Origin: Vineibacter terrae
GTDB lineage: Bacteria > Pseudomonadota > Alphaproteobacteria > Reyranellales > Reyranellaceae
Length of the DNA stretch: 39,528 bases
Direction of reading: 5' to 3'
Assembly: GCF_008039615.1 (NCBI RefSeq)
Contig: NZ_VDUZ01000071.1
Coordinates: 1-39,528, forward strand
Positions 1 to 39,528 of the stretch are shown piece after piece. The stretch's first letter is position 1; each line of letters begins with the position of its first letter. The notes below the pieces were generated by a model. That model did not search any database, was not told the DNA's origin, and saw nothing but the letters and a program-made list of their open reading frames with translations. The position numbers and the translations under genes are program-made.

Positions 1-109
1 GATTCGGAACTTGCCCGCACAAGCCACACCGGATTCGAATCTGTCGCCACCAAACCCTCAGCCCCCGCCCGCGAGCCGACTCGCGCTGCAACATCTGTGC
101 TCAAATTAG

Positions 110-242
110 CCCGCTTGCGGGAGAGGGAGGGGCCCATGGCGCGTGGCGCCATGGGAGGGTGAGGGATTACAGACGAGGTGCCATGCGTGACGCCCTCACC
201 CGCCGCGCGCTATGCGCGCGTCGACCCGCTTGCGGGAGAGGT
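110..242. repeat. Intergenic repeat, CCGCTTGCGGGAGAGG family, copy 1
   Basis: The motif CCCGCTTGCGGGAGAGG occurs at both ends (about 110-126 and 226-242). Between them lie a GGCCCATGG/CCATGGG hairpin and the stretch GCCCTCACCCGCC. A diverged copy with the same order of blocks lies at 3291-3422. The first 109 bases of the window hold nothing I recognise. The element abuts the 3' end of the minus-strand amidohydrolase and could form stem-loops in its mRNA, but no T-tract makes it a clear terminator. Confidence 0.6.
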
Positions 243-246
243 AAGA

Positions 247-1158
247 TCACTCTGCCGCGTTGGCCGGCGCGGTCCAGGCAGGGAAGGCGGAATGCCCCAG
301 AGTGGTGCGGCCGACATCCTCGACCAGGTCGGCCAGCCGCCGGGCCAGCGGCTGGAAGCCCACATGCGGGCGCAGCGTGCTCTCGTCCATGTACAGGGCA
401 CGGTTGATTTCGATCTGCAGCACATGCACGCCCTGTGTCGGCACGCCGTAATGCTGCGTCGTGAAGCCGCCGGCATAGGGTTGGTTGCGCACCACCCGGT
501 AACCATGATGCTGCAGCCAGCGCTCCGCCAGATGCGTCAGCGCCGGCGCGCAGGCGGCGCCATGGTTGTCGCCGAGCACGAAGTCGACACGGCCGGCAGG
601 GGATTGGCCGCCGCCCGGCGAGGTCGACGGCATCGAATGGCAATCGATCAGCACACAATGGCCGAAACGCGCGCGCGTCTCGGCGATCAGCCGCTCGAGC
701 GCCGTATGGTAGGGGCGGTAGTACCAGGCGATGCGCCGCTCCAGCTCGGCCACCGCCAGCTTGCGGCGATAGATCGGCTGCCCGTCGAAAGCTGCGCGCG
801 GCACCGTGCCCAGGCCGGCCGCGACGCGCGGCGAGCGGGTGTTGGCGTGGATAGGCAGCGGCCCGTCGAACATCGCCGCGTCGACCTCGTAGGGTTCGCG
901 ATTGGCATCGACGAACGAGCGTGGGAAGAGAGCCCGCACCAGCGGCACGCCGCGCTCTGCGGCCGGCGTGAACAGCGTATCGACGAAAGCGTCTTCCGAC
1001 CGCCGCAGCACCGCGACGTCCAGATGCGTCAGGTCCAGGAAATCAGCGGCATAGTGGGTGCCGCTATGGGGCGAGGCGAGGACGACCGGCAGCGTCTGCG
1101 CCGGCGGGCGCGCAATATCGACGGGCGGCGTGGGCTGGACGTCGGATGGCGATTCCAT
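247..1158 (-). CDS. N-formylglutamate amidohydrolase family protein
   Basis: Family members hydrolyse N-formylglutamate to glutamate and formate, or act on related N-acyl amino acids, in the cytoplasm. The 303-residue protein has the expected blocks: SPHSG at 29-33, EDAFVD at about 55-60, NREPYE at about 86-91, DCHSM at 172-176 and QIEINRALYMDE at about 248-259; the His, Asp and Glu residues in these are the presumed zinc site. Length is normal. The ATG at 1158 gives a short non-conserved N-terminus of about 25 residues before the first block, so a slightly later start is possible. No other histidine-degradation gene is adjacent, so the name hutG is not justified; the true substrate is unknown. 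Confidence 0.88.
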   Translation of the reverse strand: MESPSDVQPTPPVDIARPPAQTLPVVLASPHSGTHYAADFLDLTHLDVAVLRRSEDAFVDTLFTPAAERGVPLVRALFPRSFVDANREPYEVDAAMFDGPLPIHANTRSPRVAAGLGTVPRAAFDGQPIYRRKLAVAELERRIAWYYRPYHTALERLIAETRARFGHCVLIDCHSMPSTSPGGGQSPAGRVDFVLGDNHGAACAPALTHLAERWLQHHGYRVVRNQPYAGGFTTQHYGVPTQGVHVLQIEINRALYMDESTLRPHVGFQPLARRLADLVEDVGRTTLGHSAFPAWTAPANAAE

Positions 1159-1332
1159 GGGCTTCCTGCTTTAAACGGAATCATGCGCGCCGTCATCCGT
1201 TGATCGCCGACCATGCTGTCGCGATCCCGGCACGTTCGTGCGCCATGCGGCTTGCCAAGCCGAGGAGGATCGGTTAATCACCGCGCCGACCTCACGGAAC
1301 GCCCCTGCCGGCAGCAGGGTGATCCGGATCAA

Positions 1333-1407
1333 GGGCGCGTAGCTCAGCGGGAGAGCACTACCTTGACATGGTAGGGGTCACAGGTTCAATCCCTGTCGCG
1401 CCCACCA
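1333..1407 (+). tRNA. tRNA-Val (anticodon GAC)
   Basis: The 75-base sequence folds as a full cloverleaf: acceptor GGGCGCG/CGCGCCC, D arm GCTC/GAGC, anticodon stem CTACC/GGTAG around the loop TTGACAT (anticodon GAC, reading GUC and GUU), T arm ACAGG-TTCAATC-CCTGT, discriminator A and an encoded CCA at 1405-1407. A run of seven T starts just after it (about 1408-1414), consistent with transcription ending there. The 174 bases upstream, back to the amidohydrolase, hold no other feature I can support. Confidence 0.97.
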
Positions 1408-1628
1408 TTTTTTTGCCGACAAGCATCATTTGCGCCGACAGGATGTCTGGCCGGTCGTAGGGTTGCGGAAGCGCCAGCCGCCGCGCATGTCCGCGCCCGG
1501 TCGGCACGGGCAGCCGCTCTCCATGTCCCGCATGCGTGCCCTCGCGTGAGGGATCCATCGCCCTGCAGATGCGTTCACCCTTGAATGTCCTGCACGGGAT
1601 GTGTCCCATCAATCTCAGGAGGCTTGCC

Positions 1629-2135
1629 ATGCCCGACAAGCAGACCATCAGGAAGGCCCGGCGCGCCAAGCGCTCCGGCAAGTCGTCTTCGACCCAGGCG
1701 GGGGAATTCGTGCGCGCCGAGATCGACAAGGTCCGTCGCGGCAAGCACGGCGTGCGTTCGCCGAAGCAGGCCATCGCGATCGGGCTTTCCGAAGCGCGTC
1801 GGGCCGGCGTGGACCTGCCGCCGCCCAGACGCGGCCAGGCGAAGGCGAGCACGCGCCGCAGCGCTGGCTACGCCCAGGCCGCCGGCCAGGGCAAGCGCAA
1901 GCCGCAGCGCCGTCCGCGCGTGGCGCGTGCCGTCAAGCGCGTGCTGAAGCACGAGCCGCGCAGCACGGTCTCCCATGACGCCTTGTCGCGTCAGACCCGT
2001 GGCGCTGCCCGCCGTCGAACCGCCGCGCAGCGCACGAGCGCCGCACGCAAGGCGGTGCGCACCAAGGGCGCGGCCGGGCGGTCGGCGGCGGCGCGCAAGG
2101 CGGCGAAGACCCGCGCCCGTCGTCGCGCGGCGTGA
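1629..2135 (+). CDS. DUF6496 protein with a basic, histone H1-like tail
   Basis: The 168-residue protein has a conserved N-terminal part of about 65 residues (key string TQAGEFVRAEIDKVRRGKHG, then SPKQAIAIGLSEARRAG) typical of DUF6496. After it comes a roughly 100-residue tail dominated by Arg, Lys and Ala. The start at 1629 is chosen because AGGAGG lies just upstream (1617-1622); an upstream in-frame start would add non-conserved sequence. No catalytic motif is visible. The extreme basicity suggests binding to nucleic acid, perhaps as a nucleoid protein; this is inference, as the family has no known function. It stands alone after the tRNA. Confidence 0.85.
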   Translation: MPDKQTIRKARRAKRSGKSSSTQAGEFVRAEIDKVRRGKHGVRSPKQAIAIGLSEARRAGVDLPPPRRGQAKASTRRSAGYAQAAGQGKRKPQRRPRVARAVKRVLKHEPRSTVSHDALSRQTRGAARRRTAAQRTSAARKAVRTKGAAGRSAAARKAAKTRARRRAA

Positions 2136-2223
2136 GGATGCGCACCACGCGTCATGCGGCCGTTGGCGCCATCGTGTCGACGATGCGCGGGCGATACGCG
2201 CGGGCACGGCGTGACGGCCTGAC

Positions 2224-3306
2224 ATGACGCGCAACGTGCTGATCGTCGGCGCCGGCCCGACCGGCCTGACAGCGGCGCTGGAGCTAGCGCGGCGGGGATG
2301 GGAGCCGCGCATCGTCGAGCGCAAGCCGGCGCCGACACCGCTGAGCAAGGCGGTGGGCATCAGCGCGCACAGCCTTGATATTCTCGAAGCCTCGGGCGTG
2401 TCCGCCCGGCTGCTGGCCCGTGGCATCAAGGTGCGGCGCGGTCATGTGCGCTTCCGGGGCCGCGTCCTGGGGAAGATCGACTTCTCGCGGCTTCGTCATC
2501 GCTTCAACTTCCTTCTGTCCCTGCCTCAGAGCGATACCGAGGCTGCCATGGGTGAGGCTCTGGCGGGCTTTGGCGTCGCGGTGGGGCGGTGCACAGCGCT
2601 GCTCGACATCCGGCCGGCGGGCGACAAGGTCGAGGTGACGATGGAAGGGCCGTACGGACAGGAGCAGAGCCGCTACGACTACGTGTTCGGCGCCGACGGC
2701 GCGCATAGCCGGGTCCGCACGCGGATGGGCCTCGGATTCGAGGGCTACGTGCATGAGCGGCTGTGGAGCATCGCGGATGCCGAAATCGCCGACTGGCCAT
2801 ATGAAGCCGATGCGGCCCAGCTGTTCTTGAACCAAAGCGGCGATATCGGCTTCATCATTCCGATCGGCCGGCAGCGCTTCCGTGCCGTGTCCAACACGCC
2901 CGATGCCCTGTCCCGCATCGGTGGCGACTACCGGGCACGCGTGCTGCAGGTCGACACCTTCCATGTGCCGGCGCAGGAGGCACCGACCTATCAGGTGGGG
3001 CGGGTCTTTCTCGGCGGCGATGCCGCGCATGTGCATTCGCCGGTCGGCGCCCGCGGCATGAATCTCGGCATCGAGGACGCAGCTTCCTTCGCACGCCGGC
3101 TGACCGGGAACGATCTTGATGGCTACACCGCCGAGCGGCGGCCGGTCGGTCATCGCTGGATCGCGCTGAGCGAACGTATGCTGGCGGCGGCCCAGGCAAC
3201 CGGAACGGTGGCGGTGGCGGCGCGAAACCTCGCCTTCCGCATTGTCGGCCACTTGCCGGCCTTGCAGCGGCCCATGCTCGATCGCGTTGCCGGCTTGCGG
3301 GAGTGA
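2224..3306 (+). CDS. FAD-dependent monooxygenase (PheA/TfdB-like)
   Basis: The protein has the three FAD-binding signatures of class A flavoprotein hydroxylases: GAGPTG (residues 9-14) in an N-terminal Rossmann fold, a GADGAHSRVR block near 160, and GGDAAHVHSPVGARGMN near 260-275. Such enzymes insert one oxygen atom into aromatic or similar substrates using NAD(P)H. At 360 residues it is shorter than many members and lacks the C-terminal thioredoxin-like domain found in phenol hydroxylases. Its last codons (reading GLRE, then stop) coincide with a CTTGCGGGAG repeat unit, so the natural C-terminus may have been replaced by repeat sequence. The substrate is unknown. The ribosome binding site before 2224 is weak. 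Confidence 0.85.
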   Translation: MTRNVLIVGAGPTGLTAALELARRGWEPRIVERKPAPTPLSKAVGISAHSLDILEASGVSARLLARGIKVRRGHVRFRGRVLGKIDFSRLRHRFNFLLSLPQSDTEAAMGEALAGFGVAVGRCTALLDIRPAGDKVEVTMEGPYGQEQSRYDYVFGADGAHSRVRTRMGLGFEGYVHERLWSIADAEIADWPYEADAAQLFLNQSGDIGFIIPIGRQRFRAVSNTPDALSRIGGDYRARVLQVDTFHVPAQEAPTYQVGRVFLGGDAAHVHSPVGARGMNLGIEDAASFARRLTGNDLDGYTAERRPVGHRWIALSERMLAAAQATGTVAVAARNLAFRIVGHLPALQRPMLDRVAGLRE

Positions 3307-3422
3307 CCTCGACCGCGCCGGCTATTGTCCGAAGGGGAGGGGCCGAGGACATGGTGCCGTGCGTGGCCCCTCACCCGCCAGCCATCGTGCGACCGTCGAC
3401 CGCTCCCGCTTGCGGGAGAGGT
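3291..3422. repeat. Intergenic repeat, CCGCTTGCGGGAGAGG family, copy 2
   Basis: GGCTTGCGGGAG at 3291-3302 and CCCGCTTGCGGGAGAGGT at about 3405-3422 bracket a segment carrying GAGGGGCC, ATGGTGCC, TGCGTGGC and CCCTCACCCGCC in the same order as at 110-242. The first unit overlaps the end of the FAD monooxygenase gene. The second lies about 70 bases before the aldehyde dehydrogenase start. It fills most of the gap between the two genes. Confidence 0.55.
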
Positions 3423-3490
3423 GAAGATGGTGAAAAAGTGCCGCCCATACGAGCAGGGCGCCCACGGCGCCGCCATCCGTGGAGGAACTC

Positions 3491-4942
3491 ATGCAGCTGA
3501 AGGACCGCGATCTCTTCCGCCAGCAGGCCTATGTCGCCGGCACCTGGATGGATGCCGAGGACGGCGCCAGCGACACCGTCACCAACCCGGCGACCGGCGA
3601 GAAGATCGGCACCGTGCCGCGCATGGGCGCGGTGGAGACGCGGCGCGCCATCGAGGCCGCCGGCTTTGCCATGAAGGCGTGGGCGGCCATGCCGGCCAAG
3701 GAGCGCGCCGTCATCCTGCGCCGCTGGGCCGACATGATGGTGGCGCAGGCCGACGATATCGGCGTGCTGATGACCAGCGAGCAGGGCAAGCCGCTGGCCG
3801 AGGCCAAGGGCGAGGTGGCCTATGCCGCCTCGTTCATCGAATGGTTCGCCGAGCAGGGCAAGCGCGTCGACGGCGACGTGCTGCAAAGCCCGTGGCGCGA
3901 CCGGCGCCTGGTGGTGCTGAAGCAGCCGGTCGGCGTCTGCGCCGCCATCACGCCATGGAACTTCCCGGCCGCCATGATCACGCGCAAGGCCGGTCCGGCG
4001 CTGGCGGCCGGCTGCCCCATCGTGGTGAAGCCGGCCAGCAAGACGCCCTACACGGCGCTGGCGATGGCGGTGCTGGCCGAGCGCGCAGGCCTGCCCAAGG
4101 GGCTGCTGTCGGTGGTCACCGGCAATGCCGGCAAGATCGGCGGCGAGATGACGTCCAACCCGATCGTGCGCAAGCTCACCTTCACCGGCTCGACCGAGAC
4201 CGGCAAGAAGCTGATGGCCGCCTGCGCCGGCACGGTGAAGAAGATGTCGATGGAGCTCGGCGGCAACGCACCCTTCATCGTGTTCGACGACGCCGACCTC
4301 GACGCCGCGGTCGAAGGCGCCATCGCGTCGAAGTACCGCAACACCGGGCAGACCTGCGTCTGCGCCAACCGCCTCTTCGTGCAGGACGGCGTCTACGATG
4401 CCTTCGCCGCCAGGCTCGCCGCGGCGGTCGCCAGGCTCAAGGTCGGCAACGGCCTGGATGAAGGCGTCACGCAGGGCCCGCTGATCGACATGGCGGCGCT
4501 GGAGAAGGTCGAGCAGCATGTCGCCGATGCCGTGGCGCTGGGCGCCAAGGTCGCCATCGGCGGCCGCCGCCACGCCAATGGCGGCACGTTCTACGAGCCC
4601 ACCATCCTGACCGGCGTCACCGAGAACATGGCCGTGATGCGCGAGGAGACGTTCGGTCCGGTGGCGCCGCTGGTGCGCTTCGCCACCGAGGCCGACGCGA
4701 TCCGGCTCGCCAACAACACCGAGTTCGGCCTCGCCGGCTACTTCTACAGCCGCGACATCGGCCGCGTCTGGCGCGTGGCCGAGGCGATGGAGACCGGCAT
4801 GGTCGGCATCAACACCGGCATCCTGTCCAACGAGATCGGCCCGTTCGGCGGTGTCAAGGAGTCCGGCCTGGGTCGCGAGGGCTCGAAATACGGCATCGAC
4901 GAGTACCTCGAGACCAAGTACCTGTGCATCGCTGGAATGTAA
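3491..4942 (+). CDS. gabD: NAD(P)-dependent succinate-semialdehyde dehydrogenase family protein
   Basis: A 483-residue aldehyde dehydrogenase of the GabD type, oxidising succinate semialdehyde (or glutarate semialdehyde) to the acid in the cytoplasm. Visible motifs: TPWNFP (154-159) for cofactor binding, FTGST (231-235), general base E255 in MELGGNAP, nucleophile C289 in NTGQTCVCANR, and EETFGPVAPL. Length and residue spacing match E. coli GabD (482 residues). The start at 3491 is preceded by GGAGGA at 3481-3486; a GTG 12 bases upstream is less likely. A class III aminotransferase follows one gene later, which would suit an amino-acid-to-semialdehyde-to-acid route such as GABA breakdown. The exact substrate cannot be fixed from sequence. 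Confidence 0.88.
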   Translation: MQLKDRDLFRQQAYVAGTWMDAEDGASDTVTNPATGEKIGTVPRMGAVETRRAIEAAGFAMKAWAAMPAKERAVILRRWADMMVAQADDIGVLMTSEQGKPLAEAKGEVAYAASFIEWFAEQGKRVDGDVLQSPWRDRRLVVLKQPVGVCAAITPWNFPAAMITRKAGPALAAGCPIVVKPASKTPYTALAMAVLAERAGLPKGLLSVVTGNAGKIGGEMTSNPIVRKLTFTGSTETGKKLMAACAGTVKKMSMELGGNAPFIVFDDADLDAAVEGAIASKYRNTGQTCVCANRLFVQDGVYDAFAARLAAAVARLKVGNGLDEGVTQGPLIDMAALEKVEQHVADAVALGAKVAIGGRRHANGGTFYEPTILTGVTENMAVMREETFGPVAPLVRFATEADAIRLANNTEFGLAGYFYSRDIGRVWRVAEAMETGMVGINTGILSNEIGPFGGVKESGLGREGSKYGIDEYLETKYLCIAGM

Positions 4943-4958
4943 GCTGGGAGACTGCAGC

Positions 4959-5399
4959 GTGACCACAGGCATACGGACGCTCCGCGTCGCGTTGCACCAG
5001 AAGCGAACGGTGTACCGCATCATCGAGATCGAAAGCGCAAGCTCGCTGCATGATCTTGCCGAGGCCATCATGGCGTCGTTCGATTTCGATTTCGAGCATC
5101 CCTTCGGCTTCTACAGCAGCGACAAGCCGGACAAGATGCGCCAGCAGCAGCCGATGTATGAGCTGTTCGCCGACACCGGGCAGAAGACCGACGCCAAGAG
5201 CGTCCAGAACACCAAGGTCGCCGACGTCTTCGCCAAGGCCGGCCATGCCATGACCTTGCTCTACGACTATGATGCGAAGTGGCTGTTCCATGTCGAGATG
5301 ACGGGCGCCGGCGCGAAGGCCGCCGGCAAGCGCTATCCCAGGATGGCGGGATCGAAAGGAGATGCGCCGGATCAATACCCCGACGATTTTGACATCTGA
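4959..5399 (+). CDS. Plasmid pRiA4b ORF-3-like family protein
   Basis: The 146-residue protein resembles the pRiA4b ORF-3 family (PF07929): an N-terminal part with SLHDLAEAIMASFDFDFEH and a C-terminal LYDYDAKWLFHVEMTG followed by YPR...KGDAPDQYP, matching the family's pattern of an early helix and a late acidic, proline-rich patch. The function of the family is unknown. The GTG at 4959 is taken as start because GGGAG lies at 4946-4950 and the conserved region begins soon after; it sits 16 bases after the dehydrogenase stop, so the two are probably cotranscribed. An ATG-initiated reading further upstream would overlap the dehydrogenase. Confidence 0.72.
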   Translation: MTTGIRTLRVALHQKRTVYRIIEIESASSLHDLAEAIMASFDFDFEHPFGFYSSDKPDKMRQQQPMYELFADTGQKTDAKSVQNTKVADVFAKAGHAMTLLYDYDAKWLFHVEMTGAGAKAAGKRYPRMAGSKGDAPDQYPDDFDI

Positions 5400-5449
5400 C
5401 TTTCCAAGCCCAGCCGGTCTGTCGAACCGGCACAGCAAGGCGATCTCTC

Positions 5450-6787
5450 ATGGCCGACACGCCCGTCAACTGGCCGTTCACACCCTCGCCGCTGGCGATC
5501 GACATCGTCGGCGCGCAGGGCTGCCATCTGCATGCCCGCGACGGGCGCAAGATCCTGGACGCGGCCGGCGGTGCCATGGTCGTGAATATCGGGCACGGCA
5601 GGCGCGAGCCGGGCGAGGCGATGGCCAGGGCCTCGTCGGCGGTGTCCTATGTGATCCCGCCCTTCGTCACGCCTCAGCGCATGCAGCTGGCCGAGCGGCT
5701 GCAGCGCGACTGGCTGCCGCCGGGCTTCACGCGCCTGCATCTGTCGAGCGGTGGTTCGGAAGCGGTCGAGACGGCGATCAAGCTGGCCCGCCAGCATCAT
5801 TTCGCCAAGGGCGACACCGGCAAGTGGAAGGTGATCGGCCGCGATCTTTCCTACCACGGTGCCACCGTGGCAACGCTGGAGATCGGCGGCCACGCCGCGC
5901 GGCGCGCACCCGTGGCGGCGATGGCGCGCGAGACGCCTAAGGCACCGCCGCACTATTGCCTGCGCTGCCCGCTGGGCAAGACCTATCCAACCTGCGACGT
6001 GGCGTGTGCCGACGAGGTCGAAGCCATCATCCTGCGTGAAGGGCCCGACACCGTGGCTGGCGTCATTGCCGAGCCGGTGGTGGGCTCCAGCGGCGGCGCG
6101 CTGGAGCCGCCGCCCGGCTACTGGCGCAAGCTGCGTGCCATCTGCGACCGCCATGACGTCGTCCTGATCGCCGACGAGGTGGTCACCGGCTTCGGCCGCA
6201 CCGGCGTGCGCTTCGCGAGCGAGGGCGAGGGGGCGCTGCCCGACATCATCGCCACCGCCAAGGGCATGAGCGGCGGCTACGCCCCGATCGGCGGCACCTT
6301 CGCCACCGAGCGCATCGCCGAGCCGCTGGAGCGCACGGGCGATGCGCCGATGTTCTACACCTTCAGCGCCCATCCGGCGGCCTGCGCCGCCGCGGATGCG
6401 GTGCTCGACATCCTGTCGAAGGAAGATCTGATGGCGCGTGCCCGCGTCATGGGCGACAGGCTGGGCGCGCGCCTGCAGCGCCTGAAGCAGCATCCCAACG
6501 TCGCCGAGGTGCGCGGACGCGGCCTGCTGCGCGCCATCGAGATCGTGCGCGACCGCGAGACGCTGGAGCGCTTCCCGGCGGAGGCCAACATCACCATGAA
6601 GGTGCTGAATGGCGGGCTCGCCGAGAACGTCTACTTCTATCCCGGCGGCACCGGCGCGCAGCGCGATGTGATCGTGCTGGCGCCGCCGTTCATCGTCACC
6701 GACGCCGAGATCGAGACGATGTGCGCCGTCCTGGAGCGCGCGATCGACCGGGCGGTAGAGGGTGATAGTCTGTCATCCCGAGCGTAG
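5450..6787 (+). CDS. Class III PLP-dependent aminotransferase
   Basis: A 445-residue fold-type I aminotransferase of the omega-amino-acid/GABA/diaminobutyrate branch. It shows SSGGSEAVETAIKLAR (PLP phosphate site), DLSYHGAT, DEVVTGFGRTG with the cofactor-pairing Asp, and ATAKGMSGGYAPIG with the Schiff-base Lys. A four-cysteine cluster (HYCLRCPLGKTYPTCDVAC, near 165-183) occurs in this subfamily. With the dehydrogenase two genes upstream it could turn an omega-amino acid into a semialdehyde and then an acid. The last residues (SLSSRA) and the TAG stop are encoded by the palindromic repeat at 6771-6838, so the extreme C-terminus is repeat-derived. Confidence 0.88.
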   Translation: MADTPVNWPFTPSPLAIDIVGAQGCHLHARDGRKILDAAGGAMVVNIGHGRREPGEAMARASSAVSYVIPPFVTPQRMQLAERLQRDWLPPGFTRLHLSSGGSEAVETAIKLARQHHFAKGDTGKWKVIGRDLSYHGATVATLEIGGHAARRAPVAAMARETPKAPPHYCLRCPLGKTYPTCDVACADEVEAIILREGPDTVAGVIAEPVVGSSGGALEPPPGYWRKLRAICDRHDVVLIADEVVTGFGRTGVRFASEGEGALPDIIATAKGMSGGYAPIGGTFATERIAEPLERTGDAPMFYTFSAHPAACAAADAVLDILSKEDLMARARVMGDRLGARLQRLKQHPNVAEVRGRGLLRAIEIVRDRETLERFPAEANITMKVLNGGLAENVYFYPGGTGAQRDVIVLAPPFIVTDAEIETMCAVLERAIDRAVEGDSLSSRA

Positions 6788-6838
6788 CGAGGGATCCAGG
6801 CGCCGCCCTTGGATCCCTTGCTAACGCTCGGGATGACA
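6771..6838. repeat. TGTCATCCCGAGCG palindromic element, copy A (short core)
   Basis: Arms TGTCATCCCGAGCG...GGATCC and GGATCC...CGCTCGGGATGACA pair over about 27 bases with few mismatches, around a short core of about 14 bases. It lies exactly between two convergent genes, supplies the aminotransferase stop codon, and ends seven bases before the stop of the minus-strand persulfide dioxygenase. Its transcript would form a long hairpin on either strand, so it may act as a bidirectional terminator or 3' end stabiliser. The inner core differs from copies B-E. Confidence 0.85.
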
Positions 6839-6844
6839 AATGCC

Positions 6845-7960
6845 TCAGATCACGTAGCTGTCGGCCTCGACCGCGCGCGGCAAGGCCTCGCCACCCTCGA
6901 CGGCACAGCCTTCGGTGCGCCAGCGCAGCATGCCGCCGGAAAGATTGGCGACCTGCGTGAAGCCGGCCTGCTGCAGGATCACGGCGGCCTGTGCCGAGCG
7001 GCCGCCGGCGCGGCAGACGGCGACGATCGGCCGCTCGCGTGACAGCTCGCCGGCGCGGGCGGCCAGGGTGCCCAGGGGAATGGGCAGGGCGCCGTCGATA
7101 TGGCCCAGCGGCCCGGTGAACTCGTCCGGCTCGCGCACGTCCAGCACCTGCACGTCGCGTGCGTGCTCCTCGAGCCATTGCGGCTGCACTTCCCAGATGC
7201 CGGCGAAGCTGTAGCGCAGCGGTGCCCAGGTCGGTTCGGCCAGGGCCGCCGCCTCGTCCTCGGGCCGGCCGCATTTGAGGTTGGCCGGCACCGCCACGTC
7301 GATCTGCTTGGGATGCGCCAGGCGCAGGTTGTTCATGTAGCCGACGAAGTCGCCTTCGCCGATCTCGCCGCCCAGCCGCGGGTTGTAGCGCCGCTCCTCG
7401 GCGACGCTGCTCACCGTGAGGCCGCGATAGTCGTGAGCGGGATACAGCAGGCAGGCTTCCGGCAGGGTCAGGATCTGGCTGTGGACGGAGCGGAACAGCG
7501 CGCCCGGATCACCCTCCTGGAAGTCGGTGCGGCCGCAGCCGCGGATCAGCATGCAGTCGCCCGTGAAGGCCATGCTCTCGTCGTCGAGCACGTAGGTGAG
7601 GCAGCCGCCGGTGTGGCCTGGCGTCGCCCGCACGCTGAGATGGCGCCGACCGAACGCCACCTTGTCGCCTTGCGCCAGGTAGCGGTCGGCGCCGGCCGCG
7701 CCGCTGGCCCTGGCCAGCGCGATGCGGCTGCCGGTGCGCCGCTGCAGCAGCCATGCGCCGGTGACGTGGTCGGCATGGACATGCGTCTCCAGCGTCCACA
7801 GCAGGCGCACGCCCAGCTCGGCGACCAGCGCCGAATCGCGGCGGACCTGCTCGAACACGGGATCGATCATGACGGCCTCGCCGCTGCGCCGGTCGGCCAG
7901 CAGGTAGGTGTAGGTCGACGAGGTGGGATCGAACAATTGTCGGAAGATCAGCATCGCCAT
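6845..7960 (-). CDS. Persulfide dioxygenase-rhodanese fusion
   Basis: Residues 1-235 form an ETHE1-like metallo-beta-lactamase domain with HVHADH (60-65), ATPGHTGG (H116), FTGDC (D135) and PAHDY (H176). H60, H116 and D135 have the same spacing as the mononuclear iron ligands of human ETHE1. Residues about 260-355 form a rhodanese domain with the active loop CRAGGRS (C316). Such fusions oxidise glutathione persulfide to sulfite and pass sulfane sulfur to or from thiosulfate, in cytoplasmic sulfide detoxification. The start at 7960 (MAMLIF) or 7954 (MLIF) cannot be separated; neither has a strong ribosome binding site. It diverges from another rhodanese gene across 125 bases, suggesting joint control. 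Confidence 0.9.
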
Positions 7961-8085
7961 GCCCCGGTTGGCGGTGGTCCCGCCATTGTACGGCGCGACC
8001 GCGGCGGCGCCAACAGCGAGCCGCTTGCGGCCGAAGCCGTGCGGCGACACTATGAGGCCACGACACCACATTTGCGGAGGGAAGG

Positions 8086-8493
8086 ATGCCGCTCGCAATC
8101 AAGAAGAGCGTCAAGCAGATGTTCGAGGAGGCGATGGGCGAGATCGAGACCTGGTCCGTCGACGAGGCCAAGGGGGCCCACGGCAAGCCGGACGTGACGT
8201 TCATCGACCTGCGCGATCCGCGCGAGATCTGGCGCGACGGCGGCATCCCGGGCGCCATCAACGTCACCCGCGGCATGCTGGAATTCTGGATCGATCCCGG
8301 CAGCCCCTATGCCAAGGAATTCTTCCAGTCCGGCAACCGCTTCGTGCTGTTCTGCGCCGGCGGCGTGCGCTCGGCGCTGGCGGCCAAGACGGCGCAGGAC
8401 ATGGGGCTCACCCCGGTGTGCCACATCGAGGGCGGCTTCGGCGCCTGGAAGAAGGCGGGCGCCCCGGTCGAGACGGTCGAGCCGAAGAAGTAG
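8086..8493 (+). CDS. Single-domain rhodanese-like sulfurtransferase
   Basis: The 135-residue protein is a single rhodanese domain: [11 protein letters not shown] near 39-49, [12 protein letters not shown] near 52-63, and an active-site loop CAGGVRS with the persulfide-forming C90. It would carry sulfane sulfur in the cytoplasm, probably alongside the divergently encoded persulfide dioxygenase. A strong GGAGGGAAGG stands just before the ATG at 8086. The next gene begins two bases after its stop (stop 8493, ATG 8496), so the acyl-CoA ligase is probably translated from the same mRNA. Confidence 0.9.
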
Positions 8494-8495
8494 CC

Positions 8496-10115
8496 ATGCC
8501 GCCCGATGCCGCCGCCGCGCCGGCCGAGGACTACATCAAGCCGGCCGATGTCGGCGATCTGCCGCCTTTCGTGGCCACGCCCGACATGATCCGCGCGACG
8601 GCGGCGTCGGCGCCCGACCGCATCGCCGTCAAGTGCGAGGGTCGCGCCGTCACCTGGGGCGCCTTCGACCGGCGCATGAACCGCGTCGCCCGGGCGCTGA
8701 TGGCCGGCGGCCTGCGCAAGGGCGACAAGATCGCGGTGCTGGCCACGAACTCGATCGAGTATCTCGAGGTCTTCATGGGCGCCTTGCGCGCCGGGATCTG
8801 CGTCGTGCCGCTGTCGACCATGGGCGCCATCGATGCGCTGGAAGGCATGCTCGACGACAGCGACAGCCGCATGTTCTTCCTGTCGCAGCAGTTCCTGGAG
8901 CTGGTGGCGCCGGCCGAGGGCCGGCTGGGCAAGCTGGTGGCCGGCGGCCGCATCGCCTTCGATTTCGAGCGTCCCGGCTGGACCGACTACGAGGCCTGGG
9001 TCGGTGCCCAGTCCGACGCGCCGCTCGAGGTCGCGGTCGAGCCCGACGACGACTTCAACATCATCTACAGCTCGGGCACCACCGGCCTGCCCAAGGGCAT
9101 CCTGCATTCGCACCGCATGCGCTCGCTGATGCGCGACAGGCTGGCGGCGTTCGGCTTCGCGTCCGACACCGTGGCGCTGGTGTCGACGCCGCTGTACTCC
9201 AACACCACCATCGCCGGCATGCTGCCTGCCATCCAGCACGGCGGCACCGTGGTGCTGATGCGCAAGTTCGACGTCGTGCGCTTCCTCGAGCTGGCGCAGG
9301 CCGAGCGCGCCACGCACGCGATGCTGGTGCCGGTTCAGTACCAGCGCCTGCTGGCGCATCCGGATTTCGACCGCTACGACCTGTCGTCGTTCAAGATGAA
9401 GCTGTCGACCAGCGCGCCGCTGCGCGCCCAGGTCAAGGCCGACTGCCTCGAGCGCTGGCCCGGCCGGCTGGTCGAGATCTACGGCCTCACCGAGGGCGGC
9501 GGCTCGTGCACGCTGGAGGCCAACCTGCATCCCGACAAGCTGCACACGGTCGGCCAGCCCGGCCTGGGCTGCGTCATGAAGATCATCGACGAGGACGGCA
9601 ACGAGCTGCCGCAGGGAGAAGTGGGCGAGGTCGTCGGCCGTGCCGCGATGATGATGAAGGGCTACTACAAGCAGCCGGGCAAGACGCGGGAGCTGTTCTG
9701 GCACGATAAGGACGGGCTGATGTATTTCCGCTCCGGCGACATGGGCCGATTCGACGCCGACGGCTTCCTGGAGCTGCTCGACCGGCGCAAGGACATGATC
9801 ATCTCGGGCGGCTTCAACGTCTATCCCGCCGACATCGAGGTGCTGCTGCTGAAGCATCCGGACGTGGTCGACGTCGCCGTGATCGGCGTTCCCAGCGATC
9901 AGTGGGGCGAATCGCCGCTGGCCCTGGTCGTGCGCCGCGACGGCGCGACCACCGGCGCCGCCGCGATCCTCGACTGGGCCAATCGCCAGCTCGGCAAGAC
10001 GCAGCGCCTAGCCGGCGTCGAGCTCCGGGACTCGCTGGCGCGCAGCACCATCGGCAAGATCATGAAGCGCGAGCTGCGGGCGCCCTACTGGGAAGGCCGC
10101 GGCAGCAAGATTTGA
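8496..10115 (+). CDS. AMP-dependent acyl-CoA synthetase/ligase
   Basis: A 539-residue ANL-superfamily enzyme that activates a carboxylic acid as acyl-AMP and transfers it to CoA. Motifs: YSSGTTGLPKG near 191-201 (P-loop A3), IYGLTEGGG near 328-336 (A5), RSGDMGRFDADGFLELLDRRKD near 412-433 (A7/A8 hinge), and STIGKIMKREL near the C-terminus with the adenylation Lys. The start at 8496 puts a short extension before the fold and follows the rhodanese stop by two bases, which points to translational coupling. Substrate not determinable; fatty, aromatic or short-chain acids are all possible. The nearby CoA-transferase and carboxylate importers fit acid catabolism. Confidence 0.9.
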   Translation: MPPDAAAAPAEDYIKPADVGDLPPFVATPDMIRATAASAPDRIAVKCEGRAVTWGAFDRRMNRVARALMAGGLRKGDKIAVLATNSIEYLEVFMGALRAGICVVPLSTMGAIDALEGMLDDSDSRMFFLSQQFLELVAPAEGRLGKLVAGGRIAFDFERPGWTDYEAWVGAQSDAPLEVAVEPDDDFNIIYSSGTTGLPKGILHSHRMRSLMRDRLAAFGFASDTVALVSTPLYSNTTIAGMLPAIQHGGTVVLMRKFDVVRFLELAQAERATHAMLVPVQYQRLLAHPDFDRYDLSSFKMKLSTSAPLRAQVKADCLERWPGRLVEIYGLTEGGGSCTLEANLHPDKLHTVGQPGLGCVMKIIDEDGNELPQGEVGEVVGRAAMMMKGYYKQPGKTRELFWHDKDGLMYFRSGDMGRFDADGFLELLDRRKDMIISGGFNVYPADIEVLLLKHPDVVDVAVIGVPSDQWGESPLALVVRRDGATTGAAAILDWANRQLGKTQRLAGVELRDSLARSTIGKIMKRELRAPYWEGRGSKI

Positions 10116-10120
10116 ATCTG

Positions 10121-10178
10121 CCCCGGAGCGCGGGCCTCCGGCCCGCTCATGAGCGGACGGGACGCCCGCGCGCCGGGG
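10121..10178. repeat. Intergenic hairpin with CTCATGAG core
   Basis: CCCCGGAGCGCGGGC at 10121-10135 pairs with GCCCGCGCGCCGGGG at 10164-10178 (one mismatch), around inner stems GGGCCTCCGGCCC and CTCATGAG. A similar large hairpin with a GCTCATGAGC centre lies at 22658-22737. It sits six bases after the acyl-CoA ligase stop and 25 before the DUF3237 start, so it could lower readthrough between the two. No T-tract follows, so I do not call it a terminator. Confidence 0.6.
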
Positions 10179-10203
10179 TGAGCAACAGGAACAAGGACAT
10201 CCC

Positions 10204-10671
10204 ATGAGCGACGTCGAACTCAGGACAGCGCATCTCTTCACCATCTGGCTCGAGGTCGACGCGATCAAGGACCTCGGCGCCACGCCCTACGGCAACCGCC
10301 GCATCGCGGCGGTCAAGGGCGGCCGCTTCGAGGGCGAGGAGCTGCACGGCACGGTGGAACCGGCGCCGGCCGGCGACTGGCTGCTGCAGCGCCGCGACGG
10401 CGTGCTGATGCTCGACGTGCGCCTCACCCTGCGCACCCAGGACGACGCGCTGATCTACATGACCTATCGCGGCATGCGCCACGGCCCGCAATGGGTGATG
10501 GACCGGCTGAACAAGGGCGAGAAGGTCGACCCGTCGGAATACTATTTCCGCACCGCGCCGATGTTCGAGACGGCGTCGGAGAAATACTCGTTCCTCAACC
10601 GCATCATGAGCATCGGCGTCGGCCGCCGCGAGGCTGCAGGCCCGATCTACGACATCTTCCAGGTGCTGTGA
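10204..10671 (+). CDS. DUF3237 domain protein
   Basis: The 155-residue protein matches DUF3237: an early LFTIWLEVDAI strand, GNRRIAAVKGGRFEG, GDWLLQRRDGVLMLDVRLTLRT and ALIYMTYRGMRHGP, then a conserved end EYYFRTAPMFET...YSFLNRIMSIGVGRR. The family is predicted to form a beta-barrel and its role is unknown; members often sit in degradation gene clusters. No signal peptide is visible. AAGGACA precedes the ATG. It follows the acyl-CoA ligase on the same strand, separated by a hairpin, and converges on the Bug-family gene. Confidence 0.82.
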   Translation: MSDVELRTAHLFTIWLEVDAIKDLGATPYGNRRIAAVKGGRFEGEELHGTVEPAPAGDWLLQRRDGVLMLDVRLTLRTQDDALIYMTYRGMRHGPQWVMDRLNKGEKVDPSEYYFRTAPMFETASEKYSFLNRIMSIGVGRREAAGPIYDIFQVL

Positions 10672-10730
10672 TCGTCCTTCTCGCCGCCCAGGCGGGGTTA
10701 TCGCATATGCGCAGCGCTGCGCTGCCGCAC

Positions 10731-10826
10731 CTGCTGTCATCCCGAGCGCAGCGAGGGATCTCCCGCGAATGGCGCACCCTGCGCCTTGCCGCAGGAGATC
10801 CCTCGCTGCGCTCGGGATGACAGCAG
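10731..10826. repeat. TGTCATCCCGAGCG palindromic element, copy B
   Basis: CTGCTGTCATCCCGAGCG... at 10731 pairs with ...CGCTCGGGATGACAGCAG ending at 10826; the outer arms of about 34 bases are near perfect. The core reads CGCGAATGGCGCACC...CTTGCCGCAGG and is in the same orientation as copy C and opposite to D and E. A further weak outer arm (TATCGCATATG at about 10699-10709 and its counterpart near 10830-10845) flanks it. It lies between convergent genes (DUF3237 and the Bug binding protein) and may terminate both. Confidence 0.88.
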
Positions 10827-10866
10827 GGTCATGCGCGATAGCTCCGCCCCTGCGGGAGTAGGGCTA

Positions 10867-11871
10867 CTATTGCGGATCGATGCCGAGCTGCTTGACGAGG
10901 TCGATCCAGACCGGATTCTCCTCGCGCCAGATGCGCTGGAAGGTCTTGTTGTCGGTGGCCGACTCGTCGATGCCGAACGTGTCCAGCATCTGGCGCAGGC
11001 GCGGCGAATGGCCGGCTTCGACCATGAGGGCCGACAGGCGCTCGACGATGGGGGCCGGGGTGCCGGCCGGTCCGAAGAGCCCGACCCAGCCGCGGATCTG
11101 GAAGGCCTTGGCGGTGATGCCCTGCTCCAGGAAGGTGGGCACGTCGGGCAGCTTCTTCATGCGCTTGACCTGCGGCACGGCGATGGCGCGGCCGGCGCCG
11201 GACTGCAGCACGCTGGTGGCGGCCGCGACGCTGCCGTTGGCAGCCTGGATCGTGCCCGCCAGCATGTCCTGCCACATCGGTCCTTCGCCGCGATAGTGCA
11301 CAACCTCCATCTGCAGGCCCAGCGCCTTGTTCAGCTCGGCCGCGGCGATATGGGAGTAGGAGCCCGGCGAGTAGCTGCCGATGCTGACCTTGTTGTTCTT
11401 GGCCCAGGCCGCGAACTCCTTGACGTTGGTCGCCGGCACCGATTTGTGGACGATGAACGGCAGGTGGCCGGCGTCCATGAAGGAGATCGGCACGAAATCC
11501 TTGTTGGGGTCGAACGGCAGGCTCTTGAACAGCGCCTGGCTCATCACCAGCGTGGTCGAGATCGTGACCAGCAGGGTGTAGCCGTCGGGCGGCGACTTGG
11601 CGACGAAATCGGCGGCGATGATGCCGCTGGCGCCGGTCTTGTTCTCGACCACCAGCGCCTGGCCCAGCTTCTGCGAGATGTATTCGGCATAGGCGCGCGC
11701 GAACGCGTCCGTCAGCCCGCCGGGCGGATGGCTGACGACGACGCGCACCGGCTTGCTGGGCCAGGTGTCGGCGCGCGCCGCGCCGCTCAGGACGAGCGGG
11801 CCGCCCATGGCGGCCGCGCCCAGTGTCAGGCCGCGGCGCAACAGGCGCCGCCGCGTCGTGTCATTGCTCAT
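10867..11871 (-). CDS. Bug-family (TctC-like) periplasmic solute-binding protein
   Basis: The 334-residue protein carries a Tat-like signal (residues 6-34: RRRLLRRG, a hydrophobic stretch and an ARA|DT-type cleavage site) followed by WPSKPVRVVVSHPPGG, the usual opening of mature Bug proteins, and later LPFDPNKDFVPIS and DVPTFLEQG blocks. Bug proteins bind carboxylates such as tricarboxylates or aromatic acids in the periplasm for TctAB-type permeases. The start at 11871 is supported by GGGGAGGA upstream; an earlier in-frame ATG would place it further away. TctA and TctB lie 6.5 kb away on the same strand, with a TRAP system between; which permease it serves is uncertain. Confidence 0.9.
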   Translation of the reverse strand: MSNDTTRRRLLRRGLTLGAAAMGGPLVLSGAARADTWPSKPVRVVVSHPPGGLTDAFARAYAEYISQKLGQALVVENKTGASGIIAADFVAKSPPDGYTLLVTISTTLVMSQALFKSLPFDPNKDFVPISFMDAGHLPFIVHKSVPATNVKEFAAWAKNNKVSIGSYSPGSYSHIAAAELNKALGLQMEVVHYRGEGPMWQDMLAGTIQAANGSVAAATSVLQSGAGRAIAVPQVKRMKKLPDVPTFLEQGITAKAFQIRGWVGLFGPAGTPAPIVERLSALMVEAGHSPRLRQMLDTFGIDESATDNKTFQRIWREENPVWIDLVKQLGIDPQ

Positions 11872-11914
11872 CGAAGTCCTCCCCAAAATTCGTTGGTAGC
11901 TTCATGTGAGCACA

Positions 11915-11987
11915 GGTGAATGCTTTGCATTCACCGAGTCGAACCATGAAGCAGGCGCACCACGCTGGTGCGACGCCTCCATGGTTC
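11915..11987. other. Two consecutive stem-loops between minus-strand genes
   Basis: GGTGAATGC-TTT-GCATTCACC (11915-11935) is a perfect nine-pair hairpin. It is followed by a larger one at 11941-11987, with GAACCATG pairing CATGGTTC and inner pairs AGGCG/CGCCT and GCACCA/TGGTGC. They lie in the 148-base gap between the CoA-transferase stop and the Bug start. They could protect or end the CoA-transferase transcript or shape the Bug leader; no T-tract is present. Confidence 0.6.
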
Positions 11988-12019
11988 TGCAGGCTCACCA
12001 TGAAGGCGAAGCGGAGTCG

Positions 12020-13204
12020 TCAGACCACGCGGTCCTTGCGCAGCCCGGCGATCTCGTCCTTGCTGTAGCCGATCTCCTCGAGCACCTGGTCGGTATGCTC
12101 GCCCAGCAGCGGCGGGCGATGGCGGATTTCGAGCGGCGAGCGCGACAGCTTCACCGCCTGGTCGAGATAGGGCACCGGCCGCGGCGCGCCCGGGAACTCG
12201 ACCTGCTTGAACATCTTCTGGTCCTTGACGTGCGGATCGTCCAGCGCCTGCTGCGGGCTGTAGATCGGCCCGGCCGGGATGCGCGCCGCCGCCAGCGCCT
12301 CGAGCGCTGCCGCCACCGTGCGCTCGCCGCACCACGCCTGCATGCGCGCGCTCAGCACCTCACCGTTGTTGCCGCGCTGCAGGTCGTCCTTGAAGCGTGG
12401 GTCGTTCAGCCACGCCTCCTCGCCCATCAGCTTGCACCAGCGCACGAACAGCGGCTGGCCCAGCGCCATGGCGAAGATCCAGCCGTCCTGGCACTTGAAG
12501 CAGTCGGACGGGCCGGCCGTCCAGGCGCGATTGCCGATGGCCGTACGGTTGGCGTCGATCACCTGCTGCTCGATATGCTGCGTGTTGAAGGCGTTGAGCG
12601 CGCTGCGGATCAGCGCCGTCTCGACCTTCTGGCCTTTGCCCGACTTCTGGCGCTCCATCAGGGCTGCCAGCACGCCGATGGTGTTGAGGTAGGCGGTCGA
12701 GAAATCGACATAGGGCGCCGCCGTGCGCACCGGCCGGTCACCCCAGCCCGACAGGTGCATCGCGCCCGACATCGCCTGGCCGATCGTGTCGAAGCCGACG
12801 CGCTGGGCGTAGGGGCCCTCCGAGCCGAACATCGAGGTGGTGGCCAGGATGATGCGCGGATTGATGGCCGACAGGGTCTCGTAGTCCAGCCCCATGTCCT
12901 TGAGCGTGTCGACCGGCAGGTTGGCGACCACGACATCGGCCGTCTTCACCAGGCGCGCCACCACCTCGCGGCCGGCCGGCTTGGTCGGGTTCAGCGTGAT
13001 GCCCAGCTTGTTGCGGTTCATCTGGAGGAAGGTGACGCCCTCCTTATCGGGCACCACCGGCGTCATCCACCGGTCCTCGCTGCCGTCCAGCTTCTCGATG
13101 CGGATCACTTCGGCGCCGAGGTCGCCCAGCAGCGCGCCGCAGTAGGGGCCGGCGATGTAGCGCCCGAAATCGAGGACGCGAATACCTTCCAGAACGCCCG
13201 CCAT
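12020..13204 (-). CDS. Family III CoA-transferase (CaiB/BaiF type)
   Basis: The 394-residue protein begins with GIRVLDFGRYIAGPYCGALLGDLGAEVIRIEK, the standard start of family III CoA-transferases, and has D167 (in APYVDFSTAY) at the position of the catalytic Asp of formyl-CoA transferase. GKGQKVE and the C-terminal PPLLGEHTDQVLEEIGYS block are also typical. It moves CoA between carboxylic acids in the cytoplasm. A GGAGGA lies ahead of the ATG at 13204. It is 33 bases downstream of the TRAP permease on the same strand, so the imported acid may be its substrate; this is inference from position. Confidence 0.92.
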   Translation of the reverse strand: MAGVLEGIRVLDFGRYIAGPYCGALLGDLGAEVIRIEKLDGSEDRWMTPVVPDKEGVTFLQMNRNKLGITLNPTKPAGREVVARLVKTADVVVANLPVDTLKDMGLDYETLSAINPRIILATTSMFGSEGPYAQRVGFDTIGQAMSGAMHLSGWGDRPVRTAAPYVDFSTAYLNTIGVLAALMERQKSGKGQKVETALIRSALNAFNTQHIEQQVIDANRTAIGNRAWTAGPSDCFKCQDGWIFAMALGQPLFVRWCKLMGEEAWLNDPRFKDDLQRGNNGEVLSARMQAWCGERTVAAALEALAAARIPAGPIYSPQQALDDPHVKDQKMFKQVEFPGAPRPVPYLDQAVKLSRSPLEIRHRPPLLGEHTDQVLEEIGYSKDEIAGLRKDRVV

Positions 13205-13237
13205 GGCGTGACTTCCTCCACAGGATCGGTTGCGACG

Positions 13238-15472
13238 CTATACCTGGGCCGCCCGATGCGGCGCGGCGCGACGCACCAGCCACAGCGCCAGTAGCACTGC
13301 AGGCACCAGGATGGCCAGACCCAGCACATCCATGACCGTGTTGCTCAGCGGCATGATCCCGTCGCCGGGCGTCGCGAACACGAGTCCGCCCAGGACGAGC
13401 AGCACGCGCAAGGGCCATTCCAGCATGCCCGCCCCGCGCAGATCGCCGATGCCGGCCTGGTAGCCCTGGATGCCGCCGCAGATGAACAGCGTGCCCAGGC
13501 CGGCCGCCAGGGTGAGGTAGAGCGCCTCGCTCCACGAGCCCTGCAGCACGAAGGCGGGGTTGAGCACGAAGAAGAACGGGATGAAGTAGATGATGCTGCC
13601 CACCCACATCGACTCCCAGCCCGTCTTCATCGCCGGCGCGCCGGCGATGCCGGCGGCGGCGAACGAGGCGATCGCCACCGGCGGCGTGATCGACGACAGC
13701 ATGCCCCAGTAGAAGATGAACATGTGCACGGCCATCTTGTTGAGGCCGGCCTTCTCGAGCGCCGGGCCCACCAGGATGGCGAGGAAGATGTAGCAGGCGG
13801 TGGTGGTCAGCCCCAGGCCCAGCACCAGGCTGGTGACGGCGCACATCACCAGCAGCAGGATGGCGTTGTTGCCGGCCAGCGCCAGCAGGTCGTTGGCCAG
13901 GCTCGAGATCACGCCGGTCATCGAGAAGGCGCCGATCAGCAGGCCGCATCCGGCCAGGATGCCGATCAGCTCGACGAAGGTCCTGCCGTTGACCTCGAGG
14001 AACGCGAGGTACTTCGCCAGCCCCCAGCGCTTGCCGCCGAACAGCTCGTTGAGCACCACCAGCACCAGCAGCCCGCCCAGGGTCGGCAGCAGCACGGCGT
14101 TCATCCACGCATCGCCGGCGCCTTCCGCGCCGGCCGGCAGCGCGGCGGCCTTGGCGTAGCCGTCGCTGGCCAGCACCATGGCCACGGTCGCGGCCAGCGC
14201 CGCCAGGCAGTTGGCGGTGTTGGCCGGCCGCCAGGCGCCGGGCTGGGCCCACTGGTTAAGCACCAGCAGCAGCGCCGTGGCGTAGAAGGGCGCATGGCTC
14301 TCGCGCTTGAAGTAGAGCAGCATCACGATCAGCAGGATGATCACGAAGGCGTAGTACCAGCCGTCCTTGATCGCATCCCAGGCGCGGGGCAGCTCGGACC
14401 GCGGCAGGCCCTTCAGCCCGTGCCGCGCGGCGTAGGAGTCGACCTGCATGAAGAGGCCGGCATAGTAGAGCAGCGCCGGGATCACGGCCGCCATCGCGAC
14501 CTCGGCATAGGTCACGCCCATGAACTGCGCCATCACGAAGGCGGTGGCGCCCATCACCGGCGGCGCCAGCACGGCGCCGGTCGAGGCGCAGGCCTCGATG
14601 GCGCCGGCGTAGGAGGGGCGGAAGCCGGTGCGCTTCATCACCGGGATGGTCATGGTGCCGGCGGTCAGCACGTTGGACACGATGCTGCCCGACATCATGC
14701 CCAGCAGGCCGCTGGCGAAGATGCAGACCTTGGCGGCGCCGCCGCGGAACGTGCCGCACAGCGCGAACGACAGGTTGATGAAGAACTTGCCGGCCCCGGT
14801 CATCATCAGCGCCGTGCCGAACACCAGGAAGCCGATCACCGTGTCGGCGAAGGCCTGGATCGGGATGCCCAGCAGGCTCTCGGTCGAGAGCATGTGGTAG
14901 GCCGAGGCCTGCTCCCAGGTCGACTGGTTGCCCTTCAGCGGCCCCAGCCAGCGCGCCTCGGCGAACAGCGGATAGACGGTGAACGGCAGCACCGACAGCA
15001 TCAGGCTCCAGCCGCCGGTGCGCCGCAGCGCCTCCATCAGCACGAACCACATCACGTAGCCGGTCCAGGTGACGCCGGCCGGCGCGCCGCCGAACTCCCA
15101 GCCCAGCTCGGCCGCCTTGCGGATATGGAGCATAAGGTAGAGCGACGCCGCTGCCGTCGCCACGAACAGCACGATGTCGTACCAGGGCAGGTGATCGACG
15201 GGCGCCCGGCCGCCGCCCGGGAAGATCAGGAACGTGAACGGCAGCATGCACAGGATCAGGAGATAGAAATACTCCGAGTTCAGCGGCGTGAAGCCGACGA
15301 AGAAGCGCAAGCCGAACTGCTGGTTGATGCACAGGAAGACCGTGATGCCGGTGAGCGCGATCAGCGCCATCCGCCATGGCCCGCGCAGCGTGCGCACCCG
15401 GGTCGTCTCGGCCTCGGCCGGGCCGGTCTGCACATGCGGATCGTCGAGCACGACCTTCTGGGCCTCAGCCAT
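13238..15472 (-). CDS. TRAP transporter fused permease (DctQ-DctM type)
   Basis: At 744 residues this is a fused TRAP permease: an N-terminal four-helix small-subunit part (to about 190), then a DctM-type part of about 12 helices with GMMSGSIVSNVLTAGTMTIPVMKRTGF near 285-310, and PVMGATAFVMAQFMGV. A second repeat half carries LGLGLTTTACYIFLAILVGPALEKAGL and SSITPPVAIASFAAAGIAG. Fused permeases pair with TAXI binding proteins, two of which lie immediately upstream. It imports an organic acid using an ion gradient. The start at 15472 (MAEAQKVV) has a purine-rich GGGGAG about 12 bases upstream. The 354 bases separating it from the TAXI genes hold a long inverted repeat. Confidence 0.92.
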   Translation of the reverse strand: MAEAQKVVLDDPHVQTGPAEAETTRVRTLRGPWRMALIALTGITVFLCINQQFGLRFFVGFTPLNSEYFYLLILCMLPFTFLIFPGGGRAPVDHLPWYDIVLFVATAAASLYLMLHIRKAAELGWEFGGAPAGVTWTGYVMWFVLMEALRRTGGWSLMLSVLPFTVYPLFAEARWLGPLKGNQSTWEQASAYHMLSTESLLGIPIQAFADTVIGFLVFGTALMMTGAGKFFINLSFALCGTFRGGAAKVCIFASGLLGMMSGSIVSNVLTAGTMTIPVMKRTGFRPSYAGAIEACASTGAVLAPPVMGATAFVMAQFMGVTYAEVAMAAVIPALLYYAGLFMQVDSYAARHGLKGLPRSELPRAWDAIKDGWYYAFVIILLIVMLLYFKRESHAPFYATALLLVLNQWAQPGAWRPANTANCLAALAATVAMVLASDGYAKAAALPAGAEGAGDAWMNAVLLPTLGGLLVLVVLNELFGGKRWGLAKYLAFLEVNGRTFVELIGILAGCGLLIGAFSMTGVISSLANDLLALAGNNAILLLVMCAVTSLVLGLGLTTTACYIFLAILVGPALEKAGLNKMAVHMFIFYWGMLSSITPPVAIASFAAAGIAGAPAMKTGWESMWVGSIIYFIPFFFVLNPAFVLQGSWSEALYLTLAAGLGTLFICGGIQGYQAGIGDLRGAGMLEWPLRVLLVLGGLVFATPGDGIMPLSNTVMDVLGLAILVPAVLLALWLVRRAAPHRAAQV

Positions 15473-15561
15473 GCGCCTCGCTCCCCGGTTCGGTTGACCT
15501 GCCTTCCCCAGACGGGTAGGGCAATCGCATGTGGCGTTGCCAGCCGGACTGTCGGAAGACG

Positions 15562-15677
15562 GAACCACAGAGGCACAGAGACACAGAGGTCACACAGAGT
15601 AAGACATTATCGCGCGCCGAAGGCGCGCAACGTCTTGCTCTCTGTGCTGCCTCTGTGTCTCTGTGCCTCTGTGGTTC
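15562..15677. repeat. ACAGAGG-rich 116 bp inverted repeat with nested hairpin
   Basis: GAACCACAGAGGCACAGAG (15562-15580) is the reverse complement of CTCTGTGCCTCTGTGGTTC (15659-15677). Pairing continues inwards through ACACAGAGG/CCTCTGTGT and GTAAGAC/GTCTTGC. At the apex GCGCGCC-GAA-GGCGCGC makes a separate seven-pair hairpin (about 15611-15628). Within each arm the unit CACAGAG recurs. It lies on the minus-strand path from the TAXI genes to the permease, where it could hold back RNA polymerase or ribosomes. No coding sequence is evident in this 354-base gap. Confidence 0.92.
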
Positions 15678-15826
15678 ACTTTCCTGGCGCCGCGTGCGGC
15701 CGCCCTGCCCGGGTTGGGAGGAGGTGCCCTGAAGGGGCGGAAGCGGGATGCTCGAACGAGCTCGATGAGCCTCGGCGACACCGACTCTCTTGCGACATCC
15801 CCTTCCGGCGCTTCGCGCGTGTCCCC

Positions 15827-16978
15827 TCATTCAAAAACGACGTCCATCCCGGCCTTCTCCAGGGCCGCCTTGCGGGCCGCCGTCCATGCCTTGCGGAACG
15901 CGTCGGCGTCGTCGGGCGGGCTGGCCTTGAGCAGCGCCGCCCAGGCGTCGGCCAGCACCTTCTGCCGCTGCACCAGCGCATCGTTGTGCTTCTGCAGCGC
16001 GTCGGTCCAGACGCCGGCCTCCTTCAGCGCCCGCACGGCGCCGTCATGGAAGGGCACCACCCATTCCAGCTTCTGCCGCTTCAGCGCCAAGCCGGCGGCG
16101 CCGGGCGCGGCATCCTTGTAGGCGTCGTAGCTCACGATCAGCGCCTTGGTCAGGCCATAGGCGAGGTCGCTGGCCATCGACGCGTAGCTCATGAAGATCG
16201 GGTAGGGGAACGTGCCGGTCTCCAGCGGCGCCTGCGGCGAGACGCCGGCGCCGCAGGTCGCGGTGTGCGGGAAGACATAGGGCGCGAGCTTGTGCAGCCG
16301 GCGCCAGCCGTCGGCATCGGCGCGCGGCGTCGGCACCCAGTAGAGCCCGCGCGGCGAGGTGTCGACCTCCTTGGGCTGGGCCGAGATCGTCGAGGCGAAC
16401 GCCGCGTCGGCCTCGTTGTTGAGCACGCCCTTCCACATCGCGCCGTAGCCGGAGAACTCCACCAGCTTCACGTCCGCGGCCGTCAGGCCGCCGAACGCCA
16501 GAACCGCCAGCGCGTTCTGGTTCAGCGCCGGCGAGCCCACGACCATGCCGATGCGCTTGCCCTTGAGGTCCTTGGCGGCCTTGACGCCGGTGTCCTTGGC
16601 CACGCCCAGCGACGCGCCGTTGCAATCGTTGGAGGCCAGCAGCAGGCGCAGCGGCTGCGGTCCCCATTCGCGGGCCGCGAACTCGAACACCGCCTCCTGC
16701 GCGAAGTAGGTGCCGGTGCCGTTGGCGGCGACCTGCGCCCGGCCGGCGCGCACCGGCGCCAGGCGTGCCACGTCGTTGCCCGCCGGCAGCACGCGCACCT
16801 CCGCGCCGTGCTTGTCCTTCAGCACCTTGCCCACGGCGACGGCGATGTTGAACCCGGACGAGCCGGTGTCGTAGGCCGTGAAGGTCAGGGTCGGCGGCAG
16901 CTTGATGTCCTGCGCCGCGGCTGGCACCGCCATGCCTGCAAGGGCAGCCGCCGCCAGACGCATCCCGATCGCGCGCAT
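15827..16978 (-). CDS. TAXI-family TRAP solute-binding protein 1
   Basis: The 383-residue protein has a Sec signal peptide (MRAIGMRLAAAALAGMAVPAAAQ|D, cut near 22) and the TAXI-type core: TAYDTGSSGFNIAVAVG near 34-50, GTGTYFAQEAVFEF, DLKGKRIGMVVGSPAL near 143-158 and MWKGVLNNEADAAFASTIS. It would bind an organic acid in the periplasm for the downstream fused permease. The start at 16978 has GGAGGTG seven bases upstream. It is a clear paralog of the next gene upstream and 64 bases from it. About 110 bases after its stop begins the long inverted repeat. Confidence 0.92.
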   Translation of the reverse strand: MRAIGMRLAAAALAGMAVPAAAQDIKLPPTLTFTAYDTGSSGFNIAVAVGKVLKDKHGAEVRVLPAGNDVARLAPVRAGRAQVAANGTGTYFAQEAVFEFAAREWGPQPLRLLLASNDCNGASLGVAKDTGVKAAKDLKGKRIGMVVGSPALNQNALAVLAFGGLTAADVKLVEFSGYGAMWKGVLNNEADAAFASTISAQPKEVDTSPRGLYWVPTPRADADGWRRLHKLAPYVFPHTATCGAGVSPQAPLETGTFPYPIFMSYASMASDLAYGLTKALIVSYDAYKDAAPGAAGLALKRQKLEWVVPFHDGAVRALKEAGVWTDALQKHNDALVQRQKVLADAWAALLKASPPDDADAFRKAWTAARKAALEKAGMDVVFE

Positions 16979-17042
16979 GGTCACCTCCCAGAGCGATTAT
17001 CCGGCAGGGCCGGCCGGCGCCGTGCGGCGCGGCCCGCTGCCC

Positions 17043-18197
17043 CTATTCGAAGATCACGTCCATGCCTGATTTGGTCAGCGCCGCGGCGCGCGCCTTGAGC
17101 CATCCGGCGGCGAAGTCCTTCTCGTCCGAAGGCGCGTTGGCGCCGAAGGCTTTCCAGGCCGCCGCGATCACCTGCTGGCGTGCGATCAGCGCGTCGTTGT
17201 GCTTCTGCGCCGCATCGCTCCAGGCGCCCTTCTCGCGGAAAGCCTTGATGGCGCCGGGGTGGTAGGGGACGACCCAGGTGAAGTTCTGCTTGTCCAGCGC
17301 CATGCCGTCGGCGCCGGGCGCGCCGGCCTTGTAGTCGGCATAGCTGTCGATCATCGCCTTGGTGATGACGTAGACCTGCTCCTCGCTGCGGTCGGCGTAG
17401 GTCATGAAGATGGGATAGGCGTAGCCCGCCATCTCGACCGGCTTGTCGGGCGTCAGGCCGCCGGAGCCGCAGGTCGCCTGCACGGCCACGAAGTAGGGCG
17501 CCTTCTTCTTCACCCGCGCCCAGCCGGCGGTGTCCGTCGACGGCATCGACGGCCAGATCACGCCGCGCGGCGAGGTGTCCATCTCCTTGGACTGCCCCGA
17601 GATGGTCGACGACAGCGCGATGTCGGCCTCGTTGTTCACCATGCCTTTCCACATGGCGTTGTTCGACGAGAACTCGACCGTCTTCACGTCCGTGGCGCCC
17701 AGCCCGGCGAAGCCCAGCAGCGCCAGCGCGCCCTGGGTCAGCGCCGGCGAGCCGACGACGATGCCCAGCCGCTTGCCCTTGAGGTCGGCCACGGTCTTGA
17801 CGCCGGTGTCGCGGGCCACGGCCAGCCCCAGGCCGTTGCAGGACGTGGCGGTCATCAGCAGCCGTGCCGGCTGCGGTCCCCATGCCTTCTGGCCGAACTC
17901 GAACACGCCTTCCTGTGCGAAATACGTGCCGATGCCCATCTGCGAGATCACGGCGCGGCCGGCGCGCACCGGCGCCAGACGGCCGGTGTCGTTGCCCGAG
18001 GGCAGCAGGCGCAGGTCGCTGCCGTATTTCTGCTTGAGCTGCTGGCCGATCGCGACGGCGATGTTGAAGCCCGAGGAACCGGTGTCGTAGGCCGTCCACG
18101 CCATCTCGGATGGCAGCTTGCCTTGGCCGACGCAGGGCATGGCGGTGGCGACAATGCAGACAAACGCAGCCGTGGCCGCCGCAACGCGGACCGTCAT
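17043..18197 (-). CDS. TAXI-family TRAP solute-binding protein 2
   Basis: The 384-residue protein has a signal peptide (MTVRVAAATAAFVCIVATAMPCVGQ, cut near 25) and shares with TAXI 1 the blocks WTAYDTGSSGFNIAVAIG, RLAPVRAGRA, GTYFAQEGVFEFG, DLKGKRLGIVVGSPAL and SKEMDTSPRGV, so the pair arose by duplication. Differences cluster in the C-terminal half, which may mean different ligands. The start at 18197 is backed by GGGAGGAC. It probably leads the transcript TAXI2-TAXI1-permease-CoA-transferase. A terminator for the tct genes lies just upstream, so this transcript likely begins in 18198-18307. Confidence 0.92.
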   Translation of the reverse strand: MTVRVAAATAAFVCIVATAMPCVGQGKLPSEMAWTAYDTGSSGFNIAVAIGQQLKQKYGSDLRLLPSGNDTGRLAPVRAGRAVISQMGIGTYFAQEGVFEFGQKAWGPQPARLLMTATSCNGLGLAVARDTGVKTVADLKGKRLGIVVGSPALTQGALALLGFAGLGATDVKTVEFSSNNAMWKGMVNNEADIALSSTISGQSKEMDTSPRGVIWPSMPSTDTAGWARVKKKAPYFVAVQATCGSGGLTPDKPVEMAGYAYPIFMTYADRSEEQVYVITKAMIDSYADYKAGAPGADGMALDKQNFTWVVPYHPGAIKAFREKGAWSDAAQKHNDALIARQQVIAAAWKAFGANAPSDEKDFAAGWLKARAAALTKSGMDVIFE

Positions 18198-18307
18198 CGA
18201 GTCCTCCCTGTGCTGCCGCCATGTTGGCGGTTCTTGTTTCATCGCAAGCGTAAACCGTCATTCATGTTACAGGCTCGCGCCGCGCTGTCCACCATTATGG
18301 AGCACAC

Positions 18308-18336
18308 AAAAAAAGAGGGAGCCGTGCGGCTCCCTC
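18308..18336 (-). terminator. Rho-independent terminator of tctBA
   Basis: On the minus strand GAGGGAGCC-GCAC-GGCTCCCTC forms a perfect nine-pair stem (18315-18336) followed by seven T (18308-18314). It lies 26 bases after the TctA stop and before the TAXI 2 start, and separates the Tct transcript from the TRAP transcript. Confidence 0.93.
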
Positions 18337-18361
18337 CGGTCGATCGCATGAGGCTGGCGCG

Positions 18362-19867
18362 TCAGCCTTCTTCCTGGAAGGCCTCCTCGCGTTTCTTGCG
18401 CAGTGACGGCAGCGCCATCAGCACCAGCAGGATGACCGTCACCGCCAGCAGGCCGGCGCTCAGCGGCCGGGTGACGAACACGGTCGCATCGCCGCGCGAC
18501 AGCAGCATGGCGCGCCGGAAATACTCTTCCATCTGCGGTCCCAGCACGAGGCCGAGCAGGAACGGCGCGCCCTCGCAGCCCAGCTTCAGGAACACGTAGC
18601 CGATGACGCCGAAGATCGCGACCGTCATGACGTGGAAGGTGCTGTTCTGCAGCGAGTAGGCGCCGATGCAGCAGAACAGCAGGATCGACGGATAGAGGAA
18701 GCGGTAGGGCACCGTCAGCAGCTTCACCCAGATGCCGATCAGGGGCAGGTTGATGATGACCAGCATCAGGTTGCCGATCCACATCGAGGCGATCATGCCC
18801 CAGAACAGCTCCGGCTTCTTGGTCATGACCTCGGGGCCGGGCTGGATGCCCTGGATGATCATGGCGCCGACCATCAGCGCCATCACCGCGTTGGACGGGA
18901 TGCCCAGGGTCAGCATCGGGATGAACGACGTCTGCGATGCCGCGTTGTTGGCCGATTCCGGCGCCGCGACGCCCGCGACCGCGCCCTTGCCGAAGATCTG
19001 CGGTGTCTTGGAGATCTTCTTTTCCAGGGTGTAGGACGAGAACGCGCTCAGCGTCGGGCCGCCGCCGGGCAGCACGCCCAGCAGCGAGCCGATGCCGGTG
19101 CCGCGCAGCACCGCCGGCCACGCCTGGCGCACCTCCTCGCGCGTCGGCCACAGCGACGTGATCACCGTCTTCTCGACCTCGCGCGTCGATCGCTTCTCGA
19201 GGTTGGCGATGATCTCGGCGATGCCGAACAGGCCCATCGCGATCGGCGCGAAGTCGATGCCGTCGCTGAGCTCGGGGATGTTGAAGGTGAAGCGCTGCGC
19301 GCCGGTGTTCACATCGGTGCCCACCAGGCCGATCAGCAGGCCCAGGAACACCATCGCGATCGCCTTGACCACCGAGCCGCTGGCCAGCACCACGGCCGCC
19401 ACCAGGCCCAGCGCCATCAGGGCGCAGTATTCCGACGGCCCGAATTTCTGCGCCATCTCGGTGAGCGGCTTGGCGAACAGCACGATCAGCAGCGTGCCGA
19501 CCGTGCCGGCAAAGAACGAGCCCAGGGCCGAGATCGACAGCGCCGCGCCGGCGCGGCCCTTCTTGGCCATCTGGTAGCCGTCCAGCGTCGTGACCACCGA
19601 CGAGGCTTCGCCCGGCAGGTTCACCAGGATGGCGGTCGTGGAGCCGCCATAGGCGGCGCCGTAGTAGATGCCGGCCAGCATGATCAGCGCCGCCTCGGGC
19701 GGCAGCTTGAAGGTCAGCGGCAGCAGCATGGCGATGGTGGCGACGGGGCCGATGCCGGGCAGCACGCCGATCAGCGTGCCCACGAGGCAGCCGATCAGGC
19801 AGTACAGCAGGTTCTGCAGCGTGACCGCGGTGCCGAAGCCGATGGCGAGGTTGCTGAGGATGTCCAT
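18362..19867 (-). CDS. tctA: Tripartite tricarboxylate transporter large permease TctA
   Basis: The 501-residue integral membrane protein has the TctA signatures: GTLIGVLPGIGPVATIAMLLP near 34-55, GIYYGAAYGGSTTAILVNLPGEASSVVTTLDGY near 66-100, and GSLLGVLPGGGPTLSAFSSYTLEKK in the second repeat half. It has about 12 hydrophobic segments and normal length. With TctB and a Bug-type binding protein it imports carboxylates. Its ATG at 19867 follows the TctB stop by one base, so translation is probably coupled. No TctC gene is adjacent; the nearest Bug protein is the one ending at 10867. A clear terminator follows. Confidence 0.95.
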   Translation of the reverse strand: MDILSNLAIGFGTAVTLQNLLYCLIGCLVGTLIGVLPGIGPVATIAMLLPLTFKLPPEAALIMLAGIYYGAAYGGSTTAILVNLPGEASSVVTTLDGYQMAKKGRAGAALSISALGSFFAGTVGTLLIVLFAKPLTEMAQKFGPSEYCALMALGLVAAVVLASGSVVKAIAMVFLGLLIGLVGTDVNTGAQRFTFNIPELSDGIDFAPIAMGLFGIAEIIANLEKRSTREVEKTVITSLWPTREEVRQAWPAVLRGTGIGSLLGVLPGGGPTLSAFSSYTLEKKISKTPQIFGKGAVAGVAAPESANNAASQTSFIPMLTLGIPSNAVMALMVGAMIIQGIQPGPEVMTKKPELFWGMIASMWIGNLMLVIINLPLIGIWVKLLTVPYRFLYPSILLFCCIGAYSLQNSTFHVMTVAIFGVIGYVFLKLGCEGAPFLLGLVLGPQMEEYFRRAMLLSRGDATVFVTRPLSAGLLAVTVILLVLMALPSLRKKREEAFQEEG

Positions 19868-19868
19868 G

Positions 19869-20411
19869 TCACCACACCCCTTGCAGCATGGGGATGTTCA
19901 TGGAGAGGCCCCACTTGAAGATCAGGTAGCAGATGACGGTCAGCACGGCGCACATGATGGCCGTCTCGCGCCAAGTGAACTCGTCGCCGCCCATGGCCGC
20001 GAGGAAGATCAGCGCCACCAGGGCCGGCAGCAGGCCGGAGACCGGGTTTTCCCAGCGCGGCAGGCCGGACACGAACCACGAGACGATGGCCGGCACATTG
20101 CCCGGATCCAGCAGCACGCCGAATGCCAGGATGCCCAGCGTGATCATCACGATCGGCTTCCACTTGCCGCCATCGATGGGCTCGCTGCCGGCGACGATCG
20201 CGGTGATCGCGATGATGGCCCCCAGCGCCATCATCACGAACGACAGCATCCGGGGCACGTAGCCGGGTCCCATGCGCACTGCGGTGCCCAGCGCGAGCTT
20301 GGACTGGCCGAACGTGCTCGACAGATCGGTGAACGCCGCGACATAGATCAGCACGCCGAATCCGATGAACATCAGCCCGGCCAGGAAGTCCTTGGACAGG
20401 AATCGATTCAA
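19869..20411 (-). CDS. tctB: Tripartite tricarboxylate transporter small permease TctB
   Basis: A small membrane protein with four hydrophobic segments (FLAGLMFIGFGVLIYVAAF; MLSFVMMALGAIIAITAIV; IVMITLGILAFGVLL; and a C-terminal pair), typical of TctB, the small subunit of tripartite tricarboxylate transporters. I choose a TTG start at 20411, giving 180 residues (MNRFLSKDFLAG...), because GGGAGG lies six bases before it and the family usually starts close to the first helix. The longer reading to 20471 has no ribosome binding site. It is the first gene of the tctBA transcript. Confidence 0.88.
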   Translation of the reverse strand: MNRFLSKDFLAGLMFIGFGVLIYVAAFTDLSSTFGQSKLALGTAVRMGPGYVPRMLSFVMMALGAIIAITAIVAGSEPIDGGKWKPIVMITLGILAFGVLLDPGNVPAIVSWFVSGLPRWENPVSGLLPALVALIFLAAMGGDEFTWRETAIMCAVLTVICYLIFKWGLSMNIPMLQGVW

Positions 20412-20473
20412 GAAATGCCTCCCTGCACGGAGCTTGCCTGCTCCCGTTGCTTCAAGCCGCGACGCTGTCACCC

Positions 20474-20503
20474 AGGCGTCAGATCACCTCGGCGTCAGAT
20501 TAC
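20474..20503. promoter_or_regulatory. Direct repeat GGCGTCAGATNAC upstream of tctB
   Basis: GGCGTCAGATCAC and GGCGTCAGATTAC occur 17 bases apart in the 372-base gap between divergent tctB and the phosphotransferase gene. Related GTCAGATA and GCGTCAGG strings lie near 20569-20587. Tandem direct repeats of this size are typical of response-regulator sites, and tct operons are often controlled by two-component systems, but no regulator gene is next to it. The rest of the gap holds nothing else I can support. Confidence 0.4.
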
Positions 20504-20783
20504 GATGCGCACATAACAGCAAACGTGGCGCACGCCCAAGAGTGAATTTACATCAGGTTTCTGATGTCGCGTCAGGCACCAGTCAGATATGCATGCTGGC
20601 GGCGAATGACGCGACAGCCATCCACATCGCGCATGAGCGTGCAGCGGTGCGCGTGCGTTTCGCGGCCTGGCGCATTCCGCCGAGCGGTAAGCCGTCGCGG
20701 CCCGGTGTGGCGAAGCGTTGCACGCCACAATCTGACGACGCACACTCGCGCCACTTCGATGCTCACCGTAAGGGAACGGAAAG

Positions 20784-21851
20784 ATGGCAAGACGCGGCGC
20801 TGACTTCGTCGGCACGATGGCGGTTCAGGACAGGCATCGCTTCGAGACCGGGCCGCTGGAACGGTATATGGCCGGCCATGTCGCAGGCTTTGCCGGACCA
20901 CTGACGGTCGAGCAGTTCCGCGGCGGGCAATCGAATCCGACCTACAAGCTGACGGATGGCGGTGGCCGACAATACGTGCTGCGCCGCAAGCCGCCGGGCA
21001 AGCTGCTGCCGTCGGCTCACGCCGTCGACCGCGAGTTCCGCATCATCGCCGCGCTGAACCGCACCGACGTGCCGACGCCGCGCGCCTATGCGCTGTGCGA
21101 GGATGACGCCATCGTCGGCACGGCGTTCTACATCATGGAATTCTGCGACGGCCGCGTGCTGTGGGATCCGCTGCTGCCCGAGGTGCCGCGCGAGGGCCGG
21201 GCCGCGATCTACGAGGCCAAGGTCGACACGCTGGCGCGCCTGCACAAGGCCGACTGGCAGGCGCTGGGCCTGGCCGATTTCGGCCGGCCGGGCAGCTACG
21301 TCGTGCGCCAGATCTCGCGCTGGGGCAAGCAGTACAAGGCGTCCGAGACCGAGCAGATCGAGGCGATGGACCGGCTGCTGGAATGGCTGCCGGCCAACGC
21401 GCCGCAGACCGACGACACCACCATCGTCCATGGCGACTACCGGCTGGACAACATGATCTTCCACAGGAGCGAGCCGCGCGTGCTGGCGGTGATCGACTGG
21501 GAGATCTCGACCCTGGGCGACCCGCTGGCCGAGCTGTCGTATCTCTGCATGATGTACCGGGTGCCGGAAGCGCAGGGCGGCATCGCCGGCATCGACCTCG
21601 CCGCTCTGGGCATACCCGATGAGCGACAGCTGGTGCAGTGGTATTGCAACCGCACCGGCCGTGCGCTGCCGCCGAACTGGGACTACTACATGGCCTACAA
21701 TCTCTTCCGGGTGGCCTGCATCCGGCAGGGGGTCTATGCCCGCTCGCTCGACGGCACGGCCTCCAACCGGCTGGCCGGCGAATCGGGCAAGCTGGTGCGG
21801 CCCAACGCCGAGCTCGCCTGGTCGATTGCCCAACAATTGGGCGCGAGCTGA
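20784..21851 (+). CDS. APH-fold phosphotransferase family protein (ACAD10/11-like)
   Basis: The 355-residue protein is an aminoglycoside-phosphotransferase-fold kinase of the kind related to the N-terminal part of ACAD10/ACAD11: FRGGQSNPTYKLT near 46-58 (glycine-rich loop), YVLRRKPPGKLLPSAHAVDREFRII (ATP Lys and helix C Glu), IVHGDYRLDNMIFH near 214-227 (catalytic Asp and metal Asn) and VIDWEISTLGDPLAELSYL (metal Asp). Relatives phosphorylate 4-hydroxyacyl-CoAs for beta-oxidation; many bacterial members are untested. GGGAAC precedes the ATG at 20784; an ATG at 20817 is an alternative. The TetR gene 84 bases downstream on the same strand may regulate it. Confidence 0.88.
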   Translation: MARRGADFVGTMAVQDRHRFETGPLERYMAGHVAGFAGPLTVEQFRGGQSNPTYKLTDGGGRQYVLRRKPPGKLLPSAHAVDREFRIIAALNRTDVPTPRAYALCEDDAIVGTAFYIMEFCDGRVLWDPLLPEVPREGRAAIYEAKVDTLARLHKADWQALGLADFGRPGSYVVRQISRWGKQYKASETEQIEAMDRLLEWLPANAPQTDDTTIVHGDYRLDNMIFHRSEPRVLAVIDWEISTLGDPLAELSYLCMMYRVPEAQGGIAGIDLAALGIPDERQLVQWYCNRTGRALPPNWDYYMAYNLFRVACIRQGVYARSLDGTASNRLAGESGKLVRPNAELAWSIAQQLGAS

Positions 21852-21935
21852 ATATAGCTTCGTTTGCATACGAATGGCGCAGCTTGTAGGCTGCGCCACA
21901 AAGGCGACGCATGGGTCAACTATGCGTCGGGAGGA

Positions 21936-22643
21936 ATGACACGGGGAATCGACGTGGTACGCCGCACTTCGCGCCGCCCGGCGGCGCGCCCCTCCGAGCC
22001 TCGCGACACGCCGCCGGCGGAGGCCATCGAAGCGGCGGCCTTCGACCTGTTCGCGCGCCAGGGCTTCCAGGTCACGACCGTGCGCGACATCATGCATGCC
22101 TGCGGCCTGACGCAGGGCGCGCTGTACAACCATTTCTCGTCGAAGGAAGAGCTGCTCGCAACCATCATACGCTCGACCCAGGCGGCCCTGGAGCGTGACC
22201 TTGCGGCGGCGCTCGGCGGGGTGGGCGATGATCCGGCGGCGCAGCTCTTCGCCGTGGTGCGCGCCTACACGCTGCGCCACACGCGCAAGCGGGTCGAGGC
22301 CGTGGTGGCCAACCGCGAATGGGAATGGCTCGACGCGCCGCGCCGCCAGGAGATCCGCGCCAGCCGCCGCCGCGTGCGCGAGGTGGTGATGCGCATCCTG
22401 GAGCGCGGCCACGCCGCCGGCGCCTTTCGCGCGCTGCGCCGCGACGGCCGCGACGACGTCAAGATCGTCGCCATGGCCATCCTCAACCAGTGCACCGATG
22501 TCGCCTACTGGTTCAATGCCGCGCATGACGGCTGGCGCGCCGAGGATGTTGCCGACCTGCATGCCGACCTGGCGCTGCGCTCCGTCGGCGCCGCGCCGGC
22601 CGCGGCGCGCGGCCGCGCCGACGACACGCTGGCCGCGGAATAG
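21936..22643 (+). CDS. TetR/AcrR-family transcriptional regulator
   Basis: The N-terminal DNA-binding domain is clear: AIEAAAFDLFARQGFQVTTVRDIMHACGLTQGALYNHFSSKEELL, with recognition helix around LTQGALYNHF. The C-terminal ligand domain carries the LERGHAAGAFRAL and WFNAAHDGWRAEDVADLHADLAL strings usual for the family. The start is uncertain: ATG 21936 has a ribosome site too close to it (235 residues), and GTG 21954 has GGGGAA at a better distance. It probably controls the phosphotransferase gene or other acyl-CoA genes; this is inferred from position only. Confidence 0.88.
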   Translation: MTRGIDVVRRTSRRPAARPSEPRDTPPAEAIEAAAFDLFARQGFQVTTVRDIMHACGLTQGALYNHFSSKEELLATIIRSTQAALERDLAAALGGVGDDPAAQLFAVVRAYTLRHTRKRVEAVVANREWEWLDAPRRQEIRASRRRVREVVMRILERGHAAGAFRALRRDGRDDVKIVAMAILNQCTDVAYWFNAAHDGWRAEDVADLHADLALRSVGAAPAAARGRADDTLAAE

Positions 22644-22657
22644 GGCACGTCAAGGGT

Positions 22658-22745
22658 CGGGCCGCGGCGCTCCAGCGCCGCTCATGGCTCATGAGCCGGC
22701 GCTGCGCGCCGGTGCGCCGCTGGAGCGGCGCGGCCCGGCCGTTTT
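22658..22745. terminator. Large hairpin with T-tract between convergent genes
   Basis: CGGGCCGCGGCGCTCCAGCG at 22658-22677 pairs with CGCTGGAGCGGCGCGGCCCG ending at 22737 (two mismatches), with inner GCTCATGAGC and CGGCGC...GCGCCGG stems. GTTTTT follows at 22741-22745 on the plus strand. It lies between the TetR gene (+) and the PA14 gene (-) and should end the TetR transcript. Its CTCATGAG centre recalls the hairpin at 10121-10178. Confidence 0.7.
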
Positions 22746-22748
22746 TCC

Positions 22749-23324
22749 CTACCGCTTCAGATGCACGATGGCGTCGCCCGCGATCACGGCGCGCTGGCCG
22801 CCCGGGGCGGTCCAGAACACCTCGAGCGTCGCGGTGTTCCTCTTCTCGAAATACAGGATCTTGATCGGGTACAGGCCCGGCGCCGTCACCTGCACCGGGA
22901 TCGGCGGCGACAGGCGGTCGGGATGGACGTCGCCGTCCTCCCAGATGCGCTTGCCGCCGATCTCCAGCCGCACGCCGTCGTTGGAGTTGACCTGGAAGAC
23001 ATAGGTGCCGGCGGCCGGGAAGCGGAGGAAGCCGAAGATATGCGCCTGCACGCCGTCGGTCTTGTCGCTGGTCAGCACCTTGCCGGGGCCCATGTCCCAG
23101 CCGAGATGGGTGAGCGGCGCGCCGACGGTCTTGCCCTTCTCGTTGAACTGCGACAGCCGGTCGATGATGTCGAAGTGATAGTTCACGGCGAGCCCGGGCG
23201 CGAGCTGGTCCGCCGCCGGCTGCGGGCTGGCCGGCTGCAGGCCGGCGATCGGCGTCTGCGCGGCGGCGGGAAGCGGCGCCAGCAGCAGGGCGAGAACGGT
23301 CACGAGAGCATCACGGCGGCGCAT
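22749..23324 (-). CDS. Secreted PA14-domain protein
   Basis: The 191-residue protein has a signal peptide (MRRRDALVTVLALLLAPLPAAAQ, cut near 23) and then one PA14-type beta-barrel: PGLAVNYHFDIIDRLSQF, FGFLRFPAAGTYVFQVNSNDGVRLEIGGKRIWED near 95-128, and GLYPIKILYFEKRNTATLEVFWTAPGG. The SNDGVRLEIGG string is the PA14 calcium/ligand-loop region. PA14 modules bind carbohydrate or assist secreted enzymes; here the domain stands alone, presumably in the periplasm. GGGGGGA precedes its ATG. It lies 104 bases downstream of pqqE on the same strand, so it may be read with the pqq operon, although a PA14 protein is not a known PQQ component. Confidence 0.87.
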   Translation of the reverse strand: MRRRDALVTVLALLLAPLPAAAQTPIAGLQPASPQPAADQLAPGLAVNYHFDIIDRLSQFNEKGKTVGAPLTHLGWDMGPGKVLTSDKTDGVQAHIFGFLRFPAAGTYVFQVNSNDGVRLEIGGKRIWEDGDVHPDRLSPPIPVQVTAPGLYPIKILYFEKRNTATLEVFWTAPGGQRAVIAGDAIVHLKR

Positions 23325-23428
23325 GCGGGTCCCCCCAAGGCAATGTTCGATTCCCTAGGCTGGCGCAGATCGACAACAACGGTCAATCGTCTGCAACGTT
23401 CCCCGGATGGGGGGCGCGTGTGCCGCCC

Positions 23429-24529
23429 TTACGCGTCGCTGCCGCGATAGCGGTAGGGCGGCGGCGCCCCGGCCGATTCCCGCTCGGCCAGCGCCACCAG
23501 GGCCTCATGCAGCGGCGACAGCGCGCAGGCGGGGTCGACCGCGTCGGCGTCGCCGGCGATGGCCAGCGCCTGGCAGCGGCAGCCGCCCCAGTCGACCTCG
23601 CGGCGATCGCACGAGCGGCACGGCTCCTGCATCCAGTCGGTGCCGCGGAAGCGCACGAAGGCATCGCCGTGCGACCAGGCGTCGGCCAGCGTGGTCGAGC
23701 GCACGTTGGGGAACTCAAGCCCCGGGATGGTGCGCGCTGCGTGGCACGGCAGGATGGCGCCGTCGGGCGCCACCACCATGAAGCGCCGCGCCCAGCCGCC
23801 CATGCAGGCCTTGGGCCGGCGGGCATAGTAGTCGGGCGTCACGTAGTCGATCACCAGCCGGCCCTTGAGCCGCGCGCGCGCCGCATCGACCTCGGCGGTG
23901 GCGGCCTCGAGCTGGGCCCGGGTCGGCATCAGCGCCGCGCGGTTGGCCAGGCCCCAGCCGTAATACTGCGCATGCGCCACCTCCAGCCGCGCCGCGTCCA
24001 GGGTCAGCGCCAGCGCGATCAGGTCCGGGACATGCGCGATGTTCCGGCGGTGGACCACGGCGTTGAGGGTCAGCGGCAGGCCGGTCGCGCGCACCGCGGC
24101 GGCGATCTCGAGCTTGCGGGCGTGGGCGCCGTCGAGCCCCGCGATCCGGTCGGCGCCGACCGGCTCGCTGTCCTGCACGCTGAGCTGGACATGATCCAGC
24201 CCGGCATCCTTCAGCCGCTGCAGCCGCGCGCGGTCCAGCAGCAGGCCCGACGTGATCAGGTTGGTGTAGAGCCCGGCGGCGCGTGCGCCCTGCACCAGCG
24301 CCTCCAGGTCGCGCCGTGCCGCCGGCTCGCCGCCGGAGATATGCACCTGCAGCGCCCCCAGCCGGCCGGCCTGCGCCATCACGTCGAGCCACGCTTCGGT
24401 CGGCAGCTCGGCGCTGCGGCCTTCCAGCGCCGTCGGGTTGGAGCAGTAGGGGCAGCGCAGCGGGCAGCGATGCGTCAGCTCGGCCAGCAGCGCCAGCGGC
24501 GGTTCGACCTGCGTCGTGGAGCCTGCCAT
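23429..24529 (-). CDS. pqqE: PQQ biosynthesis radical SAM protein PqqE
   Basis: PqqE uses S-adenosylmethionine and iron-sulfur clusters to form the carbon-carbon bond between Glu and Tyr of PqqA, the first step of PQQ synthesis. The radical SAM motif is [10 protein letters not shown] (C22, C26, C29), and the C-terminal SPASM region has [34 protein letters not shown]. The 366-residue length is normal. The start at 24529 is preceded by GAAGGCGA; a GTG at 24580 would add 17 poorly conserved residues and nearly meet the pqqD stop, so it cannot be excluded. It is the last gene of pqqABCDE. Confidence 0.95.
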
Positions 24530-24584
24530 GCTCAGTCGCCTTCGTCCCTCGGGTCCGGCCCGACCCTGATGGCCAGCCACGCTA

Positions 24585-24875
24585 TCACGCCGGCTGGTCG
24601 CGCACGATCCCCTTGTCGGCGAGGTCCTGGAGCAGGGCCAGCACGTCGCCCCGGATCTCCTCGACCGGCGCGTCGAACTCGGCGCCGAGCTCGGCCGCGA
24701 TCTGCGCCACGCTCGCCGTGCCGCTGCACCGGCTCAGCACCGCATGCGCCACCTCGTCGAGCACGAACAGGCGTTCGGGCGCCTGCACCACCCAGCGCTC
24801 GCGCGCCGTGTCCCGCTGCAGCCGCGCATGCGCCACCAGCGCCGGCCGGCTGTCGGCGGAGAGCGGGGCGCTCAT
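24585..24875 (-). CDS. pqqD: PQQ biosynthesis peptide chaperone PqqD
   Basis: PqqD binds the PqqA peptide and delivers it to PqqE. The 96-residue protein has the RiPP recognition element fold: [44 protein letters not shown] near 27-71, ending with the helix [15 protein letters not shown]. Its ATG at 24875 overlaps the pqqC stop in an ATGA, so translation is coupled. In some bacteria PqqD is fused to PqqC; here they are separate proteins. Confidence 0.95.
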
Positions 24876-25597
24876 GACCCTTCCGGCCGGAAGGCGCCGG
24901 GCGGGATGTAGCCGGGCTCGACATAGGCATAGTACAGCGCATCGAGCTGGGCCCACAGCACGCCGCATTTGAAGCGCAGCGCCTCGAGCACCAGCTCCTG
25001 CTCGTCGCGGTTCCTGGCGTGCTCGATCACATAGGCCAGGGCGAAGTTGGAATCGCGCGGCGCCTGGGTGAGGCGCTTGTCGAAATAGGCCAGCGTCTGG
25101 CGCGTCACGAAGGGGTAGCCCGCCAGCATGCCCGCGACGCGCTCCTGGATGATGGCGGGCGAGAACAGCTCGGTCAGCGACGAGGCCACCGCCTCCAGCA
25201 GCGAGCGCTCGGCGACGAAGTGGACATAGGCCTCCACCGCGAAGCGCGTGCCCGGCAGGATGCCCCTGGTCGAGGCCACGTAGTCGCGGTCCAGGCCCAG
25301 GCCCTCGGCCAGCTTCAGCCAGCGCACGATGCCGCCGTCGCCCTCGGTCTCGCCGTCATGGTCGACCAGGCGCGAGCGCCATTCGCGCCGCAGCGCCGGA
25401 TCCTCGGCGCGCGCGATCAGGGCGGCGTCCTTCAGCGGGATGCAGCGCTGGTAGTAGTAGCGGTTCAGCGCCCACGCCTGGACCTGCCCCTTGGTGAGCT
25501 GGCCACCATGCAGGCGGCGGTGGAAGGGGTGCAGGTTGTGGTAGCGCTCGGCGCCGATCGCGCGCAGCGCGGCTTCGAACGCGGCAGCCGACAGCAT
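24872..25597 (-). CDS. pqqC: Pyrroloquinoline-quinone synthase PqqC
   Basis: PqqC catalyses the last step, ring closure and eight-electron oxidation of AHQQ to PQQ, without a metal cofactor. Key strings: YHNLHPFHRRLHGGQLTKGQVQAWALNRYYYQRCIPLKDAALIAR near 17-60, LVDHDGETEGDGGIVRWLKLAEGLGL, RFAVEAYVHF and FKCGVLWAQLDALYYAYVEPG. The 241 residues are near the usual 250. The start is ATG 25597, two bases after the pqqB stop, or GTG 25603, overlapping it in GTGA; both couple the genes. Confidence 0.96.
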   Translation of the reverse strand: MLSAAAFEAALRAIGAERYHNLHPFHRRLHGGQLTKGQVQAWALNRYYYQRCIPLKDAALIARAEDPALRREWRSRLVDHDGETEGDGGIVRWLKLAEGLGLDRDYVASTRGILPGTRFAVEAYVHFVAERSLLEAVASSLTELFSPAIIQERVAGMLAGYPFVTRQTLAYFDKRLTQAPRDSNFALAYVIEHARNRDEQELVLEALRFKCGVLWAQLDALYYAYVEPGYIPPGAFRPEGS

Positions 25598-25599
25598 GG

Positions 25600-26508
25600 T
25601 CACAGCGTGAACTCCTGGCCGTCCTCGGCGATGGCCCACCCGGCGTCGGTCACGACCTGGCGTTCGGGCGAGCCGTCGATCAGGACGGGGTTGGTGTTGT
25701 TGATGTGGATGAAGAGCTTGCGCGGGATCGGCGTGCCTTTCCAGCCCGCCAGCGCGCCCTTGGCGCCGCCGATGCTGACATGCCCCATGCGCGCCCCGGT
25801 CTTGCTGCCGACGCCGGCCGCGATCATCTCGTCATCGCGCCACAGGGTGCCGTCGAACAGCAGCATCGCGGCATCCGTCACGCGCTGGCGCACGGCGTCG
25901 GTCACGTCGGCGCAGGCGGGGATGTACGCCAGGGTGGCGCCCGCCGCGTCGCGCACGACGAGGCCGATCGTGTCCTCGCGGCTGGCCGGGCCGCCCTCCA
26001 GCCACAGGGCCGGCTTGCCGGGCACGGCGAAGGCCTCCAGCGTCAGCCCCGAGGCGGTGCCGCCGGGCAGAAGCAGCGGCATGGGCTGATCGAGCGTCAT
26101 GGCCTGCCGCGACACCAGGCTGCCGTCCAGCACGCCGAAGATCGCGTTGCCGGCCAAGGTCGCCAGCACGCGGTCGGTGCCGTACAGCATCAACGGCTGG
26201 CGCTCGCGCAGCGACAGCAGCCCGCCGACATGGTCGACATCGGCATTGGTCATCACCACGCCGGCGATCGGGCTGTGGCGGCCGTCGCCGCGCGGCTGCA
26301 TCGGCGGATTGGCCAGGATCTGCTGCTTGAGGTCAGGTGAGGCGTTGAGCAGGAACCAGCGCTCGCCATCGGCGGAGACCGCCACCGAGGACTGGGTCCG
26401 CGGCCGGACGCGCTTGTCGCCGTTCCAGGCCAATACGCAGACAGGGCAGCGGCAGTTCCACTGGGGGTAGCCGCCGCCCGCTGCGGAGCCGAGCACCCGG
26501 ACTTTCAA
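25600..26508 (-). CDS. pqqB: PQQ biosynthesis metallo-beta-lactamase-fold protein PqqB
   Basis: The 302-residue protein opens with MKVRVLGSAAGGGYPQWNCRCPVC, the hallmark of PqqB including the Cys cluster of its structural zinc site, followed by QSSVAVSADGERWFLLNASPDLKQQI and VVMTNADVDHVGGLLSLRE, the altered metal-binding motif. PqqB is an iron-dependent hydroxylase acting on the Glu-Tyr intermediate before PqqC. It begins 21 bases after pqqA on the same strand. Confidence 0.96.
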   Translation of the reverse strand: MKVRVLGSAAGGGYPQWNCRCPVCVLAWNGDKRVRPRTQSSVAVSADGERWFLLNASPDLKQQILANPPMQPRGDGRHSPIAGVVMTNADVDHVGGLLSLRERQPLMLYGTDRVLATLAGNAIFGVLDGSLVSRQAMTLDQPMPLLLPGGTASGLTLEAFAVPGKPALWLEGGPASREDTIGLVVRDAAGATLAYIPACADVTDAVRQRVTDAAMLLFDGTLWRDDEMIAAGVGSKTGARMGHVSIGGAKGALAGWKGTPIPRKLFIHINNTNPVLIDGSPERQVVTDAGWAIAEDGQEFTL

Positions 26509-26529
26509 CGGGTGCCCTCCGTTCTTGCG

Positions 26530-26613
26530 TCAGAGTTCAGGGCAGGCGTAGCTGTTGATTTCCAGGCCAACGGCCAGCTCGACCACTTGCGGCTTCCTCC
26601 ACGATTTACGCAT
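26530..26613 (-). CDS. pqqA: PQQ precursor peptide PqqA
   Basis: This 27-residue open frame starts MRKSWRKPQVVELAVGLEIN and ends SYACPEL. E18 and Y22 form the conserved E-x-x-x-Y pair that PqqE cross-links, and the basic N-terminus with KPQVVE is typical of PqqA leaders. GGGAGGAG stands eight bases before the ATG, a strong site as expected for a highly made precursor. It leads the operon, immediately before pqqB. Confidence 0.96.
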   Translation of the reverse strand: MRKSWRKPQVVELAVGLEINSYACPEL

Positions 26614-26647
26614 GGCCTTGCTCCTCCCATATCATGATTGACGCCAA

Positions 26648-26676
26648 AGTATGACCTACCCCGGGGCGCACTTCAA
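26648..26676 (-). promoter_or_regulatory. Candidate sigma-70 promoter of the pqq operon
   Basis: On the minus strand TTGAAG (26676-26671), a 17-base spacer and CATACT (26653-26648) are a fair -35/-10 pair. Transcription would start about 26641 and give a leader of nearly 30 bases before pqqA. The call rests on consensus match and position only. Confidence 0.45.
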
Positions 26677-26789
26677 TGTGCATGCTCGCCGCGAAGGCAG
26701 CAGTCCGACGCAAATTGAATCAAGGACATAGGGGTTATCTTTCTTTGTCTGCGAATTTCTCCGAGGGCGGGAAGGGCGCGCACGTGACC

Positions 26790-26876
26790 TGTCATCCCGA
26801 GCGCCAGCGAGGATCTCCCGCGAATGCGCACCGAACGTCTTGCCGCAGGAGATCCTCGCCGGCGCTCGGGATGACA
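26790..26876. repeat. TGTCATCCCGAGCG palindromic element, copy C
   Basis: Arms TGTCATCCCGAGCGCCAGCG (26790-26809) and the matching CGCCGGCGCTCGGGATGACA ending at 26876 enclose the core CGCGAATGCGCACCGAACG...CTTGCCGCAGG, in the same orientation as copy B. Unlike copies A and B it lies between divergent genes (pqqA and rpmJ), ending 16 bases before the rpmJ -35 box. Confidence 0.85.
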
Positions 26877-26891
26877 GTGGAAATGCCGGGG

Positions 26892-26920
26892 TTGACAGGC
26901 CCGGGTCCGGTCCCTATTTT
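26892..26920 (+). promoter_or_regulatory. Sigma-70-type promoter of rpmJ
   Basis: TTGACA at 26892-26897 is a perfect -35 box, followed by a 17-base spacer and TATTTT at 26915-26920 as -10. Transcription would begin near 26927, about 52 bases before the rpmJ start and just ahead of the hairpin at 26940. Confidence 0.75.
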
Positions 26921-26939
26921 CCGCGCCGCTTCGGAATTT

Positions 26940-26966
26940 CCCCGGCCCGCGCCGGGGTTTTTGTTT
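26940..26966 (+). terminator. Terminator-like hairpin in the rpmJ leader
   Basis: CCCCGGC-CCGC-GCCGGGG (26940-26957) is a perfect seven-pair GC stem followed by TTTTTGTTT, the form of an intrinsic terminator. It lies between the rpmJ promoter and its ATG, ending 12 bases before the start codon. It is therefore either an attenuator of rpmJ or a terminator blocking transcripts arriving from upstream. The ribosome site (GGAA) lies immediately after the T-tract. Confidence 0.72.
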
Positions 26967-26978
26967 GGAACCCGGACC

Positions 26979-27104
26979 ATGAAGATCCGCTCGTCACTGA
27001 AGACCATCAAGTCCCGGCACAAGGCCTGCCGCGTCGTGCGCCGCAAGGGCCGGGTCTACGTCATCAACAAGACCAACCCGCGCTTCAAGGCGCGCGCCGG
27101 CTGA
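26979..27104 (+). CDS. rpmJ: 50S ribosomal protein bL36
   Basis: The 41-residue product begins [20 protein letters not shown] and ends with [21 protein letters not shown], a full bL36 of the alphaproteobacterial, zinc-independent type: it has one Cys (C17) and not the four-ligand zinc ribbon. It is a structural component of the large ribosomal subunit. It stands alone with its own promoter, leader hairpin and terminator, as is usual for alphaproteobacteria. Confidence 0.97.
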
Positions 27105-27148
27105 TGCCGGCGGCCGGCGCTGCCGGCCGGGCATTGCATACTCCTTTC

Positions 27149-27185
27149 GACGGCGGAGGCCACGGCCTCCGCCGTCGCTGTTTTT
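27149..27185 (+). terminator. Rho-independent terminator of rpmJ
   Basis: GACGGCGGAGGC-CACG-GCCTCCGCCGTC is a perfect 12-pair stem (27149-27176) followed after GCTG by TTTTT at 27181-27185. It lies 45 bases after the rpmJ stop. The stretch from here to 27328 shows no other feature. Confidence 0.92.
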
Positions 27186-27328
27186 GACGGCGCAGCTTTC
27201 ATTTCACTCGACGGAATCGGGTCGCCTTCAGCCGCCGGGAGCCGGCCGGCCGGTCCGCGTCGGATGCCCGGCGCCGAGCCGGCCATGGCGTGGTATCGTC
27301 GACCGGTGGCGGTCGACGGGGAAATCCG

Positions 27329-28549
27329 ATGGTGCGTCGTGCGATGCCGGCGATGCTCGCGGCGTTGGTCGCCCTCAACGGCGCCGTGGTCGCTGCGCCA
27401 CAGGAAGACCTTTACGGCAAGCCTGAAGGCTACCCGGTCGGCTCACGGGCGACAGCCTTCCTGCAGCGCTATCTGGTGGGCACCTTCAGCAACACCGAGA
27501 AGCTGGCGCCGTTCCACGTGGTTGCGGCCCCGCCCGATGCGTCGCCGCTGCTGCGGGCTGGTGGCGGGTTCGACGTGACGTACGAGCACGACGGCAGGCG
27601 CAAGACGGTCGAGGACTACCTCGCGACCAATCCGGTCACCGGCCTGCTGGTGCTGCGTGACGCACGCAACGTTTTCGAGCGCTATCAGTATGACCGCACG
27701 GCATCGCACCGGTTCTACTCCGCCTCGATGGCGAAGACCGTGACCGCCGTGCTGGTCGGAATGGCGTTGCACGACGGCAAGATCCGTTCGATCGATGACG
27801 CGGCCGAGGTCTATGTGCCGGACCTGCGCGGTTGCGCCTACGGCGCCACGCCGCTGCGCGCGCTGCTGCAGATGTCTTCGGGCATACGGTACGTCGAGCG
27901 ATACGACGGAGCCGATGACCAGGCACGATTGTGGCGTGCGATGTTTGCCGAGGCTGGCCCGACCGTCATGGACGTCCTGAAGTCCTTCAACGACAGGCCC
28001 TGGGCGCCGGGCACGCACTTCAACTACGCCGGCTCCGAGACAATGGTGCTGGGGCTTGTCCTGCGCGCTGCCACGGGTCGTCCTTTGGCGGACTATCTGT
28101 CGGAGAAGGTCTGGCAGCCGATGGGCGCCGAGGCAGACGCTTCCTGGCTGGTCGACCGATCCGGGCAGGAGCTGACGTCGTGCTGCCTCAACGTCACGTT
28201 GCGCGACTACGGCCGGTTCGCTCTGCTGATGGCCAATGATGGCCGCGTCAACGGGAAGCAGGTCGTTCCCGCGGACTGGATACGCGACATGACCACGGTG
28301 CCCGACGATCAGGCGTATCGCAAGCCATATGTCGCATCACCTTCCTTTGGCTACGGCTACCAGACCTGGGTCCTGCCGGGCACCGAGCGCCAGTTTGCGC
28401 TTCTGGGCGTGCACGGCCAGGCGATCTACGTGCATCCCCGGCTGAAGCTGGCGATGGTGAACACGGCCGTGCGCCCCCGGCCCGTCGACCGGGGCATTCT
28501 TGAGACATCGGCATTGTGGCGTGCGATCGTGGCGGCTGCCGAGAAGTGA
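27329..28549 (+). CDS. Exported class C beta-lactamase-fold serine hydrolase
   Basis: The 406-residue protein has an N-terminal signal (MVRRAMPAMLAALVALNGAVVAA, cut near 23) and the penicillin-binding/beta-lactamase fold: nucleophile motif S133-M-A-K136, then Y233 in FNYAGSE where class C enzymes have YxN, and HGQ near 370 in place of KTG. The changed second and third motifs suggest an esterase or peptidase and not a resistance enzyme. GGGGAA precedes the ATG at 27329. The following gene begins 25 bases after its stop. Substrate unknown. Confidence 0.87.
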   Translation: MVRRAMPAMLAALVALNGAVVAAPQEDLYGKPEGYPVGSRATAFLQRYLVGTFSNTEKLAPFHVVAAPPDASPLLRAGGGFDVTYEHDGRRKTVEDYLATNPVTGLLVLRDARNVFERYQYDRTASHRFYSASMAKTVTAVLVGMALHDGKIRSIDDAAEVYVPDLRGCAYGATPLRALLQMSSGIRYVERYDGADDQARLWRAMFAEAGPTVMDVLKSFNDRPWAPGTHFNYAGSETMVLGLVLRAATGRPLADYLSEKVWQPMGAEADASWLVDRSGQELTSCCLNVTLRDYGRFALLMANDGRVNGKQVVPADWIRDMTTVPDDQAYRKPYVASPSFGYGYQTWVLPGTERQFALLGVHGQAIYVHPRLKLAMVNTAVRPRPVDRGILETSALWRAIVAAAEK

Positions 28550-28573
28550 AGCGCGGCGAGCGGAGGATCGGGC

Positions 28574-29317
28574 ATGCCGATCGCGTTCTGCACCGACGAC
28601 GAGCTTGCCTACAGGCGCAGCCGGACACGCTTCGAGCCCGGCGCCGGCATGCCGCTCGACGATGCCTATCGCCTGGCGCACCTGCCGCTGGTCGCGCCAG
28701 CACATCCGCGTGTCATCGCCGCCAGGGACGGCACCTCCTATGCCATGGGCCGCCATCCGCGCGCCTACTCCCTGGTGCTGCCTGTCGCCGCCGATGCGCT
28801 CGAGGCGTCGCCCGCCTACCAGGCGCTCGATGCGGCGCTGCGGGCGGCACCCTTCGCCCACAAGGTGGCCTGGCACATCCTGGACCGGCGGCGCGATCGG
28901 CTGCATGCGACCGTGTGCGGCGCGCTCGGGCTGGAGCAGCCCCCTGTCCTGGACGCGGTGCTGGCGGCGCTGGCCCGCGTCGGGCCGATCGCCGTGCAGG
29001 CGCGCGGGCTGTTCTCCGGCAATGTCAACCGCGGGCGGCTTTACCTGCGCCTCTATCCCGAGCGGCGGCAGGGCACGAACATGTTCCATGCCGTGCAGCG
29101 CGCGCTCGGCCGGCCGGCCACGGATCTTTATGTGGTCGGCATCTGGAACCTGACCGACGACCTTGATGCCCATGAGGCGGCGGCCCTGGGCGCGCTGATC
29201 GAGCGCTGGTGGGCGCGTGTGCTCCTGCGCATCGAGGCCACCGAGCTGTGGCTGCTGGGCGCGCATGACGACCTCGTGCTCGATGCCGCGGTCAGCGCGC
29301 GCGTGCCGCTGGTCTGA
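28574..29317 (+). CDS. Uncharacterised protein, possibly 2H phosphoesterase-like
   Basis: I do not recognise this 247-residue protein with confidence. No signal peptide or membrane segment is visible. It has one H-A-T motif (111-113, in DRLHATVCG) preceded by a hydrophobic strand pattern, as in 2H phosphoesterases (LigT/2'-5' RNA ligase fold), but a clear second HxT/S is absent; the later conserved-looking strings are NVNRGRLYLRLYPE, LYVVGIWNLTDDLD and LLGAHDDLVLD. GGAGGA lies eight bases before the ATG. It follows the serine hydrolase closely and may share its transcript. Confidence 0.6.
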   Translation: MPIAFCTDDELAYRRSRTRFEPGAGMPLDDAYRLAHLPLVAPAHPRVIAARDGTSYAMGRHPRAYSLVLPVAADALEASPAYQALDAALRAAPFAHKVAWHILDRRRDRLHATVCGALGLEQPPVLDAVLAALARVGPIAVQARGLFSGNVNRGRLYLRLYPERRQGTNMFHAVQRALGRPATDLYVVGIWNLTDDLDAHEAAALGALIERWWARVLLRIEATELWLLGAHDDLVLDAAVSARVPLV

Positions 29318-29352
29318 GCCGGCGTCCGTTACGAGCCGCAACGGCGCGCAAA

Positions 29353-30021
29353 TCAGTCCTTGGGGTGGGCGTAGAGCGCCAGGACGGCCGCCGTCGCGGC
29401 GTCGGCGCGGCGCGCGATCTCGCGGGGCGAGGGCGGCGTGCTCACACCCATGATCAGGCGCAGGATCAGATCGCCGATCAGGATGGCGAAGAACCGCGCC
29501 GCGATCGTGGCGGGCTCGCCGCCGCCGACCAGCCCGGCGTCGCGGGCCTGGGTCAGGAAGCCGACCAGGGCGGCGTGATTGGCACCGCGGCCGTTGTCGT
29601 CCAGCGTGCGCGCCAGCTCTGGCGAGCGCTCGGCCTCGAGGATGGCGAGCCGGTGCATTGCCACCACCGAGGGGGCGCAGATCTCCTTCAGCACCGTGGC
29701 GCCGAACTGGGTCAGCGTCGCGGCCAGGGCGTCGCGGTCGGCGACGTCGGGCGGCGCCAGCTTCTGGCGCATGCGCGCCGAGCGCGCGGCGAACATGGCG
29801 GCGAGGATGCCCTGCTTGCTGCCGAACAGGGCGTAGAGCTCGCGCTTCGACACCTTGGCGCGGGCGGCGATCTCGCGCGTGCTGGCCGCGACGTAGCCGC
29901 GTTCCATCAGCACGGCAGCCGTCGCCTCCATGATGCGGCCGCGCCGGCCGTCGCCCGTATCCGCATCGGCGGCTGTATCGCCGGGGGGCGGCTTGCCGGT
30001 GCTGCGTGTGTGGCTCTTCAC
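29353..30021 (-). CDS. TetR-family regulator, likely repressor of the divergent Rieske gene
   Basis: From a GTG at 30021 (GGGAGA about six bases upstream) the protein has 222 residues. After a polar N-terminus comes the TetR helix-turn-helix RGRIMEATAAVLMERGYVAASTREIAARAKVSKRELYALFGSKQGIL, then a C-terminal domain with MHRLAILEAERSPELARTL and FFAILIGDLILRLIMGV. An upstream ATG would run through the operator region and is less likely. It diverges from the Rieske oxygenase, and the 161-base gap holds a tight array of palindromes, so it probably represses both genes. Confidence 0.88.
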   Translation of the reverse strand: MKSHTRSTGKPPPGDTAADADTGDGRRGRIMEATAAVLMERGYVAASTREIAARAKVSKRELYALFGSKQGILAAMFAARSARMRQKLAPPDVADRDALAATLTQFGATVLKEICAPSVVAMHRLAILEAERSPELARTLDDNGRGANHAALVGFLTQARDAGLVGGGEPATIAARFFAILIGDLILRLIMGVSTPPSPREIARRADAATAAVLALYAHPKD

Positions 30022-30078
30022 GTCGTCTCCCGATCCGTCGACGCACCCTACACAAACGGCAGGGGCCGAGAAATTCGC

Positions 30079-30107
30079 TTGCCTGGTACCGATCGGTACC
30101 ATACAGT
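30079..30107 (+). promoter_or_regulatory. Candidate promoter of the Rieske oxygenase gene
   Basis: TTGCCT (30079-30084), a 17-base spacer and TACAGT (30102-30107) make a moderate sigma-70 promoter. The spacer is filled exactly by the first operator palindrome, so a bound repressor would cover both promoter boxes. In the opposite direction TTGGTA, 16 bases and TATGGT give a candidate for the tetR gene. Confidence 0.45.
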
Positions 30108-30133
30108 CGTACCGTTTGGTACCAAACGGTACC
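30085..30133. promoter_or_regulatory. Operator array of GGTACC-N4-GGTACC dyads
   Basis: GGTACC-GATC-GGTACC (30085-30100) is a perfect palindrome extending to 18 bases (30084-30101). GTACCGTTTGGTACCAAACGGTAC (30109-30132) is a perfect 24-base palindrome. Read as half-sites, GGTACC-N4-GGTACC recurs at 30085-30100 and 30118-30133, and GTACC-N4-GGTACC at 30109-30123 overlaps the latter. The two full copies are 33 bases apart, about three helical turns. The array lies between the divergent tetR-type gene and the Rieske gene. Confidence 0.85.
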
Positions 30134-30182
30134 AGCGGGGCGGGCAGGCCGCACGGCGCCTCTGCCCGCAAGGGAGCGAGAC

Positions 30183-31133
30183 ATGGACGGCATCATCGCA
30201 TCGCCGCATCGCGGCGACGATCTTCTGCACGGGCCCGGCTATCCCCAGACATGGTTTCCCGTCTGCCTGGCGCGGGACGTCGCAGCCGACACCCTGGCCG
30301 GCATCGACATCCTGGGGACCCGCGTCATCGTCTATCGCGACGGCGGCGGCCGCGCCGTGGTCCAGAGCGCCTGGTGCCCGCATCTGGGGGCGGATCTCTC
30401 GCAAGGCCAGCGGATCGAGGGCCATGTCCGCTGTCCCTTCCACCACTGGCGCTTCGATGCCGCCGGGGCCTGCGCGCACATCCCGACCGGCGACAAGATC
30501 CCGCCGGGCGCGCGGATCTTCACCTTCCCCGCGGCCGAGGCCTGGGGCCTGATCTGGGCCTTCAATGGCGCGACGCCGCTGTTCGACGTGCCGCGCATTC
30601 CCGGCGCCACGGCGGCCAGCCTCGCGGTCGAGGCGACCCTGCGCGGCGTGCGCCGCGCGACGTTCGCGCTGGCGACCAGCAACGGCGTCGACTTCCAGCA
30701 CCTGCGCACCGTGCACGGCCTGCCGACCGTCGCGCCCGATGCGATCAGCGTGCGCGCCTACGACATCGAATACGAGATCGATACGGCGAGCTACCGCCAC
30801 CACGGCCTGATCACCGGCACCAACACCTTCGCCCAGCATCTGCGGGTGGGCGGGCGCGACATGTTCATGCTGTTCACCGGCGCCCCGATCGACCGCGACC
30901 GGATCCGATCGTTCTTCGTCGTCGGCGTGCCGCCGGCGGATCAGGACGACGCTGACCAGCGCGCGGCCCTGCAGGCCTTGCGCGGCATGGCCGAACGGCT
31001 GATCGGCGAGGACGAGCCGATCTTCGAGAGCATGCGCTTCCGCCGCGGCGTCCTGGTCGCCAGCGACCGCTACCTGGCCCGCTTCTTCAAGTATGTCGCG
31101 GCGTTCCCGCGCGCCGAGCCGCCGGACGCCTGA
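30183..31133 (+). CDS. Rieske [2Fe-2S] non-heme iron oxygenase, alpha-subunit type
   Basis: The 316-residue protein has a Rieske domain with C65-x-H67 and C84-x2-H87 (CPHLG...CPFHH) and a catalytic domain whose N167-x2-D170-x2-H173-x4-H178 is the canonical mononuclear iron site with the bridging Asp. Such enzymes hydroxylate, demethylate or dihydroxylate aromatic or terpenoid substrates with electrons from a reductase, which is not encoded nearby. At 316 residues it is shorter than most ring-hydroxylating alpha subunits, closer to O-demethylase types. The ATG at 30183 has AAGGGAG upstream. The divergent TetR regulator likely senses its substrate. Confidence 0.92.
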   Translation: MDGIIASPHRGDDLLHGPGYPQTWFPVCLARDVAADTLAGIDILGTRVIVYRDGGGRAVVQSAWCPHLGADLSQGQRIEGHVRCPFHHWRFDAAGACAHIPTGDKIPPGARIFTFPAAEAWGLIWAFNGATPLFDVPRIPGATAASLAVEATLRGVRRATFALATSNGVDFQHLRTVHGLPTVAPDAISVRAYDIEYEIDTASYRHHGLITGTNTFAQHLRVGGRDMFMLFTGAPIDRDRIRSFFVVGVPPADQDDADQRAALQALRGMAERLIGEDEPIFESMRFRRGVLVASDRYLARFFKYVAAFPRAEPPDA

Positions 31134-31151
31134 CCCGCCTGTTCCGATGGC

Positions 31152-31778
31152 TCAGACGAGCTCCTTCATGCCGGCAGGTGTTTCGATCTGCGCGCGATAG
31201 CGGAGGCTGCTGCCGGGCACGACGGCCGGTGCCCGCTCGATGCCGAGGTCGCGATAGAGCGCTGCGATGGCGGCAGGGTCAGGGTGCTCGAGGGTGAACG
31301 ATCGCAGCCGCGCGCCCAGGTCCGCGATCGTGGCCATCGAGCGCGGCTTGCCGCGCCGGTCGATGACGGATGGCGCCGCGCCGCCCAGGGGCAGCGCGCC
31401 GTCATCGGGGATGGCGAACTCGAACGACGGCAGGGAGACCTTCCTGCCGAAGATGTCCTGCCTTCCGGCAAGGACGGCGTCGATGACATCGGTTCGCGCG
31501 ACCCAGCCGCGCAGGCGGCGCCCCGCATCCCAGTCGGCCTTGACGGCCTTCTGGTCGTCGAGGCCAAACCAGCGCGCGCGATCCGGCGGCGTGCCCTCGG
31601 GATCCAGGGCCACGATCTCCATGTAGACCGAGGCGCCGAGCTGGAGCAGGTGATTATGGGTGCCCATGTAGTCGTGGCGCTGTCCGAACGGGACATCGAT
31701 ATCAAGGCACGATCGAACGTGGGCGACCCCTTCGATCAAGGTCGGCGCGATGACGCTGAGGTGGTCGAGCTTGAGCAT
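31152..31778 (-). CDS. VOC-superfamily protein (glyoxalase-like domain)
   Basis: The 208-residue protein begins LKLDHLSVIAPTLIEGVAHVRSCLDI and continues DYMGTHNHLLQLGASVYMEIVALDPEG, the first beta-alpha-beta-beta-beta unit of a glyoxalase-like fold (PF13468 type) with candidate metal residues H6, H41 and E54. A second, weaker unit ends with the LRYRAQIETPAG strand. Function and substrate are unknown. It converges on the Rieske gene, with stops 18 bases apart; a role in the same catabolic route is possible. Confidence 0.8.
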   Translation of the reverse strand: MLKLDHLSVIAPTLIEGVAHVRSCLDIDVPFGQRHDYMGTHNHLLQLGASVYMEIVALDPEGTPPDRARWFGLDDQKAVKADWDAGRRLRGWVARTDVIDAVLAGRQDIFGRKVSLPSFEFAIPDDGALPLGGAAPSVIDRRGKPRSMATIADLGARLRSFTLEHPDPAAIAALYRDLGIERAPAVVPGSSLRYRAQIETPAGMKELV

Positions 31779-31850
31779 GGCCGCGAGCCTAGCCGAGCGC
31801 AGGAGACACGACCATCCCTGGCCCGCACCGGGGCGACCGGCAGGGGATTC

Positions 31851-32055
31851 GCATATGGAAGCACCGGTGCCGTCTCCTCGCCCCGCGGCAGCGGGGAGAG
31901 GAAGGGGCCCATGCCGCAGGTATGGGAAGGTGAGGGGTACGAGCGATCAGCCCCTATTTTTGCTGCATGGCTTGATCGTTCCTACCCCTCACCTTCCCAT
32001 CGCTTCGCGATGGGCCCCTCCCTCTCCCCGCTGCCGCGGGGCGAGGGGTGAACGG
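31851..32055. repeat. About 200 bp inverted-repeat element, copy 1
   Basis: Long arms carrying CTCGCCCCGCGGCAGCGGGG, AGGGGCCCATGCC and GGGAAGGTGAGGGGTA (left) and their complements (right, from TACCCCTCACCTTCCC to CGGGGCGAGGGG) enclose an asymmetric core of about 45 bases with GCGATCAGCCCC, TTTTTGCTGCATGGC and GATCGTTCC. A second copy lies at 39117-39320 with the core inverted. The element starts beside ATTCGCATATGG. It occupies the 350-base gap between the VOC gene and the His/Cys protein; no gene lies here. Confidence 0.92.
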
Positions 32056-32128
32056 CGCCTTAGGCGATCGCCGTGAGGCGCGCGGGTGACGGGATGGTGG
32101 CAGCGCGGGATGGCAGTTGCGGCTCGCG

Positions 32129-33163
32129 CTATTTCATCGCGATCGATCCGGCCTGCTGCTTCTTGACCAGCTCCAGGGCGCGGCCCATCTCGGCCACCCG
32201 GTCCTTGAGGTTGCGCGGCGTGGTCTTGGAGCCCCATTCCGGCTTCACGTCGATCATCATCATCGACTTGTCGGTCTTGCGCACGGTGAGCCCGGGCGAG
32301 CCCGCGTCGACGCCGGTGCCGGAAACCCAGGGGTGCGTCGGAAAGAACTCGCGCATGACGCGCCACGCCAGCTCCGAGGCGGCCGTGCCCGGATCCTTGC
32401 GGCGCACGGCGATGAAGATGTCGCCCTCGTTGTTGGAGGCGTCCGGCTGCAGGTCCCAGGCGTTGGTCTTGTACATGCTGAGCGCCGGCTGCTGGTTGGC
32501 CGTCAGTCCGGCGAGCGGATCGTTCGGGTCCTGCGTGACATAGGCCATCCGGCCGCGGATCGTGATGCGGGCGGCCGGCGCCATCGGCGTGCACACGATC
32601 TGGCCGCGCTCGCGCAGGGGCGCGCCTGACGGCCCCCATTCGAAATTGAACTTGATCTCGTCCTTGAAGCCCTGGACCGTGCGCAGGAAGGCGTGGCTGA
32701 CGATCTTCATGACGTCTTCCTTGCCGCTGCCGGCGTTGCAGCCCATCAGCACGACCTTGGCGTCGGCGGTGAAGCGGTCCTGCACGGCCTGGAACCTGGG
32801 CACGGCGCTCTTGAACTCGGGGAAGGGCCCGATCAGCGCCTTGTCGTCGGTGAAGTAGACGTCGTCGCGCTTCACGTCGCCGGCCAGCGAGAACACCTGG
32901 TCGTTGGCGTGGCCCAGGATCCTCAGCTCCTCGATCGATTCGGGGTTCTGGCCGGTGATGACGGCCAGCAGCTCGTCGATTGTCGCTGCCGCGGAGCTGC
33001 CGCCGGACCGGGTGCCCACGGCGGCGAAGTCGCGGCTGGCGGGCGACCAGTGGCAGGCGGCGATCCCGCCGCATCGCGGGTCCAGCGTGCAGCTGATCTC
33101 CTGCTGGTCGTTGGTCCAGGGCGGCACCGTTCTGTAGCCGCTGGCATGGACGAGGAGCTTCAT
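32129..33163 (-). CDS. Uncharacterised protein with a clan CD-like His/Cys pair
   Basis: I do not recognise this 344-residue protein by name. There is no signal peptide or membrane segment. ELRILGHAND (H85) ends one hydrophobic strand and KVVLMGCNAGSGKEDVM (C142) the next but one. This strand-His / strand-Cys layout, 57 residues apart, is the pattern of caspase-like peptidases (CHAT, DUF4347, gingipain-like), where H and C are the catalytic dyad. The middle has IKFNFEWGPSGAPLRERGQIVCTP, and the C-terminus a SMMMIDVKPEWGSKTTPRNL string. The ATG at 33163 is chosen as the first Met of the folded part; GGGGAACGAC lies upstream. The dyad reading is inference. Confidence 0.65.
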   Translation of the reverse strand: MKLLVHASGYRTVPPWTNDQQEISCTLDPRCGGIAACHWSPASRDFAAVGTRSGGSSAAATIDELLAVITGQNPESIEELRILGHANDQVFSLAGDVKRDDVYFTDDKALIGPFPEFKSAVPRFQAVQDRFTADAKVVLMGCNAGSGKEDVMKIVSHAFLRTVQGFKDEIKFNFEWGPSGAPLRERGQIVCTPMAPAARITIRGRMAYVTQDPNDPLAGLTANQQPALSMYKTNAWDLQPDASNNEGDIFIAVRRKDPGTAASELAWRVMREFFPTHPWVSGTGVDAGSPGLTVRKTDKSMMMIDVKPEWGSKTTPRNLKDRVAEMGRALELVKKQQAGSIAMK

Positions 33164-33390
33164 CGGCGTCGTTCCCCATGAAAGCGTGCGCCCACGCCGA
33201 TCCGGCGCGGGCGGGAAAGCAGCCACCAGACGCTACGTCACGTTGAATGAAGAGTGAGCGGCCACTGTAGACCGGGGGACAGCCGGGAGCAATTGGAAAA
33301 GAAGCGGGACGCGCTTCGCAAGCCCAGGTCGTAAAGGGCCGCGGCTGCCCTGGGACCCTAGTGCTCGGAATCACTGGTTGGTGACACACC

Positions 33391-33477
33391 TGTCATCCCG
33401 AGCGCAGCGAGGGATCTCCTGCGGCAGAGCGCACAGTGCGCCATTCGCAGGAGATCCCTCGCTGCGCTCGGGATGAC
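33391..33477. repeat. TGTCATCCCGAGCG palindromic element, copy D
   Basis: TGTCATCCCGAGCGCAGCGA (33391-33410) and its complement ending at 33477 pair over about 33 bases around the core GCGGCAGAGCGCACAGTGCGCCATTCGC, in the opposite orientation to copies B and C. It lies between two minus-strand genes. The remainder of the 346-base gap (33164-33509) holds nothing else I can support. Confidence 0.88.
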
Positions 33478-33509
33478 GGTCACGACCCACCTTCTACCGA
33501 TAGCCGATA

Positions 33510-33686
33510 CTACTCCACGAAGCAGGTCCAGATCACGGCGAAGATCACCGACACGGCTGCGGTGCCGGCCAGCAGCTGCAGGGTGGCCGCGGCCAGGTTG
33601 TTTCCGAGGAGGTAGTGGTGCCAGTCGAAGTAGGATCTGAAGCCCTCTTGCGGCCCGGATCGCTCGCTGCCTGGGTCTGTCGTCAC
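33510..33686 (-). CDS. Small single-pass membrane protein (58 residues)
   Basis: A GTG-initiated frame of 58 residues begins MTTDPGSERSGPQEGFRSYF, passes DWHHYLLGNN, and has one predicted membrane helix (LQLLAGTAAVSVIFAVIW, about 36-53) ending CFVE. AAGGAC is placed five bases before the GTG. The amphipathic, Tyr/Trp/His-rich stretch before the helix and the GC-biased third positions support real coding. It has no recognised family. It lies between the repeat and the LysR gene on the same strand, so it could be read from the LysR transcript. Confidence 0.6.
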   Translation of the reverse strand: MTTDPGSERSGPQEGFRSYFDWHHYLLGNNLAAATLQLLAGTAAVSVIFAVIWTCFVE

Positions 33687-33773
33687 GTGTCCTTCACCTT
33701 CACATCAGGGTGCGATCTGCGCGTGCTTCCGGCACTCTTCCCGCCGGCCCATACCACCTGGTCAGGACGTGCT

Positions 33774-34649
33774 CTACCGGAATTGCGCCCTCAGCCACTG
33801 CGCCACGTCGCGCACGTCCTGCATGCCGCGCTGCGCGCGCGGCACCACGAGGTAGTAGCCGGCGCCGACATCGGCCGTCATGGCGGGGAAGCGCACCAGG
33901 CGGCTGCCGGCGGCGTCCTGGCCGCCGGCGCCGGCCAGGGTGATGCCGGTCCCGGCCGCGGCGGCGCGCAGCGCGACGTCGGTATTGTCGAACGCCAGCG
34001 TCTGTAGCCCGGCCAGCGGCCCGAGCCGGTTGGCGGCGAGCCACAGCGACCAGGCCCGTTCCGTGCCGCTCACCAGCAGGATGCGCGTGGCCCGCAGGTC
34101 GGCGCGCGTCAGCCGCTCCCGGCCGCGATACGCCATGCCGGCGACCGCCTGCATGGGCACGCCGACCAGCCGCGTGGCGGTGCCGTCGCGCCAATCGCCG
34201 AAGCCGAAGCGGACGGCGATCTCGCCGGCGGCCAGCGGCTCGATGCGCGGCGACGTCTCGACCGCGAACGCGATGGCGGCAAAGCGCTGGCGCAGGCGCG
34301 GCATGTGCCGCGCCAGCCAACCCGACGCGAATGAGTGCGGCGCCTTGATCACGATGCGCTTGTGGGTGGCGCTCTGGTCGGCGATGTGGCGCGCGATGGC
34401 GCCGAAGGCGCGCGTGGCGATCCGGTGCAGCGCCCGGCCGCGCGGCGTCAGGGAGATCCCCAGCGGCGTGCGCACGAGCAGGGCCGTGTCCATGTCGTGC
34501 TCGAGCGCGGCGATGCGCCGGCTGACCGCCGACGGCGTCAGGTGGAGCTGGACGGCAGCCGCGCGGATGCTGCCGGCATTGCCGACGCAGACGAAGGCTT
34601 CGAGCCCGCGCAGGTTGGGCAGCCGCGTGCTGATCGCTTTTCCCGTCAT
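33774..34649 (-). CDS. LysR-family transcriptional regulator
   Basis: The 291-residue protein has the LysR helix-turn-helix near 9-68: LPNLRGLEAFVCVGNAGSIRAAAVQLHLTPSAVSRRIAALEHDMDTALLVRTPLGISLTPRGR, followed by a periplasmic-binding-like effector domain with GIAVRFGFGDWRDG- and RAAAAGTGITLAG-type strings, nearest the GcvA group. The start at 34649 (MTGKAIS) has GAGG about nine bases upstream. It diverges from the amidohydrolase gene over 136 bases, which is the usual layout of a LysR regulator and its target. Confidence 0.92.
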   Translation of the reverse strand: MTGKAISTRLPNLRGLEAFVCVGNAGSIRAAAVQLHLTPSAVSRRIAALEHDMDTALLVRTPLGISLTPRGRALHRIATRAFGAIARHIADQSATHKRIVIKAPHSFASGWLARHMPRLRQRFAAIAFAVETSPRIEPLAAGEIAVRFGFGDWRDGTATRLVGVPMQAVAGMAYRGRERLTRADLRATRILLVSGTERAWSLWLAANRLGPLAGLQTLAFDNTDVALRAAAAGTGITLAGAGGQDAAGSRLVRFPAMTADVGAGYYLVVPRAQRGMQDVRDVAQWLRAQFR

Positions 34650-34785
34650 CGCGCCAACCTCGCTGTCCTGCGTCGGGGGTGATGCAATTTCCGCAACACT
34701 AGCGGAATTCTTTGCGGTACGCGATCCGGGGCGGCCGCTCGTAGAACCGCTGCCATCGCGTGTTCGACCGACCGGAGCGCCCGCC

Positions 34786-35595
34786 ATGATCATCGACGCC
34801 TGGATGCAGCAGACGACGGAGCGCTTCGCGCGCCACGAGATGCTGGCGACGCTGCGGCGCTGGACGCGCGAGGAGATGCGGCCGCAGATCACCGACGCGA
34901 TGACGATCGCGGCCATGGATGCGGGCGGCGTCCGGGTCGCTCTCGCCTCGGCGTGGTGCGGGCCGCAGGGCTGGCTGATCTCGCACGAGGAGGTGGCGGC
35001 GCTGGCGCGGGCGCATCCCGGGCGCGTCCTGGGCATCGCCAGCGCCGACCTCGACCGGCCGATGCCGGCGGTGCGCGAGCTGCGCCGGGCCGTGAAGCAG
35101 CTCGGCTTCCGCGGCCTGCGTGTCGTGCCCTGGCTGTGGAAGCTGCCGCCGAACGATCGCCGGTTCTATCCGCTCTACGCCGAGTGCGTCGAGCTCGGCA
35201 TCCCGTTCTGCACCCAGGTCGGCCACACCGGGCCGCTGCGGCCCTCGGAGACCGGCCGGCCGATCCCCTATCTCGACGAGGTGGCGCTCGACTTCCCCGA
35301 GCTGGTGATCGTGGGCGGGCATATCGGCTACCCGTGGACGCAGGAGATGATCGCGCTCGCCACCAAGTACCCGAACGTCCACATCGACACCTCGGCCTAT
35401 ACCGCGCGCCGCTATCCGCCCGAGCTGGTGCAGTACATGCGCGGCCATGGCCGCCGCAAGGTGATGTTCGGCAGCAACTACCCGATGATCGCGCCTGCCC
35501 GGGCGCTCGAAGGCCTCGATAGCCTCGGCCTCGACGACGAGGCCAGGGCGCTGTTCCTGGGCGGCAACGCCGCGCGCGTGTTCGGCGTCGGCTGA
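34786..35595 (+). CDS. Amidohydrolase family protein (PF04909, ACMSD/LigJ-like)
   Basis: The 269-residue protein is a TIM-barrel amidohydrolase-2 member: GFRGLRVVPWLWKLPPNDRRFYPLYAECVELGIPFCTQVGHTGP near 108-150, VIVGGHIGYPWTQEMIALATKYPNVHIDTSAY near 172-205 and KVMFGSNYPMIAPARAL near 225-241. These are the His and Asp blocks of decarboxylase/hydratase-type enzymes acting on carboxylic acids. The usual N-terminal HxH is replaced by IDAWMQ, so metal binding there is weakened. The family often acts in aromatic breakdown. The divergent LysR gene probably controls it. Confidence 0.87.
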   Translation: MIIDAWMQQTTERFARHEMLATLRRWTREEMRPQITDAMTIAAMDAGGVRVALASAWCGPQGWLISHEEVAALARAHPGRVLGIASADLDRPMPAVRELRRAVKQLGFRGLRVVPWLWKLPPNDRRFYPLYAECVELGIPFCTQVGHTGPLRPSETGRPIPYLDEVALDFPELVIVGGHIGYPWTQEMIALATKYPNVHIDTSAYTARRYPPELVQYMRGHGRRKVMFGSNYPMIAPARALEGLDSLGLDDEARALFLGGNAARVFGVG

Positions 35596-35724
35596 GCGTG
35601 CGGCGCCGCTTCTTGTGCCGGCACGCCGTTGCGCGCGCTGCCGGCGCCGGGCACGTTCGGCGACCTCCTTCGGCGCGCGGTTGGCGCCCGCGTCCGAAAC
35701 GACCCAGCGGCGGCAGGCGAGGAG

Positions 35725-36852
35725 TCAGGCCGCGCCTTCCTGAGCGTGCCCGGTCTGCACCGACGTCTTTGTGATCAGGCCCGGCGCCCCGAAGCCGCCA
35801 GCCCTGCCTGCGCCCGCGCGCCGGCTGTTGGCCCGGTGAAGGGTGTCGATCGGACGCTCGCCGAAAAGCGCGCGATACGACAGCGAGAAGCGCCCCATGT
35901 GCCAGAAGCCGTTGTCGATGGCGATGCGCGTTATCATGCCAGGCAAGGGCTGGCTCCGGAGCAGCTGCTCGCGCGTGGCATTGAGCGCCCGCACGCGCAG
36001 GTAATGCGCCGGACTCATGTTCAGCATGTCCTGGAACGCCCTTTCCAGGGTTCGTCGCGAGACGCGAAGGGCCGAGCAGAGCCTTGGAATGGTGGGAATC
36101 GACATGGGGTCGGTGTCCATTCTGGCATCCGCTTCGAGAATGATCGCCTGTGCCGATCGGAGCCTGTCGGACGGTGTGGCGGCAATCGGTGCCGTGGCGG
36201 CGAGAACGCCGAAGAACGCGTCCAGCAGCGCACGTTCCGCGTTGGCCCGCCACTGCGAGTCGTTCAGGAGGCGCGGACAGTCGATGTCCAGCTGCCCGAT
36301 CGTCGCTGTCACATCCCTCAGCTGGCGCAGCGCGCGTCCCTCGGCCTGGCCCGCGGGATAGCGGCCAGGGAAGCGCAGCGGCTCCAGCCGGGAGATGGCG
36401 GCGACCTCGTCGCTGTAGAGCGCGGCCGGCATCGCCAGCGTGATGGCGGTCACCGCGGCCGGATACCTGACATCGTTGACGCTGCCGGGGCCGAACACCG
36501 TCATCGTGCTGACCGGGAGGCGTTCGCCGGCAATCACGAAGGGTTCGGGCGCTTCCACGGCAAAGCCCAGGGTCACCACGTCCGGCGGCGTGCCGATCAC
36601 CGCCCGGACAGCCGTCGAGAAGCTGGTCTTCCTGAACGCGGTTCTTTTGAAGCGAAGGCGATCAACCGACGCGCTCAGGCAGCCAGGGCCCAGCTGCATA
36701 TGCCGTCCAAGGGTGCCACCAAGCATCGAGCCGTCCAATGCGCCCCGGCTGAAGCCGCGCAGGGTCATCCTTTCAGAGGCTGGCGCGACATTTTCCTGCG
36801 GTCCGGCCACGTAGCGCAGGGCGGCCAAAGGTGAAGAGATACGACCGTCCAT
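35725..36852 (-). CDS. AraC-family transcriptional regulator
   Basis: The 375-residue protein has an N-terminal sensing region with no recognisable enzyme motif and a C-terminal AraC/XylS DNA-binding domain near 285-370: IPTIPRLCSALRVSRRTLERAFQDMLNMSPAHYLRVRALNATREQLL, then ITRIAIDNGFWHMGRFSLSYRALFGERPIDTL, giving both helix-turn-helix units. The start at 36852 (MDGRIS) lacks a good ribosome site; a later Met at residue 29 is possible. It diverges from the sulfatase gene over about 300 bases and may activate it. Confidence 0.9.
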   Translation of the reverse strand: MDGRISSPLAALRYVAGPQENVAPASERMTLRGFSRGALDGSMLGGTLGRHMQLGPGCLSASVDRLRFKRTAFRKTSFSTAVRAVIGTPPDVVTLGFAVEAPEPFVIAGERLPVSTMTVFGPGSVNDVRYPAAVTAITLAMPAALYSDEVAAISRLEPLRFPGRYPAGQAEGRALRQLRDVTATIGQLDIDCPRLLNDSQWRANAERALLDAFFGVLAATAPIAATPSDRLRSAQAIILEADARMDTDPMSIPTIPRLCSALRVSRRTLERAFQDMLNMSPAHYLRVRALNATREQLLRSQPLPGMITRIAIDNGFWHMGRFSLSYRALFGERPIDTLHRANSRRAGAGRAGGFGAPGLITKTSVQTGHAQEGAA

Positions 36853-36927
36853 GTGCCCGGCTCTGGGATGGCGCAAAGCGGATAGACGCTTGACTACGCA
36901 TGGACAATAAATGTCGTCGTTGACTCA

Positions 36928-36969
36928 GTCGTGGATACGACGGCACTCCAATTGTCGCATGTAAATGCG
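36928..36969. promoter_or_regulatory. Candidate operator dyads between AraC gene and sulfatase
   Basis: GTCGT-GGAT-ACGAC (36928-36941) and CGCAT-GTAA-ATGCG (36956-36969) are perfect five-base dyads 28 bases apart in the AT-richer part of the divergent gap; the second is flanked by AATTG and ATAATT. They are plausible regulator sites, but their length is modest and chance is not excluded. Confidence 0.35.
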
Positions 36970-37148
36970 GATAATTGCATCGAAATCAGGGGCGAGACGT
37001 GTCGCGGGGTCAGGGATTGGCAAGGTCCGGACTGCAAATCGTCTCCTGGTGACGGCCGCCAGCGCGTCCGGCACCGATGCCGCTACGCACGGGCCGGTGC
37101 GGCGCCGCCGCGAGGCTGCAGGGCGGGTTCAGCGGGGAGGATTGCGGC

Positions 37149-38933
37149 ATGGTGGAGCACGAACGAAGACCGCGTCGGCAGACACGTCGGGACTTTCTTG
37201 CGGCGTCGGCCGGCGTCGCGCTTTCCGGTTCGCTGCTGGATGTCGCGTTCGGATCGGCACAGGCCCAGACGCGCCCGGCGCCGGCGCCAGCGACGGGCGG
37301 GCCGCGCAGCGGGCTCAACATCCTCTTCATCTTCACCGACCAGGAGCGCCACCAGGCCCGCTGGCCGAAGGGCCTGTCGCTGCCCGGGCATGAGCGGTTG
37401 GCGGGCGCCGGCGTCACCTTCACCAACCACCAGTGTCCGGCGACGATGTGCACCTCGTCGCGCGCGGTGATGCTGACGGGCCTGCAGACGCCGGACAACG
37501 GCATGTTCGAGAACCTCGACGTGCCGTGGATGCGCAGCCTGTCCTTCGAGCATCCGACGATCGGCCACATGCTGCGCAAATCAGGCTACTACACGGCCTA
37601 CAAGGGCAAGTGGCACCTCAGCCGCGAGTTCGACACCCGCTCTGTCGAGCAGTTCATGACGCCCAACATGGAGAAGTACGGCTTCGCCGACAATTTCTCG
37701 CCGGGCGACCTGATCGGCCACACGCTGGGCGGCTACAGCTACGACCACATCACCGCCGGCAGCGCGATCAACTGGCTGCGCACCAAGGGCCGGCCGCTCA
37801 GCGACGACGGCAAGCCGTGGTGCATGTTCGTGAGCTTCGTGAACCCGCACGACATCATGTACTTCAACACCGACAGGCCGGGCCAGAGCGTGCAGGATAC
37901 GGGCAAGCTGCGCCTGCACGCCGCGCGCGCGCCCGAGCACGCGCTTTACAAGGCGACGTGGGACGTGCCGGTCCCGGCCAGCCTGCGCCAGCCGTTCGAC
38001 GCGCCGGGCCGGCCCAGGGCGCATGGCGAGTTCGACCGCATCTGGGACTACATCCTGGGCAACGTGCCGCTGGAAGAGGAGCGCTGGCGGCGCTTCAACG
38101 ACTACTACATCAACTGCATCCGCAACGTGGACCGCTCGCTCGAGGCGCTGCTGGCGGAGCTCGAGGCGCTGGGCCTGGCCGGGAACACGATCGTGGTGTT
38201 CACGGCCGATCACGGCGAGATGGCGGGCGCGCACGGCCTGCGCGGCAAGGGTCCGTTCGCCTACCAGGAGACCAACCGGCTGCCGCTCGCCATCGTTCAT
38301 CCCGACGTCAAGGGCGGGCAGCAGTGCAAGTCGCTGTCGAGCCATATCGACTTCGCGCCGACGCTGCTCGCCATGGCCGGTGTGGCGCCCGACGCCGCGG
38401 CCGCGGCCGCCGGCCGCGCCTTGCCGGGCAAGGACCTCTCGCCGCTGCTCACCGATCCGGGCAGCCGGGCGATCGATGCGGCGCGGCCGGCAACGCTCTT
38501 CACCTACAGCGGGCTCGCGAGCAACGACAGCAGCGTTTTCGACTTCGCCGCCAAATCAGCCGCCGCCGGCAAGGACCCCAAGGAAGAGGCCAGGAAGCAG
38601 GGCTTCCGCCCCGACCTCAAGAAGCGCGGCAGCGTGCGCTCGGCATTTGACGGCCGCTACCGCTTCACGCGCTACTTCGCGCCGGTCGACCACAACAGCC
38701 CGACGACCCTTGACGAGCTCTTCCGGTGGAACGACGTCGAGCTGTACGACCTGGCAAGCGATCCGGACGAGTTGATCAACCTGGCCGTCGACCGCGGCAA
38801 GAACGACGCGCTCCTGACGACCATGAACGGCAAGCTGGAGGCGGTGATCAAGGCCGAGATCGGCAAGGATGACGGCCGCGAGCTGCCCGAGATCGCCGGC
38901 ATCACGTGGGGGATCGACAAGGTCGATCTGTAG
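37149..38933 (+). CDS. Tat-exported sulfatase-family hydrolase
   Basis: The 594-residue protein has a twin-arginine signal (RRDFLAASAGVALSG at 13-27, cut near 40) and an alkaline-phosphatase-superfamily sulfatase domain: NILFIFTDQE near 57-66 (metal Asp), CTSSRAVMLTG at 101-111, GKWHLS near 157, TADHGEMAGAHG near 355-366. C101 would be turned into formylglycine; the motif is C-x-S-x-R here, where C-x-P-x-R is usual. Sulfate esters or phosphonate esters are possible substrates, in the periplasm. GGGGAGG precedes the ATG at 37149. No maturase (FGE) gene is in the window. Confidence 0.9.
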   Translation: MVEHERRPRRQTRRDFLAASAGVALSGSLLDVAFGSAQAQTRPAPAPATGGPRSGLNILFIFTDQERHQARWPKGLSLPGHERLAGAGVTFTNHQCPATMCTSSRAVMLTGLQTPDNGMFENLDVPWMRSLSFEHPTIGHMLRKSGYYTAYKGKWHLSREFDTRSVEQFMTPNMEKYGFADNFSPGDLIGHTLGGYSYDHITAGSAINWLRTKGRPLSDDGKPWCMFVSFVNPHDIMYFNTDRPGQSVQDTGKLRLHAARAPEHALYKATWDVPVPASLRQPFDAPGRPRAHGEFDRIWDYILGNVPLEEERWRRFNDYYINCIRNVDRSLEALLAELEALGLAGNTIVVFTADHGEMAGAHGLRGKGPFAYQETNRLPLAIVHPDVKGGQQCKSLSSHIDFAPTLLAMAGVAPDAAAAAAGRALPGKDLSPLLTDPGSRAIDAARPATLFTYSGLASNDSSVFDFAAKSAAAGKDPKEEARKQGFRPDLKKRGSVRSAFDGRYRFTRYFAPVDHNSPTTLDELFRWNDVELYDLASDPDELINLAVDRGKNDALLTTMNGKLEAVIKAEIGKDDGRELPEIAGITWGIDKVDL

Positions 38934-39033
38934 CTGCTGCCGACTATCGCTGAAGGTGGGGCGTGAGTGTCGCCCGAGCGTGTGTGACTTAACCCTTCCC
39001 CCGGAGGGGGAAGGCATTCGCATATGACCTCGC

Positions 39034-39110
39034 TGTCATCCCGAGCGTCAGCGAGGGATCTCCTGCGGCAAGGCGCACGGTGCGCAATTCGCGGGAGATC
39101 CCTCGCTGAC
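39034..39110. repeat. TGTCATCCCGAGCG palindromic element, copy E (3'-truncated)
   Basis: It begins TGTCATCCCGAGCGTCAGCG and has the core GCGGCAAGGCGCACGGTGCGCAATTCGC in the orientation of copy D. The second arm stops at CCTCGCTGAC; the expected GCTCGGGATGACA is missing, and the 200 bp element begins seven bases later. This looks like truncation by that neighbour. Confidence 0.85.
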
Positions 39111-39116
39111 GGTGGA

Positions 39117-39320
39117 GCATATGGAGCACCGGCGCCGTCTCCTCGCCCCGCGGCAGCGGGGAGAGGAAGGGGCCCATGCCGAAGGCATGGGAAGGTGAGG
39201 GGTAGGAACGATCGAGCCATGCAGCAAAAACAGGGACTGATCGCTCGTACCCCTCACCTTCCCATCGCTACGCGATGGGCCCCTCCCTCTCCCCGCTGCC
39301 GCGGGGCGAGGGGTACACGG
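39117..39320. repeat. About 200 bp inverted-repeat element, copy 2 (core inverted)
   Basis: The arms match copy 1 at 31851-32055 nearly base for base (GCATATGG, CTCCTCGCCCCGCGGCAGCG, GGGAAGGTGAGGGGTA and complements). The asymmetric core reads GGAACGATCGAGCCATGCAG, then CAAAAACAGGGACTGATCGC, which is the reverse complement of the copy 1 core with a few changes. Because the arms are palindromic, the two copies differ mainly by core orientation. Confidence 0.92.
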
Positions 39321-39386
39321 CAGCATTTGCGAATGCCCTGCCCTCCGGGGGAAGGAAAGGATCACAAGCGCCGAACGGGTTGCGAC

Positions 39387-39411
39387 TGTCATCCCGAGCG
39401 TAGCGAGGACC
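39387..39411. repeat. TGTCATCCCGAGCG element, single arm (copy F)
   Basis: TGTCATCCCGAGCGTAGCGA followed by GGACCTC is one arm only; no second arm follows before the window ends. It could be a relic of the partner lost by copy E or an independent truncated copy. Confidence 0.7.
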
Positions 39412-39434
39412 TCCTACCGGTTATCAAGGGGAAA

Positions 39435-39528
39435 ATGGAGGGCAATAAGGGGCGCTTGTGGTTTGATGGCGGTCCCTTGCCGTGTGAGCGTAGCGCCGTG
39501 CTCGGCGCTGTCCAGGACGCTGCGCGCC
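39435..39528 (+). CDS. Possible start of a gene running off the window
   Basis: An ATG at 39435 with AAGGGGA five bases upstream opens a frame with no stop to the window end (31 codons, beginning MEGNKGRLWFDGGPLPCERS). No family is recognisable from so short a stretch, and open frames this long are common by chance in GC-rich DNA. The following sequence is needed to judge it. Confidence 0.22.
   Translation, partial: MEGNKGRLWFDGGPLPCERSAVLGAVQDAAR

Follow-up and report, generated by a model that had tools for sequence, protein, structure and literature searches.

Twin GGTACC-N4-GGTACC palindromes as the predicted operator region of an AefR-like TetR regulator in Vineibacter terrae and its relatives

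The intergenic region between a TetR-family regulator gene and a divergent Rieske oxygenase gene of Vineibacter terrae contains a cluster of GGTACC palindromes, and the question it raises is whether these constitute the operator of the adjacent regulator. The region lies in contig NZ_VDUZ01000071.1, positions 1 to 39,528 of which were analyzed (hereafter the window). Reading of the sequence confirmed the lengths and coordinates of two perfect palindromes described in an earlier note, one of 18 bases at 30084-30101 (TGGTACCGATCGGTACCA) and one of 24 bases at 30109-30132 (GTACCGTTTGGTACCAAACGGTAC); the half-site that the two were said to share does not exist, as 7 bases separate them. Exact GGTACC-N4-GGTACC dyads occur at 30085-30100 (GGTACCgatcGGTACC) and 30118-30133 (GGTACCaaacGGTACC), and a middle dyad at 30108-30123 (CGTACCgtttGGTACC) has one mismatch, its outer half being CGTACC. 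Hence the count of three N4 dyads stands, but only the middle and right ones overlap, through the GGTACC at 30118, and the middle one is imperfect. We term the first palindrome (30084-30101) and the segment at 30117-30134 (TGGTACCAAACGGTACCA) the predicted operators O1 and O2. Their exact dyads are 33 bases apart from start to start, or about three helical turns, with an edge-to-edge gap of 17 bp. A candidate promoter directed towards the Rieske gene on the plus strand consists of a -35 element TTGCCT (30079-30084), which deviates from the consensus, a 17-base spacer (30085-30101) and a -10 element TACAGT (30102-30107). The first dyad thus sits in the spacer, as had been described, and O2 lies just downstream of the expected start point.

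The regulator gene occupies 29353-30021 of the minus strand, including the stop codon, and encodes a protein of 222 residues; the GTG start at 30021 was chosen because it is preceded by GGGAG and because the resulting N-terminus aligns with those of relatives. The protein contains a TetR_N helix-turn-helix domain (PF00440, E-value 3.4e-13, 49.6 bits against a cut-off of 24) and an AefR-like C-terminal domain (PF14246, TetR_C_7, 1.6e-19, 70.4 bits against a cut-off of 22). Its AlphaFold2 model displays the all-helical TetR fold, with ten helices and a mean pLDDT of 91.4. A structure search of the PDB gave 186 matches with E <= 0.001, the 50 best of which were all TetR-type or named transcriptional regulators; MexL had the nearest fold, followed by a regulator from Mesorhizobium loti, FrrA and other TetR regulators, NalC among them, all with less than 30% identity. 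The divergent gene (30183-31133, plus strand) codes for a protein of 316 residues with a Rieske domain (Pfam, 3.5e-21). In an alignment of 10 Rieske sequences, from which L064 was left out, the motifs C65-x-H67, C84-x2-H87 and D170-x2-H173-x4-H178 are invariant, and we take these to be the cluster and iron ligands of a Rieske non-haem iron oxygenase. As regards the surroundings, an open frame of 247 codons (28574-29317, plus strand; no Pfam match at E <= 0.001) is convergent with tetR, and a gene for a Glyoxalase_3 domain protein (31152-31778, minus strand; Pfam 2.4e-25) is convergent with the Rieske gene. Elsewhere in the window, a LysR regulator gene (33774-34688, minus strand) and a divergent amidohydrolase gene (34855-35595, plus strand) likely form another regulator-target unit.

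If the dyads serve the regulator, they would be expected beside its orthologs. Searches of 61 genomes with either protein found the TetR and Rieske genes paired in five other genomes of the family (G018, G019, G020, G031 and G035), and two further genomes (G051 and G013) contain TetR relatives at 44-45% identity without a close Rieske match. In all seven, two dyads are present in the same place: both are exact in G018 and G051, each has one mismatch in G019, and the second has 1-2 mismatches in G031, G035, G020 and G013. In G018 and G019 a methyltransferase gene intervenes between the promoter and the Rieske gene. The earlier expectation that the dyads recur upstream of orthologous TetR-Rieske pairs is accordingly borne out in 5/5 pairs, other than the window's own, with strong Rieske matches.

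A wider set of 80 loci was chosen by protein alone: of 136 loci in named genomes recruited with the TetR alignment A1, the 80 best were kept. The records that hold this TetR clade are named as Alpha-, Beta- and Gammaproteobacteria and Acidobacteria, and judging by genus presumably include Actinobacteria. Within the 400 nt upstream of TetR, 53 loci have an exact dyad, 25 have one with a single mismatch, one (L145) has two mismatches and one (L096) has no dyad within three; in L108, which has an exact dyad, only about 90 nt of upstream sequence is available. Dyads with at most one mismatch thus occur in 78/80 upstream regions, as against 2/1224 control stretches from the same loci. In 71 loci the dyad could be matched with a second one close by, and 69 of these pairs have no more than 3 mismatches in all; the start-to-start spacing is exactly 32 in 33 pairs, 30-34 in 64, 22-25 in 5 and 27 in 2. 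Among the nine loci without a close pair, three (L114, L128 and L129) have dyads 92-102 bp apart, five have a single dyad (including L108, cut by the contig end), and L096 has none. The same three loci and L118, all named Acidobacteria, have an exact dyad 92-102 bp from another, or about nine helical turns, upstream of TetR, and L118 has a weak close dyad besides the distant one.

The pairs yield the dyad consensus tGGTACCrnnyGGTACCa, in which conservation is inflated because pairs were picked to minimize mismatches, with up to 3 allowed in each dyad. This does not affect columns outside the selection, where we observed conservation of TTGAC before O1 (44-55 of 71 per base) and of ATA directly after it (A 54, T 62 and A 62 of 71). 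The -35 element of the window fits the former with a one-base shift. These flanking elements indicate that O1 fills the spacer of a promoter directed towards the divergent gene, and no promoter elements of this kind were found around O2 in the 71 relatives. Placement of the first dyad in the spacer and of the second just after the expected start, as well as a spacing close to three helical turns, are hence the common pattern of the relatives and not peculiarities of the window, in keeping with what had been proposed from the window.

The position of the tetR start bears on autoregulation. In 48/71 loci the distance from O1 to the first possible TetR start codon is 12-25 nt, and in 63/71 the latest possible one lies within 36 nt of O1, a bound that assumes a start at least 3 codons before residue 27. 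In such loci the start is too close to O1 for a separate promoter, and the tetR promoter is expected to overlap the dyads. The window differs in that its tetR start lies 63 nt from O1, which leaves room for a separate promoter and weakens the autoregulation argument there; a by-eye search of its intergenic sequence for a tetR promoter on the minus strand found no convincing -35/-10 pair.

The comparison with relatives thus supports the proposal that the dyads are the operator region of the TetR gene, and we consider it highly probable (roughly 0.9) that the twin palindromes provide two operators, on one face of the DNA, for the adjacent AefR-like regulator acting as an autoregulatory repressor. 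We infer that the protein would bind the dyads, repress the divergent promoter and limit its own expression. One TetR dimer would occupy each GGTACC-N4-GGTACC, the dimer at O1 covering the -35/-10 spacer of the divergent promoter (here that of the Rieske gene) and the dimer at O2 covering the first transcribed bases, just past the start point. With O1 inside the promoter and O2 immediately beyond the start, bound repressor would keep RNA polymerase off; where tetR starts close to O1, as in most relatives, the repressor may also restrict itself. Release would then come from a small molecule, probably one that the regulated enzymes consume or make. Given that about three helical turns place O1 and O2 on one face of the DNA, contact between the two dimers would be possible.

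Whether such contact is made is the point on which a variant of this reading, compatible with all else in it, turns: the dimers could bind independently, with the 32-bp spacing merely reflecting promoter geometry. We give this variant a little under an even chance. The promoter by itself would account for the positions of O1 and O2 separately, a spread of 30-34 bp amounts to more than 100 degrees of rotation, and the seven pairs at 22-25 or 27 bp, together with the three further loci at 92-102 bp, depart from the common distance altogether. Set against this are the 33/71 pairs at exactly 32 bp, the fact that five of the seven short pairs are about one helical turn away from the main class, and the best TetR tree, on which the short class (under 29) requires 6 changes. 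The change counts on this tree are rough, as support is weak for 39 of its 78 inner branches and the well-supported ones by themselves require fewer changes (no more than 3 for any family).

The reading of a two-operator region leaves the middle dyad of the window (CGTACCGTTTGGTACC), which has one half-site in common with O2, to be accounted for. The third, overlapping dyad of the earlier note proved not to be conserved: at the 10-bp positions (284 places), 0/71 relatives have an additional half-site matching in five of six bases. The palindrome extension is 9 in the window and at most 4 in 189 half-sites of relatives, and the arms of the 24-bp palindrome match even in the N4 spacers, unlike those of the 71 relatives. 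The middle dyad is thus peculiar to the window. It either offers a dimer a third register or is left over from a template switch, and the 24-bp palindrome may record such a (quasi-palindrome) mutation in this lineage. The dyad adds a 23-bp spacing beside the 33-bp one; as other lineages have a short class of 22-25 bp, a link between the two can be offered as a suggestion only.

The genes behind the twin operator are varied. First divergent genes were assigned by tblastn, with family names taken from Pfam scans of examples, and in 71/80 loci they belong to one of eight families: NmrA-like (28), Rieske (13), a small hydrophobic protein (7), MIase-like (7, with a match that scores below the Pfam cut-off), ABC ATPase (6), alpha/beta hydrolase (6), methyltransferase (3) and RidA-like (1, the name that we assume for a Ribonuc_L-PSP match). 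The families recur as second or third genes. The operons show a mix-and-match organization (L070, L071, L091, L103, L113-L115, L120 and others), with combinations such as methyltransferase-Rieske-small hydrophobic protein, NmrA-small hydrophobic protein, NmrA-hydrolase and MIase-like-small hydrophobic protein-ABC. On the best TetR tree the first divergent gene changes about 15 times, a count to be read with the same latitude as above, which indicates that the operator follows the regulator and not the target.

These observations could be extended to a bolder picture, of a portable cassette in which a TetR clade spread over several phyla keeps a near-fixed twin operator, with two dimers locked together on one face of the DNA and spacing altered in steps of about one turn, while the enzyme behind it is swapped within a small set (Rieske, NmrA, methyltransferase, small hydrophobic protein, ABC, hydrolase and MIase-like). 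The three half-sites of the window, 10 bp from one to the next, would then have caught a shift from the 33- to the 23-bp register, as seen in other lineages, in progress. We regard this as speculative and on balance improbable, at about one chance in four. If true, a cassette with such a small exchanged set would point to one shared inducer.

Genome-wide searches bear on a different explanation, namely that the dyads bind another protein, such as a global regulator, and that adjacency to TetR is a matter of coincidence or synteny. A relaxed twin pattern was found in 15 of 75 genomes of the window's family, once in each, and a close TetR gene (E below 1e-60) in 17, which include all 15; in each of these 15 the TetR match lies within about 75 bp of the twin site. 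The pattern is thus present in 15/17 family genomes with a close TetR as against 0/58 without (p 6e-14, a value that ignores relatedness), and in the two misses, G019 and G013, the site is present with mismatches. Three of the 58 pattern-free genomes hold distant TetR relatives (E 1e-28 to 1e-34), in loci L011, L187 and L188; in these and in L190, all with TetR proteins outside the clade (28-33% identity where known), no dyad was found within 2 mismatches. Among 98 genomes of the genus g37, a looser twin pattern occurs 18 times in 16 genomes, and is present in 16/18 with a close TetR (E below 1e-80) versus 0/80 without (p 2e-16, again ignoring relatedness). The two misses here comprise a contig that ends just after the first dyad and a mismatched second dyad. 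The genus is probably Bradyrhizobium, as it has sites identical to those of loci named so. Three of the 80 pattern-free g37 genomes hold weaker TetR relatives, and no twin pattern adjoins the weaker second copies (E 1e-37 to 1e-65) in G833, G837, G844 and G851. Given the lack of dyads beside the TetR proteins outside the clade and of the twin pattern beside these weaker copies, the twin site belongs to a limited clade.

An unrelated DNA-binding protein would be conceivable insofar as we infer TetR binding to the dyads and autoregulation from comparison of sequences. It would have to be missing its sites in every one of the genomes devoid of a close TetR (58/58 and 80/80), and yet retain them next to TetR as one target gene replaces another, and we therefore hold it to be very improbable. 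Two more divergent TetR copies bear further on the specificity of the site. In G465 (C250) a second copy adjoins variant dyads GGTACG-N4-CGTACC at L212 3607 and 3638, 31 bp apart, and in G838 a divergent copy has twin dyads of the GGTACG/CGTACC type 22 bp apart (G838:C1:5106306-5106343). The variant half-sites suggest that these are paralogs with a shifted operator specificity.

Of the 18 g37 twin sites, 17 adjoin a TetR match. The eighteenth, in G838 (G838:C1:6147783-6147831; L211 2984-3032), has no TetR gene of the clade beside it; it is preceded by TTGACA and followed by the gene of a small hydrophobic protein of about 169 residues with no Pfam match. The family of this protein has a match somewhere in 26/80 TetR loci, and it is this association that makes the site meaningful: the gene is likely to be a member of the regulon in trans.

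In its own genome the site is a singular one. The 8.76 Mb genome contains two exact dyads, both at the window site, compared with an expectation from base composition of 1.0 for the genome and 0.005 for the window. GGTACC is found 4 times in the window against 13.5 expected, with all four copies inside the site. At the level of up to 3 mismatches the whole window has 16 dyads against a shuffle mean of 9.5, with 4/100 shuffles as high, which is only mildly above chance. One-mismatch dyads occur at four places in the genome beyond the window's three, against 35 for the reversed pattern, a rough control since it is another sequence; no further regulon sites were detected in this genome beyond these four places. 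A search of the genome for the small hydrophobic protein family, run without a positive control, gave no match at E <= 0.001. Among 398 genomes of the phylum, the exact twin was found in the window's genome alone, which only shows that the strict form is rare. A strict promoter-plus-dyad pattern had 0 matches in 385 genomes of the class; this says little, as the window's genome and G051, both included, carry the operator in a slightly different form. The weakest explanation is that the site plays no part in regulation and is a mobile or structural repeat, such as an inverted-repeat element, a hairpin, a terminator or a cluster of KpnI sites. The 24-bp palindrome could form a hairpin, and the perfection of its arms points to a template switch in this lineage. 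We nevertheless dismiss this explanation almost entirely, since the site is the only such place in the genome and is set between the -35 and -10 elements with a narrow spacing range across phyla, whereas its N4 and spacer sequences vary.

A predicted two-operator region of this kind can be compared with known TetR systems. MexL of Pseudomonas aeruginosa is a TetR-family regulator of the MexJK efflux pump. Its structure (PDB 8wrf) is the closest solved fold to the window regulator (TM 0.81/0.89, rmsd 1.7 over 196 columns), with a sequence identity of 24%. Available portions of PMC6018408 and PMC9323910 deal with this protein. At that level of identity, and with a Rieske oxygenase as neighbor and no efflux operon, the window TetR is not a MexL ortholog. 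FrrA is a flavonoid-responsive regulator of Bradyrhizobium. With the TetR fold, it is the best PDB sequence match (2.7e-15) and among the closest folds (PDB 6g87, 6g8g and 6g8h); it differs in having 27-28% identity to the window regulator and in having been solved with naringenin or genistein. AefR (PDB 3cdl), the namesake of PF14246, has the C-terminal domain family in common with the window regulator, but shows 22-24% identity and a weaker structural match.

A parallel in operator architecture is MbdR of Azoarcus, which, according to the accessible text of PMC4424350, is a TetR repressor of 3-methylbenzoate catabolism that is released by a pathway intermediate, is autoregulated and has several operators at its own promoter, with 18-bp palindromes over the -35, the -10 and the start site. 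Its operator in that text is ATAC-N10-GTAT, in contrast to GGTACC-N4-GGTACC in the window. QacR likewise places two dimers on one promoter, as proposed for the window; these bind opposite sides of overlapping palindromes within 28 bp, as described in the accessible part of PMC6018408. O1 and O2, which lie clear of each other at the longer distance seen in most relatives, do not fit a QacR-type dimer of dimers; a QacR-like overlap exists between the middle dyad of the window and O2, but it has no counterpart in the relatives. Snowprint, as presented in the part of PMC10858194 available, predicts operators computationally from the promoter regions of regulators by a similar logic; it is a method, and the terms GGTACC, tandem, palindrom and AefR are absent from its main text (PMC10858194).

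The literature searched, which mostly excludes subscription journals, contained neither GGTACCNNNNGGTACC as a word, which does not imply its absence from print, nor an operator for this TetR clade. GGTACC appears in primers only in the accessible portions of PMC4424350 (where the operator is another one), PMC8305169 and PMC9430723, and a motif-like match in PMC4191427 is the site of another regulator. TetR repressors that regulate themselves through palindromic operators are a well-known kind, and a GGTACC-N4-GGTACC target of this clade was not found described in these sources.

The finding provides a concrete predicted DNA target for a TetR clade found across several bacterial groups. As the motif is short, strict and closely co-occurs with its regulator, the regulon can be read from sequence alone, and one likely member in trans was already found from the motif by itself. 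The regulator and its promoter could serve as a ready-made sensor part when an inducer has been identified, and the mixed but recurrent set of targets is a lead to that inducer.
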